From Craspedostauros australis (taxonomy: Eukaryota; Bacillariophyta; Bacillariophyceae; Mastogloiales; Achnanthaceae), in the NCBI GenBank assembly GCA_026770025.1, contig JAMXDE010000041.1, forward strand, positions 372,001 through 436,000: 64,000 bases of DNA. The letters are read 5' to 3'. Position 1 is the first letter of the stretch. Every line of letters starts with the position of its first letter. Below the pieces are notes generated by a model. The model had not been told where the DNA came from. It ran no database searches and saw only the letters and a list, made by a program, of their open reading frames with translations. Of this stretch, positions 1 through 64,000 are shown piece by piece. The translations under genes and the position numbers were made by a program.

Positions 1-2886
1 ATGCCGTCGTCATCGCCAAGTTCGAATGCAACCTCACATACAATATCAAATCCAGATACAGGTGATGAACGAGAACCGATCGACATATCTTCAATACCTA
101 CTGGCACACCATCCACGGCTGAAGCGACCCTTTCACCGACGCCCATGTCGAGCTCTCAACCGTCTTGGATCACAACACAGCCATTGCCGTCGTCGATACC
201 GTCGTCCGCGCCAGCATCAACTCCGACTTCAGGCCAAACTTCATCTCCGACTTCAGATCCAACACTCAATCCAATCTCATCTCCGGTTTCAGATCTAACA
301 TCAAATCCAACCTCATCCCCAACTTCAGGTCCAACTTCAGATCCAACGACAAATCTAACAGCAAATCCAACTTCAAATCCAACATCAAATCCAACTTCAT
401 CTCCAACTTCATCTCCAACACCAAATCCAACCTCATCTCCGACTTCAGGCCCAACACCAAGTCCAACTTCAGATCCAACACTCAATCCAACCTCATCTCC
501 AACTTCGTCTCCAACACCAAATCCAACCTCATCTCCGACTTCATCTCCAACACCAAATCCAACCTCATCTCCGACGCCAGATCCAACTTCAGATCCAACA
601 TCAAATCCAACTCAATATCCGATTTCGGGTCCAACACCAAATCCAACTTCAAATCCAACCTCATCTCCAACTTCATCTCCAACCTCATCTCCGACTTCAT
701 CTCCAACACCAAATCCAACCTCATCTCCGACTTCAGGCCCAACACCAAGTCCAACTTCAGATCCAACACTCAATCCAACCTCATCTCCGACTTCATCTCC
801 AACACCAAATCCAACCTCATCTCCGACGCCAGATCCAACTTCAGATCCAACATCAAATCCAACTCAATATCCAACTTCAGATCCAACACCAAATCCAACT
901 TCAGATCCAACATTATCTCCAACTTCATCTCCGACTTCATCTCCAACACCAAATCCAACCTCACCTCCGACTTCAGGCCCAACACCAAGTCCAACTTCAG
1001 ATCCAACACTCAATCCAACCTCATCTCCGACGTCAGATCCAACTTCATCTCCAACTTCATCTCCAACACCAAATCCAACCTCATCTCCGACTTTAGATCC
1101 AACATCAAATCCAACCTCATCTCCGACTTTAGATCCAACATCAAATCCAACACTCAATCCAACTTCATCTCCAACATCAGATCCAACATCATCTCCGACG
1201 CCAGCGCCTACCAGCACACCATCCAAGGCTGAAGTGACCCCTCCACCGACGCCCATGTTGAGCTCCCAACCGTCTTGGATCGCAACAACGCCATTGCCGT
1301 CGTCGATACCCTCGTCCACGCCAGCATCAACTCAGACCTCAATACCAATTTACAACTTTGATCAATCGGAAGCTTTCTTCACCATCTGGGAGGTACTCAA
1401 GCCCACACTCCAAGAAAAGCCTACCTCAATCGATACAGACATACTCGCCAATCCAACCAGTACCGCACATCGTACGCTGGACTGGATGGCAAACGACAGC
1501 AATCCACATCTCACATCAATGATCGCAGGAAATGCGCAAGCCACTGCGCCACTCCTGTTGGAATACTATGCAGTGGTGAGCATATACTTTTCACTCGATG
1601 GAGCCAATTGGAACGACAACATGTTCTTTCTATCGGATTTTCACTTGTGTGCCTGGCGCACTTCAAATCGTGGCGTGTGGTGTCGTGCCGGTCGTGTGAC
1701 ATCAGTGGTCTTGGATGACGCAGGCATGCGGGGCACGCTCGATCCAGCCCTATATCATCTCTCAAAACTTGAGAAGTTGTCGGTGAGAGGGGAAAGTAGG
1801 AATCCCGGGCAGATCAATGGTATCATTTCCCGCCATATTGGCATGTTGAGTATGCTATCAGAGCTGACTCTGCAATACATGGGACTGCGAGGTCGATTTC
1901 CGCCAGAAATCTATCAAATGACATCATTGGAGTATCTGAATCTGAGGGAAAATTTGCTCGCTGGACCACTCCCATCTCAAATTGGTCAGCTGACATCATT
2001 GACACATCTTCAACTGGGACAAAACGATTTCACCGGACAGATTCCATCTCAGATTCGTCAACTGAGATCGTTGGAATATATTGATCTTCAGTACAACGGG
2101 TTCACCGGATCACTTCCGCCTGAGATGGCTCAGTTGACATCGTTGACACATGTTGATGTGCAACTGAACAAGATCGGTACACAAGTTCCCTATTGGCTTG
2201 GTCAACTTACAAAACTATCTCATCTTGATCTAGCAAGCGGTGGCTACTTCGGACCACTTCCATCCGAGGTTGGGCAATTGACCTTGCTGACACATCTTGA
2301 TTTTCAGTGGAACGAGCTCACTGGAGCAATTCCATCGGAGATTGGTCGATTGGCATCGTTGGCTTTCCTTGATTTGGGCAGAAACTTCTTCAACGGAATC
2401 CCTTCTGAGATTGGTGACCTGTCGCGATTGGATATTCTCAATCTTGGATTGAACGGCCGCATCGGATCAATTCCATTCAGATTTGATCGACTCACGTCGT
2501 TGTGGCTTCTTGGTCTGAGGGGTGGCCAACTCACCGGAACGCTTCCATCTGAGATCGGCCTCATGACTAGGTTGGCACGTCTTTTCATCGACGATAACTT
2601 ATTTACTGGACCGCTCCCGACTGAGCTTGGCCTCCTCACAGGAATGGGAAGCATACGCGTGGAGGGAAACTCATTCAGTGGCACAGTCCCAACACAACTG
2701 GCCAAGCTTACAGGACTCACGCAGTTGTTGCTATATGATTGCAACTTCATCGGCAATCTTGATTCAGTGTTTTGCACATCTTCGTTCACTCCTCGGAGTC
2801 TCCAGAGTGACTGCGCAAACGGTCCGAATGGCGAAGACCCAGAAATCATCTGCACGTGTTGCACCGAATGTTACTACACGAAGTAA
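1..2886 (+). CDS. LRR cell-surface protein with PTS-rich linker (5' end outside window)
   Basis: The reading frame is open from the first base and encodes 961 residues. Residues ~1-450 are a low-complexity Pro/Thr/Ser/Asn linker. About 455-600 is a cap domain holding WEVLKPTL and [19 protein letters not shown]. About 605-930 are ~24-residue plant-type LRRs (xLPSEIGxLTxLxxLDL), followed by the Cys tail [12 protein letters not shown]. The paralogue at 35891-38320 has the same cap, LRRs and tail but adds a cytosolic N-terminus and a membrane helix before the matching GERESIEIPSTPTG segment, here [13 protein letters not shown]. The start at base 1 is therefore probably a window-edge artefact and the true start and membrane anchor lie upstream. 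The likely role is a type II membrane or wall-associated LRR protein; the ligand is unknown. There is no kinase domain. Confidence 0.85.
205..1230 (+). repeat. PTS codon repeat encoding the LRR protein linker
   Basis: Short units of 12-15 bases, variants of a Ser-Pro-Thr-Ser-(Asp/Asn/Ser)-Pro-Thr codon string, are repeated for about 1 kb. They encode the extended linker between anchor and LRR domain. The low complexity opens long shadow frames on both strands, which I do not regard as genes. Confidence 0.9.
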
Positions 2887-3404
2887 AGAAAACGATGGCG
2901 GCTCACAAACATAGAATAGAATAGATATTTTGGAACGAACGCCAGTAGCGACGGCAACATCGTCGAAGTGACACAATTTAAATCATTTTGTGCAAAGATG
3001 CTATCAACTCCCCATCAATTTCTTTTGCATATTCCATGTGTGCAGTGTACGTGAGCACCCCCAAGAGAAAAAAGCACGTAACCCACTCACAATCGTGCAT
3101 ACCCATGGTGCCATACTCGTACGTATCATAAAATACTCGCATATGTGAAAGACTCCCCTATTCCAACGACAATGACGAAACTCGATGTGTCTGTGCCACC
3201 ACGTGGTAGGCTGTGGCTGCATGTCCACACGCACAAGAGAAATCGTAGAACTGTCATGGGAGAGCCAGGGTGACATCATCAACACCGTGATTGCTGCTGG
3301 TGGTGTGTCGCGTGAGAACTCCAGAGAGCCGAGTGCGTGCTGGTTGCTCCGCGGTTGGTGCCAGCTTCTTCGAGGCTCCACCCTCTGCATCGAGACCAAG
3401 CAGG
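2887..3404. other. 3' flank and intergenic, no gene seen
   Basis: It begins with the sequence AACGATGGCGGCTCAC, also found just after the stop of the paralogue at 38320, so it is probably a shared 3' UTR. Nothing further is supported. Confidence 0.5.
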
Positions 3405-5522
3405 ATCTCACAATGGTGTCGCTGAATGATTGGAAAAGCAGATTTTCCTCCTCCCTCGTTCCAGGAGGCATGGCATCCAACTTGACGTTCCATTCGATCT
3501 TCAACCAGACGACTCGGAATGTCATCTTTGCCAAGCTCATTTTGGAGGTCAAGGTGGATGAGGTCCTCTCGGGAGCAGGTCTGGAGGATGCACTGCTGCA
3601 GCGCAAGGAGGAGATGACTCACAGATGTTGCGATACCGAGCCTGCAACGTACTGGAGCGAGTTCATTTCCGAGATCGATGGCGTCGATGATGGCGCGATC
3701 AATCGATTGATAGAGTATCACGCCAGAATGGCTCAAATCAGGGAAGACACCGTGGATCAGATCGTCGAGTTCGCCATGAAAGCTGCGGTGCACGATGAGC
3801 GTGTCGTGTCGTGTCGCATCTCTTCAAGCTGCCGAAGCCCCTCGAATCCATCATCGACGACTTTGCGATGCAAGCGCAGAACTTCGCCAAGGCCCTCAGC
3901 ATGTCCTCCACCTTCTCAGCGGCCGCAATTGCATTCAACCTCATGCAGATCCTGGGCAACAGCGGCAACGCAAGCGGAAGGATCGCGTTCATCACCGGTG
4001 ACATGAGTGTCCTCCTGTCCTTCGGGACCATGGCATACGTATCGCAATACAAGATCCGCAACGAAGAGGCCAGGATCGTGTTCCAGGATGAAAAGCTCGT
4101 GCGTGCGAAGAAGAAGATGGCGGTTTATCTCATGGGAAATCCGAGCAGCGCAGGATCCCTGAGAGCCTCAATCCGTTCCTGCCTTGCATCGAGAGCAAAG
4201 TCCGCGCCGTCGTGAAAAGCGTCGAGTACTACGACGACGAAGAGCCTGCGGCCTTCTTGGAAACATACGGTCAATTCAAACGGCACAGCCACGACGTGAA
4301 CGTGTTGGTGCATTTTGACCTTCGCTTGATCGAGCACTTCATCGTTGATGTGTACTAGAAGAACTTGTGCCTGCAAGAACGGCTGGTGGATATCCACAGA
4401 AGCTGCGATGAGACGGGGCGGCTGATGATGCCAGACACCGAGATCTCAAGTCTCGACAATCGAATGGATGCGGCCCATCTGTTCCACAGGCGGAATCGAT
4501 TCGGTCCCTTCCTGGAATGTGCGCTGCAGCGGGAATCGACGCGATTCGGTCCCCTCAAGCAACGGAGGCTGCGGCATTGGGACGACGTCGGCGTTGTGAA
4601 GTGCGATCTACTTTGGCCGCATGTGCTTCTGCCCGTCCTCCTCCACAGACCCCGTGCCCCTCTCTCCGATCGAGACCGAGTGTCTGGGCACTGCAATGCA
4701 GACCAAACTGCTGTCGAGGGCCTAGGATGTGGACGTGCTGTATCACAACGTGCAGGATCTGCACCAGCTGTACCAGGCGACGCGCGAAAGCCAGATTGTG
4801 TCGTCGGTGTTGATGACAATATTCTTCGCGTTTGTGGCGGCGCGGGCCTTCACCGTCGCCCGATTGGTGGGCAAAATGGTCGACTCCAACAGGGTGGAGG
4901 TGGCTGGCTCGTGGGCCTTGCTCGCCTCGACGATCGGAGCGGTCCTCTCCGTCTTTCATTTGACGCCCAAGCTGATCCTCGTGGTGAGGCTGTGGTCTGC
5001 CCTGCACAGGAAAGTCCACGCAACGCGCAAAACCTTCCTCAAGCAGAACATCTCTCTCGTCAAGATCGTCACGATGACGCCGATCCTGCTCACGTTGCTG
5101 CGCATGTCGGCGGCCGGCAGTGCCGCGATCGCCCTGCCATGGATCCTCGCTGTGCAAATCTTTGGTGATAGGACGCGATCCGTCGCGAGGGCACCCTTCT
5201 ATATGTGACCCTCGGCAGTGTGGTGATGGCGCTGTCCGCCACGGCCTCCTTTTTCTGCGTGCAGCACGTCGTGCGCTTCCGTCTGCCACCCAAGCTGAGC
5301 GAATTCGTCTGCGAGGCATTCCGAGATGAGATCGAGGGCATTTACAGGAAGTTCGTTGTGCCGACGAACGACATGGACTCGAAGCAGTCTCAAGAGCGAG
5401 GAACGTCGGAGTACGCCGACAGAGACGTTCTGCACAAGCAACGTTTCGACACCGTGTTTGCCGCAGATCGATCCGGCTCCATCCTGCAGTACATCCAGGG
5501 CGACATGGATCGCAGAGACTGA
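3405..5522 (+). pseudogene. Disrupted multi-pass membrane protein gene
   Basis: Protein-like sequence moves through all three frames. Frame A runs from ~3405 (MVSLNDWKSRF) to ~3795. Frame B runs 3811 to ~4140, with hydrophobic helices near SMSSTFSAAAIAFNLMQIL and MSVLLSFGTMAYV. Another frame carries ESKVRAVVKSVEYYDDEEP to an in-frame TAG at 4356 and continues past it. A further frame shows an in-frame TAG just before DVDVLYHNVQDL, then three helices to ~5170. The last frame is GSVVMALSATASFFCVQHVV to the stop at 5522. The first shift coincides with a triple GTGTC repeat. In total I see about six hydrophobic segments, at least four frame changes and two internal stops. I do not recognise the family. 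Some frame changes could be unrecognised introns, but the in-frame stops favour a pseudogene. Confidence 0.6.
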
Positions 5523-5844
5523 TGTCGCGGTTGTGCCTCTTGTAGCGTGCGCAAGGGCGGAGTGCGTGCTCTTGGAGCCTTCGAATAGTAGGATTACGAC
5601 CTATGATACATTGTATACACGTAGTGGTTGGTGTTATACGCACTCTGCATGCTCGTGCTTGATGAGTACGATCATGTTCACGTGCAATTCCGCAAGCGCG
5701 AGCCCTGTGAGAGTGCGTGTGTAGTAGAATGTGTGTTGCGCACCACAAGAGGATTCTTCTTTTTGTTGGATCTTTTGCTGTTGGGATCAGCTGGTTTGTT
5801 TTCCCTCCCACCAGCCACGAGGATCTTTCGCGCCAATTCCATCG
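5523..5844. other. Intergenic, nothing seen
   Basis: This is the 3' flank of the disrupted membrane protein gene up to the retrotransposon target site. No supported feature. Confidence 0.5.
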
Positions 5845-5849
5845 CTTCC

Positions 5850-6142
5850 GAATGATTCTGGCTTGCTTGCGTGCTCAGGACGCGAAATGAAGCACTCGCA
5901 GGCACACAGATGACAGTCTTCTATTGCTTATTTGTTGTTGGTGTATTGCTGATACACTCCTTGTTGTGAACCAGATTGTGACCGCATGCCATGAATCCAA
6001 CAAAGACACATGCTCTGTTTGTTTGTTTTTCCCTGTGTTGTTTCAGCCACAAACATTCCGCCTCGGTTGCTTGTGACTGTACGGTCATAGAATCTTTGAC
6101 CAATACGAGCTACGCGACTCGTTTGACCCTAAAACTCGCTCT
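5850..6142 (-). repeat. 3' LTR of the minus-strand copia element
   Basis: A direct repeat of 12143-12435. Differences are seen only near its forward start (GGCTTG against GACCTG). Read on the element strand it begins AGAGCGAG and ends CATTC, so the usual TG...CA termini are absent. Confidence 0.9.
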
Positions 6143-6305
6143 GTCCCCTCGTTGAATTGGCATATGCTGGCTGTATGCCTGACCGCCATCTGTGCCTATA
6201 CAACGCCCCTCATCGTTGTAGTATGCGCGCAGGAAAAACGGCATTTTGCCTCCCAAAAAACCTCGCGCGTTCGCTACCCTTCATGCAACTCCCCATGGCT
6301 ATCTG

Positions 6306-9300
6306 TTAATACAGAAACCTACCCAAAAGCGTCTCCCGTTTTGGGGCCGCCATGGTCTTGGTGAACACATCTGCCAGATTGGTCAGTGTGTCCTCTTTCG
6401 CGACTCTAATGATCCCACTTGCCACAGCTTCCCTGCACCGGTGATATGATATGCTGTGATGCTTCTTGGAGAGTGTGGAGTGGGGTGTCGATGCATTCTT
6501 GTACACCGCTTCATTGTCACAGAACATATTGGTCGGTCCCTCCAACGGGACGCCAAACATCCTGAGTTTGTATCGTAGAGACGATACCATTTCCACAGCT
6601 TGCCGCATTGCAGTGAACTCCGAACCAAACGTGGATGTTTCGACTGAGTTTTGTCGTTTGCTGTACCACATGACTGGCGCTCGATTCATGAAGATCAAGA
6701 TGCCTGTCTGCGACCTGCGGGTTGCTTTGTCTGCCGCGTGACTGGCATCCACAAAGCAGTGGGTGGAAGCAACGTTTCCTCTGGGCTTGGGTGCATTAGT
6801 GGGTATCTGCTCTTCGGCGTCTCGGTAGAAATCTTCCCATTCAAACGATTGGAATCGATCCTCCGAAATCCTTGGGTGGTCTGGATCCATCAACATCGAG
6901 CGCTTGCTCGTGTTCTTGAGGTATCCAAAGATGTGATACACCTGCTGTAGATGTCCCACCCTTGGCATCGCCAAGAACGAAGATAAGAGGGAGACCTCGA
7001 GCAAGATGTCGACCCGTCCGATCTCGATTGCCCACCGCAGCACACCAATCAGCTCTTGGAATCGTTGTAGCCCATCTGCCTTGAGCTCTGCTGTAGTATC
7101 CTCAGCTGGATGATATCCAGATGTGAATGGTGTCTTGCATCCCGATGGTAGTCGCAGACCTTCTTCGGACAGCTTTGACTCCACGTTCTCGATAGCCGCC
7201 TTGCAGTACTTCTCTGATGAAATGCGCCAGCACATGGTGCCGTTCTCGTTCGCCTTCTTGTCGAGCGATGCTCCAAGGTACATATCCGGTGGCTCGACTT
7301 TGTCCCCTTTCAGCTTGAACACAGCTGAGATATTGGATATGACTTGCTTGGGTTGATGGCTGATTGCCATCACATCGTCAACGTAGCACAGCACGATTTC
7401 GTAGTATTCGAATCCGTCTGGCTTTGCTGCTGGTCGTAGCCATACATCAGGATCTGCCTGCGACGATCTGAATCCGCTATCATGCAGAACGCCAGCCAGT
7501 TTGGCCCTGAATGCAGCTCCGGATGACTTCAACCCGTAAAGCGCCTTCTTCACAAGCATGATCTTTCCTTCTTCAGCTGCGAATTCGGGTCCTGCTCTTG
7601 TCCAGATTCTCTCGCGGCAATCTGCCGTGAGGTAGGCATTCTGAATATCGCATGCCATGACATCCAGGTCGTTCATTGCTGCAATGGTCAATGCGATGCG
7701 AACCGAATCTCTGGATACAACAGAGGAGTATGTGATCGATGATGGCGTGGATGTCTTGTGTCCCCCGGCGACCAGTCGTGCCTTGCGTCTGAAATTCTCG
7801 CCGAGCTTCACATCGAATATCAGGTGGCACTTGATCTCCTGGTATCCGTTGGGTATGTCAGATTGATCACCCTCGAACACCTCGAATGCCGGCCTGACGT
7901 TCTTCATCTCCTTCATGATCGAATCCCACCACAGGGTATTGCCGTTTTCACGGTCGACCTGCTTCGCTTCCTCCACCGACTTTGGCACGCGAACACCATA
8001 CTTGTGAGTTCGAACCCAATACTTGGATTTGACCTTCGCGAGAATTCGCTTGCGCTTTTTCAACACGAAGGGAACCCACCAAGCAAATGCTGGCTCCATT
8101 GAAATGCGATTGTCCACTGCATACTCAGCCAGCTGTACTGGGTATGAGTCCTTGACATCCTTCAATGCATTCCACGTCGTGCTGCCGTCTTTCCACTGAA
8201 TGAGAATATCCCACCCAATGGTTGTTTCACGGCGCCTCTTCACTCCATTCTTGGCAGTGATGAAGGCATTCTGCTGAGTGATGGCACTGGCATCCTTGCG
8301 ATGATCAATGATCTCATCGATAAGCACGTGCCGGTTGCCTTCTTCGTCAATCTGTGCGAATAAATTCTCCGCAATGACGTTTGCTGCCATGGATTGCCGG
8401 TGTCCGTCGCTGAACTCAACTTCGTACAACCGCGTATCCATGATTGGGTTGGTGGCCGCCGTCCCAATGGGTTTGCCGTCCTTGTCGCGAAGCCGCTTTG
8501 TGACGCGAGCGAATTCCGGATACTCTCCCCCGCGATCGATAGATAGCTCCATGTTGAGGTATCCATCGAACGTATCAGGGTCGAAAGCGTCATCGGCCTC
8601 CGCGACGTCCCCGTTGCTGAACGTGCGGGAGAACTCGGCCGCAAAGTCGGGATCGTCGTCATTCAGCTCGGCCCATGCGGAAAGCTGCGGCCTCCCTCCC
8701 GTGACCGCCAGCCGCTCCTCTTTGAAACGCCGAGCTATTGCAGCATCATATGCCACGAATTTCTCCTTGTGGGCATCGATGCCCATCTCAACAGTGGTCA
8801 CCCGCTGCACCGTAGTGCGCGCCATGGGAATGCCAGACGCTGGCAAAACCCAATATGACATCAGCGATCCCGTCGTCCGTGCCACACCAAGGAATCGCCC
8901 CACCTGTATTTCACCCAGCCCCGCGTTCGGCTTGAACCACACTCGATCGTAGAATCCAAAATCGAGGTACTCCGAAATGTCCGGCGTCTCACCAGTCAAT
9001 CGCTCAATCGGTGTGCGTCCCTGTAAGCCTCCTGCATTGCTGGCTGTGCGCTGCATGATGGCAGCGAGGTGGGTCAACCCGTAGCTCCACAATCGTCTGG
9101 GACAGTTCGTCCTGAACATGACCCTGTACCATCGCCGTCGCAACTCCCGAATGACACCTTCCGCCGGGTTCTGGTTGTGCCGCTCAACCTCCGTGACATG
9201 CAACTGGATGTTGTACTTGCGACATCGTTTTCGGAATTGGCTGTGCGGTCCAACCTGCTCCGGCGCACCGTCTGCGACGAGTATATCCGGAGCTCCATAG

Positions 9301-10523
9301 TCACGGACGAAGGTGTCAAGGGCCTCATGTGCCTCCGACTTCCGGAACATGTGGTATGCCTCAACGAAGAATTGAGGAGATGCGAAGATCTGCGAGTACT
9401 TGTGCCCATGTAGATCCTCACATCGGGCATACATCGTATCCGTTGCCATAGTCCCCTGGATCCGCTTTGGGATGTACATGCGATCGGCACGGTAGCGCCG
9501 AGCCAACGGCATGACCGCCGATCGCACGAGGTTCCGAGTCGTAGCCCGAAGAGTAAGCCGTGCTTGCTCGAGGCTGAGGTGCCACCGATCGCTGAGCTCT
9601 TCGGCCGTCATCTTCGAGTGCCGATCAGCCGACAGGAACGATCTCGGTACCTGGATCTCGTCCTCTGTGATGGGACCAGGGATATGGACATCGGGGTTGT
9701 CCGTCATCTCCGTTGACACCGCAGGCTTGCGGTCTATTGCCTTCTCATCCACACGCACACTCCGAATCAGCCGTTGGTTGAAATGGCAATTGATGGATCC
9801 ATAATGGCTATCCATGTCAGCGTGGTGGGTGGATGAGCGAACCGCATGCGTGTTTCGGACCTCGATCTCTTCCTGTTCGTGGTATGGGATGACTGGGAAC
9901 CGGACGCGTTCTGGGTTCCAAGGTGTCGGGCTGGACAGTACGATGTGTGGTAGCTGGCTCAGGTCTGCGGATGATGGCCTCCATGTGTCAAGGTATATAG
10001 TGGTACCCTCTGATTGCAGACACGCCGCAAAACCCTGCTCGTCATGTCGTATGACCATGGGCTTCCCAGCGTATGGGTTGTCCTGTACGTCAACTCCATG
10101 GTGCCGCAGTTGGTTTGGATTGACCAACGAGTGGTCGAGGCTTGGCATTGACAATGCCTCGTTGAACACGAGTATGTACCGCCGGCCTGCTGCGGATGTG
10201 TATCCAGTTGCGGCTGTCACTATGGGCACATCTTTGACTGGATCATAGCTGTCAGTGTATGGTGACACGTCACAGCACCTGTCAGTATAATGTAGCACCA
10301 CGCACTGTCGGCCGGCAACAATGGTGTCGGCATGAGAGTCCAGTTCAAGCCTGGACTGTACCTCATGGCCATCATGCGGATTGTTGGCATGTATGGTGCT
10401 AACACGTCGTGATCTTTGGGACGTACGAAACACGGATATGCAACTGGTGTACTCGCAAGAGTGTCGTTGGGTATGTGAGTAACAGCGTCTTAGATTACGA
10501 ATCCAGATACCGAACATCACCAC
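6306..10523 (-). CDS. pol: Copia pol polyprotein (protease, integrase, RT, RNase H)
   Basis: The frame is open from just after the gag UGA (10548-10550) to the stop at 6306, about 1,413 codons; the N-terminus is uncertain because no ATG marks it. In order it shows: protease LELDSHADTIVAGRQC; an integrase core with MATDTMYARC, LVADGAPEQVG and NPAEGVIRELRRRW as candidate D, D, E; reverse transcriptase with IKCHLIFDVKL, MACDIQNAYL, ALYGLKSSGAAFR and the catalytic YVDD in VLCYVDDVMAIS; and RNase H with CFVDASHAADK, TFGSEFTAMR and CDNEAVYKN. No internal stop is seen. The product would be cleaved by its own protease and would copy and integrate the element. Confidence 0.92.
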   Translation of the reverse strand: MVMFGIWIRNLRRCYSHTQRHSCEYTSCISVFRTSQRSRRVSTIHANNPHDGHEVQSRLELDSHADTIVAGRQCVVLHYTDRCCDVSPYTDSYDPVKDVPIVTAATGYTSAAGRRYILVFNEALSMPSLDHSLVNPNQLRHHGVDVQDNPYAGKPMVIRHDEQGFAACLQSEGTTIYLDTWRPSSADLSQLPHIVLSSPTPWNPERVRFPVIPYHEQEEIEVRNTHAVRSSTHHADMDSHYGSINCHFNQRLIRSVRVDEKAIDRKPAVSTEMTDNPDVHIPGPITEDEIQVPRSFLSADRHSKMTAEELSDRWHLSLEQARLTLRATTRNLVRSAVMPLARRYRADRMYIPKRIQGTMATDTMYARCEDLHGHKYSQIFASPQFFVEAYHMFRKSEAHEALDTFVRDYGAPDILVADGAPEQVGPHSQFRKRCRKYNIQLHVTEVERHNQNPAEGVIRELRRRWYRVMFRTNCPRRLWSYGLTHLAAIMQRTASNAGGLQGRTPIERLTGETPDISEYLDFGFYDRVWFKPNAGLGEIQVGRFLGVARTTGSLMSYWVLPASGIPMARTTVQRVTTVEMGIDAHKEKFVAYDAAIARRFKEERLAVTGGRPQLSAWAELNDDDPDFAAEFSRTFSNGDVAEADDAFDPDTFDGYLNMELSIDRGGEYPEFARVTKRLRDKDGKPIGTAATNPIMDTRLYEVEFSDGHRQSMAANVIAENLFAQIDEEGNRHVLIDEIIDHRKDASAITQQNAFITAKNGVKRRRETTIGWDILIQWKDGSTTWNALKDVKDSYPVQLAEYAVDNRISMEPAFAWWVPFVLKKRKRILAKVKSKYWVRTHKYGVRVPKSVEEAKQVDRENGNTLWWDSIMKEMKNVRPAFEVFEGDQSDIPNGYQEIKCHLIFDVKLGENFRRKARLVAGGHKTSTPSSITYSSVVSRDSVRIALTIAAMNDLDVMACDIQNAYLTADCRERIWTRAGPEFAAEEGKIMLVKKALYGLKSSGAAFRAKLAGVLHDSGFRSSQADPDVWLRPAAKPDGFEYYEIVLCYVDDVMAISHQPKQVISNISAVFKLKGDKVEPPDMYLGASLDKKANENGTMCWRISSEKYCKAAIENVESKLSEEGLRLPSGCKTPFTSGYHPAEDTTAELKADGLQRFQELIGVLRWAIEIGRVDILLEVSLLSSFLAMPRVGHLQQVYHIFGYLKNTSKRSMLMDPDHPRISEDRFQSFEWEDFYRDAEEQIPTNAPKPRGNVASTHCFVDASHAADKATRRSQTGILIFMNRAPVMWYSKRQNSVETSTFGSEFTAMRQAVEMVSSLRYKLRMFGVPLEGPTNMFCDNEAVYKNASTPHSTLSKKHHSISYHRCREAVASGIIRVAKEDTLTNLADVFTKTMAAPKRETLLGRFLY

Positions 10524-10547
10524 TAACGTGCACTCTCGCCAACACCA

Positions 10548-11987
10548 TCAGCTTCCGGTGTTCTGTCGCTTGGAGTCCCTTCCACCAAATGCTGTGCCAG
10601 CTTGGTCGTGTCGATCGGACGCTGGCTGCCCACGATCCATGGCGGGCTCGTCGTTGGCATCGTGATTGCGCTTCTGTTGCGCGGATGCGGATGACTTGAG
10701 TTGGCTCACTTGTCTCTTGAGTTGCTGGACCTGTCGCTGGAGGTTCTGCTTGCCCTTCCCTCCGCGTCCGTTGCGCTTCGTGCCCCTGGCCTTCAGGATC
10801 TCTTCGCGGTGTTGCTGCACCTCGGCGCTGAACCACTGCTTTGGACTGTACTTGCCGATGTACAGGGATCCATCAGCTGTGATGGCGCCCACGGCTGGTG
10901 GTGATCCTTGCGATGTGGTGCGACCGTTGGAGGTTGTTTGAGCGACTTGTCGGTTGCCCCGCATGCTGGTTGAATGCTCAGGTATTTCCTTCGCAAACTC
11001 CAAGAGGACTGTCTTGTAATTGGTTGGGTTGCGGCTGTAGTCCAGCTTGAGTGTGGACTTGAGCATCTGCAATCCCGGTGCTTGGATTGTCTGGAAGATG
11101 GTGTCAACGATGTCTTGGTCATACATCGGCCGGTCGCAGTCGTCAAGTTCGTCCACTGCACGTTGCAGCTTGGCCGAGTACTGTTCGAAGGACAGGTGGC
11201 GCTCGTTGTTGTAGCGAATGGTGCGAAGGACTTGCTTGGCGGCTGTGACCCTTGCCTCGACGCTGGCTGGGTTGTCGTACCTTTCAGCCAGTGCCTTGAA
11301 GCAACGCCTGCCGTCGCGCGCCCTGATGAATGGCTTGATGTAGGTGTACGCGTCAGAATCCTCTGCGATGTTCTGGAGGATGATGCGGTGCACTGTTGCT
11401 GTGTCCAGGCGATAGGTTTCGCCGGTCAGCGGTGCTAGCGTGAGAGCGTTGTGTTCCCAGCTGAGATCGGGTTCGTCGGATGTCTCCGCCTGCTCTCTGA
11501 TGACATAGCTGAGTGGGATGCCTTTGGCACCAATGATGGCCTCAAGGGTGCTCACAAGTTCATCCACCCAGCGTCGCCATTGCGCGCCTGACTTGAGTTG
11601 GACGCAGAAGGTGTGCGTCAACAGCTTGTCACCCTTCTTCGTCTGTGTGACGCGCCGGTCGTGCCGTGCCTTCGCTTCCAGTATCTCGGAAAAGAATTCC
11701 TGACGCGTGGTGTCATCGTCAAACTCAACCTCAAGATCCAACCGCACTTGGTCTTGCACCCAATACATGAGGGCGATGAGTAGGCGCCTCGTCGCTCTGG
11801 AGACATGGAAGGCGTCTTGACCTCTGCGAGAGCACTGGTTGCAAGCGGTGTCGATGGCTTCCGCTGTCTCATGTTGCAACCCTTCGAGTCCAACGTTCTG
11901 CGGCACGAAGTCGTCGCGAACGATGTTGCGGTGGGGAATCGAGTCAAACCCCAACCAGGTGAAGATCTGGGTCAGTGTGATCGCCAT
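10548..11987 (-). CDS. gag: Copia gag-like capsid protein
   Basis: 479 residues starting at an ATG (MAITLTQIFTWLGFDSIPHR). The central part contains RRCFKALAERYDNPASVEAR and FEQYSAKLQRAVDELD, in the position and style of the UBN2/retrotran_gag region. The C-terminus is basic and Gln-rich, with a short coiled-coil-like stretch (QNLQRQVQQLKRQVSQLKSS). I see no CCHC zinc knuckle, unlike the other copia element in this window. It ends at a UGA in the same frame as pol. Expected role: capsid assembly and RNA packaging. Confidence 0.8.
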   Translation of the reverse strand: MAITLTQIFTWLGFDSIPHRNIVRDDFVPQNVGLEGLQHETAEAIDTACNQCSRRGQDAFHVSRATRRLLIALMYWVQDQVRLDLEVEFDDDTTRQEFFSEILEAKARHDRRVTQTKKGDKLLTHTFCVQLKSGAQWRRWVDELVSTLEAIIGAKGIPLSYVIREQAETSDEPDLSWEHNALTLAPLTGETYRLDTATVHRIILQNIAEDSDAYTYIKPFIRARDGRRCFKALAERYDNPASVEARVTAAKQVLRTIRYNNERHLSFEQYSAKLQRAVDELDDCDRPMYDQDIVDTIFQTIQAPGLQMLKSTLKLDYSRNPTNYKTVLLEFAKEIPEHSTSMRGNRQVAQTTSNGRTTSQGSPPAVGAITADGSLYIGKYSPKQWFSAEVQQHREEILKARGTKRNGRGGKGKQNLQRQVQQLKRQVSQLKSSASAQQKRNHDANDEPAMDRGQPASDRHDQAGTAFGGRDSKRQNTGS

Positions 11988-12142
11988 GCTGTGTGGTGGT
12001 CAGCCGGTACTGCCGCTGCTGGACACCCTCACTTGGATGATCAATCCGTGAGTCCGTTGAGCTCCCAAGTGACCTGACTTCTGCGAGCCGTCGCTCCTGC
12101 CGTCACTGGTTCCAAATCGCAGAGCGAAGCAACTGATAAACC

Positions 12143-12435
12143 GAATGATTCTGACCTGCTTGCGTGCTCAGGACGCGAAATGAAGCACTCGCAGGCACAC
12201 AGATGACAGTCTTCTATTGCTTATTTGTTGTTGGTGTATTGCTGATACACTCCTTGTTGTGAACCAGATTGTGACCGCATGCCATGAATCCAACAAAGAC
12301 ACATGCTCTGTTTGTTTGTTTTTCCCTGTGTTGTTTCAGCCACAAACATTCCGCCTCGGTTGCTTGTGACTGTACGGTCATAGAATCTTTGACCAATACG
12401 AGCTACGCGACTCGTTTGACCCTAAAACTCGCTCT
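12143..12435 (-). repeat. 5' LTR of the minus-strand copia element
   Basis: The partner of the LTR at 5850-6142. It is the upstream LTR for minus-strand transcription and so should hold the promoter. The sequence just inside it on the element strand (GGTTTATCAGTTGC) is where a primer-binding site would lie; I cannot assign a tRNA. Confidence 0.9.
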
Positions 12436-12440
12436 CTTCC

Positions 12441-12893
12441 TTTCCTCGTCAAATTTCCCGTTTTCGTGGCAAGGCAAAACGAGAAGCGTCACAAGCAGGG
12501 TTCCTGAGCGCAGGCTTGCAATGATCACGGCGCACCATACCAATAGATACGCAAGAGTTGGCCAGCAGCCTCCAGCCACGCGGAGGTTGCCGTTGGGTGC
12601 GGGCTATCGGTGGCTAGCTGAGAGATGTCTGTTGGCCTCACCGATGCATCAACATCACGATAACGTTTGCCAAACATGAAGCCCATCTGGCATGTTCCAA
12701 CTCGGTGAGGAATCGTGCCATGGGCTTGGGCACCTGTACGTGCAGATCCGGAACAGGCACAAGTCCGAGTATCACACATGGAACCTATTGCCGCTGAATG
12801 ATCCACAAATGGGATCTGTCTGGTGTGAGAGCTTCTCTCTAGATTATGTACTTGTAGCGCTGGTATATAGCACTTACTCGGTCTCCATGAATT
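12441..12893. other. Intergenic, nothing seen
   Basis: Lies between the copia target site and the stop of the FG-GAP gene. No supported feature. Confidence 0.4.
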
Positions 12894-15694
12894 TTACAGG
12901 TCGGCTCTACGGACGCGAACCACGATTCCGCTGCTGCTGCTTGAGGCTCCGTTGATTCCACCCATCAGAGCTATGCCGCCACCAAAGGCGACCGATTCAC
13001 CGAAGAACTGCTGGTTGTCCGAACCGCATGCGGTGAATCTTCGGCTGAACTGGAATTGGCTGTTTCTGTCTGGCCTTGTGTATGAGTACACCGAGCCGGC
13101 ATCCCTGCCTTCGTCATTGTCATGCTCTGGAGAGCCAATGAGGAGGATCAGCCTGTTCTCGCTGAGAGCGACAGAGAATCCGAAGAAGTCATCTATTCTG
13201 CCATCGAAAGGCACGATCTTCTGGAACTCCTCGAAAGCGCCATTCGCTCGCCGAATGATCACAAACACCGCACCGGAACGTCTGCCGTCGGCTTGGTCGG
13301 ATTGGGCTCCGATGACGATGGTGTCACGCTGCATATCCGCGTCGATGCCAAATGCATCTCCGTCGTTGCGGTCTTCTGGCTTGAGAGTGACTGCGTTTGC
13401 GGTGACGCTGCTGTAGAAGAATGCGACGCCTGGTTGGAAGTTGCGGTCGACTATCTCTTGATGGGCCCCAATGAGAATCGCATCACCGTCCAAGACGACG
13501 GAGATTCCGAACTCTTCATCTTCGTTTGGTTCAGGGTCGAAGAGAATGGTTAAGAACACGTCACCATTCTGCCAATTGCCTCCCAAAAGCTGAAAGTGAG
13601 CAGCGTATCCTCTGCCGTTCAAAGCAAATGGAGCACCAACGATGATGGCCTCAGCATCCGCAGTGATGTCCACAGAGTATCCGAAACTTGTTCTGTCAAG
13701 AAGGATGGGAAAGTTTCTGGGATCGCCATTTGCGTCAACCAAATTCAAATCGTTTGGGATCCTCCGTTCTCCTCTGAAGTCGTCATTATTTCGATTGTAT
13801 CGGTACACCCGGGCTTGGTTGAAGATAGGGAATCCGCCGACGATGTAGTCGCGTTCGTCGTCGCCAGGGAGATCGGAGACAGCCACAGAGAATCCCAGAA
13901 AGAAAACATTGTTGAATGGACCAAAACCGTTGATCGCACTCTGGGAAATGATTTTTTCGTCTGTGGAATCGTTCCGATCAAAGACAACAATTTGCCCGTT
14001 TGTGTCAGGAGTCTGCGTGGAGCTTCCGACCACCAGCCATCTCCTGCTGGCGGCGAGGGAGACGCCGTATGCGCCCGAACGGAACTCGCCGCTGACGCAT
14101 GCTTGAGTTGGCTGACTGGTCGGGTGTGATGTCGGTGCGGATGTCGGTACTGATGTCGGAGCCGATGTAGGTGCAGATGTCGGAGCCGATGTCGGAGCCG
14201 ACGTTGGAGCCGACGTTGGTGCGGATGTCGGTGCGGATGTCGGCGAGGATGTTGGAGCTGACGTCGGTGCGGATGTCGGGACCGATGTAGGTGCTGACGT
14301 AGGTGCTGACGTCGGTGCGGATGTCGGGGCCGATGTAGGTGCGGATGTAGGTGCGGATGTCGGGACCGATGTTGGAGCTGACGTCGGTGCTGATGTGGGC
14401 GCTGATGTCGGAGCCGACGTAGGTGCCGATGTTGGGGCCGATGTAGGTGCGGACGTCGGCTGCGAAGTCGGCATATCGGTCGGCAGTGCTGTCGGCGCCG
14501 ATGTCGGGGCCGATGTAGGCGCAGAAGTGGGTTCCGGGGCCTGAGTAGGGGCCGCAGTCGGAACCGATGTCGGGGCCCGAGTAGGGGCCGCAGTCGGAGC
14601 CGATGTCGGAGCTGAGGTCGGCGCCGATGTCGGAGACGAAGTTGGCATCTCGGTTCGTCCGAGGATGGTCATGATGCGCGCCTTCTCCTGCAGACAGTAC
14701 TCCAGCTCCACAGTGACCTCCGCGATCTGCCCGTTGATGTCGTCGGCGAAGGTGACACCGTCAATGGTCGGCGTCAAGGTGACGGCCGTGCCGCTCCCGG
14801 CAGCTTGGCTCAGCAGCATGGCGAGATCCGAGAGGCACTGGGTGAGATCGTCCTGAAGCTGTGAGAGACGCGCCTCCAGGTCCACCATGGTCTCCGTCGG
14901 CATTGATGTCGGCATCGATGTCGGAAACGCGGTCGGCGTTGCCGTGTCATCCGAATCCACGTTATCGCCCTTGTTGGCCTTCTCCGCCTTGAGGACGCGC
15001 TGGCGGAAGGCGTAGGTTTCGTCGTCAGCGCTGTCGTCATTGTTGCGGGTTCGCGTGCGGCGGACTGTGTGCATGAGGTATGAGTACATGCGAGTATGAA
15101 TCATACGGTAGCCATCGATAATGGAGAATGGATGATTGTGGATCGTAGACCATGGAGCAGCATGGAGCGGTACGCATCGCATGGGGCATTGGGCAGTCGA
15201 CAGCGCACAGTGGATCAGACCACCGCGAGGACGCAGCGATTGACAGCGACCGCCGGTGTGCGAGAGGCGGCGGAACCGGGAAGTTGATGAGCGCGCACAT
15301 CATGGAGTAGAAGATTGATGGATAGGCACGGGTTGACGGAATGGGTGAGGATGGTACATGATACGGCATACGATGGCCAGATGCGACACATGACGGGATA
15401 GCACAACACCATCAGAGCTCCAAACCGCGCTGTGATAGGTAGATGCAGCAACAGCCGGCGGCGACGAAGGCAACCGCAACCACAACCACAACCGGGGCTT
15501 GGCGCAGCAAGGAGAGGCACGCAGTGCTGGGAGCTTCATGTTTGGCAGTACCATCGTTGACGATGCCGAGAGTGAACCACCAGAGCAGTCGTTGCGACGA
15601 TGGGAAGCTTACCGAGCTTGGTGTTCTGCGCGAAGACACCGCTTTGGTTCGAGAGGAGGAGCGCTGATGCGAGCGCGATGATGGAGAACTTCAT
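12894..15694 (-). CDS. Secreted FG-GAP beta-propeller protein with PTSAP linker, two exons
   Basis: Exon 2 (15064-12894) encodes the bulk: a charged N-region, a helical segment (LEARLSQLQDDLTQCLSDLA), a ~180-residue PTSAPTSAP linker, and ~370 residues of FG-GAP/integrin-alpha-like repeats (GAYGVSLAASRRWLVVGSS, FGYSVDITADAEAIIVGAPF, FGFSVALSENRLILLIGSPE). I infer exon 1 at 15694-15613: an ATG, a 22-residue signal peptide (MKFSIIALASALLLS..., cleavage near VFA-QN), then donor G|GTAAGC. The acceptor CACAG|TC at 15065 restores the frame (phase 1), giving a 548-bp intron and a protein of about 750 residues. Without splicing the frame has no convincing secretion signal. Likely role: extracellular adhesion or matrix protein, carbohydrate- or cation-binding by analogy with integrin-like propellers. 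Function is unproven. Confidence 0.82.
14105..14650 (-). repeat. 12-bp PTSAP-coding tandem repeat
   Basis: Imperfect 12-base units coding Ala-Pro-Thr-Ser form the linker of the FG-GAP protein. The same kind of linker occurs in the LRR proteins here, a recurrent design in diatom extracellular proteins (established pattern). Confidence 0.9.
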
Positions 15695-16889
15695 GATCGG
15701 AAAAAGTTGTGATCACAATGTGGCCAGCAAGTTTTTATGCGAATGGGGATGTGGAGGAGTGAAGCCAAGCGATGTTGCCATCTGGTGCTGTTGTGGTCAG
15801 AAGCGCACGAAAGAGAACAACTGCCAATGCCGCACGTGCCCACGATGTTTGTGTGAAGCGACGAACAAGATGCAGAGAGAGAGAGAGAGATGGCCAGCCA
15901 TAAAGGCGCACGGGCACTTGGTCAGGGCATTACATCAACACAAGGCAATTCGAGCGAGATCGCCGTTCTCGTGCAACGACGAACCCCATCGTGTGCGGAC
16001 GTAAAGTTGTCTGCCACCTCTCTTGGCGGCGAGAGGATGCCAGATGCTGCACTGCTACTGCTGCGCTGTGCCATGACCACTGGTGCGGACGTGTGTCGCA
16101 CTGCCCACAACCGCGATCAAGATGGCGAGTAATGTGGCCTTTGCCTCATCAGATTGTGGCTTCAACTCGTGATGTTCTTGTGTTCACATTTTTGGGCGAC
16201 GACGACTTTTGTGAGCGTGTGCTTGCTCTGTATGCATCCACCTCGGGCAATTGGCGCCAACGGAGTTTACGTTCGAGTAACGGTTGAATTCAGTTCTCGT
16301 TTGTGAATGACAATCATTCCGACATTTCTTCAGCTGCCAACTGTTCTAGGGCACTTCCATGGCGGAGAACGCAAATCGGAGACAGGCTTCTTCCTCGTGG
16401 AGCGCAAGGGCTCTCCTGCGCTGCTTGCACGCTGTATGACGAAATGTGTGTTTTGGTTCTGTACTTTCCTTGGTGTTGGGTGACGTAAACAGGATCATTT
16501 CGGTCCAACATGCAAATAGTACGACTTTGGACGGTACAAGGTTGGTCAATGGCCCATTCACGCTGTTTTCGTCGGTTCTTCTTGTCCACATCGCGTGTTG
16601 TGAGGCAACGATGGCGCTATCACACTTAAGCATGTGGGCATCACCTAACAACAACGCTCATGTTCTTTCATGTGGAAACAATCACGGTGAACACGGTCGA
16701 ATATGTCATTAGATGCCACGAATTCGAAGAAGCGTGTCCAAGATTCACATCGTAAAATGTCATTTGGGGTTGGTGATGTATCGAGTCGGTGGTACAGCAC
16801 AGGGAAGTGGGGAGCCTTGCGGATGGCGCGTTCTGGTTGGAGTCTCCGCGAGCGGTTGAGTGGACAATGAGTCACGGCAGATCACTCCT
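15695..16889. other. Intergenic, no gene supported
   Basis: Contains the presumed promoter of the FG-GAP gene and a short (GA)n microsatellite near 15875-15890. Open frames are short, lack family features and are probably chance. Confidence 0.4.
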
Positions 16890-17325
16890 GGGACACCCGG
16901 CAAATCCAGAAAATTGGTCGATGTCCGACTAATTCGACCTCTATTTCGTTGACCTGCGCGAAACACTTCGTTGGGCATAATTGAAACTGTGACAATGACC
17001 ATCCATCCTGGTCTCCAGAATCAGTAACTAATGTCGCATCTCTCTATGACCAACATACTTTTTTAGTACACAAACAAAATATCAAATGTCATTGCGACTG
17101 TCTTTGTGACCTCATTCACGAATTTGATTTCCACGCCTCAAAAAATGGGCTAGTCGTGATAATTCTCATTAATGAGAAACTCATTCTCATTTTTGTTCTA
17201 TAGAAGTGCGCTGGTCGCGACTGTTTCCATTAATGCATTTCTCGTTTCCATTTTTTTCATAGAAGTGCGCTGGGCCCAATACGGTCTCATTTTTTGGTTT
17301 CATGGCATCGGTCACGGGACTCGTC
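16890..17325 (+). repeat. Left terminal inverted repeat of the multi-gene transposon
   Basis: Outer motif GGGACACCCGGCAAAT at 16890, then CGACTAATTCGACCT, a perfect palindrome TTCTCATTAATGAGAA at ~17162-17177, and GCGCTGGGCCCAAT at ~17267. Short repeats of CATTAATG and AGAAGTGCGCTGG lie inside. Confidence 0.6.
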
Positions 17326-17843
17326 ATCCGCCTCGGCGGCAAGCTCGGAGAGTGATCGAAGTCGTCTGTGATGCGGAACCAGAACACGGGAGAACGAGCT
17401 TTGGGATCATCCGGGTCGGACCATCTGGCGGTCGGTCGGTGCGGTCATCCGGTCTTGTACGACGACTCCAAAGCGCCACCGATTTAGTAGTTACGTACGA
17501 GCTCGCAAGTGTCAGAATTCATTCTCAGCTTCATCGGTTCCTCACCTGCGAGCACTCGCCACAGTTCTCAATTTAGCGCACTCACGTCCTGCAATGTACG
17601 CGTGACTATCGTTGACACTACAGCAACTTGGATTGTTCTCTTCTACCCACACTGCTTGGCTGGATTTTTCTTCCTCGCTGAAATTCCAATGACAACAGCT
17701 TTCTCTGCACTTCGCTGATCCATTTAACGGTGTTATGAATGTTGATGATACCAATCTTGTCGTGGATGGTATTTGATTCTTTTTTTCTTGGTGGAGCAAG
17801 GACAATCCAGCAGATCACGAGAAGGCAGTTCCCCACGCAAGAA

Positions 17844-18509
17844 ATGAGTGATGCCACCTCTCCGTTTCCAAAGGCGTCCCACAAAATCAAAAGGACGACG
17901 ATGAACTTCTCTTTTTCACCATCCAACAGCATGGCTGGACACCATCACCACAATCAACAGCCAACCCCTCCGTCCTCTTGCAACTATGTTCAACCTACCA
18001 ACGCAAATCGCCCAACATCAGGAGCGAAGATGATGCTCAGAGGCCTGAGAGCCCAAGCCGAGCCAACGAAGAACCTGCAGTTTGGGATTCGTCCCACGAC
18101 GATCAGCACTGCACCCTCCGCCATCAACAGCACTCACAAGAAGGCGCTCAGCCCACCATTTTTGGGCCTCCCAGGCGGTCACTTCTTCGACATCAACCAG
18201 CGCCATCTTCATGAGCAAGACAGCAGCCACGTCGAGCTCTCTTTTCGCGCAGCATTCGCCTCTATCGACAAGCTGGTCGATACGAGCAGCCTGATCGCAT
18301 TCTACCTCGATGGGTGCTTCTCTGGTGTCTGCTTCATCTGCGGTCACGTCTTCTGGCTACTCGCATATGCAGCCTTCTTGCTGTTTGTGCACTTCATCAT
18401 CGTGGCAAAGACAGCAGGCTTCATCATTTCCTTTGTGAGAGGAATCATCATCGTGCTCGTAAATGCTCTCTTTCATGGTCGACTCGCACGCACTCATGCC
18501 TGTCACTAA
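17844..18509 (+). CDS. Hypothetical membrane protein, transposon gene A
   Basis: I start at ATG 17844 (AAGAAATGAGTG, product MSDATSPFPKAS), giving 221 residues; ATG 17901 is an alternative. The first ~150 residues are polar, with His, Gln and Pro runs (MAGHHHHNQQPTPPSS). Residues ~160-215 are strongly hydrophobic and include GVCFICGHVFWLLAYAAFLL and AGFIISFVRGIIIVLVNALF, consistent with two membrane segments or hairpins. No family is recognised; a reticulon-like hairpin is possible but unproven. It converges on the 176-aa gene, ending 90 bp from it. Whether it is element cargo or a captured host gene is unknown. Confidence 0.55.
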   Translation: MSDATSPFPKASHKIKRTTMNFSFSPSNSMAGHHHHNQQPTPPSSCNYVQPTNANRPTSGAKMMLRGLRAQAEPTKNLQFGIRPTTISTAPSAINSTHKKALSPPFLGLPGGHFFDINQRHLHEQDSSHVELSFRAAFASIDKLVDTSSLIAFYLDGCFSGVCFICGHVFWLLAYAAFLLFVHFIIVAKTAGFIISFVRGIIIVLVNALFHGRLARTHACH

Positions 18510-18599
18510 GATACCAAGATGGAGCAGCAACCAATGACAAGCAGGACCAATACATTCTATAATCCATTGATAAAGTAGTCAGATCGAGTCTAGTTTAAT

Positions 18600-19130
18600 C
18601 TATCCTCTTGTTGCCATGCGTTCCGCCTTTTCTCGTTTCATTTGCAACTGGTTGTTGAACTTCTGCGCTTTCACTTGTTGATAGAGGTGCTGTTTGAACT
18701 GCTTCAAATCAAATGCAGTGTACTCCTGTCGGCTTGCCTTGAGCTCGGCCGGTGTCATATGCAAATGTTTCAGTAGCTTTACATCCTCAACAAGCATGCG
18801 CTTGGCAAGGGACAAGTGCATGACAGGCTTCCCGTGAACGTCTCGTGGTTGCTGAGGATGCAGCTTGCGGTCGCGTTCGAACGCACGCAATTCGATTGCA
18901 GACCGGTCGCGATGCTTGCTCAGCCGCTTCTCAAACGTCTTGAAGTACTTCGCAAACACGGCGTGCGTCATTCCTGGGACTCTGAATTGATGCAATGCAC
19001 GATAGTGCACCCACGCCTCGTCCACAGATACATCCTTCTCATGGAATATGCCGCCAATCTCGAAATCATTCTTGATCATTGCGCTTGCTGGATTGCTGCG
19101 CCAGGTGAACTTCGGCGTGTTGGATGCCAT
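18600..19130 (-). CDS. 176-aa basic protein, transposon gene B
   Basis: Starts at ATG 19130 (MASNTPKFTWRSNPASAMIK). Visible blocks are W-x-x-NPAS with IKNDFEIGG, DEAWVHYRALHQF, VFAKYFKTFEKRLSKH, ELRAFERDRKLHPQQP, and a C-terminal FDLKQFKQHLYQQVKAQKFN helix. It is rich in Lys, Arg and His and looks mostly helical, which suits a DNA- or transposase-binding accessory protein. From memory the block order resembles short proteins seen in algal genomes beside transposases, but I cannot verify that. It is divergent from the 450-aa gene, sharing a ~750-bp intergene with a 13-bp iterated repeat. Confidence 0.65.
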   Translation of the reverse strand: MASNTPKFTWRSNPASAMIKNDFEIGGIFHEKDVSVDEAWVHYRALHQFRVPGMTHAVFAKYFKTFEKRLSKHRDRSAIELRAFERDRKLHPQQPRDVHGKPVMHLSLAKRMLVEDVKLLKHLHMTPAELKASRQEYTAFDLKQFKQHLYQQVKAQKFNNQLQMKREKAERMATRG

Positions 19131-19727
19131 CCTTGCTGCTTGCTGTTGATGTGACTTGCGAAATTTCGAATGTGTGATGTTTCCCGATCATGTCCATCAT
19201 CTCTGTCCAACATCAGCATCAGCACTCATACCAATCACAGCATGCATGCAACTTCTTGGTACCAGCGGTCCAACATGTGTTGCTGTGTTCGTCACTGCAA
19301 GTCCAACTACAAAATATCTTCGAGTTGCGTCCTGTCATCCTCCGCTGTCATCATACCATCCAATCGCCAGCAATATCCCATTTCATTCTTGCCGCCTTTG
19401 CTCGAATCTGGATCTGCATGAAGCTGGATAGTGTCTCATGTGTTTCGCAGCACTTCAATTTTGATCTTGTGTGATAGTCTCGTCGACAGTATTGCACATG
19501 AACAACATCGCACAGAAATCGCAATACTCAGGCTGGTGATTTGGTTTGGATGCCATGCAAAAGCGCGCAGCCATCCAAGGATCCTTCTTCCGTTCAAGTT
19601 CGGTGGGAAATAGGGTTCGAAGCCAGCATTGGTCCCATCATCAGCTTTTGATTTGATGGGCGAGCAAGCCACACTGGGAACTTGCATGAAGCCGAGGTGG
19701 AACCTAGCTGATGATGAGCTCCTTGCT

Positions 19728-19818
19728 CAACACAGAGCATCAACACAGAGCATCAACACAGAGCTTCAACACAGAGCATCAACACAGAGCATCAACACAG
19801 AGCATCAACACAGAAAAC
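19728..19818 (+). repeat. Seven 13-bp direct repeats (TCAACACAGAGCA)
   Basis: Seven head-to-tail copies; one has T for A at the last base and the last copy decays. They sit ~60 bp before the start of the 450-aa gene and in the divergent promoter region of genes B and C. An iterated binding site is plausible (inference). Confidence 0.85.
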
Positions 19819-19876
19819 AGCGACGATTCGACTTGTGGCATCAGAACGAACAGGTATCATCACATAATCTTCTTGG

Positions 19877-21229
19877 ATGATGCAAACCATCGACAATACT
19901 AAAAATCAACGTAAGTCTTTGAGTCGGAGCATCGCACTTGCTGTCGAACGTACAGGCAAAAGGAGGAACGCAATCAGATTTGCCAGAGAGGTCTGTGACA
20001 AGAACACACCAGTGTTTGGTCTGCCAGGAAGTCAACTTCGTGTCCAAAGCAGCCGACAGTTCTCCACATTGAAGAGACGAAGCATCACAAGCTACATGTC
20101 ATTCTTGGAAAAGGCTCACATCCAGCCAGGTGGGGGGACCCTCGCCGAGCTTGCGGATGATGGCAGCGATGACTTCGGCTGTGATGACATCAGTGACCTT
20201 GTTGACAGCCTCACCGACGCACTTGACTCCATCTCGCTGCACTCATCTACTGCTTCGTCGTCTGCAGCTTCTTCATCAGCTACTTCTTTGCCTGTGCGTG
20301 CATCCACAAAACCTGCTCTGTCAGCCAAAGACGCCACCCCCGCGCAAGCACAGCAATCCAACGCCACCACGATGAATGCCAATTCTCTTTCTACCCCGTG
20401 CAAGACGGTGATCATCGAAAGCAAGCAATCAGAGACACCACAGCGTGTCCAAGTTGCTGAAGCAGCCTTCGCTTCCCCGGTTCCAGCGTTCTCTTCGCCG
20501 GTTCCAATCTTCGCGTCACCTGTCTTGACCCCGCATGGACATCGGAACAAGCACATCGAGCAAGACCCGATGCTTGCTTCTTTGTTCAACAATGCTGACG
20601 ATGGCACCAAGGCGAACCCATACAAGATCCCCGTTAACCTCGACTTCCCTGAGCGCAATGGGCGTTTTCTCATTGATCTTGTCAATGACATGGGTGTGAA
20701 GAGCGGAAATTTCTCTGGGTATCACATCCGAGTCCCTTCTTCAATCCACGACTTCGACAAGTGGACTGCGACAGTCCCTGTCGACATGCCATTGGTCGCC
20801 AATCGTGCCCTCGTGATTCGCGGACCCAGCACTTACGGCTGGCATCGCAATCCGCACGACTTCTACTTAACCGACGAAGAAGCTGGGAGTGCAAGAATTG
20901 CGCTTGGATCCACCATGGCAAGCATCGAAGGATCGGAGCATCGGAAGTACTCCTACTGGCTTCTCATTTTCCCTGCTGGTGTTGCGTTCGACCACAACGT
21001 CTTCGAAAAACTCACAGACAACGCCATCCGCACTCACATCTCTGTGCAAGAGGCAGACGAAACCGCAACTGAGCTCGGGTGTGTCACTTATGGAGCATCG
21101 GCATACTGGAAAGTCGTGGTGCAAGGCGGTCGCTTGAATGCCAAGCCTGCCGCGAAGGGCATGAAGAACTATCTCGCCATGTTGAAGGCGAAGAAGACTG
21201 GCGGTGGAAATGGCGATGGCGACGTCTAG
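19877..21229 (+). CDS. 450-aa hypothetical protein, transposon gene C
   Basis: Starts at ATG 19877 (MMQTIDNTKNQRKSLSRSIA). A basic N-terminus (~1-80) is followed by an acidic then Ser/Ala/Thr-rich linker (~90-230) and a compact C-terminal domain (~235-430). That domain includes NPYKIPVNLDFPERNGRFL, STYGWHRNPHDFYLTDEEAG, YSYWLLIFPAGVAFDHNVFE and LGCVTYGASAYWKVVVQGG, then a Gly/Lys tail. I recognise no family. A GTAAGT near 19914 could be a splice donor, but the frame is open across it. It converges on gene D, ending ~180 bp from it. Linker plus folded domain suggests a structural or nucleic-acid-binding accessory role; unproven. Confidence 0.65.
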   Translation: MMQTIDNTKNQRKSLSRSIALAVERTGKRRNAIRFAREVCDKNTPVFGLPGSQLRVQSSRQFSTLKRRSITSYMSFLEKAHIQPGGGTLAELADDGSDDFGCDDISDLVDSLTDALDSISLHSSTASSSAASSSATSLPVRASTKPALSAKDATPAQAQQSNATTMNANSLSTPCKTVIIESKQSETPQRVQVAEAAFASPVPAFSSPVPIFASPVLTPHGHRNKHIEQDPMLASLFNNADDGTKANPYKIPVNLDFPERNGRFLIDLVNDMGVKSGNFSGYHIRVPSSIHDFDKWTATVPVDMPLVANRALVIRGPSTYGWHRNPHDFYLTDEEAGSARIALGSTMASIEGSEHRKYSYWLLIFPAGVAFDHNVFEKLTDNAIRTHISVQEADETATELGCVTYGASAYWKVVVQGGRLNAKPAAKGMKNYLAMLKAKKTGGGNGDGDV

Positions 21230-21410
21230 GTAGTAGTTGGTACAGCACAGCACAACACAGAACAAGAGCAGCTGCAATTGGAACTGCGGCATCGACGTAA
21301 CAAGATAATGAGTGAACATGTGAAGTATAGTATTGATTGGTATGTTGCCTAGTTTAGTGTCCTACTGATATGGTGGGGTTGGTGTTGTGCTGCGCTCTGC
21401 CTTGTGTCCA

Positions 21411-21827
21411 TCAGGCCATGCCCGGATTGCGAGGGATTTCATCAACACCAACGAAGCGATGATCCGCGTCATCGCCAAGCTGTACACGGATCTGCGATGC
21501 TTGCTTCATCTTCCGAATAAGGATGTTTTGGAAGCCTCCGATATCCCCAGTGTCGAGGATGTTGCACTCGCACATCGCCATCGCAAGCTTGTCGACCAGC
21601 TTGTTGATATCAGCATGCTGTTGCAAGATCGCCTCGACTTTGTTCTCTGGGATCTTGCGGCGCTTGACGTTGTCCTTGCTGATCGCGGTTGCCTTCAGAT
21701 GCCCGTTGTCCAATTGCAAGATAACCGGAATGCGAGTCTTCGTTCGTGCCTTCTGGGTATTCACCCACCCAATAAGGCCTTTGTACTTGCCACCAACGGC
21801 TGTGATTGGTTTTCCTTTCATTGCCAT
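21411..21827 (-). CDS. 138-aa KOW-like hypothetical protein, transposon gene D
   Basis: Starts at ATG 21827. The N-terminus MAMKGKPITAVGGKYKGLIG followed by WVNTQKARTKTRIPVILQLD resembles a KOW-type beta-barrel loop (Gly-x-Tyr/Lys-Gly after a G-K-P start). The C-terminal half is helical (VEAILQQHADINKLVDKLAM, FQNILIRKMKQASQIRVQLG). KOW-like folds bind RNA or protein; assignment here is only by pattern. It is divergent from the transposase gene with ~465 bp between, so the two may share a promoter. Confidence 0.6.
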   Translation of the reverse strand: MAMKGKPITAVGGKYKGLIGWVNTQKARTKTRIPVILQLDNGHLKATAISKDNVKRRKIPENKVEAILQQHADINKLVDKLAMAMCECNILDTGDIGGFQNILIRKMKQASQIRVQLGDDADHRFVGVDEIPRNPGMA

Positions 21828-22291
21828 GTTGTTCTGGAAGAGATGAACTATGGCATCATCATCTGTGCCAACATGTTGACAACAGCAACAGTAACAGCAA
21901 CGCGACTAGTGGCAATGCTCGTGGTTGGCAACTCGCGAACACGGGGCCCAACGAGTAACAGTAACAGCGATTGAATTTGATTTCGCGGGTTTGAGACATG
22001 TCGCCAAAGGGGTTGGCTCGATTACTTCTCTGTGCACGAGTATGATCACATGTTGCTGTTTGCTTTCGTGCGCGCTGGCGATTTCGTGGCGTTCGGTTGT
22101 TTTGATCGATCGCATCGCCATCGGCTGTAGCGTTCACGGCACACTGTTGATTCTTCAACCAGAAGTGCAAGTTGTACAACTACTGTCAGCATTAGCATCA
22201 GCATTAGCATAAAGAGTAGCAAGAGGAACATCAGACTTCGCAACAACAGCAACAGCAACGAAGACAATCATCGCGCACCAACCACTGCAGC

Positions 22292-23200
22292 ATGTTTTTG
22301 AGTCCAAACACTGTTCTCACGCTCGGGCTTCAGCTGGTGGGGATTCAACACACCGAACAAACATCAAAACGCACTCTTGTCAAACTCTTCCGACAACATT
22401 ACGGTTCCAATCCGCTTGATGTTGCCGAGATCTGGTTTGACTTGTGTCATACGACGATCTCTGAAGCTGCGATTGGCACGAAAGAGCAAACAATGAAAGG
22501 GTTCACATTCTATATGATTGCTCTCTATTATCTGTGGCTCTATCCAAAGAACTCGGGCGTCATCGTTTCCCGTTTCGGTATCTGTGAGCGGTATGCCCGA
22601 GGCGAAGCAATTTGGAACTGGATCAAACGCATCGCAGCATTGCGCGCAAAGAAGATCGTCTGGACCAAGTCGTTGGACCACCCCAATTCAGCCATTTTCG
22701 CAGTGACGGTTGATGGCACTGATTTCCGCACGTGGGAACCCAAGCACCCAACACTGCCAGTGGACCGAGCGCAGTTCTCTCACAAATTTAATCATGGCGC
22801 GGTGAAGTACGAGATCGCAATTTCGGTCTTCACATCAAAATGCGTTTGGATCAACGGTCCATTTCCAGGCGGAACACATGACAGAACCATCTTCCGCCAA
22901 GGTCTCAAGGACAAAATCGCAAGAGGCAAATTGGCCATCGCCGACCGGGGATACCAAACAAGCGAACCCAACGAACGCAAAAAATTGTCATTGCCAAGCG
23001 GCACAGATTCGAGACACCTCGCCAAGTTCAAGAGCCGAGCTCGTTGCCGACATGAGAGCTTCAACGGTCGGATCAAAAAATTCAAGATCATGGATGACAC
23101 CTTTCGCCACGGTCACCAGTGCCATGTACACGCCTTCGAAGCTGTGTGTGTGATTCTGCAGTACCAAATGGACAACGGGTCTGAATTGTTCGCAGTGTAG
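22292..23200 (+). CDS. DDE transposase (Harbinger/IS4-like, DDE_Tnp_4 type)
   Basis: 302 residues from ATG 22292. Candidate catalytic residues are D141 in FAVTVDGTDFRTWEP, D218 in LAIADRGYQTS and E255 in RHESFNGRIKKF. Between them are FSHKFNHGAVKYEIAIS and WINGPFPGGTHDRTIFR, and near the end FRHGHQCHVHAFEAVCVILQ. This order is typical of the Harbinger-like DDE endonuclease superfamily; the length is at the short end, and a separate DNA-binding subunit is usual in that family. No internal stops. It would cut and rejoin the element ends. It is the clearest reason to call 16890-23796 a transposon. Confidence 0.88.
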   Translation: MFLSPNTVLTLGLQLVGIQHTEQTSKRTLVKLFRQHYGSNPLDVAEIWFDLCHTTISEAAIGTKEQTMKGFTFYMIALYYLWLYPKNSGVIVSRFGICERYARGEAIWNWIKRIAALRAKKIVWTKSLDHPNSAIFAVTVDGTDFRTWEPKHPTLPVDRAQFSHKFNHGAVKYEIAISVFTSKCVWINGPFPGGTHDRTIFRQGLKDKIARGKLAIADRGYQTSEPNERKKLSLPSGTDSRHLAKFKSRARCRHESFNGRIKKFKIMDDTFRHGHQCHVHAFEAVCVILQYQMDNGSELFAV

Positions 23201-23399
23201 CTTGTTCATGCTTCATTGTCACTAGTAACAAAATTAGCCCACTATTGTTGTGCTTATTCCTTGTCATCTCGGGTGTTGAGACTCATGTTGCTGTATTTGT
23301 TTGGTAATCATCTGTCGTCAAGTTGCGTGGGCAGAGAAGACCGGCTGCGATGGAATGTCAGTGTGGCACGTCATTCACGAGTGATTGAGGTTGGCCTTT

Positions 23400-23796
23400 T
23401 AGAATTGCGCTGGGCCCAATTACTTTCCATTTTTTGGAGCGAAACCCATTAATGAGAAACGCGTTTCCATTAACCATTTTATTTTACATTATCGGGACTG
23501 GCTTTCCATTAATGAGAAAGCGAAAACCATTTTTCATTGCGCTTGCCATTTTTTGTTCCGGAGAGATATTTCACGGGACTCGATAGCTTCAACAACAAAT
23601 ATCAATACGGCAGGTGCATGCCTGAATAAATGTCATTGATATTAAAGTGAGAGCCATTATTTAACATATCATTCCCAACGTACTTTTTACAGCGATGGCC
23701 TTCGAAGAGGAGAACGAAGCGAAGAATTGAAGGAGAAGAGCGATTAGGTCGAATTAGTCGAATACTGACGTGGTTGATACATTTGCCGAGTGTCCC
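23400..23796 (-). repeat. Right terminal inverted repeat of the multi-gene transposon
   Basis: Carries GCGCTGGGCCCAAT at ~23407, two CATTAATGAGAAA blocks (~23447 and 23507), CCATTTTTTG, AGGTCGAATTAGTC at ~23747 and the terminal ATTTGCCGAGTGTCCC at 23781-23796. As reverse complement it follows the left end block by block. TCACGGGACTCG occurs in direct orientation at both ends (~17313 and ~23571). Confidence 0.6.
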
Positions 23797-25439
23797 TGTG
23801 CTATCGGACACAAGAACACGCAAACCCGTGTAGTACTTTACTCCATGGCATTGTACCTCTCTGGTATCCGGCGCCAAAGCGAAAATTTGGGTGACAAGTC
23901 AGCGTTCGCGCCAGACACGCCAAGGAGTACGATACACAAAGAAGCATGGTGCGGTCAAGGCGAAAGGTGGCGTGCTGTGCTCAACGTACCGTTGCGGATT
24001 GGTTGGGCACATGGTCTCCTCTTCGCGGCGAGCTCGGCGAGGGTGTAAATCTGTTGCAATCGAGAGCGCGGAAGAATCGCGTCTTGGTGTTGTTGTTGAT
24101 GCTGCTGTGGTTTCTGGCACCAATCGATCAGTCCCCCAGCTCTCTCTCTCTCTTTGGGTTGAACCTGCTCAAGCGTCCGCCCGAGTTGGCACAGATAAAA
24201 TCGGCGGGGCATGATTGGATCAGGCAGAGAGAAGAGCACAGTTGGCACATCCAATTGGTTGGCGTATACAGCAGTAGAGGTGCCGAGGCGGAGTAGTCGG
24301 AGAGTCACCTCGACGAGGAGTACCGCACCACGGGGTACAATAGAGGAGAGAAACTGGTCCTTCTGTTTTCTTTGCGACGGACAGAGGCAACCCTTCACCT
24401 TTGGCGGGGCGCGTTCCCGAGTTCTGGGGCCACTCGAACCCCTCTCGTGAGGTGATCTTGTCAAGAGTGTCAGGAAGACTTCATGCAACCTCTGCGACTA
24501 GAGTTCGAGTTAACATATCATTTCGTCGTGCTCTCCGATCGTTTGTTTCTGCCTTCTGTCCTTCACGACTTGGGCCTGACATGTTGGACAACAAGATGGA
24601 ATCGGTTGCCGTGGAGGTTGGATGTGCCTGTGAACGAGAAGGGCAGTGTCTTGTCACCTCACCAACTTTTGTCCATGCACTCTTTGCCTATGGTGGCCAT
24701 GTGGATGCTGACACCGTGCTCCCGTTTCCTATTTCCCATCTGCAATGCTGACTCTGTCACCGGTGGCTCTCTACATCGGCAACGAAGCCAAAAACAGCAC
24801 TGTGCCTTCACCGTTCTCATGAGATGAAGTGTTGTGCTTGGGTTCTGGTTCAAAACAGCATTGATGACGTCGATGGTAATCCTGATGACTTTTGTCAAGG
24901 TGATGGGATGAAAGTGTTATTGGAGACATTGTGCAGACAATCACAGAATCCTCGTCCATGCCAATTGTTGGCAGCACTCGCCGTAGACCTGGCTGGCTTG
25001 TGTGGCATACAGGAGGAGGAGGAGAAGGAAGATAAATTCTCTTGGCGACCATACTCCCAGAGTCCTATGCTGTGCTACGTTTCGCTACAATTGCATGTGC
25101 TATGAAGACAAGGAATCACTTTCTCTCTTCCAGGTCTACCTTATCCAACAGAACGAACTAATGAATGATCTATCCATCGAATCTCGTCCTGTTTGTACCT
25201 GTGCTGCGAAACCGAGGCAAGCTACTGACAATGTATGTATGCATGTATGTACGTGTTTCATCCAGAGATGAGGCGATCATCGCATCACTGCCCCCTGCGA
25301 TTTGGATCAAGACGCAGTTCGTTCCAGTATGTACCTTCATTGATTCTGAAAAGACGGTTACATGTTGTGGGGTGGTGGATGACGGATGGCTGATTCCTTC
25401 CTGTTGGCAGCATGATAGAGGAGCAAAAGGCTGCAACGC
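23797..25439. other. Intergenic, no gene supported
   Basis: Lies between two DNA-transposon candidates. It contains a short CT microsatellite near 24140. The open frames seen lack ATG starts or family features. Confidence 0.4.
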
Positions 25440-28400
25440 ATATCCATAAAGAAAATGTCTGTCTGTGGAGACCAAAAATGGCCATTTTGGGCTCAGGAGA
25501 CAAAGTTACCCGGAGGTTCGCCAAAATCCGGTCTGAGGAGACAATTTTCAGTTCCACGTGATATCTCTCCACGATAGGATTTTTTCGGTCGAATACTTCG
25601 ACTAAAAAAATTGCAACCTCTGCGTTCCGACATCTGCTCCTCCAAGATTTTCTTCATCATCGTTGTTTCTTCACTTTCCTCCAGATGGCAACAACCCTCC
25701 CTCTCCAACCTCCTTGCCTGCTGTGGTTCATTTCATCCCATCAACCTCGCACCTCCTTGCTTATCATTCGCAGCATCCCCCATACTGCCTTCTTCTTCCA
25801 GCTTGCCTTCTTCGATATGTCACCTTCATCATGGCATCTTCTCTTCCGCCTGATGCTCCCAATGCTAATGATGACTTGCCCACAGCTTCCACTCCACTTG
25901 CAACAACCAGCCATGGCAACGTCTCTCCATCCCAGCAGCTTCATCCCTTTGGACAAGTTTTGGATGATGGAATGGGTGATGCAGGCAAACACGCCCATGA
26001 AGAAGAAGGAAATGGCATCTGTGTCAACAGTGATGACGAGGGTGTGGTGCCTACAGTAGTGCCTCCAGATCCTGTTGGCAATTTTGGAGTCAAACTGTGC
26101 TAGCTTCCTGGCTACAGCCATCACATCGTCCTCCCTCCCAAGAAGGGGAGTAGGGAGATCTCTGCGGAGTGGAAGGTGCTCTCAGCCTATGACCATGCAA
26201 CAAAAGTGACTGTTGGAGAAGCGCACAAGCTTGCTCTCCTCCATGCAAAGGAAGAGATTTGTCCACTGTGAACAGCTGTCTTGCAACGCTTCCCCAAGAG
26301 TCCTCCTGGGTCTCCACCATATGTGCCAACACCCCATGACTTGATCCACAATGTGCTGGGTCCCACATCTCCCATTTTCATCTGTGCATTTGGCCCAAGC
26401 GGGCTGGGTTTCTCATATGTTGAGTACATGGAGTTCCTCTATGCCATCACATCACAGATGGTGGAAGGCTGCACCATTCATCGGCTCTACAATGGCAGCA
26501 ATGCTGTCACACTTCCCAGCTTTCCCACCAGACAGCACTACATCAATCTCTGGGATCGTATTCAACGCAATGGAAACCCTGTCTCTCGGAATGACCATCG
26601 CTTTGTTTGGACCGAATTGGAAAGTGCTTTCAACATGATGCTTGAGGTTCTTTGTCTTCGGCATGGTTGCCCAAATTGGATCGTCACATTGGATGATGAC
26701 AAGGTCCATTGCAGCAGCCGTGCGGAGAGCAGATATCTGCTTGGCATGAGACATACTCATGCAAATCGTAATGGGTAAGTGACAAACAGCATTGTGTGCT
26801 TTGTTGCAGAGGGGTGGCATCTCCATTTCATATTTCAATTCCTCACCCCAGGTCTCCGTCTCGTTTCCGTCTTCTGCATTCCTTCAGATTAACCCTGAAC
26901 ACTCTTGTCCAGTCTGCTTCTGGACTTGTTGTGGGGTTGGCCGCTTGCCAAGATGGGTTGGATGACGACACCTATCGGTTGTTCACCCAACTAAAAGAAC
27001 CCGATGGTTCTTTTCGAAATCTAACCCTCATGACAAATCGAAGATACAACTGCCACAGCACTACCGTCTACCTCACTACCAGGGGTGCCAATCTGGAGGG
27101 TACACACATGCGAGCTGGATACCTACCATTCACTTTCGGCCCATCCATTGGCAAGGGTGCACTCCAAATGAATATTGGGAGGAAGGGGCCAAGGATGGTG
27201 CATAGTGCTGTCACCAACAGCATTGGCAAACAACAATTGACATGCTATGGATACCGTCTCAACGAACAAACTGTACTTGCACTCTCCACAAGATCGAGTG
27301 GCTTCGAGTGGGGCCTCACTCTCAGCAACGCCAGTGACCAACAATAATACCAAGACATGGTGGAGGACAAGTATGGGAACAATCCAAGATCCTCGCACTA
27401 CCCACACTTCTTCCAAATGTGCACTGTCAATCCAACATGATCGTCGGCAGTCAGAGCTGCCATATCCCAAACTCCCCTTGGCACAACCGGCGTTGTGGCT
27501 GCCGCATCGAAGAATGTGAAACAGCGTTGGGCAGATATGGTGTGGGATCTGCCTGTGGATGGATTCAACTGTGGCCAGGGTGACCATCTGTGGTTCGTCC
27601 ACCACCACTTCACGTTCACGAGCACCTCCACCTACAGCATGATACAGAAGGTGCTTGAAAGTGGAGAGTGGTGCAACACCAACAACGCCACCATATTCAA
27701 TCAACCTGCATGGGAGTGCATTGGCCGCTACTTGGGATATGACGTGCTTGGTCGGAAGGCGAAGTACCACAATGTGTTGCAAGCAGAAAAAGCGAGATTG
27801 CGCGCACTTGATTTATACTCCAAACTCACAACTCCCACCTTCGATTCCCGTCATGTTGAAATTGCACTTCTCTCCTCTCTCCGCGACGATGCCCCTGAAG
27901 AGGATGCCTTCCCTGACAAAGAGTTCATCGAACTCATGGTTACCGCAGTAAGCTCCAGCGAACCAGAGCCACACGATGCAAAATGCTCCACACCATCCTC
28001 GTTGATGACAACAAGGTTCGACGGCGATTCGTGGCCATCAGCGATGCCTCCCTCAAGAATGACCTCAAGGCTTGTCTCCCCAACACCAATGTAACGAAAA
28101 TGCCACGAGAGAAGTTTGTGGAGAGATTGGTTGCCCTGGCGATGAAGGAGATCGAGCAGGAGCCCAACCATCCATCCAGTTTCCAGGAGGGAAGCACCAC
28201 TTCAGAGTGGATGCACAAGCTTGACCATGACCTCACAACTCTCATGTTACAATCGTGGTTCATGAAGTCGGTTCGGGGCAAGGCCAGAAAGCTCGAAAAG
28301 CTGGGCCACAAAAACGAGGCTCCCTTCATGAAGCAGGCCCTCCACTGTGTTGGAGTGGGTGGTGAGGAAAGGTAGATGAAGGTGATGTACCAAGTGGGGG

Positions 28401-28997
28401 TGGTGCGAAACGCCGATGCACCAGCACCACAGAGACGGCGGACGCACTTGGAGACAACTCCACAACGACCGCGAACGTGCGCAGCAGCTCAACAAGGAAA
28501 GTACAGCCATGGGAATGGGTCGAGATGTAACATATAGCAAAGTAATAACACACAAACTTCCATCAATATGGGGTGATGTATTGTTCCTGTGAAGAGGCGC
28601 GGCCACAAATCATTGTGATGCAAGAGGAAGAACACTGTGGAACGATCATGTCCTGTGAAGAGCGTGGTGGACGTGGATAAGCATGCAATGAACAGATGTA
28701 TACGAAGAACTGTGATGAGATGCAAGTGGCTCAATGCATCCAGGAGAAGCATTGAGCCATAGTAAACAGGAGGGCATGCCAGGACATTGTGAGAAATCGG
28801 AAAAAACGATATGAGGAGGGGAAAAGTGAGCGCGAACAAATTGAGTTAGTCGAGATGGTCGAAGAAAATGCCATCACAATAAAACGTCGCGTTACTTGAT
28901 TTTGGTCTGAGGAGACCGATTTTGGCACTCCTCAAATCCGCTTGGTCTCCTGAGACAATTTTGGACTTTTATCGTGGACGAATTTCCTCATGGATAT
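25440..28997. mobile_element. Candidate TIR DNA transposon with decayed transposase-like gene
   Basis: Sequence at 25440-25620 and the reverse complement of 28820-28997 share, in order, ATATCCAT(A/G)A(A/G)GAAA, CTCAGGAGAC, GCCAAAATC, a GGTCTGAGGAGAC-like motif and TCGACTAA followed by an A/T-rich block. This is an imperfect ~180-bp terminal inverted repeat. Inside is one long broken gene (25831-28375). The TCGACTAA motif recalls the ends of the element at 16890-23796, hinting at relatedness (weak). The target duplication was not resolved. Confidence 0.55.
25831..28375 (+). pseudogene. Decayed transposase-like gene with one intron
   Basis: Starts at ATG 25831 (MASSLPPDAPNANDDLP). One frame continues through TAG at 26101 and TGA at 26269 to a splice donor GG|GTAAGT at 26775. 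The acceptor TTCAG at 26887 rejoins the reading frame in phase (113-bp intron). The downstream frame passes TAA at 27345 and TGA at 27438, then shifts near 27950-27985 into a last frame ending at 28375. Blocks include GPSGLGFSYVEYMEFLYAI, CPNWIVTLDDDKVHC, GANLEGTHMRAGYLPFTFG and QRWADMVWDLPVDGFNCG. DDD and GTHMR are reminiscent of PiggyBac/IS4-like DDE enzymes, but I cannot confirm the family. Intact it would be ~800 residues. Confidence 0.6.
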
Positions 28998-29882
28998 GTG
29001 CTTGGCGCTTGTTCTTCGTTTGGCTTTTGTCATGCAACGCGAGAGGAGTACCAGGATCGATCTCGGACACCTTGCTGGAGCTGCCTCTTTGCTATGGACA
29101 ATGTGCAGCACAGCATTCAATCCCCATCATGCATTCCTGTCCAACGCACCCTATGCAGCCTCCTCCTCGTAAGTAGTGACAGAATTAGCAACACAAACAA
29201 CCGTTCGTCAGTGCAACCACAACGGTCTTGTTTGGTAGTGATGTGGAAGCAAACCACGAAATGGGCGTTGACTGTTTCTCTCTCTCTCTCTCTTTGTGGA
29301 AGGTCGAGCAGAACCGTCGTCGACCACAACTTACTGACACCCTCCACAGCGATTTGTCCTCCGCCAAGTTGATGCCAAACTCGAATATAGTAGAGCATCG
29401 CCTGACACTGTCGTCTGCAGAGAGAGAGAGAGAGAGCAGAGAGCTCCACAGTGCCACATTGCTCTACTGCCAACGTGTCCATACCCATACTCTGTTCATA
29501 TCAGGAGTGGGCACCAAGCTTGGCCCGCTCAGGGTTCCAAGTCGAGGTCATCTTGCACCATTTCCAATAATCTGTTTTTGTGTTACTGTTGCAAATGAAG
29601 AAAGCCTTTCGCTGCCAGCGACGAGTCACGAGCCACTATGCAACACACGCACGCTTGGATGGCACGAGCAAACATATCCCACAATTCTCCCACTCAATCC
29701 CAACAAGGGAGCTTGACCTTGGTTTGCACAATCCTCGCGTAGCGATAGCGATGATGATCGGCATTTGATTTCTGAGCAGATGTGCAATGATCGCAGAATT
29801 GTCACCAGTACCAAACGAGCTGTGTGGTTCGCGATCATTCTTGGCCGTTGCTCTCTCTCTCTCTCTCTCTCTTGGGAGATGC

Positions 29883-29915
<33 letters not shown>

Positions 29916-30694
29916 GAATGTGAATGTGATGGCCGACGGATGAGATATGGACAGAAGGTGCTTATGCACTGTGCCATCCTCCTCTTGCTTCGGAGCAAAA
30001 ACAACAGATCTGTACTTCCAGGAGATGCACTTGGTGTAACCCCGCAAGAATCCGGTGAAAGCTTGTGAGCAGCGTGAGCGAGCGCGTTTTCAACCTGTGA
30101 TACTCGTTGCCCAACGATCGCCTCCCAAGTAGAACATGCTAGTTCACAGCGATCGAACCAACCCAACGGCAAGGGCTGCGGTACATGTACACTCTCTCGG
30201 GGTTGTTGGCTTGCTCATTTGCTGGCTGCTTGTGATGTTGTCTATCTGTTTGCCAAAAGAACTATGGATACCAACTGCCGACTACTTGTGTGGTTTAGTG
30301 CAGAAAGCAAATAGAACCGTGGAGCATATAATAACGTCAATTAACGCCTTGTTCGCGCACAGTTGCCTTGACGCAACCAATACTTAACGAATGCATTGCC
30401 TGGTGAGACATGATTTATGACCGCTTCAACACAAGCGCGCCAACTTCGCAAGAAGAAATCCGACACCCACATTTTCCACCAAATGGACGCAACAGCAAAC
30501 GGCGGCGATAAAGGGACGCAGTCTGTTGCCGATTATGAAACAAGGAGACGGCGCCAAGCCGGTCTTCACCGCATGGCAGATACGCAAAAGAACTGCACTC
30601 ACAATGGTTCCCAAACGCGGCCGTGGATCCGGATAGTTGGGAAACCGTTGAGACCACCGTCTGAGACGGTCAATGCTGCGGCGTGTTCGGCAGG
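28998..30694. other. Intergenic with microsatellites, no gene supported
   Basis: Holds (CT)n at ~29277-29294, (GA)n at ~29419-29436, (CT)n at ~29851-29873 followed by a (TGTTGC)n-like run to ~29912. A frame at 30136-30387 with one hydrophobic stretch and one at 30417-30704 start with ATG but show no family features; the second may be an upstream exon of the small gene that follows. Confidence 0.4.
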
Positions 30695-30967
30695 ATGTTT
30701 GTAGAAGGCGGAGGAAGGACACGCCCGGCACCATATGCAGCATGCGTGGCGAACGCAAATCTGTGGCGTCCGCTGAATCAATACCGTGCGCATCTATTCC
30801 GTGGACTCAATATGGAGAACATTGCTCCTTGGAGAGGAACGAAGCCATGGAAGGCAAGCGCGTTCAACCGCAGCGGAGCCATACCACGACTGTATGGGAC
30901 AATGCTCACTCGGAGCATGAAGCAGGCGCGCCACGGTATCGCCCACAGCATCCTACAGGAACGATAA
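30695..30967 (+). CDS. Small conserved ORF of unknown function
   Basis: From ATG 30695 the frame encodes 90 residues (MFVEGGGRTRPAPYAACVAN...). The second half, including GLNMENIAPWRGTKPWKASA and GAIPRLYGTMLTRSMKQARH, is retained in a diverged copy at 39451-39622 with mostly third-position or conservative changes, which suggests it was once coding. No signal peptide or membrane segment is seen and no family is recognised. The true 5' end may be spliced. It heads the first duplicated unit, upstream of the HMG-box gene. Confidence 0.45.
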   Translation: MFVEGGGRTRPAPYAACVANANLWRPLNQYRAHLFRGLNMENIAPWRGTKPWKASAFNRSGAIPRLYGTMLTRSMKQARHGIAHSILQER

Positions 30968-31587
30968 AGGACTGAATGATGCGAAGGAACAACGCAATTA
31001 TTGAGGAGACGGCTCGCCGCAATCGTGGCAAACATGAGAGGTAGGCATGACATGATAGGCTGCAAGTGAGAAAATAGTGCACAGATATGGATTTGGATAG
31101 AGAGAAAGCGCGCAAGATGGAGTCGCGAGGTCAAAATGATCTGACGGAGAGGCAGACAGCGCGACAGAGAAGGCCATGATCGAGCGGCTGTCACAAACCA
31201 ACGCAACCCAAGCGGCGTGCTGGCCTTGTCCTTTGCCTTCGCAGAATAGTCGCGACAAGTTGATGGAGTTTTGGCGATATCATTTCACCGCAACCCCCAT
31301 CATTCATCAATTCTCCCTTGACTTCCAAATCCACAACAACCACAAATCTGTTGCCCAACAGATCCAACACACTTCTCGAGCTGCAGAAGCATTGTCATCA
31401 TACTCGTACTATACGAGTCGCCCTTTGTCCATTATATCCGTACTCCGGCGACTGCATCAAGTGAAACAACGAACAGCCATGTTGAGATAGGATAGGTTGC
31501 TCTACGCAAGTACGCACACGCAAGTACGCACACGCAAGACGAGACGAGAAGAGGCACATGCGCAACGACAATTCGCACGATTCCACA

Positions 31588-32652
31588 ATGGCCGACAGCA
31601 GCGCATTGCTCGTGGAGCTGCTGTCAGATCCTGATGATCCCAACTTTTCTGCCACGAAGGCCCTCGTGCGGCATCTGAGGCAGGAGGCCGATCTGTCGCA
31701 GCAAAAGGCCGACCGCCTCAACGAGCAGGCACGCATGCTGTCGGTGCAATTCGGTGTCACGCAGGCCGCCCAGGATCAGTACGGTGAGTCAGGCAGGGTT
31801 GTGGCAAGCAAAGCGCTGTCTTTGCTACACAATGAAGTTTGCGGTTGTCGTCTTGTCTCATTTGTTTGATCTCTCATCGCACCGCAAACTCCTTTCTCAC
31901 TCATCACCATTTGCAACAATGAAACAACCATGGCCAACGCGTGGCGTGCGATGATATCCACCCCAACATTCCGGACTGCAGCCATCGATCCAACCCAACT
32001 GCCACCCCTCGATGAGAATGGCGTTCCCAAGTACAAGGGCAAGAAACGGGGTCGCAAACCCAAGGCCAGGAAACGCAAGATCAATCCCAATCGACGCAAG
32101 CGTCAGCAAACGGCGTACACGCTGTTCGTGCAGGAGACGTATCCAACAGTCAAGGCGCAGAATCCAGAATTGCCCAGCAATCAGCTGATTCGCATCGTCG
32201 CTGGACAATGGAAGACGGGAGTGGACGCCGAACAGAAGCAGGCATGGAAATTGCGCGCCTTGGCCATGCGGACGGACACGACCGCGGAGGATCATGGTGC
32301 AGAAGGAATGGCTGCCGTCGACACCCAAGTTGACGAGATGCCGGGTGATGGTAACACAAACGGCAACACAAACGGCAACAACGACGTTGAGGAAGAGGAG
32401 CAGGAAGACGAAGGCAACGAAGGTGAGGAGATGGTGGATGCACGAATAGAAGACAGCGCTGATCATTCTCATCATCAGAACCAGGAAAGCACCGAGGATC
32501 ATGATGCTGACGATCAGACCAATGACGGAGTATTGGTAGATCAGAACATTGGCGATGGTGATGATGATGGTCACGATGCTGACAAAGATGGCGAAGAGCA
32601 GGTGGAAGACGACGGAAGCGAAAAGTGGATATTAACATCTCCGGCTATATAA
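31588..32652 (+). CDS. HMG-box protein, two exons (unit 1)
   Basis: Exon 1 (31588-31783) encodes a helical N-terminus (MADSSALLVELLSDPDDPNF, then KALVRHLRQEADLSQQKADR). The donor is G|GTGAGT; the acceptor CTGCAG|CC at 31981 keeps phase, so exon 2 is 31982-32652 and the protein is 288 residues. Exon 2 has a basic RGRKPKARKRK patch, then an HMG box (RQQTAYTLFVQETYPTVKAQ to QKQAWKLRAL), then a Glu/Asp/His-rich tail. HMG boxes bind or bend DNA; the acidic tail is usual in HMGB-type chromatin proteins. An internal start at 31930 without splicing is an alternative but would lose the N-terminus. It lies convergent with the glycosyltransferase gene. Confidence 0.82.
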
Positions 32653-33441
32653 CCAACTAATGCATCGCAACCCAAAGCTACACAATGCTACGCACTCGCT
32701 CTCGTCATCCTGGGATCTGCCACAATAGTGTAGAAATGAAGTGCATGATTGCGGTTTCCTTCATGATTCGGAGAGAATCAACTGGATAGGTGGTTCTGAA
32801 CAGTTTAGGTTTCATGGGGCTTTTGCAACGCTCTGACTCTTCTCGTACTCCTATGGCGTGCGTTGAATCAGACATGCAATTCGTGCAATACAAATGGGAT
32901 GGATCAGCCCAAATGCGCGTCACTCGCCGACGAAGGCCGCACGATGACGGCTTGCCTCACCTTACCTCTTGGAACTATGAATCAGCCAAGGGACATCGAC
33001 GGCACCACTCGATCACTTGCTACACGTGCTGGAGATGGTTGATACCACACTCGACGAACCAATTGCTCTGAGCGAAACATCGTATCGGCACAGCCTGGAT
33101 GCAGCTGCAAAATTGTTGCCAGCATTGCGTCGCAACGATCCCATCGATGGCGCCGTGATTAATTTGAGGATGGGAGACTTGTTGTTATGATTGCTTTACA
33201 CTGACGCGTTGTCGCGGCATGCTGGAGACGGCCGCCAACAACATGGTGGTCTGTCACGCAGATGATGATGATGATGATGGCTGGTCGGTCAGGCGGTAAG
33301 TCTGTTGGCACCCCCCTGCTTGGTAGTTGGTGAGTCTTGGTGGACGTGCCAGGCGAGCAGATAACGTCGAACAATCATCTCAGTCGGCTCAGCTCCAAAC
33401 CAACACCAACATCGACGTCATCAACGCCATCAACGTCACCA
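32653..33441. other. Convergent intergene with possible coding remnant
   Basis: At ~33025-33187 one forward frame reads LEMVDTTLDEPIALSETSYR and on to NLRMGDLLL before a stop, protein-like but with no start. The equivalent stretch in unit 2 is frameshifted. A (GAT)n microsatellite lies at ~33258-33278. Confidence 0.3.
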
Positions 33442-34983
33442 TCATGCCGACGAGGACAAGCACATCTGCCGCGGACTTGACATTTGGCACAGACGGAACA
33501 TCTTCTTGAAGATATTGCCCGTGCCAGCCACATGCGAGAAGCTGCGGTGCTGCCGGAACAGCTCCAGCGTGGAATTTGTGATGGAAATGAACTCCTGCGG
33601 GCTGACGAAGGGTCCATGACGGATGTTGGGACGATCAAAGCAGCAGCTGCTCGACATGAGATCCGGCACGTCATGCACCACGCGCTTGCCACCCAAGTCT
33701 GCGTCGTTGTACCTCTTCTTGTGCGCCTCCAAAGTCGCCTGCGACACATCCGACGCAATCGAAATGGGTTGGCCTCGATGCGGAATGATGACGGACGAAG
33801 AGAATCGACCAGTAGGTGCTGGCTGCAGCGCATGCCGCAGCAAGTAGTGCACGTCGCGCATGTGCGGCAGCTCGTCGGCCTCGGTGTAGTAGACGAAATC
33901 AAACTCATCCTGGCTGTACACATTCTGCCGCAGCAGCTCCTTCGCCGTGACCGATGTGCCGTACGTCAAGCGATCGAACGACCGCAGATCCTTGATGAGC
34001 TGCACGTCGTACAGATACCGATTGAGACCGCTGCTTTGCGCGACGTAGGCGTAGTCGGATGGATCTCCCACGAATACGACAACATTTGGGAACACGGCCG
34101 CCACAGTCTTGACCGTGATGTTGAGGAACAGCTGGCTGCGTCGCAATGCCGGGCCGTTGAGCTTGGCCGCGTAGTACGCTACGATCGCCAAGGTGTGTCC
34201 GTTGCGTTGCTTCGAGGCGTTGTTGTAGAAGTCGTTGCGCTCGTAGTCATCCTGCATGCCTTCCAACAGCTGGATCGTGTCGCCCAGCAGCTCCGCGCTC
34301 CTGCCCGTGATCTTCTCGTAGTACGACAGATGATGCACGAAGAAATCGAACATGTCGACGGCTTGCAGATTCCAGCTCTTCGCGCTCATGGCGAAGTGAC
34401 CAAACTCCAGGTTGATGCTCTTGGCTTCGTGAAGATGCTGCAGGCTGATGCGGCCGTTGCTGAGCAAGCGGTCGACGGTGACGAGCCACGCGGCCGAATA
34501 GCCATCGCTGGGCTGTTCTCGCGTCATGCCAGCAAACCGTTGCGTGCTGTCGTCCGCTGTGGATGACGCAGCAGGGAACGTTGTCATGTCGACGGTCCCG
34601 TCCTCGTTGTCTTCGAATGACACCCCGCGACCCTGCAGCAGATCATCCCTGCTGTACCCTGCCATGAACCGCTGCGGTCTGTGGCCGGTCGAGAAGTCGT
34701 GGATCGTGTCGAACGGTGGCATCTTCAGCACGCCCGACAGTCCTGACGGAGTGGCTTCCGGCCATTGGGAGCGTGTGGCTGTGGCTGTGGCTGTGTTACC
34801 ATCCCCCTTGAACGATGTGATGATGACATCAGGGACATCGAAGAGGTTGGATATGAAGCGGAGCGATGAGATCTGCGCAAGGCTGAGGAAGATGGCGATC
34901 GCAAGGACCGTCCGAAGGATCGGGCCGACCGACCAAGGTGTCGATGATGCTGATGATGATACTGATGCTGGTGTCCTCCTCAT
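33442..34983 (-). CDS. Type II membrane glycosyltransferase-like protein (unit 1)
   Basis: I start at ATG 34983 (MRRTPASVSSSASSTPW), giving 513 residues. A membrane helix lies at ~20-42 (ILRTVLAIAIFLSLAQISSL), followed by a Ser/Thr-rich stem and a long luminal domain. Candidate motifs are FPNVVVFVGDPSDYAYVAQS, EFDFVYYTEADELPHMRDVH (an acidic D/E-x-D-type sugar-nucleotide site) and SSSCCFDRPNIRHGPFVSPQ. Short cytosolic tail plus helix is the Golgi glycosyltransferase layout. I cannot assign a GT family or a sugar. It is divergent from the LRR gene at 35891, sharing ~900 bp of upstream DNA. Confidence 0.72.
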   Translation of the reverse strand: MRRTPASVSSSASSTPWSVGPILRTVLAIAIFLSLAQISSLRFISNLFDVPDVIITSFKGDGNTATATATRSQWPEATPSGLSGVLKMPPFDTIHDFSTGHRPQRFMAGYSRDDLLQGRGVSFEDNEDGTVDMTTFPAASSTADDSTQRFAGMTREQPSDGYSAAWLVTVDRLLSNGRISLQHLHEAKSINLEFGHFAMSAKSWNLQAVDMFDFFVHHLSYYEKITGRSAELLGDTIQLLEGMQDDYERNDFYNNASKQRNGHTLAIVAYYAAKLNGPALRRSQLFLNITVKTVAAVFPNVVVFVGDPSDYAYVAQSSGLNRYLYDVQLIKDLRSFDRLTYGTSVTAKELLRQNVYSQDEFDFVYYTEADELPHMRDVHYLLRHALQPAPTGRFSSSVIIPHRGQPISIASDVSQATLEAHKKRYNDADLGGKRVVHDVPDLMSSSCCFDRPNIRHGPFVSPQEFISITNSTLELFRQHRSFSHVAGTGNIFKKMFRLCQMSSPRQMCLSSSA

Positions 34984-35890
34984 GTTGGCATCGTCGTATC
35001 CGCGCACGCTCTTTCAGCAGTCCAGAGAGGTCTAATCACGGACTTGTGACTGCACGTCTGTTTCCGCGTGTTGTTTCGTTTGGCGCCAATTTTCGGAGAC
35101 TCGTTGTGGTGACTTTCGCTTGGTTTCTTTGTCGAGGAGACGGCTGAAGATCGCACTGTTTGTTGTTGGGGATGGGATACACGGTAAATCAAATATATCA
35201 TCTCACTTTCTTCGGAAATCGTTCTCATCGTCACCGACATCGTCGCATAGCACATGTTGGAAGGGTCATCGACGCAACGCTCAGAAGGACCCTTTGGAGG
35301 TCGCTGGTGGATACGATTAGAGTGTACAGTAGAGAGGTGTGTACTCGCATGGTTGGCATTGCCCTCCGACCCCGTACCGGACCCATCGCCTTCCGAAAAT
35401 GCGACCCAGCATGCGATCATGCACGCGATCATAGGAGCGGATGAGTACCACCTTCTTGGCTATTCGGTTTGTATGCGTGATAGTAAAGAACATCCGCGAA
35501 GCTAGAAGGCTGATTGCAGGCACGTGCGGTAGAAGCCATCGGAAAAAATAATTTGTGCGGCACAAAGTACATCCGGGTGCGGCAAGCAAGATACTTAACA
35601 GATACGAACACGTGGCAACGTCCAACCAACGGCTTTTCATAATGCACTTTGGCGGCGCTGACGCGTCTAACCTCACAGCAGCGGGAAGAAGCACAAGCCA
35701 TCGCAAACAGGCACTGTGCGCAACAGAACAACAAAGAGAGAGAGACAGAGAGAGGACTTGGTTGTTGTTCCAAACAACAAAGCGAGAGCATGTCAACAAC
35801 AACAACGAAGCCCGAGACGAAACAAAACCAAATGAACTCCCAATCCAGCCATTGATCACTCCGCCAAACAATTTGCATACTCCATCAAGC
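34984..35890. promoter_or_regulatory. Shared divergent upstream region, unit 1
   Basis: Separates the glycosyltransferase-like gene (-) from the LRR gene (+). Blocks such as GGTAAATCAAATATATCATC, TTTCTTCGGAAATCG and GTACAGTAGAGAGGTGTGTA recur in units 2 and 3. Their survival in unit 3, where the glycosyltransferase is gone, suggests they serve the LRR gene (inference). GA-rich repeats lie near 35731-35755. Confidence 0.5.
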
Positions 35891-38320
35891 ATGAGTGCCG
35901 ATGAAGAATTCCCGATGGCGGCCGGCGATGTCTTCACTACCCGTCTCCCCGGCGCGGACGGTGAAGATTCGCACGAAACACAAAAACAGAACCGGCGACG
36001 GCAATGCTTCATCTCGTTGGCTATCGTCTGCGTTCTCGGTATAGTGGTAGCTGTGGTAGCTGACGTTGCCACAAGCAATAGAACGGGTGGTGGTGGACCA
36101 GTTGCAGGTGGTGAACGAGAGTCGATCGAAATACCATCAACGCCTACTGGTGCACCATCCAAAGTCAAAGTGACACCTTCGCCGACGCCCATGTTGAGCT
36201 CTCAACCGTCTTGGATCGCAACAACGCCATTGCCGTCATCGATGCCCTCGTCCACACCGAGTTCGAATCCGACCGCATCTCCGACGTCAGCACCGACTGG
36301 CACACCATCCAAGGCTGAAGTGACACCTTCACCAACGCCCATGTTGAGCCCTCAGCCGTCTGGGACCCCAACATCGCCATTGCCGTCATCAATGCCCTCG
36401 TCCACAACAAGTTCGAATCCGACTTCAGATCCAACCTCAAGTCCGACGTCAAATCCAACAGCAACGCCGACTGGCACTCCATCCAAGGCTGAAGTGACCC
36501 CTTCACCGACGCCCATGTTGAGCTCTCAACCGTCTTGGACCCTGACGGCACCATTGCTGTCGTCGATGCCCTCGTCCACACCAAGTTCGAATCCGACTTC
36601 AGATCCAACCTCAAGTCCGACGTCAAATCCAACAGCAACGCCGACTGGCACTCCATCCAAGGCTGAAGTGACCCCTTCACCGATGCCCATGTTGAGCTCT
36701 CAACCGTCTTGGACCCCGACGGCACCATTGCCGTCATCCACGCCGTCGCCTACGACAAGTTCATATCCAACCTCATCTTCTGTGCACAGCTTCAATCAAT
36801 CAGAGGCCTTCTTCACCATTTGGGAGGCACTTGCCCCCACGCTCCAACAAGAGCCCACCTCCATCGATGTGGCCAAACTCGCCAGCCCAACCAGCACTGC
36901 ACACCGTACCTTGAATTGGATGGCAAACAGCAACCATCCAGATCTCACATCAATGGTCGCAAGAAATGCCCAAGCCAATGTCATGAGCCTATTGGAGTAC
37001 TATGCAGTGGTTAGCATGTACTTTTCACTCGATGGAGCCAATTGGGATGACAAGATGGACTTTCTATCAGATACTAACGTGTGTGACTGGAACTTTGGCT
37101 CTCGTGGCGTGACGTGTCGTGCCGGTCATGTTTCAGGAGTCGCCTTGAGTACTGGAGGCATTTGGGGCAAGGTCGATCCGGCTCTGTATCATCTCTCACA
37201 TCTTGAGAAATGGGAGTTGAAAGGGAGAATCTCGGCTACCAGACAGATCGATATCGCTTTCAGTCACATCGGCAAGTTGAGTATGCTGTCAGAGTTGACT
37301 CTGAAATACATGGGACTGCAAGGTATATTTCCTTCAGAAATCTGGCAATTGACGAAATTGACACATCTTGATCTGGGCCAAAACAAGTTTACTGGTCCAT
37401 TCTCATCTCAGATTTGCCAGCTAACTTCATTAGCATATCTTCACTTGAGCCAAAATGTGCTCACCGGACCACTTCCATCTCAGATTGGTCGGCTAACATC
37501 ATTGGAATATCTCCATCTGGGACAAACTGAGCTCACTGGACAGCTTCCATCTCAGATTGGTCAACTGACGTTGTTGGGATTTTCTTATCTGGGCTTCAAC
37601 AGCTTCAACGGATCGCTTCCGTCTGAGATTGGTCAGATGACATCGTTGACCCGTCTTGGTCTTGAGAGCAATGAGCTCACTGGACCACTTCCATCCAACA
37701 TTGGTCAATTGGTGTCGTTGACCCATCTTAGTCTTCAGGCCAATGAGCTCACCGGACCACTTCCATCAGAGATTGGTCAATCGGCATCGTTGACACATCT
37801 TGATCTTGGATGCAATGAGCTCACCGGACCAATTCCATCAGAAATTGGCCGACTGACAGCGATGAGTGCTCTTCGAGTCGATTCGAACAGCTTCACCACA
37901 CGGCTTCCATCCGAGATTGGTCAACTGACAGTGCTGACCTTTCTTGGCATTTTTTCGAATATTTTCACCGCACAGCTTCCAACCGAGATTGGTAGATTGA
38001 CATCATTGCGTCATATGATTCTCCATCACAATCAGTTTAGTGGACGACTTCCGACCGAGATTGGTCTCCTCACATCATTGACCGGATTGGGTGTCCACTC
38101 AAATCAATTCAATGGCACAGTCCAAACACAACTGGCTCAGCTAACACAGGTTGACTATATTTTCCTGGAAAATAACAACTTCATCGGCGACCTTGACCCC
38201 CTCTTCTGCACATCTTCATTCTCTCTCAGGCATTTTCTCAGCGACTGCGCAAGCTGTCGGAATGGCGAAGACCCAGAAATCATCTGCACCTGTTGCTCCC
38301 AATGTTACTGCACGCCGTAA
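35891..38320 (+). CDS. LRR membrane protein (unit 1, intact)
   Basis: 809 residues from ATG 35891 (MSADEEFPMAAGDVF); the frame is open further upstream but that part is low-complexity. Order: cytosolic acidic and basic tail; membrane helix ~39-58 (CFISLAIVCVLGIVVAVVAD); PTS linker ~65-300 made of ~180-bp repeats with the [11 protein letters not shown] motif; cap domain with WEALAPTLQQEP and [19 protein letters not shown]; about fourteen LRRs ([16 protein letters not shown] type); Cys tail IICTCCSQCYCTP. The layout is a type II single-pass protein with outward-facing LRRs and no kinase. It is the reference copy for the damaged relatives in this window. Confidence 0.88.
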   Translation: MSADEEFPMAAGDVFTTRLPGADGEDSHETQKQNRRRQCFISLAIVCVLGIVVAVVADVATSNRTGGGGPVAGGERESIEIPSTPTGAPSKVKVTPSPTPMLSSQPSWIATTPLPSSMPSSTPSSNPTASPTSAPTGTPSKAEVTPSPTPMLSPQPSGTPTSPLPSSMPSSTTSSNPTSDPTSSPTSNPTATPTGTPSKAEVTPSPTPMLSSQPSWTLTAPLLSSMPSSTPSSNPTSDPTSSPTSNPTATPTGTPSKAEVTPSPMPMLSSQPSWTPTAPLPSSTPSPTTSSYPTSSSVHSFNQSEAFFTIWEALAPTLQQEPTSIDVAKLASPTSTAHRTLNWMANSNHPDLTSMVARNAQANVMSLLEYYAVVSMYFSLDGANWDDKMDFLSDTNVCDWNFGSRGVTCRAGHVSGVALSTGGIWGKVDPALYHLSHLEKWELKGRISATRQIDIAFSHIGKLSMLSELTLKYMGLQGIFPSEIWQLTKLTHLDLGQNKFTGPFSSQICQLTSLAYLHLSQNVLTGPLPSQIGRLTSLEYLHLGQTELTGQLPSQIGQLTLLGFSYLGFNSFNGSLPSEIGQMTSLTRLGLESNELTGPLPSNIGQLVSLTHLSLQANELTGPLPSEIGQSASLTHLDLGCNELTGPIPSEIGRLTAMSALRVDSNSFTTRLPSEIGQLTVLTFLGIFSNIFTAQLPTEIGRLTSLRHMILHHNQFSGRLPTEIGLLTSLTGLGVHSNQFNGTVQTQLAQLTQVDYIFLENNNFIGDLDPLFCTSSFSLRHFLSDCASCRNGEDPEIICTCCSQCYCTP

Positions 38321-38483
38321 AGACAACGATGGCGGCTCACGAACATAGAGGTTATGGAAGGAACGCCAATAACGACGGCAATATCGTCAAACTAATATAC
38401 TATAATATAAATTTATCATATATTCATAAATGCTATCATCTCACCATGACCTTCTGTGGCACATCATAATAGGGCTCAACTAG

Positions 38484-39430
38484 TGTTGGAAATCCGGGGT
38501 TATAGTTAGTACTGTTATCTAATCTGCTGTTAGAAACTGTACCGTTTTAGAACTGAGAGCTCAATCTCACATTCTCTTCCAATATCATTTCTCATTGTAG
38601 GCATTTGCTGCGGTAGCATCACAGGGCATTGTTGTGTTCCCCGGGTGCTTCCCTCTGCATTCGTCATGCCTTGCTTGTGCATCTTCATATGCTTTCCCTT
38701 GCGTCCTCGTCTCGACATCTCATCGTTTGTATCTGCATACTCGTAGGCGTCTACGTTTGCATGGTAGGAATCTGCAGTCCTGTATGCTTGTCTGTCACAT
38801 ATTTCGATCCTTGATTCTGTGACACCTCATCTTATGATTGGTGTCACCCTAGATGATGTTCCAAACCTGCAGTTGTTCTGATCCTTTCTGATGCTAATAG
38901 AGCTACACTAGTAGTCACTCCAGTGATCGTATCCATGAGTTCCCCAACCTATGGTCCATCAGTCAGACCAAACCCCGAATGTTCTTCATCCACATTTGGT
39001 TACCGATCTAGATCATTGAAGAAAATCTTTGGCAACCCGTGTCAAGCAAGTTGAAGGATTCCGATGACCCAGCCACCGATCCTTCCGCCTCGCCAAAATG
39101 CCAACGCATGAACAAGACTAAAAACTATGAGGATGGCACCCCACGGGGCGCGCACCATTACCCATCGCCTCGCAACAAACTTGACGAATGGATCCCTCCC
39201 ATGGTACTCAAGCCATGCGACCTGTACGTCAAGTCTTTGGGAGCATCACCGGAGATCCACCCCAAAGACAAGGTCCATAGAAATAACTCTCCTAATCCGC
39301 ACGTTTCTTCACCATCTACCAGTACTCTCAATTGACTACTTGCAGAACAGAAGACTCTCATTTGGACCTGCTTGCCAATCAAGCCTCTACAGCCAACAAC
39401 AGCTACCAAGTGATAAGCCATAACATTTGG
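38484..39430 (+). mobile_element. Diverged LTR of the TGTTGGAAATCCGGGG family and internal remnant
   Basis: Begins TGTTGGAAATCCGGGGTTAT at 38484 and follows the reverse complement of the solo LTR at 62152-62918 for ~400 bp (including AGAAACTGTACCGTTTTAGAAC and TTCCAAACCTGCAG), with many differences. Beyond ~38890 homology fades. A 98-codon frame at 39039-39335 may be a fragment of the internal region. No partner LTR or target duplication is seen, so this is an old, truncated element. Confidence 0.6.
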
Positions 39431-39450
39431 GCTCTATTGTCTATTCTGCG

Positions 39451-39622
39451 GGCTCAATATGGAGAATATTGCTCCTTGGAGAGGAACAAAGCTGTGGAAG
39501 GCAAGCATGTTCAACCGCGGCGGAGCCATACCACGACTGTATGGGACAATGCTCACTTGGAGGATGAAGCAGGCGCGGTAAGGTATCGCCCACAGCATCG
39601 TACAGGAACGATAAAAGACTGA
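39451..39622 (+). pseudogene. Truncated copy of the small conserved ORF (unit 2)
   Basis: Reads GLNMENIAPWRGTKLWKASM and on to LTWRMKQAR, then a TAA replaces the His codon of the unit 1 copy at 30695-30967. The 5' half is missing because the remnant LTR element abuts it. Confidence 0.6.
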
Positions 39623-39727
39623 ATGATGCAAAAGAACAACACAATTCCCATGGAGATGGCTCGCTGCAATTGTGGCAAACATGAGAGGTAGGCATGACGT
39701 GATGAACTGCAAGTGATACAATAGTGC

Positions 39728-40507
39728 ACAGATTGTTAGGAATTGAGGGTACGACTTTGTCAGAATACCCTTGATTGCCGCACCTCCCTACATTATTCGT
39801 CAAAGCTTTGAATATTATTCGTCACATGTTCGGAGACTATTTGTCACACCTTTGTATACCATGTCATTATGACTATGACTAAGGATACGGACGTGCTTGA
39901 CACCTGTACTACCGCGAGGAGGGTAGTTTGTCCTCTGGTAACGTAAGGACGACACCCATGGCGGATCAGGAGGTCCCAATACCAAACCAACCCTGGCAAC
40001 CACGCAGACGACGACGTCGATCAGAACAGCCGGCCGATGGGCAAGTGACGCACCCCTTTCAGAGGACAGCACGCGCCCCTCCTGTGGAAAAGAACATCTG
40101 CAGGTTTGGAACATCAGAAAGGATCAGCACATCTGCAGGTTTGGAACATCACCAAAGGTTGACATCGATCGTGGGACGATGCCGTCATGAGATCAACAAC
40201 GGAAACATGTGATAGGCAAGTGCTCAGGACTGCAGATCCCTACCATGCGAGCGTAGACAGCTACAACGATGCAGAGGCAAGCAACAACGATGCCAAGACA
40301 AGGAAGCAAGAACAGAGCATGATGAATGGGGAGAGAAGCACCTAAGAACAACAGGACGCCCCGTGTCGCCACCGCGACAGATGCCTACCATGAAGAATGA
40401 AATCGGAAGAGAAAGTGAGATTGTGCTCACAGTTCTAAAACGGTACAGTTTCTAACAGCGCATTAGATTACAGTACTAACAATAACCCCGGATTTCCAAC
40501 AACAGAT
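39728..40507 (-). mobile_element. Solo LTR with 6-bp target duplication
   Basis: The insert 39734-40501 (768 bp) runs TGTTAGGAATTG to GGATTTCCAACA and is flanked by ACAGAT at 39728-39733 and 40502-40507. The duplicated unit 1 sequence at ~31076-31090 has a single ACAGAT and no insert: a clean empty site. A near-identical copy lies at 62152-62918. No coding capacity is seen. Inside, CATCTGCAGGTTTGGAACAT is repeated directly. Confidence 0.85.
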
Positions 40508-41008
40508 ATGGATTTGGATAGAGAGAAAGCGCGCAAGATGGAGTCGCAAGGTCAAAATGATCTGATGGAGAGGCAGACAGTGCGACAGAGAAGGCCATGA
40601 TCGAGCGGCTGTCACAAACCAACGCAACCCAAGCGGCGTGCTGGCCTTGTCCTTTGCCTTCGCAGAATAGTCGCGACAAGTTGATGGAGTTTTGGCGATA
40701 TCATTTCACCGCAACCCCCATCATTCATCAATTCTCCCTTGACTTCCAAATCCACAACAACCACAAATCTGTTGCCCAACAGATCCAACACACTTCTCGA
40801 GCTGCAGAAGCATTGTCATCATACTCGTACTATACGAGTCGCCCTTTGTCCATTATATCCGTACTCCGGCGACTGCATCAAGTGAAACAACGAACAGCCA
40901 TGTTGAGATAGGATAGGTTGCTCTACGCAAGTACGCACACGCAAGTACGCACACGCAAGACGAGACGAGAAGAGGCACATGCGCAACGACAATTCGCACG
41001 ATTCCACA

Positions 41009-42076
41009 ATGGCCGACAGCAGCGCATTGCTCGTGGAGCTGCTGTCAGATCCTGATGATCCCAACTTTTCTGCCACGAAGGCCCTCGTGCGGCATCTGAG
41101 GCAGGAGGCCGATCTGTCGCAGCAAAAGGCCGACCGCCTCAACGAGCAGGCACGCATGCTGTCGGTGCAATTCGGTGTCACGCAGGCCGCCCAGGATCAG
41201 TACGGTGAGTCAGGCAGGGTTGTGGCAAGCAAAGCGCTGTCTTTGCTACACAATGAAGTTTGCGGTTGTCGTCTTGTCTCATTTGTTTGATCTCTCATCG
41301 CACCGCAAACTCCTTTCTCACTCATCACCATTTGCAACAATGAAACAACCATGGCCAACGCGTGGCGTGCGATGATATCCACCCCAACATTCCGGACTGC
41401 AGCCATCGATCCAACCCAACTGCCACCCCTCGATGAGAATGGCGTTCCCAAGTACAAGGGCAAGAAACGGGGTCGCAAACCCAAGGCCAGGAAACGCAAG
41501 ATCAATCCCAATCGACGCAAGCGTCAGCAAACGGCGTACACGCTGTTCGTGCAGGAGACGTATCCAACAGTCAAGGCGCAGAATCCAGAATTGCCCAGCA
41601 ATCAGCTGATTCGCATCGTCGCTGGACAATGGAAGACGGGAGTGGACGCCGAACAGAAGCAGGCATGGAAATTGCGCGCCTTGGCCATGCGGACGGACAC
41701 GACCGCGGAGGAGCATGGTGCACAAGGAATGGCTGCCATCGACACCCAAGTTGACGAGATGGCAGGTGTTGCCAACGGGAACGGTAGCACAAACGGCAAC
41801 GACGACGTTGAGGAAGAGGAGCAGGAAGACGAAGGCAACGAAGGTGAGGAGATGGCGGATGCACGAACAGAAGACGGCGCTGATCATTCTCATCATCAGA
41901 ATCAGGAAAACGCCGATGACCATGATGCTGACGATCAGACCAATGATGGAGTATTGGTAGATCAGAACATTGGCGATGGTGATGATGATGATGGTCACGA
42001 TGCTGACGAAGACGGCGAAGAGCAGGTGGAAGACGACGGCGGCGAAAAGTGGATATTAACATCTCCGGCTATGTAA
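41009..42076 (+). CDS. HMG-box protein, two exons (unit 2)
   Basis: Same model as unit 1: exon 1 41009-41204, intron 41205-41402 (GTGAGT...CTGCAG), exon 2 41403-42076, about 289 residues. By eye the first ~1.1 kb, including promoter, intron and HMG box, is identical to unit 1, while the acidic tail differs at several residues (for example ANGNGSTNGND here). No disabling change is seen, so both copies could be expressed. Confidence 0.8.
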
Positions 42077-42853
42077 CCAACTAATGCATCGCAACACAAT
42101 GCTACGCACTCGCTCTCATCATCCTGGGATCTGCCGCAATAGTGTAGAAATGAAGTGCATGATTGCGGTCACTTTCGTGATACGGAGAGAATCAACTGGA
42201 TAGGTGGTTCTGAACAGTTTAGGTTTCATGGGGCTTATGCAACGCTCTGACTCTTCTCATACTCGTATGGCGTGCGTTGAATCAGACATGCAATTCATGC
42301 AATGCAAATGGGATGGATCAGCCCAAGTGCGCGTCACTCGCCGACGAAGGCTGCTCGATGACGGCTTGTATCAACTTAGCTCTTGGAAATATGAATCAGC
42401 CAAGGGACATCGACGGCACCACTCGATCACTTGCTACACGAGCTGGAGATGGCTGATACTCCACTCTCGACGAACCAATTGTTCTGAGCGAAACATCGTA
42501 TCGGCACAGCCTGGATGCAGCTGCAAAATCGTTGCCAGTATGGCGTCGCAACGATCCCATCGATGGCGCCGTGATTAATTTGAGGATGGGAGACTTGTTG
42601 TTATGAATGCTTTGCGTTGACGCGTTGTCGCGGCATGCTGGAGACGGCCGCCAACAACATGGTGGTCTGTCACGCAGATGATGATGATGCTGATGATGTC
42701 AGCTGGTCGGTCAGGTGGTAAGTCTGTTGGCACCCCCTGCTTGGTCGTTGGCGAGTCTTGATGGACGTGCCTGGCGAGCAGATGACTTCGAGCAATCGTC
42801 TCAGTTGGCTCAGCTCCAAACCAACACCAACATCAACGCCATCAACGTCACCA
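42077..42853. other. Convergent intergene, unit 2
   Basis: The homologue of 32653-33441. The protein-like remnant noted there is frameshifted here by a small insertion (CTCCACTCTCGACG). A (GAT)n microsatellite with a GCT interruption lies at ~42676-42696. No gene supported. Confidence 0.4.
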
Positions 42854-44389
42854 TCACGCCGACGAGGACAAGCACAACTGCCGCGGACTTGACATTTGGC
42901 ACAGACGGAACATCTTCTTGAAGATGTTGCCCGTGCCAGCCACATGCGAGAAGCTGCGGTGCTGCCGGAACAGCTCCAGCGTGGAATTTGTGATGGAAAT
43001 GAAGTCCTGCGGGCTGACGAAGGGTCCATGACGGATGTTGGGACGATCAAAGCAGCAGCTGCTCGACATGAGATCCGGCACGTCATGCACCACGCGCTTG
43101 CCACCCAAGTCTGCGTCGTTGTACCTCTTCTTGTGCGCCTCCAAAGTCGCCTGCGACACATCCGACGCAATCGAAATGGGTTGGCCTCGATGCGGAATGA
43201 TGACGGACGAAGAGAATCGACCAGTAGGTGCTGGCTGCAGCGCATGCCGCAGCAAGTAGTGCACGTCGCGCATGTGAGGCAGCTCGTCGGCCTCGGTGTA
43301 GTAGACGAAATCAAACTCATCCTGGCTGTACACATTCTGCCGCAGCAGCTCCTTCGCCGTGACCGATGTGCCGTACGTCAAGCGATCGAACGACTGCAGA
43401 TCCTTGATGAGCTGCACGTCGTACAGATACCGATTGAGACCGCTGCTCTGCGCGACGTAGGCGTAGTCGGATGGATCTCCCACGAATACGACAACATTTG
43501 GGAACACGGCCGCCACAGTCTTGACCGTGATGTTGAGGAACAGCTGGCTGCGTCGCAATGCTGGGCCGTTGAGCTTGGCCGCGTAGTACGCTACGATCGC
43601 CAAGGTGTGTCCGTTGCGTTGCTTCGAGGCGTTGTTGTAGAAGTCGTTGCGCTCGTAGTCATCCTGCATGCCTTCCAACAGCTGGATCGTGTCGCCCAGC
43701 AACTCCGCACTCCTGCCCGTGATCTTCTCGTAGTACGACAGATGATGCACGAAGAAATCGAACATGTCGACGGCTTGCAGATTCCAGCTCTTCGCGCTCA
43801 TTGCGAAGTGACCAAACTCCAGGTTGATGCTCTTGGCTTCGTGAAGATGCTGCAGGCTGATGCGGCCGTTGCTGAGCAAGCGGTCGACGGTGACGAGCCA
43901 CGCGGCCGAATAGCCATCGCTGGGCTGTTCTCGCGTCATGCCAGCAAACCGTTGCGTGCTGTCGTCCGCTGTGGATGACGCAGCAGGGAACGTTCTCATG
44001 TCGACGGTCCCGTCCTCGTTGTCTTCGAATGACACCCCGCGACTCTGCAGCAGATCCTCCTTGCTGTACCCTGCCATGAACCGCTGCGGTCTGTGGCCTG
44101 TTGAGAAGTCGTGGATCGCGTCGAACGGTGGCATCTTCAGCACGCCCGACAGTCCTGACTGAGCGGCTTCCGGTCATTGGGAGCGTGTGGCTGTGGCTGT
44201 GGCTGCGTTACCATCCCCCTTGGACAACGACATGATGACATCAGGGACATCGAAGAGGTTGGATGTGAAGCGGAGCGATGAGATCTGCGCAAGGCTGAGG
44301 AAGATGGCGATGGCAAGGACCGTCCGAAGGATCGGACTGACCGACCAAGGGGTCGACGGTGCTGATGCTGATGCTGGTGGCCTCCTCAT
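42854..44389 (-). pseudogene. Glycosyltransferase-like gene with nonsense mutation (unit 2)
   Basis: Same frame as unit 1 from ATG 44389, but the Trp codon TGG after CGCTCCCAA is TGA (44174-44176), about 70 codons in. Beyond it the frame is open for 429 residues to 42854 with only a few substitutions (for example DLQSF for DLRSF, SPQDF for SPQEF). The stop falls in the stem after the membrane helix, so no catalytic domain would be made unless an internal start at 44143 is used, and that product would lack the anchor. Confidence 0.85.
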
Positions 44390-45537
44390 GTTGGCATCGT
44401 CGTATCGGCACACGATCTTTCAGCAGTCCAGAGAGGTCCAATCATTGGCTTGCGACTGCGCGTCTGTTTCGACGTGTTGTTTTGTTTGGCGCCAATTTCC
44501 GCAGACTCATTTTGTTGACTTTCGTTTGGTTGCTTTGTCGATGAGACGGCTGAAGGTCGGACTGTTTGTTGTGGTGGGTGGGATATTCGGTAAATCAAAT
44601 ATATCATCTCACTTTCTTCGGAAGTCTTTCTCATCGTCACCGACATGGTCGCATAGCACATGTTGGAAGGGTCATCGACGCAACGCCCAAACGGAGCCTT
44701 TGGGGATCGCTGGTGGACACGATGAGAGCGTACAGTAGAGAAGTGTGTACTCGCATGGTTGGCATTGCCCTCCGACCTCCCTCTTCCGCTACCCGTACCG
44801 GACCCATCGCCTTCCGAGGGTACAACCCAGCATGCGATCTAGCATGCGATCATAGGAGCGGATGTGTCTGCCTTGCCTTCTGTTTCTCTGTTTGCATTGA
44901 AGACTCATTCCTCGATGTATTGTCAGTAGCTCGCACCCCACCCATCGCCTTCCGAGCGTGCGACCTAGCATGCGAACAAAGACGAGGATGAGTATTACCG
45001 CTTTGGCTGTTCGGTCTGTGTGCGTGAAAGTAAAGAACATCTGTGGAAGTAGAAGGATGAGTGTCAAAGTGCGTGGTACGAGTACAGCGTGTGCGATGGG
45101 GGACGATACAGCACCAATGCGTACGAAACGGTACGAAACGGTACGAAAGGGTACCACTACCAATGGTTGACACCTCAGCTGCCCACTATCATCGTCACGG
45201 ATGCAAATGACAAACTTGGTGCAAATGCCACCACGACCTCACTGATGAGTGCGATCAAGAGATTGTTGCTGCAGAGAAGCGAAGTTGCTCTCTCTGCCTC
45301 GCCCAAGATTGATCTTGTTGACATGCCTGAAATCGTTTGGAACATCTTGCTTCCTCACCCTCACAATCCATCAACAACATCATCCAGTGACCACCACCAC
45401 TCACGATCTCGAGAGAGACAGAGAGAGAGAGAGCCCAAGTTGCGCAGGTGCCATTCACATCTTCGTCGCTGGTGCGACCGACGCACAACCCACCTACACA
45501 GCCGCAGTCACAGCCACAGCCACATTCATACCCAACA
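44390..45537. promoter_or_regulatory. Shared divergent upstream region, unit 2
   Basis: Homologous to 34984-35515 and 59860-60405, with a local expansion near 44860-44990. GTACGAAACG is repeated about three times at 45121-45150 (two copies in unit 3). A GA-rich tract lies at ~45411-45433 before the LRR start. Confidence 0.5.
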
Positions 45538-45729
45538 ATGGATGAAGAGACAGCATGTGATGATAACACAGAGAATGCAATCTATCTTCCAGATGCAGTT
45601 GCAGGGGTCTTCGGTAGAGATGATGAGAATCCTGAATCATTTTCTCGGCGGGCAGGATGGAGCTGGAAAGGTATTGTTACGGTGATGTTCCTGGTCGTCG
45701 GTGTAGCTGTTGCCATTGCAGTAGGCGTA
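45538..45729 (+). pseudogene. N-terminal part of the giant LRR gene, severed by copia insertion
   Basis: From ATG 45538 (MDEETACDDNTENAIYLPDA) to VAIAVGV in the membrane helix: 64 codons. The copia element enters after GTA GGC GTA. The frame resumes exactly at 51634 (GTG TTC TCC CCC AGT). The unit 3 relative has the uninterrupted helix WKGVVTVVFLVVGVAGAIAA. The present product would stop inside the LTR. Confidence 0.88.
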
Positions 45730-46392
45730 TGTTGGAACATGACGAATATTCAGATTCGTGTATGACCCGGTAGGGGTCACAGTTGCGCAAATGACTGCTC
45801 ACACATAATTGTTTGTCCAGAACTCCTTCTCACGATCAAATGTTCCAAACCCGAAAACGGAAATTTACAGCAGAATCCTCGAATATGACGAAAGAATCTC
45901 GGAATCTTCAGAAACAAATAATCTACCGATCGAGAGGAATCTAACGTCAGTGGGAACACGAGGAGCAGAGCATGAACGTCAGCAGAGGAGCAAGACCAGA
46001 TATATATGGATGAGAGGAACCACTTAGGTAAGACGTCAGGATTAGAGACTGACGCAATCGAGTTCCTGAATCTCTGTCTGACACAACCAAGACCAAATAA
46101 GACAACAACACGACGAACTGCGGGAAACTGGCGCAGGTCGAGGATTCACATCGCGGTGGATCGTTAGGAATTAGGAAATGATCTGACTCAATAGGAGTCA
46201 GAACTACACGAGTTTGCAGGGCAACTGGAGATTGACATGAGTTGACTTTTGACAGACAAGTCGAGCTCATAAATCGCAGAGAAAGAGGAATCACCAACCT
46301 ACAAACCCGGGATAACAGAACAACTAACTTAGTGAACCAATTGTAGCCCCACCCGGTCTACATGAGCAACAGGATTGAGACCTGTTTCAACA
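45730..46392 (+). repeat. 5' LTR of the plus-strand copia element
   Basis: A direct repeat of 50965-51627 (offset 5235). The internal region begins with CGTTTTAAAACGTG, which together with the LTR end forms an 18-bp perfect palindrome at 46390-46407 where a primer-binding site is expected. Confidence 0.95.
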
Positions 46393-46463
46393 CGTTTTAA
46401 AACGTGTCTTGAGACACTCAGACACACGAAGTTGGGCCATCAGGGCTGAAGAACAACGACAAG

Positions 46464-49400
46464 ATGGATGAAGACGGGGTCAAGTCGGTGAAGATCGTCA
46501 AGTTCGATGGCGAGGACTTTGACGAGTGGTTGGACGTCTTCATGGCTCTCGCTGCGTGCAAGGGGTACGATGAGGTGTTGGACGAGACAGTCGCGGTACC
46601 AAGGCATGATCAGGCAGCCAAGAGCGAAGCAGAGAAGAAGGCTGAGCGGATGAACAAGGCAGCGTACAGCACGCTGATGCTCAGCACTGAGGGACTGGCG
46701 AGAAGCATCGTGAGGGAGTGCAAGACAGATCACCAACCCAAGGGTGATGCTGTGGCAGCGTTGAAGGCACTTCAGGACAGGTATGCGCCGCGGGACAAGG
46801 CAGACAAGGTGACAAAGCTCAACGAGTTCACCATGTGTACACTGCAGACTCCGGAAGAGGATCCAAGCCAGTGGATGATGAGAATCAACAAGATCGTGAA
46901 GGAGCTGAAGGATTTCGGCGTGGAGAAGACAGACGACGACTGCATTGCGCATGTGATGGTGAACCTACCCGAGGAGATCTACAGCGAGGTGAAGACTACA
47001 CTGGATAGAGAGCTGAATGATGGAGACCTCAAGTGGGAGTCGCTGAAGAAGTCCCTGATCCGATTCTGGAAGAGGAAGGTGAGGACGAGTGAGGATGGGA
47101 GCACTGCGTCGACTTCAACCAACAAGGCCTTCAACACCATGACGAAGGGGTATCAGAGCGGGTTCAAGGGCACGTGTCGCAAGTGTGGAGAATACGGACA
47201 CAAGGCAGCGGAGTGCACCAAGCCACCAACCAACAACAATGACTACCTCCAACGAATCAAGTGCTACAGATGCAAGAAGCAAGGGCACAAGGCCAAGGAT
47301 TGTCCAGAGAAGAACGGACAGGGCGGACAAGCAGGAGGATCTGGGAACACCCACTCTGGAATGTTCGTTGGTATGGCAGCGATATCTCATGTAACTGGGA
47401 CAGATGGCAGGCAGGCTGGAGACAAGAACAAGTGGCTGGCTGACACCGGAGCTACATGCCATGTGACCTGGTCAACCGAAGGGATCACAGATCTGGTGGC
47501 GGTCACCGATGACAGACAGGTGCAGGTGGGAGACCGCAACATGGTGACACCAACCCATGTGGGGGAATTCCATGGAGAGTGCCTGGACGGTACCGAGTTC
47601 ATCTTGAAGTCAGTCTTCGTGGTCCCAGGATTCGCACACAACATCATCAGTATTCCCCAATTCCTGGAGAAGGGATGCACGCTCAGTGGAGGCAAGGATG
47701 ATATCACTTTGAAACATCCAAGCGCCGACATCAGTCTGAAGTTCCAACATGAAGATGACAATGGAGACGGCAACCTGTACTTCCTCAAATGCAAGTCAAA
47801 GGGGAAGCCAACGGAATCCATCATGGCCACGGGAACTGTGGAGAGGAAGAGCACCATGGATGTCAATCGAGCTCATCGCATCCTGGGGCATCCAAACGAG
47901 CGCTACACCAAGCTGACAGCAGCAAAGGCAGGCTGGTCACTCACTGGGACTTGGAGAGCATGTGAGGCATGTGCAAAGGCAAAAGCAAAGGCGAAGGGAG
48001 TGAGGAAGAAGGCATTTGAGAAAGCTACCCACATCGCTCAACGCCTATACCTGGACATCTCTGGTCCATACAAGAAGACGGCCAAAGGAAGCAACTACTG
48101 GCTGTTGATCGTGGATGAGGTTTCCAAGAAGAAGTGGAGTTACTTCCTGACGAACAAGAGCCAGCTTGCAGGACAGGTGGAGACTCTACTCACCAAACTC
48201 AAAGGTGCAGACCTGAAGGTGGAGGCCATTCGGTGTGACAATGCTGGTGAGAACCAAGGGAAGCTGGAGAAGGTCTGTGACGAGCATGGAATCCAACTGG
48301 AGTACACCGCCCCCAACACACCAATGATGAATGGTGTTGTCGAGAGAGGATTCGTGACGATTCGAGATTCGGCACTGGCGCTCATGTTGGATGCTGATCT
48401 CACTGATGAGGCACAAGGACGGCTTTGGGCGGAGGCAATCCACACGGCAACCCGGCTCCATAACCTGACAGTCACGACAGGCAATGACAAGAGTCCAGAT
48501 GAAACCTTCTACGGCCAGAATCCCAAGCTCTATCCGCATCTGATGGAATGGGGACGCGTTGGATACGTAACGGATCGCGCCAAGAAGCCGAAGCTTACAC
48601 CGAAAGCATTCAAAACGGTGATGCTGGGCTATGCTGACAACCATGCAGGCGATACCTACCGGATGCTGAAGGTCGATACCAACAAGGTGGTGATGTCCAG
48701 AGACCTGAACTGGATGGAGTGGCATGGAGCAGGGGTCGTGGACGGTGTGGAGATCATTGCACAACCTGAGCCTGCATCCAATCCAACACCAGCAGCAACC
48801 GCAGCCGCAGTCCCAGATGAGAAGGCTGTGGTCGACGCGGATGTTCCACTGATGATGACTCCGTCCACTGGGGAGAGAGCGGCAACCACCAAGATTCCAA
48901 AGATGGTCAGCATCGATGAACTTCCTCATGTCATTTCGGACGATGAGAGCGGTGTGATGGCGGACCCAACCGACCATGTCCGGGACGATATCAACGGAAT
49001 CGTTGTGGATCCTGGGCTTGTCTCTGATTCGCATGGAAATGAGGGCATGGATGACTTCGAGATGGTGGATGTGCATCAGGCGAATGAACGGCATGTGACA
49101 CCTGCGAACCAACGTGAGAGACATCCAACTCGTCTGGCAGTTCCGCAAGCTGGGAGAGGGTCATCCAAGATGGAGAGAGAGCGAGCGAAACTACAGACCT
49201 GGAGATCCTACGAGGTGCAAGGCCGGAATGATGGAAGGCCAAACACCAGATCCGGGAGAGTGTTGATGGTTTTCAACGCTTCCCTTACTTCTGATCCAGG
49301 GCTGCCGAAGACGCTCAAGGACGCTCTGAGCAGACCAGATGGTGACAAGTGGAAGGGAGCAGCTGAAAAGGAGGTTCACAACTTCCAGAAGCGCGACTGT

Positions 49401-50912
49401 CTCCAAGTCATTGATCGAGGCAGCATGGGACGAGGACGCACTGCACTCAAGTCTCGCTGGATATTCGTGAAGAAGTCCGAACAGGATGGGTCAACACGGT
49501 ACAAAGCGAGGCTGGTGGTGAAGGGATACGAACAGATCCCTGGAGTGGACTTCACAGAGTCATTCTCCCCGGTCGCAAGTGATACCACAATTCGAACAAT
49601 GCTGGCGGTGTGCCTGGCCAACACTGGATGGGTGATCGAAGCCCTGGATGTGGAGGCAGCATTCCTGAACGCAGAGATTGAAGAAGAGGTGTACATCGAG
49701 ATCCCAGAAGGATTCGTGGACGGAGACTTTGACGGAAGGGCAGATCCAGAATATCGTCACAAGCATGTTGCAAAACTGCTGAAGGCGGTGTATGGAACGG
49801 TTCAAGCACCCAGAGCATGGATGAAGACTTTCACAGCAGCACTGGTGGACATTGGATTCACCAAGAGTCTGGCAGATCCATGCTTGTTCGTGTACAAGTC
49901 GAGCGGGCAAGTCACAGCACTGGTGATCGTGTATGTCGACGATGCTGCTATCGGAGGAGACCCAGTCACAGTCGAATGGATCAAGGAAGAGATCGCACGC
50001 AAGTTCGACATCACGGACCTTGGAGAGCTCACCAAACATCTGGGAGTATGGTACAAGAGGATGACTGATGCAGATGGCAAGTGCCTGGTGGTCAGCATGG
50101 ACGACTTCGTGGAGCAGATGATCAAGGAATTCGAACAGCACTACGGATCGAACATCAGACTCTTTGAGACCCCAGGATACCCATCAACTACCCTGGTGAA
50201 GGCAGCCGAAGATGATGAAGTGGACAATCGCGCTGGATACCGATCCATTGTTGGCAAGCTCCTCTGGATGATGAAGAAAGTGGGACCAGAGTGTGCCAAC
50301 GCTGTCAGAGAACTTGCATCACATCTGGAGCATCCAACCAAGGAACACTGGAAGGCGATGGCGAGACTGATCGGATACATCAAGGCTGAGATTGCGAAGG
50401 AGGACAGCTATGCCATCAAGCTCAGGAAGCCGCGCAGGCTGGAGATCGAAGCATGGTGCGATTCGGATTACGCAACGAACAAGGATCATCGTCGCAGCGT
50501 CTCAGGCAACATCGTGACGGTCGGAGGGTGTCTTGTGAGCTGGCAGTCCAAGACACAGCGATCGGTGACACTCTCGAGCACAGAGGCGGAGTACGTGTCG
50601 ATGGCAAACTGCGCAACCGAATGCAAGTTCGCCAAGATGCTGCTGGATGAGATGACCGGAACCAACACGCAGATCACTCTACATGGCGACAACACTGGAG
50701 CAATCTTCTTGACCAAGAACCAGCAGGTTGGACTACGCACCAAGCACATCGATGTGGCATATCACTTCATCAAGGAGATGGTACAGGGAGGAGAGATGAC
50801 CATGAAGTTCACACCATCCGAGATGAACTTCGCGGATCCCATGACCAAGAATGTGAAGGAGAGCATTCATGAGAGGCTGGTGCCATCCATCAGACAAGGA
50901 GGGTTGAAGTGA
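46464..50912 (+). CDS. gag-pol: Copia gag-pol polyprotein
   Basis: 1,482 residues from ATG 46464. Gag: UBN2-type region (FDGEDFDEWLDVFMALAACK) and two CCHC knuckles, CRKCGEYGHKAAEC and CYRCKKQGHKAKDC (~237-275). Protease: WLADTGATCHVTWS. Integrase: zinc motif HRILGHPN...CEACAKAKAK, then LDISGP, RCDNAGENQGK and NTPMMNGVVERGF as candidate D, D, E. RT: RWIFVKKSEQDGSTRYKARL, ALDVEAAFLNAEIEEEVYIE and catalytic YVDDAAIGG. RNase H: WCDSDYATNKDHRRSVSG, LSSTEAEYVSMA, HGDNTGAIFL. All domains are complete and in copia order. It differs from the other copia element here in gag knuckles, protease motif and LTRs, so two lineages are present. Confidence 0.97.
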   Translation: MDEDGVKSVKIVKFDGEDFDEWLDVFMALAACKGYDEVLDETVAVPRHDQAAKSEAEKKAERMNKAAYSTLMLSTEGLARSIVRECKTDHQPKGDAVAALKALQDRYAPRDKADKVTKLNEFTMCTLQTPEEDPSQWMMRINKIVKELKDFGVEKTDDDCIAHVMVNLPEEIYSEVKTTLDRELNDGDLKWESLKKSLIRFWKRKVRTSEDGSTASTSTNKAFNTMTKGYQSGFKGTCRKCGEYGHKAAECTKPPTNNNDYLQRIKCYRCKKQGHKAKDCPEKNGQGGQAGGSGNTHSGMFVGMAAISHVTGTDGRQAGDKNKWLADTGATCHVTWSTEGITDLVAVTDDRQVQVGDRNMVTPTHVGEFHGECLDGTEFILKSVFVVPGFAHNIISIPQFLEKGCTLSGGKDDITLKHPSADISLKFQHEDDNGDGNLYFLKCKSKGKPTESIMATGTVERKSTMDVNRAHRILGHPNERYTKLTAAKAGWSLTGTWRACEACAKAKAKAKGVRKKAFEKATHIAQRLYLDISGPYKKTAKGSNYWLLIVDEVSKKKWSYFLTNKSQLAGQVETLLTKLKGADLKVEAIRCDNAGENQGKLEKVCDEHGIQLEYTAPNTPMMNGVVERGFVTIRDSALALMLDADLTDEAQGRLWAEAIHTATRLHNLTVTTGNDKSPDETFYGQNPKLYPHLMEWGRVGYVTDRAKKPKLTPKAFKTVMLGYADNHAGDTYRMLKVDTNKVVMSRDLNWMEWHGAGVVDGVEIIAQPEPASNPTPAATAAAVPDEKAVVDADVPLMMTPSTGERAATTKIPKMVSIDELPHVISDDESGVMADPTDHVRDDINGIVVDPGLVSDSHGNEGMDDFEMVDVHQANERHVTPANQRERHPTRLAVPQAGRGSSKMERERAKLQTWRSYEVQGRNDGRPNTRSGRVLMVFNASLTSDPGLPKTLKDALSRPDGDKWKGAAEKEVHNFQKRDCLQVIDRGSMGRGRTALKSRWIFVKKSEQDGSTRYKARLVVKGYEQIPGVDFTESFSPVASDTTIRTMLAVCLANTGWVIEALDVEAAFLNAEIEEEVYIEIPEGFVDGDFDGRADPEYRHKHVAKLLKAVYGTVQAPRAWMKTFTAALVDIGFTKSLADPCLFVYKSSGQVTALVIVYVDDAAIGGDPVTVEWIKEEIARKFDITDLGELTKHLGVWYKRMTDADGKCLVVSMDDFVEQMIKEFEQHYGSNIRLFETPGYPSTTLVKAAEDDEVDNRAGYRSIVGKLLWMMKKVGPECANAVRELASHLEHPTKEHWKAMARLIGYIKAEIAKEDSYAIKLRKPRRLEIEAWCDSDYATNKDHRRSVSGNIVTVGGCLVSWQSKTQRSVTLSSTEAEYVSMANCATECKFAKMLLDEMTGTNTQITLHGDNTGAIFLTKNQQVGLRTKHIDVAYHFIKEMVQGGEMTMKFTPSEMNFADPMTKNVKESIHERLVPSIRQGGLK

Positions 50913-50964
50913 CAATCGACGTCATTTTGAGATGAAAGGAGAGGTTCTGCACAAACAGGGAGAG

Positions 50965-51627
50965 TGTTGGAACATGACGAATATTCAGATTCGTGTATGA
51001 CCCGGTAGGGGTCACAGTTGCGCAAATGACTGCTCACACATAATTGTTTGTCCAGAACTCCTTCTCACGATCAAATGTTCCAAACCCGAAAACGGAAATT
51101 TACAGCAGAATCCTCGAATATGACGAAAGAATCTCGGAATCTTCAGAAACAAATAATCTACCGATCGAGAGGAATCTAACGTCAGTGGGAACACGAGGAG
51201 CAGAGCATGAACGTCAGCAGAGGAGCAAGACCAGATATATATGGATGAGAGGAACCACTTAGGTAAGACGTCAGGATTAGAGACTGACGCAATCGAGTTC
51301 CTGAATCTCTGTCTGACACAACCAAGACCAAATAAGACAACAACACGACGAACTGCGGGAAACTGGCGCAGGTCGAGGATTCACATCGCGGTGGATCGTT
51401 AGGAATTAGGAAATGATCTGACTCAATAGGAGTCAGAACTACACGAGTTTGCAGGGCAACTGGAGATTGACATGAGTTGACTTTTGACAGACAAGTCGAG
51501 CTCATAAATCGCAGAGAAAGAGGAATCACCAACCTACAAACCCGGGATAACAGAACAACTAACTTAGTGAACCAATTGTAGCCCCACCCGGTCTACATGA
51601 GCAACAGGATTGAGACCTGTTTCAACA
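50965..51627 (+). repeat. 3' LTR of the plus-strand copia element
   Basis: No difference from the 5' LTR was found by eye. It is followed directly by the second copy of GGCGTA and the resumed LRR gene frame. Confidence 0.95.
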
Positions 51628-51633
51628 GGCGTA

Positions 51634-54600
51634 GTGTTCTCCCCCAGTGGTGAGAACAGCAGCAGCAACGGCAACATTGATGGCAGCAGTAGTAATCAGC
51701 CCACCGTAAATGGCCCTAGTGATCGAACGTCACAAAATCCGACCCTCAGACCCACAGATACACCGAGTGATCTACCCTCGTCGAGCCCAACTCATAGACC
51801 CACGGATATACCGAGTGATTTACCCTCGTCGAACCCAACGTACAGCTTCGATCAATCGGAAGCTTTCTTCGCCATTTGGGAGGTGCTCCTGCCCACACTC
51901 CAAGAAGAGCCTACCTTCATCGATACAACCATACTCGCCAGCCCAACCAGTACTGCACACCGGACATTGAACTGGATGGCAAACAGCAACCACCCAGATC
52001 TCACATCAATGATTGCGGAAGATGCACAAGCCAATGTCACGCGCCTATTGGAGTACTATGCAGTGGTGAGCATATTCTTTTCACTGCATGGAGCCAAGTG
52101 GAACGACAAGATGGGCTTTCTATCAGATGCTGACGTGTGCGACTGGCACTCTTCCTCTGGTGGCGTGGCATGCAATAATGGCCATGTGGTACAAGTAGCT
52201 TTGAGTGACGAAGGCATGCGGGGCACGCTCGATCCAGCCCTGTATCATCTCTCACACCTTGAGAAATGGTCAATGAAAATGACTTCCAGCACTCGCGGAC
52301 AGATCGATGGTATCATCTTCAGTCACATTGGCATGTTGAGTATGCTATCAGAGCTAACTCTTGTGTACATGGAACTGCGAGGTGCGTTTCCGTCAGAATT
52401 GTATCAACTTCCGCAATTGACACATCTTGACCTGAACTCCAACAACTTCGCTGGACCACTTCCTTCTCAGATTGGTCGATTGACAGCAATGCGACATCTT
52501 GATCTGGATTACAATGACTTCACTGGACAGCTTCCATCCAAAATTGGTCTGCTGACATCATTGGCATGCCTTGACCTGGATTTCAACGGCTTCACCGGGC
52601 AGCTTCCATCCGAAATTGGCCTGCTGACATCATCGGCACGTCTTGGCTTGGATTACAACAACTTCGCTGGACCACTTCCTTCTCAGATTGGTCTGCTGAC
52701 ATCATTGGCACATCTTGACCTGGTTTACAACGGCTTCACTGGGCAGCTTCCATCCGAGATTGGCCTGCTGACATCATTGGCACGTCTTGGCCTGGATTAC
52801 AACGACTTGACAGGACCACTTCCTTCTCAGATTGGTCGATTGACAGCATTGCGACATCTTGACCTGGAGTACAACAGCTTCACTGGGCAGCTTCCATCCG
52901 AGATTGGCCTGCTGACATCATTGGCACGTCTTCGCCTGGATTCCAACGACTTGACGGGACGGCTTCCATCCGAAATTGGTCTGCTAACATCATTGGCACG
53001 TCTTGACCTGGATTACAACAGCTTCACTGGGCAGTTTCCATCCGAAATTGGTCTATTAGCATCTTTGGCAGGTCTTGAGCTGGAAGAGAATGACTTGACA
53101 GGACGGCTTCCATCCGAAATTGGCCGACTGACAGCGATCACTGGTCTTCGTCTACGAGGGAACGACTTCACTGGGCGGCTTCCATCCGAGATTGGTCTAC
53201 TGATAGCATTGTCACGTCTTGACCTGAATCACAACGATTTCACTGGACAGATTCCGTCCGAAATTGGTCAACTGACCGCACTCACTACACTTAGTCTACA
53301 CCGGACCAAAGTCACTGGACCACTTCCATCTCAGATTGGTCAGCTGACAGCTCTCGCCTCTCTTGATCTGGGATCTACCGACTTGACTGGACAGCTTCCA
53401 TCCGAGATTGGTCAACTGACAGCACTCGCCTTTCTTGATCTAGAATGGGCCAAATTCACTGGACAGATTCCATCAGAGATTGGTCAACTGACAGCACTGG
53501 CACGTCTTGACCTGGGACCTAATGACTTCACTGGACAGATTCCATCAGAGATTGGTCAACTGACAGCACTCACCCTTCTTGACTTGGAGACCAACCACTT
53601 CACTGGGAGGCTACCATCCGAGGTTGGCCAACTGACAGCGCTGGCACATCTTGATTTGGAATGGACCAAATTCACTGGACAGCTTCCATCCGAGATTGGT
53701 CAGCTAACATCATTGGGACATCTTGACCTGGAACAGGCGCACTTCACTGGGCATCTTCCATCCGAGATTGGTCAACTGACAGCGCTCACCTTTCTTGACC
53801 TGGATTTCACCGATCTGACTGGACAGATTCCATCCGAGATTGGTCAACTGACAGCTCTCGCCTTTCTTGACTTGGGACCTACTGACTTCACTGGACAGCT
53901 TCCATCCGAGATTGGTCAGCTGACAGCACTGGCACGCCTTGATCTGGGGTCTACTGAATTCACTGGGCAGCTTCCATCCGAGATTGGTAAACTGACAGCT
54001 CTCGCTTTTCTTGATTTGGGGCCTACTGACTTCACTGGACAGATTCCATCCGAGATTGGTCAGCTGACAGCTCTTGCCTTTCTTGACTTGGGACCTACTG
54101 ACTTCACCGGGCGGCTTCCATCCGAGATTGGTCAGCTGACAGCTCTCGTCTTTCTTGATCTAGGATGGGCAAAATTCACTGGACAGCTTCCATCCGAGAT
54201 TGGTCAGTTGACAGCGATCATGGGTCTTCGTGTACGAGGGAACGACTTCACTGGGCGTCTTCCATCCGAGATTGGTCAACTGACAGCGCTCACCTCTCTT
54301 GACCTGGAGACCAACCACTTCACTTCGCGGCTACCATCCGAGGTTGGTCAACTGACTGCTCTCACATTTCTTGATTTGGGACCTACCGACTTCACTGGAC
54401 AGATTCCATCCGAGATTGGTAAACTGACAGCACTCACCTCTCTTGATCTGGAATGGACCAAATTCACTGGGAGGCTTCCATCCGAGGTTGGTCAACTGAC
54501 GGCACTCGCACGTCTTGATCTGGAACAGGCGCGCTTCACTGGGCAGTTTCCATCCGAGATTGGTCAGCTAACATCATTGAGACATCTTGACCTGGAACGG

Positions 54601-57600
54601 GCGCACTTCACTGGACAGCTTCCACCCGAAATTGGTCAACTGACAGTGCTCACCTCTCTTGATTTGGGGCCTGCCGACTTCACTGGGCGGCTTCCCTCCG
54701 AGATTGGTCAGCTGACAGCTCTCACTATTCTTGATTTGGGGCCTACTGAATTCACTGGGCAGCTTCCATCCGAGATTGGTCAACTGACAGCATTGAGATA
54801 TCTTGACCTTGAACAGGCGCACTTCACTGGGCGTCTTCCATCTGAGATTGGTCAACTGACAGCACTCGCCTTTCTTGACCTGGATTTCACCGATCTCGCT
54901 GGACAGCTTCCATCCGAGATTGGTCAACTGACAGCTCTCGCCTTTCTTGATTTGGGACCTACTGACTTCACTGGGCAGCTTCCATCCGAGATTGGTAAAC
55001 TGACCGCTCTCACCTTTCTTGATCTGGAATGGACCAAATTCACTGGGCAGCTACCATCCGAGGTTGGTCAGCTGACAGCACTCACCTCTCTTGACCTGGA
55101 GACCAATAACTTCACTGGGTGGCTACCATCCGAGATTGGTCAACTGACAGCATTGGGACATCTTGATCTGGGGCCTACTGACTTGACTGGACAGATTCCA
55201 TCCGAGATTGGTAAACTGACGGCTCTCACCTTTCTTGATCTGGGATGGACCAAATTCATAGGGCGGCTACCATCCGAGGTTGGTCGACTGACAGCACTCA
55301 CTTCTCTTGACCTGGAGACCAACAACTTCACTGGGCGGCTACCATCCGAGATTGGTCAACTGACAGCATTGGGACATCTTGATCTGGGTCCTACTGACTT
55401 CACTGGACAGATTCCATCTGAGATTGGTAAACTGACAGCACTCACCTTTCTTGATCTGGAATGGGCAAAATTCACTGAGCAGCTTCCATTCGAGATTGGT
55501 CAGCTGACAGCTCTCACTTTTCTTGATTTGGGACCAACTGACTTCACTGGACAGCTTCCATCCGAGATTGGTCAACTGACAGCATTGAGACATCTTGACC
55601 TGGAACAGGCACACTTCACTGGGCGTCTTCCATCCGAGATTGGTCAGCTGACAGCACTGGCACGTCTTGACCTGGATTTCACCGATCTCACTGGACAGAT
55701 TCCATCCAAGATTGGTCAACTGACAGCTCTCGCCTTTCTTGACCTGGGATCAACTGACTTCACTGGACAGCTTCCATCCGAGATTGGTCAACTGACAGCA
55801 CTCACCTTTCTTGATCTGGAATGGTCAAAATTCACTGGGCAGCTTCCATCCGAGATTGGTCAGCTGACAGGTCTCACTTTTCTTGACTTGGGACCTACCG
55901 ACTTCACGGGTCGTCTTCCATCCGAGATTGGTAAACTGACAGCATTGGGACGTCTTGACCTGGAACAGGCGCACTTCACTGGGCGTCTTCCGCCCGAGAT
56001 TGGCCAGCTGACAGCACTCACCTTTCTTGACCTGGATTTCACCGATCTCAATGGACAGATTCCATCCGAGATTGGTAAACTGACAGCTCTCGCTTTTCTT
56101 GATTTGGGGCCTACTGACTTCACTGGACAGCTTCCATCCGAGATTGGTCAACTGACAGCTCTCGCCTTTCTTGACTTGGGACCAACTGACTTCACTGGGC
56201 GGCTTCCATCCGAGATTGGTCAGCTGACAGCACTTACCTTTCTTGATCTGGAATGGACCAAATTCACTGGACAGCTTCCATCCGAGATTGGTCAGCTGAC
56301 AGGTCTCACTTTTCTTGACTTGGGACCTACCGACTTCACGGGTCGTCTTCCATCCGAGATTGGTAAACTGACAGCATTGGGACGTCTTGACCTGGAACAG
56401 GCGCACTTCACTGGGCGTCTTCCGCCCGAGATTGGCCAGCTGACAGCACTCACCTTTCTTGACCTGGATTTCACCGATCTCAATGGACAGATTCCATCCG
56501 AGATTGGTAAACTGACAGCTCTCGCCTTTCTTGACTTGGGACCTACTGACTTCACTGGACAGCTTCCATCCGAGATTGGTCAGCTGACAGCACTGGCACG
56601 CCTTGATCTGGGGTCTACTGAATTCACTGGGCAGCTTCCATCCGAGATTGGTCAGCTGACAGCACTTACCTTTCTTGATCTGGAATGGACCAAATTCACT
56701 GGACAGCTTCCATCCGAGATTGGTCAGCTGACAGGTCTCACTTTTCTTGATTTGGGACCTACCGACTTCACGGGTCGTCTTCCATCCGAGATTGGTAAAC
56801 TGACAGCATTGGGACGTCTTGACCTGGAACAGGCGCACTTCACTGGGCGTCTTCCGCCCGAGATTGGCCAGCTGACAGCACTCACCTTTCTTGACCTGGA
56901 TTTCACCGATCTCAATGGACAGATTCCATCCGAGATTGGTAAACTGACAGCTCTCGCTTTTCTTGATTTGGGGCCTACTGACTTCACTGGACAGCTTCCA
57001 TCCGAGATTGGTCAACTGACAGCTCTCGCCTTTCTTGACTTGGGACCAACTGACTTCACTGGGCGGCTTCCATCCGAGATTGGTCAGCTGACAGCACTTA
57101 CCTTTCTTGATCTGGAATGGACCAAATTCACTGGACAGCTTCCATCCGAGATTGGTCAGCTGACAGGTCTCACTTTTCTTGACTTGGGACCTACCGACTT
57201 CACGGGTCGTCTTCCATCCGAGATTGGGAAACTGACAGCATTGGGACGTCTTGACCTGGAACAGGCGCACTTCACTGGGCGTCTTCCGCCCGAGATTGGC
57301 CAGCTGACAGCACTCACCTTTCTTGACCTGGATTTCACCGATCTCACTGGACAGATTCCATCCGAGATTGGTAAACTGACAGCTCTCGCTTTTCTTGATT
57401 TGGGGCCTACTGACTTCACTGGACAGCTTCCATCCGAGATTGGTCAACTGACAGCTCTCGCCTTTCTTGACTTGGGACCAACTGACTTCACTGGGCGGCT
57501 TCCATCCGAGATTGGTCAGCTGACAGCACTTACCTTTCTTGATCTGGAATGGACCAAATTCACTGGACAGCTTCCATCCGAGATTGGTCAGCTGACAGGT

Positions 57601-57774
57601 CTCACTTTTCTTGACTTGGGACCTACCGACTTCACGGGTCGTCTTCCATCCGAGATTGGGAAACTGACAGCGCTCACCTTTCTTGATCTAGAATGGAGCA
57701 AATTCACTCGACCGCTTCCAACTCAGGTTGGTCTCCTCGCATCATTGGGAACAGCCAGGATCCCCGGAATCTAA
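51634..57774 (+). CDS. Giant LRR protein body (unit 2), lacking its start because of the copia insertion
   Basis: Open for ~2,046 codons from the copia target site to TAA at 57772. It begins with the end of the membrane helix (VFSPSGENSSSN), a short linker with PTDTPSDLPSS, the cap domain ([31 protein letters not shown]), then about 74 LRRs of exactly 24 residues (72 bp). Early repeats keep the LxLxxN pattern (LDLDYNDFTG); the central ones have Thr or Ala for Asn (LDLGPTDFTG, LDLEWTKFTG, LDLEQAHFTG). The final ~1.7 kb is a six-LRR block repeated every 432 bp. The TAA stops the frame before the Cys tail, which continues in frame beyond it. Joined to 45538-45729 it would be ~2,110 residues. Confidence 0.85.
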   Translation: MFSPSGENSSSNGNIDGSSSNQPTVNGPSDRTSQNPTLRPTDTPSDLPSSSPTHRPTDIPSDLPSSNPTYSFDQSEAFFAIWEVLLPTLQEEPTFIDTTILASPTSTAHRTLNWMANSNHPDLTSMIAEDAQANVTRLLEYYAVVSIFFSLHGAKWNDKMGFLSDADVCDWHSSSGGVACNNGHVVQVALSDEGMRGTLDPALYHLSHLEKWSMKMTSSTRGQIDGIIFSHIGMLSMLSELTLVYMELRGAFPSELYQLPQLTHLDLNSNNFAGPLPSQIGRLTAMRHLDLDYNDFTGQLPSKIGLLTSLACLDLDFNGFTGQLPSEIGLLTSSARLGLDYNNFAGPLPSQIGLLTSLAHLDLVYNGFTGQLPSEIGLLTSLARLGLDYNDLTGPLPSQIGRLTALRHLDLEYNSFTGQLPSEIGLLTSLARLRLDSNDLTGRLPSEIGLLTSLARLDLDYNSFTGQFPSEIGLLASLAGLELEENDLTGRLPSEIGRLTAITGLRLRGNDFTGRLPSEIGLLIALSRLDLNHNDFTGQIPSEIGQLTALTTLSLHRTKVTGPLPSQIGQLTALASLDLGSTDLTGQLPSEIGQLTALAFLDLEWAKFTGQIPSEIGQLTALARLDLGPNDFTGQIPSEIGQLTALTLLDLETNHFTGRLPSEVGQLTALAHLDLEWTKFTGQLPSEIGQLTSLGHLDLEQAHFTGHLPSEIGQLTALTFLDLDFTDLTGQIPSEIGQLTALAFLDLGPTDFTGQLPSEIGQLTALARLDLGSTEFTGQLPSEIGKLTALAFLDLGPTDFTGQIPSEIGQLTALAFLDLGPTDFTGRLPSEIGQLTALVFLDLGWAKFTGQLPSEIGQLTAIMGLRVRGNDFTGRLPSEIGQLTALTSLDLETNHFTSRLPSEVGQLTALTFLDLGPTDFTGQIPSEIGKLTALTSLDLEWTKFTGRLPSEVGQLTALARLDLEQARFTGQFPSEIGQLTSLRHLDLERAHFTGQLPPEIGQLTVLTSLDLGPADFTGRLPSEIGQLTALTILDLGPTEFTGQLPSEIGQLTALRYLDLEQAHFTGRLPSEIGQLTALAFLDLDFTDLAGQLPSEIGQLTALAFLDLGPTDFTGQLPSEIGKLTALTFLDLEWTKFTGQLPSEVGQLTALTSLDLETNNFTGWLPSEIGQLTALGHLDLGPTDLTGQIPSEIGKLTALTFLDLGWTKFIGRLPSEVGRLTALTSLDLETNNFTGRLPSEIGQLTALGHLDLGPTDFTGQIPSEIGKLTALTFLDLEWAKFTEQLPFEIGQLTALTFLDLGPTDFTGQLPSEIGQLTALRHLDLEQAHFTGRLPSEIGQLTALARLDLDFTDLTGQIPSKIGQLTALAFLDLGSTDFTGQLPSEIGQLTALTFLDLEWSKFTGQLPSEIGQLTGLTFLDLGPTDFTGRLPSEIGKLTALGRLDLEQAHFTGRLPPEIGQLTALTFLDLDFTDLNGQIPSEIGKLTALAFLDLGPTDFTGQLPSEIGQLTALAFLDLGPTDFTGRLPSEIGQLTALTFLDLEWTKFTGQLPSEIGQLTGLTFLDLGPTDFTGRLPSEIGKLTALGRLDLEQAHFTGRLPPEIGQLTALTFLDLDFTDLNGQIPSEIGKLTALAFLDLGPTDFTGQLPSEIGQLTALARLDLGSTEFTGQLPSEIGQLTALTFLDLEWTKFTGQLPSEIGQLTGLTFLDLGPTDFTGRLPSEIGKLTALGRLDLEQAHFTGRLPPEIGQLTALTFLDLDFTDLNGQIPSEIGKLTALAFLDLGPTDFTGQLPSEIGQLTALAFLDLGPTDFTGRLPSEIGQLTALTFLDLEWTKFTGQLPSEIGQLTGLTFLDLGPTDFTGRLPSEIGKLTALGRLDLEQAHFTGRLPPEIGQLTALTFLDLDFTDLTGQIPSEIGKLTALAFLDLGPTDFTGQLPSEIGQLTALAFLDLGPTDFTGRLPSEIGQLTALTFLDLEWTKFTGQLPSEIGQLTGLTFLDLGPTDFTGRLPSEIGKLTALTFLDLEWSKFTRPLPTQVGLLASLGTARIPGI
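52414..57750 (+). repeat. 72-bp LRR tandem array with 432-bp higher-order repeat
   Basis: Monomers of 72 bp code for one LRR each. From ~55805 to ~57660 blocks of six monomers recur with near identity at 432-bp spacing (matching points at 55860, 56292, 56724 and 57156). This indicates recent expansion by unequal exchange. The regular sequence also opens long antisense frames, which are artefacts. Confidence 0.92.
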
Positions 57775-58422
57775 TTCAGAGCCATTGTCCCAACACAACT
57801 GGCTAAGCTTACACAGGTTGACTATATTCGCCTGAAACATAACAACTTCATTGGCGACCTTGACCCCCTCTTCTGCGCATCTTCATTCTCTTTCAGGTAT
57901 TTCCGAAGTGACTGCGCAAGCGGTCCGCATGGCGAAGACCCAGAAGTTATCTGCACCTGTTGCACCTCATGCTTCTACACCAAGTACGAAACGATGGCAG
58001 CCCCCAAAAACAGATACGACCGATTCAACGTCAATGTAGGCAACTTATACGAAGATATTCTCAAAGCAGCGCGATCGCACAAACAATCGCCATTTGCCAC
58101 GGCCTTCTTCATTTCCATCCTTGTGCGTACCATACCTGTGGAAGACTCTCTCATTTCAACACCATTCAACAAACGGGTGCCTACGCTCTTCCCAAAACAA
58201 GATGATCTCGCACACAAGCATCAGAGTGTTTGGGGAAGCACAAACAGTGACCATGGTGGGCTCAAACCAAATGGAATGAAACGACAAGCGTTCCTTGATG
58301 ATAGTATGGAGCACGTCACAGAATGGTTCGAGTGGGTATACGGCAAATATCCAATAAAGAAAACATATCAAGTTGATGGTTTCTTCACGAACACATTTCT
58401 CTACTTAATTTGTGGAATGTGA
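57775..58422 (+). other. LRR tail and in-frame extension past the lost stop
   Basis: In the same frame as the giant LRR gene, after TAA 57772, the sequence reads the usual C-terminal LRR and Cys tail (LAKLTQVDYIRLKHNNFIGD, ICTCCTSCFYTK). Paralogues stop at or within a few codons of this point (AAGTAAAGAAAACG in the 1-2886 gene). Here the equivalent AAGTACGAAACG has lost the stop and the frame runs on for ~145 codons to 58422 (KYETMAAPKNRYDRFNVNVG and beyond). ATG 57994 could start a separate 142-aa ORF. I recognise no family in the extension; it could be read-through of UTR. Confidence 0.55.
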
Positions 58423-58537
58423 GTGACAACGGACGAAATAGTTGTAACGGACCCTCTGGGTCTTGGAGTCGTCGTTGTTGGCTTTCGCTCGTCTTCCTCA
58501 TCCCATCGCCTCGTGTTCGCGGTCCTGGTGGTGTTTA

Positions 58538-59851
58538 GGGGGATATCGCATTTCACATTGCGAGTCCCACGGTACAAAATAACCTGATAATGACATTTTT
58601 AGAGGGGCAACATGCGAACTTCCCCCTCGGAAAGTGAAACTCGATTGCGTTTTAGGAGCCAAAAACACAATTGAGTTTCACATTGCAGTCCCGGCAATCC
58701 AACCTTCCACGTGTTGGAACGAAACCAACGACCAATCATTTCTCTTCATTTGCAGCAATGTTGAGTCGTCCTTGTCGTGCTGATGATAGTTTTTATGAGA
58801 TGCTAATGATGATGAAACTAGCATTCCGAATGAGGGGTGCATGGAGCGATAGAGAGTGATTGCGATGTCGAATATGCTTGTAATCTTCACATATGATATC
58901 TGCGCGCAAGTATCAAAGGCCCCCTTCATGATCCAGCTGAGGAATCTTTGCTCATATCCTATTTCACCCGATGCAACATCCGCGGCGTGTTCCTGATGCT
59001 CTGAGGATTAGTGTAGTCAGATACGACCAGGGACTTCGACCAACGGACATTTTGCATCCTTTGGAGATCCTGAATGCCATATCAGAAGTCGTTGGTGGTC
59101 TCCAATCACCCCAACATGCAATCGCAATAGTTCTGTGTAGACTGGGTGAAGAGCTTCTATTGGACAACTACAGTGCAGGCATGAGCACCCGGACCCCAGC
59201 TAAACAGCAGCGGCACACGCATACATACAAGCATACATACAATGAATGAGCAATCTATGGATTCCGTGCTCCCTTCGCGCCAAGCGCGAAGTTGAAAGGA
59301 GGCGGAGAAAAGCGCCTTCGGCGCAGCCTCATAAGAGGGTTTAATCTTTGCGTTTTTATTTTATTTTATTCTATTGGACAACAAACTGCTGATCTATCTC
59401 CATAATACGGTGATCAAGAGGTCTCTGCCATCGACATTGGCAACAGAGCCTTGAACAAGCCGTGAATTAGCAGGGACAAAGTGCTTGCGCATCTGTTGCC
59501 GGACCTCTGTTGGTGGCAAAGTTGAGACAGAAGAGATGGCAACGAACCTCTCACAACACGAAACTCCTAAGAGGATAAAGAGGGATGTGTGTTGCGTACA
59601 ACTCAGAGCACACCCATTAACGATCCTACCATCCTTTGGTCTCAACAAGTGATGCGATAACCTGCAACGAAGCATTCAGATCATATCAGTCTAAACTCGA
59701 ACTATATTCTACAGAAGAGAAGCCGATTCAGTCATACTGGTCGTCTTTCTGTGTAGGTCACGAACGAGTCACGAGTACCAAAGTGAAATCCGAACGTGAG
59801 TGCCACATGTGACATGAATGGAGGGGTGTGAATGTGAAATGCGATATCCCT
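58538..59851. mobile_element. Non-autonomous TIR element, 1.3 kb
   Basis: TAGGGGGATATCGCATTTCA near 58536 and its inverted partner TGAAATGCGATATCCCTCTA ending at ~59854 form ~22-bp terminal inverted repeats with one mismatch. TA (possibly TTA/TAA) flanks both ends, fitting Tc1/mariner or PIF/Harbinger targets. Internally TTTCACATTGC-AGTCCC repeats near 58551 and 58675. No transposase is seen; a 92-codon frame at 58971-59249 is probably chance. Confidence 0.65.
59273..59324. other. Two GC-rich hairpins
   Basis: CTTCGCGC-CAA-GCGCGAAG (59273-59291) and GCGCC-TTC-GGCGC (59312-59324) lie 20 bp apart inside the 1.3-kb TIR element, followed by an A/T-rich tract (TTTTTATTTTATTTTATT). They could be a structured RNA, a terminator or a cruciform-forming internal element; nothing distinguishes these. 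Confidence 0.5.
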
Positions 59852-60856
59852 CTAATTGTTGGCGCGTTTGTTTGGTTTCTCTGTCGATGGAACGGCTGAA
59901 GGTCGGACTGTTTGTTGTTGGGCGGGATATACGGTAAATAGAATGTATCATCTCACTTTCTTCGGAAATCGTTCTCATCGTCATCGTTGCAGAGTTCATG
60001 TCGAAGGGATCATCGACGCAACGCTCAAAAGGAGCCTTTGGAGGTCACTGGCGGACACGATTGGAGTGTACAGTAGAGAGGTGTGTACTCGCATGGATGG
60101 CATTGCCCTCCGACCTACCTCTTTCGTTACCTGTACTGGACCCATCGCCTTCCGAGGGTGCGACCTAGCATGCGATCATAGGAGCGGATGAGTCTGCTTT
60201 GGCTTCTGTTTCTCTGTTCGCATTGAATACTCATTCCTCTACGTCTTGTTGGTAGTTCGCCTTCCGAGCATGCGATCATAGCATGCGATCATAGCATGCG
60301 ATCATAGCATGCGATCAAAGAAGCGGACGAGTATTACCGCTTTGGCTGTTCGGTCCGTGTGCGTGAAAGCAAAGAACATCTGTGGAAGTAGAAGGATGAG
60401 TGTCAGAGTGCGTGGTACGAGTACAGCGTGTGCGATGGGGGACGATACAGCACCAATGCGTACGAAACGGTACGAAAGGGCACCACTACCAATGGTTGAC
60501 ACCTCAGCTGCCCACTATCATCGCCACGGATGCAAATGACAAACGTGGTGCAAATGCCACCACGACGTCACTGGTTAGTGCGATCAAGGGATTGTTGCTG
60601 CAGAGAAGCGAAGTTGCTCTCTCTGCCTCGCCCAACATTGATCTTGTTGGCATGCCTGAAATCGTTTGGAGCATCTTATTTCCTCACCCCCACAATACAT
60701 CAACAACCTATTCCAGTGACCACCACCACTCACGATCTCGAGAGAGGCAGAGAGAGCCCAAGTATTGCGCATGTGCCATTCACATCTTCGTCGCTGGTGC
60801 AACCGACGCACAGCCCAACTACACAGCCGCAGCCGCAGCCAAATTCATACCCAACA
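59852..60856. promoter_or_regulatory. Shared upstream region, unit 3
   Basis: Follows units 1 and 2 through the GGAAATCGTTCTCATCGTCA, GTACAGTAGAGAGGTGTGTA and GACCCATCGCCTTCCGA blocks and on to the LRR start. The glycosyltransferase gene that should lie to the left is missing; the 1.3-kb TIR element abuts the break. At 60267-60318 the 13-mer AGCATGCGATCAT is repeated four times (one or two copies in the other units). Confidence 0.55.
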
Positions 60857-61334
60857 ATGGATGAAGAGACAACACATGATGCGTCTGAAGCAGAACTGCC
60901 GCCAGAAATCCCCATTGCTCCCACTGCTCCCACAGCTCCCATTGCCTCAACCGCGTCTGAAGCAGAACTGCAAGCTCAAAGGATAGCTGAAACGCAAAGG
61001 GAATTGCATAGGATTTCGCGACTGTTCGAAACTCAAACACCAGGACATCAACACAACCCTGATGATAGCTCAGAGAATGAAATCGATCTTCCAGATGCAG
61101 TTCCAGAGGTCGTCCCTGAAAATGGTGATAATCCTGCAGGATGGAGCTGGAAAGGTGTTGTTACTGTGGTGTTCCTGGTCGTCGGCGTAGCTGGTGCCAT
61201 TGCAGCAGGAGTAGTGTTCTCCCCCAGTGGCGAGAACAGCAGCAACAGCAACATAGATGGCAGCAGGAGAAATCCGCCCACCGCAGATGGCCCCCTTGAT
61301 CAGCCATCACAAAATCCAACCCACACACCCACGG

Positions 61335-61790
61335 ATATACCGAGTGGTCTGCCCTCGGATATACCGAGTGATCTACCCTCGGATGTACCAAGTGATCTAC
61401 CCTTGGATATACCAAGTGATCTGCCCTCGGATATACCGAGTGATTTACCCTCGGATATGCCGAGTGATTTACCCTCGGATGTACCGAGTGATTTGCCCTC
61501 GGATATGCCAAGTGATCTACCCTCGGATGTACCAAGTGATCGACCCTCGGATGTACCGAGTGATTTGCCCTCGGATATGCCGAGTGATCTACCCTCGGAT
61601 ATGCCGAGTGATCTACCCTCGGATGTACCAAGTGATCTACCCTCGGATGTACCAAGTGATCGACCCTCGGATGTACCAAGTGATCTACCCTCGGATGTAC
61701 CAAGTGATTTACCCTCGGATATGCCAAGTGATCTACCCTCGGATGTACCAAGTGATCTACCCTCGGATATACCGAGTGATCTACCCTCGT
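61335..61790 (+). repeat. 24-bp PSDxPSDL-coding tandem repeat
   Basis: About twenty 24-bp units (CCCTCGGATATACCGAGTGA type) encode the linker of the unit 3 LRR protein. Unit 2 has only two or three related units in the same place. Confidence 0.9.
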
Positions 61791-61823
61791 CGAACCCAAC
61801 GTACAGCTCCGATCAATCGGATG

Positions 61824-62005
61824 CTTTCTGTCAAACATGCACAAGCAACTATGGTAGACGTATTGGCCTGGTGTTGCGTGCCCTGGTCGGAGCTCTTGTT
61901 GTTTATTTGTGAATGTTGTCCGAGGACAACCTCCGACCAGTATTTTGACTAGTACGATTAGTAAAGAAGTAAGAAGTTAGGAATTCAGTGAGAATTGTCA
62001 CTTTC
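61824..62005. mobile_element. 172-bp LTR-like insertion with 5-bp target duplication
   Basis: 61829-62000 runs TGTCAAACATGC to GAGAATTGTCA (TG...CA ends) and is flanked by CTTTC at 61824-61828 and 62001-62005. Paralogues show the empty site (GCTTTCTTC). Probably a solo LTR of a small-LTR element; a short non-autonomous element cannot be excluded. Confidence 0.75.
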
Positions 62006-62145
62006 TTCACCATTTGGGAGGTGCTCCTGCCCACACTCCAAGAAGAGCCTACCTTCATCGATACAGCCATACTCGCCAACCCAACCAGTACCGCGCACCA
62101 GACGTTGAACTGGATGGCAAACGGCAACCACCAATACCTCACATC

Positions 62146-62924
62146 AATGATTGTTAGGAATTGAGGGTACGACTTTGTTGTAATACCCGTGATTGCCGCA
62201 CCTCCCAACATTATTCGTCACAGCTTTGAATATTATTCGTCACATGTTCGGAGACTATTTGTCACACCTTTGTATACCATGTCATTATGACTATGACTAA
62301 GGATACGGACGCAATTGACACCTGTACTACCGCAAGGAGGGTAGTCTGTCCTCTGGTAACGTAAGGACGACACCCATGGCGGATCAGGAGGTCCCAATAC
62401 CAAACCAACCATAGCAACCATGCAGACGACGACGTCGATCAGAACAGCCGACCGATGGGCAAGTGACGCACCCCCTTCAGAGGACAGCACGCGCCCCTCC
62501 TACGGACAAGAACATCTGCAGGTTTGGAACATCAGAAAGGATCAGAACATCCGCAGGTTTGGAACATCACCAAGGTTGACATCGATCGTAGGACGATGGC
62601 GTCATGAGATCAACGACGGAAACATGTGATAGGCAAGTGCTCAGGACTGCAGATCCCTACCATGCGAGCGTAGACAGCTACAACGATGCAGAGGCAAGCA
62701 ACAACGATGCCAGGACAAGGAAGCAAGAACAGAGCATGATGAATGGGGAGAGAAGCACCTAAGAACAACAGGACGCCCCGTGTCGCCACCGCGACAGATG
62801 CCTACCATGAAGAATGAAATCGGAAGAGAAAGTGAGATTGTGCTCACAGTTCTAAAACGGTACAGTTTCTAACAGCGGATTTGATTACAGTACTAACAAT
62901 AACCCCGGATTTCCAACAAATGAT
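62146..62924 (-). mobile_element. Solo LTR with 6-bp target duplication, second copy
   Basis: 62152-62918 (767 bp) is nearly the same as 39734-40501, from TGTTAGGAATTGAGGGTACG to GGATTTCCAACA. AATGAT is duplicated at 62146-62151 and 62919-62924. The empty site is seen in the paralogue at ~1510-1525 (ATCAATGATCGC). Confidence 0.88.
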
Positions 62925-63714
62925 CACAGGAAATGCGCAGGCCTATGCATCACACCTGTTGGAATACTATGTAGTAGCGAGCATGTACTTTTCACTCGAT
63001 GGAGCCAATTGGAACGACAAGATGGGCTTTCTATCAGATACTGACCTGTGCAACTGGCACTCTTCCTCTGGTGGTGTGACATGCGATAATGGCCATGTGG
63101 TACAAGTAGCTTTGGGTGACAAAGGCATGCAGGGCACGCTCGATCCAGCCCTGTATCATCTCTCACACCTTGAGCAATGGTCAATGGAAACGACTTCCAG
63201 CACTCGCGGACAGATCGATGGTATCATCTTCAGTCACATTGGCATGTTGAGTATGCTATCAGAGCTAACTCTAGTGTACATGGAACTGCGAGGTGCGTTT
63301 CCGTCAGAAATACATCAACTTACACAATTGACACGTCTTGACCTGGATTCCAACAACTTCGCTGGACCACTTCCTTCTCAGATTGGTCGATTGACAGCAA
63401 TGCGACATCTTGATCTGGATTACAATGACTTCACTGGACAGCTTCCATCCAAAATTGGTCTGCTGACATCATTGGCATGCCTTGACCTGGTTTACAACGG
63501 CTTCACTGGGCAGCTTCCATCCGAGATTGGCCTGCTGACATCATTGGCACGCCTTGGCCTGGATTACAACAGCTTCACTGGACCACTTCCTTCTCAGATT
63601 GGTCGATTGACAGCATTGCGACATCTTGACCTGAATTTCAACGGCTTCACTGGGCAGTTTCCATCCGAAATTGGTCTATTTGCATCTTTGGCAGGTCTTG
63701 AGCTGGAAGAGAAC

Positions 63715-64000
63715 TGTTGGAAATCCGGGGTAACCCAGTCTCTAGTAGTAGTATCTGATTACCTATTCCTGTTGTTGCATTGTTGGAACTGTGAGTACAA
63801 CATCTCCATCTCTTTCAATTTCATTTGCCACAACATACATAATCCACAGTAGCACACAGTCTTGCCCTTGCTCATGTAGTGCTGTCTCCTGCTTCATCAT
63901 GTCATGCATCATGCACTTCATGTACATCTCATCTTGCAGTATCGGTGCATCTTATCATTCATCTCAGATATTCCATCTCCTGCTCTCTGCATGCATCTCA
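63715..64000 (+). mobile_element. 5' end of a TGTTGGAAATCCGGGG-type LTR element, running off the window
   Basis: The LRR frame stops matching its paralogue at GAAGAGAA(C) and TGTTGGAAATCCGGGGTAAC begins. Only the first ~16 bases match the LTR at 38484; the remainder is different and T/C-rich, so it is another subfamily. The partner LTR and target duplication lie outside the window. Confidence 0.7.

Follow-up and report, generated by a model that had tools for sequence, protein, structure and literature searches.

A multicopy five-gene DNA transposon with a predicted PIF/Harbinger/IS5-like transposase and CWG target duplications in the alga Craspedostauros australis

Positions 16890 to 23796 of the window, a stretch of 64,000 nucleotides from contig JAMXDE010000041.1 of Craspedostauros australis, carry five genes in strictly alternating orientation (+,-,+,-,+), and the reading frames confirm the initial annotation in the place and strand of each. 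From left to right they encode TM, a probable membrane protein of 202 aa (17901..18509, + strand), P176, a basic protein of 176 aa (18600..19130, - strand), P450, a protein of 450 aa (19877..21229, + strand), P138, a protein of 138 aa (21411..21827, - strand), and a DDE transposase of 302 aa (22292..23200, + strand). The reading frame of TM extends over 17739-18509, with the conserved protein beginning at 17901. A further ORF of 134 aa (17172-17576) overlaps an inner inverted block of the element and has no Pfam match; it was taken to be a chance reading frame.

The protein encoded at 22292-23200 matches Pfam DDE_Tnp_4 above the curated cut-off (E 1.4e-13) and NCBIfam IS5_4 below its cut-off (E 3.1e-5), while a profile search of the PDB returned no match. 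The catalytic triad is assigned to D141, D218, and E255, with 36 residues separating the latter two, and is invariant in an alignment of nine transposases. The match and the triad bear out the earlier view of this gene as a Harbinger-like DDE transposase, and by sequence we class it as PIF/Harbinger/IS5-like.

The element is bounded by inverted ends of 51 bp, at 16890..16940 (+) and 23746..23796 (-), that are 75% complementary and common to other copies. Taken alone the pairing of these outer ends is modestly above chance, with a local alignment score of 37 where the highest of 200 dinucleotide shuffles reached 34. Further in, a left block at 17163..17241 (+) pairs in register with a right block at 23441..23518 (-) at 68% (E 2.8e-4). 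The ends had been described as matching block by block over ~400 bp; the two blocks do pair in register, but measurable pairing covers only ~130 bp of the outer 360 bp and is patchy beyond 51 bp. The flanks read CTG on both sides (16888..16890 and 23796..23798), the G of the left copy being equally assignable to the end of the element. Of the insertions that can be read at both ends, 15 of 15 have flanks that fit a 3-bp CWG target duplication; a family B copy (C13) of which only the left end is present has CCG rather than CWG. When CWG is counted as the duplication the element ends are GGACAC...GTGTCC, with GAACAC in family E; a reading of GGGACAC requires that a single base be taken as the duplication. 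Two nested insertions provide targets known both with and without the insert.

A search of the 74.8 Mb genome for further copies with the same ends and gene set, as the initial annotation had suggested, showed that both ends and the complete gene set occur together in five copies, every one at a site of its own with different flanks. Positions 16890-23796 are thus a genuine multicopy DNA transposon. We refer to these five copies as family A; three of them are interrupted by nested insertions. The same genome contains two diverged families, B and C, with the identical gene set in the same alternating order and each with ends of its own, and a family D that retains four of the five genes and is missing that for TM. 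Families A and B are the nearest pair for all five genes, by a small margin in the case of TM (50% versus 48%), and family D, over its four genes, lies farthest from A. That the five genes move together had been inferred only; the five collinear copies with different flanks, together with families B and C, now support it. Searches with P176, P450, P138, and TM showed that none of them is a single-copy host gene. Among the 49 rows of the genome search with the element, 11 are matches of 155-182 bp to the 3' end of the transposase gene. Around one transposase fragment (L025, at 112 kb of C13) no companion match was seen in the 9 kb examined.

To assign the four companions we ran the HMM search proposed for them against Pfam, PHROGs, and NCBIfam, and no confident family emerged for any of the four: none has a match over the curated cut-offs of Pfam and NCBIfam, and PHROGs, which has no cut-off, gave weak matches. 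No companion has a Myb match in Pfam, although such domains diverge strongly. Neither Pfam nor NCBIfam gave a known enzyme or anti-silencing domain. Every gene is under purifying selection among close copies: in the pairs A-A10, C40-C4, and D28-D54, dN/dS stays below 0.45 for all genes in which the ratio is defined. The companions also occur preferentially beside transposases. Once rows that were additional fragments of a place already counted had been removed (3 of 130 for the transposase, 2 of 68 for P176, 4 of 25 for P450, 2 of 15 for TM, and 0 of 19 for P138), 18 of 19 places for P138, 10 of 13 for TM, 17 of 21 for P450, and 49 of 66 for P176 lie at most 10 kb from a listed transposase, while the sequence within that distance makes up no more than 3.4% of the genome. 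Places with no listed transposase within 10 kb number 17 of 66 for P176, 4 of 21 for P450, 3 of 13 for TM, and 1 of 19 for P138, where the list comprises the 130 transposase candidates that were scored out of 396.

P176 has relatives beside the transposase in families A-G and is likely to be a partner of that enzyme. Its best match in a PDB profile search has an E of 0.044. A weak Pfam row (0.006) that would make its family F relative LRS4 was not believed. P450, present in families A-D, has a helical, weakly HTH-like N-terminal domain, and its structure model is confident only for about residues 11-95; the best PDB profile-search match has an E of 0.97. The N-terminal region has a relative in family G (E 4.5e-6), whereas the second exon of that family G gene finds no support as a counterpart of the P450 C-terminus, and a 365-aa protein of family F compares with P450 at E 0.014 and a probability of 3%. 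P138 is likewise found in families A-D, with none seen in F and G. Its N-terminus is weakly KOW-like: weak Pfam matches are to KOW5_SPT5 (E 0.085 and 0.0053 in two scans) and KOW (0.13), and matches of the same kind elsewhere are to a MotB-like phage family of PHROGs (0.0018) and ribosomal protein L24 (0.08), while other weak rows in those scans disagree with the KOW type. TM was seen only in families A, B, and C; it is missing from D and was not seen in F and G. It shares about 50% identity with the versions in families B and C and has a dN/dS of 0.15-0.26 in close pairs. The hydrophobic C-terminus seen in its hydropathy profile agrees with the earlier suggestion that one companion is a membrane protein. 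A weak Pfam row (0.01) pointing to a thioredoxin-like protein falls on its low-complexity N-terminal part and was not believed.

The PHIS superfamily comprises PIF/Harbinger, ISL2EU, Spy, and Nuwa and is related to bacterial IS5. The element combines an IS5/Harbinger-type DDE transposase with terminal inverted repeats and a short target duplication, and on these sequence features we place it in this superfamily as a variant with five genes. ISL2EU elements have an AT duplication and a YqaJ nuclease gene; the element here has CWG and no YqaJ match in Pfam. Two other elements, PIF_Harbinger-1_PI and Harbinger4_TP, have suffixes that presumably denote an oomycete and a diatom. They are described as having 3-bp duplications and as sister to the PHISTA lineage near Nuwa (PMC12730594), and judged from that description alone may be the nearest published relatives. 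NuwaI is described as an element of about 4.5 kb with a CWG duplication, ends that usually start with GGG, and two ORFs, for a transposase and a Myb/SANT protein (PMC4482050). By that description it resembles our element in the CWG duplication, in ends starting with GG, and in having a companion gene apart from that of the DDE transposase, and differs in that ours has five genes, 6.9 kb, GGA ends if CWG is the duplication, an algal host, and no detectable Myb domain. PIF/Harbinger proper, with a TWA duplication and two genes (PMC4482050, PMC9179366), shares the DDE_Tnp_4-type transposase and a basic companion protein, in contrast to the CWG and five genes found here. PHISTA elements, with TA duplications, a TET/JBP dioxygenase, and a third protein described as lacking a Myb domain, and HarbingerS, which carries a SET methyltransferase gene (PMC12730594), are likewise of PHIS type with genes beyond the usual pair. 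Our element differs from PHISTA in its CWG and in having no TET/JBP match in Pfam, and from HarbingerS in having no SET match (Pfam, E up to 1 and 0.5 in two scans). As the relatives described in these texts have one to three genes (PMC4482050, PMC9179366, PMC12730594), the initial characterization of the element as unusually gene-rich holds.

We consider it probable that this is a 6.9-kb cut-and-paste PHIS transposon acting as one five-gene unit with a CWG target, and we infer that it has been active and excises. Neither an excision footprint nor a site empty in one strain and filled in another was seen. The DDE transposase would cut and join at the GGACAC...GTGTCC ends. In PIF/Harbinger elements a Myb-like partner binds the ends and recruits the transposase; P176 would fill this role, to judge from its presence next to the transposase throughout families A-G. 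As further nucleic-acid-binding subunits, P450 and P138 could serve transposition or expression, and TM, seen only in families A, B, and C, would be a later addition that may anchor proteins of the element at a membrane, e.g. the nuclear envelope. These putative roles of P176, P450, P138, and TM derive from co-occurrence and weak resemblance.

A chance assembly of the five genes, whether by the nesting of several elements or by two unrelated ends enclosing host genes, is extremely improbable: nesting is indeed common, as the interrupted family A copies illustrate, but one gene order recurs in five family A copies and again in families B and C, which are diverged and have ends of their own, and this contradicts it. 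We also regard as very unlikely an origin from a virus or virus-like element (virophage, Polinton-like) that was reduced and took up a Harbinger-type transposase. Such an origin would suit the compact, alternating genes, their lack of known families, and the probable membrane protein; however, pattern-plus-tblastn searches with the transposase, P450, and TM found no relatives in viral contigs in three scans, and Pfam and PHROGs revealed no recognizable viral gene except for the weak KOW-type matches of P138.

A different account accepts the transposon and divides its genes. Mobility would need the transposase and perhaps P176, with P450, P138, and TM as cargo that aids the element in other ways, e.g. 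against silencing, the kind of help discussed for TET/JBP and SET genes aboard other transposons. The variable gene content, with D lacking TM and neither TM nor P138 seen in F and G, is in keeping with this, and published PHIS elements are described as mobile with one or two genes, some with an extra enzyme gene (PMC9179366, PMC12730594). The lack of any known enzyme or anti-silencing domain in Pfam and NCBIfam speaks against it. Selection and co-inheritance in families A-D show that the genes matter, yet cannot separate machinery from cargo. We judge cargo to be possible but rather unlikely.

Returning to the five-gene unit, a more speculative extension, which we put forward tentatively and hold to be doubtful, is that the machine was built up in steps: first a transposase working with partners of the P176 and P450 types, then a set of four proteins that included the KOW-like one, and last five, through recruitment of the membrane protein, such that part of the cycle (nuclear entry, nuclear-envelope tethering, or cell-to-cell spread) would take place at a membrane. 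Cut-and-paste transposons are regarded as minimal elements of one or two genes. In this one genome, selection has kept four companions of no recognized family beside a transposase in well-separated families, and the series of gene contents (F and G; D; A, B, and C) allows a direct test of why a transposon acquires or retains genes. The element also carries its CWG duplication in an alga, whose own genes suggest a silicifying and photosynthetic organism, where the text of the 2015 survey places the NuwaI group in 16 animal genomes only (PMC4482050).

Searching the host genome (74.8 Mb in 90 contigs) with window positions 16890-23796 returned at least 49 matches (40 of 86 candidates were scored), and among the matches listed five places, on contigs C39, C65, C32, C10 and C2, combine the two outer ends with the full set of five genes. 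The C39 place is the window copy, in which all five frames are open: TM (+, 17901-18509), P176 (-, 18600-19130), P450 (+, 19877-21229), P138 (-, 21411-21827) and the transposase (+, 22292-23200). The C65 copy is 99% identical, with a stop in the transposase frame, and the C32 copy 97% identical, its P176 gene being split by a nested element; the copies on C10 and C2 are 95% identical (right ends 88 and 89%, respectively) and again have five open frames. Later insertions interrupt the copies on C10, C2 and C32. The five copies share the same ends but differ in their flanks, which supports the proposal of the initial annotation that the five genes travel together. Fragments occur on C64 and, in two pieces, on C66. 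At eleven further places the match is confined to the last 155-182 bp of the transposase gene (78-83%; contigs C34, C28, C58, C46, C23, C20, C19 and C3); these places could represent small derivatives or belong to other families of transposase.

The window element and its close copies (family A) have the ends GGGACACCCGGCAAAT...ATTTGCCGRGTGTCCC. The start GGGACACYCGGC is common to the ends of B, C and D, more diverged families of the same genome, and the distant family E starts GGAACACCCAACATT. The outer 51 bp of the inverted ends pair at 75%, with an alignment score of 37 where 200 shuffles reached at most 34, and a second inverted block shows 68% pairing in register (E 2.8e-4). Both ends were readable in 15 insertions (five of A, three of a gene-poor family, 2.7 kb long, whose ends are A-type, three of C, two of D and two of E), and all 15 have the same middle base (A/A or T/T) on both sides, within C-W-G, where W is A or T; of two left ends of B, from one-ended insertions, one agrees with CWG and the other is CCG. 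The target duplication can be read as CWG or, in formal terms, as one base (W), the additional C and G then belonging to the ends. The nested element in the C32 copy sits in GCC-A-GGTG of the P176 gene, a site uninterrupted in the window copy, and a C-type derivative sits in ATTTC-CTG-GTGGCA of a C-family transposase that has an uninterrupted relative on C40. Comparison of flanks supports the earlier view of a mobile element, with both a target duplication and targets lacking the insert. In the gene-poor family the A-type ends enclose an unrelated middle (genome stretches L013 3049-5735, L020 1002-3689, L018/L019 and L017 737-8578); some 13.5 kb interrupts one copy, and another is interrupted by a stretch with a 1451-aa open reading frame that carries a CCHC-type motif, presumably a retrotransposon.

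The copies of B (C1 and C13) and C (C40 and C4) carry the five genes of the window element too, arranged + - + - +, the B transposases being truncated, and partial C-type copies lie on C13, C29 and C53. The B copy on C1 is flanked by 1.2-kb inverted repeats, 98% identical (L023 1-1218 and 7786-9005), and the transposase gene breaks off at this border. In D, P138 was found at eight places, and the three copies examined (C28, C17 and C54; the C17 copy without its left end) lack TM and pack four genes (- + - +) into about 5.5 kb. The two E copies examined (L035 1183-4760 and L040 76-3613), 97% alike over 3.6 kb, retain just a P176 relic and a transposase whose frame is broken by stops. At least 19 matches of 40-46% span most of the transposase with in-frame stops, often in equal number (three TGA, one TAG), and family E looks like an element with a dead transposase amplified in trans. 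In F and G a transposase is accompanied by a P176-like protein; G carries the P450 N-terminal domain (E 4.5e-6), and a 365-aa protein of F, matching P450 at E 0.014, may be related to it. Neither P138 nor TM was matched at the places of F and G, where strong divergence could mask them.

In each of the five genes no two families are closer than A and B, by a slight margin for TM (50% versus 48%), and D lies farthest from A over its four genes; the transposase comparison spans 162 columns because B is truncated. In a transposase tree of 15 rows, F and G stand apart from A-E (100/99) and D and E are joined (93/92); the tree gives no firm branching order within A-B-C. The simplest reading of the gene contents is that P138 was gained before the A-D split and TM before the A-B-C split, and that E lost genes afterwards; the apparent gains may instead be losses elsewhere. 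The dN/dS ratios of close pairs within families are 0.26 for TM, 0.43 for P176, 0.13 for P450, 0.04 for P138 and 0.11 for the transposase between the window element and the C10 copy; 0.15 (TM), 0.12 (P138) and 0.08 (transposase) between the C40 and C4 copies of C; and 0.20 (P176), 0.20 (P450), 0.09 (P138) and 0.09 (transposase) between the C28 and C54 copies of D. P138 of the two B copies shows zero synonymous changes and the ratio is therefore undefined, and synonymous sites between families are near or past saturation, so that ratios between families serve only as an indication. At least 18 of 19 places for P138, 10 of 13 for TM, 17 of 21 for P450 and 49 of 66 for P176 lie no more than 10 kb from a listed transposase place (lower bounds, as 130 of 396 transposase candidates were scored); the zones of the 127 listed transposase places cover no more than 3.4% of the genome. 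Of the companion places outside these zones, the B copy on C1 keeps a DNA-level transposase remnant, and C13:1604-1607 kb probably represents the left portion of a C copy whose remainder is near 1632 kb.

The transposase matches DDE_Tnp_4 (E 1.4e-13) and is DD36E by position. P176, with 34 K/R and 19 D/E among its 176 residues, matched no Pfam family; because it is present beside the transposase in families A-G, we suggest that it has the role of the Harbinger Myb-like protein, described in PMC9179366 as binding the ends and helping to bring the transposase into the nucleus. The P450 model places helices, fairly confidently, at residues 9-94, TrpR being the nearest, though weak, match, and the C-terminal domain of P450 is conserved. 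For P138, several weak matches agree on the KOW type. TM (202 aa) has a hydrophobic C-terminal stretch, at about residues 129-193 in A, 136-189 in C and, in the 251-aa frame of B, 193-229, and would cross the membrane one to three times or as a hairpin. Shared ends, target duplication, dispersal and gene conservation are all seen in the copies; in the mechanism that we propose, the element would move by DDE-type cut and paste, with P176 binding its ends, P450 and P138 serving as putative auxiliary nucleic-acid-binding proteins and TM possibly providing a membrane anchor.

We classify the element as a transposon of the PHIS superfamily (PIF/Harbinger, ISL2EU, Spy, Nuwa) with NuwaI-type target choice, likened to NuwaI by its target duplication, and an undescribed five-gene set. 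As described in PMC4482050, NuwaI has a CWG duplication, two ORFs and ends usually starting GGG, its range being 16 animal genomes only in the text and mainly animals in the abstract. The CWG duplication is common to both, whereas the two ORFs of NuwaI compare with five genes here. PHIS elements with a third protein (PHISTA) are the subject of PMC12730594, where the SET-bearing HarbingerS is cited too; in the open-access literature, as far as its texts were accessible and with Repbase outside the scope, none of the PHIS elements that we found exceeds three genes.

The host contigs hold 61 light-harvesting rows and 88 rows of the silicon-transporter family PF03842, the latter on many contigs and 31 of them nearly full length. 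Silicon transporters look very largely expanded in this genome, and the two sets of rows point to a photosynthetic alga that deposits silica, in all likelihood an ochrophyte such as a diatom. Within the window, the spacer between P176 and P450 contains a tandem repeat (19727-19814; 13-bp unit, 6.8 copies), and outside the element the minus strand at 12894-15182 holds a 762-aa open reading frame with a long PTSAPTSAPTS repeat region.
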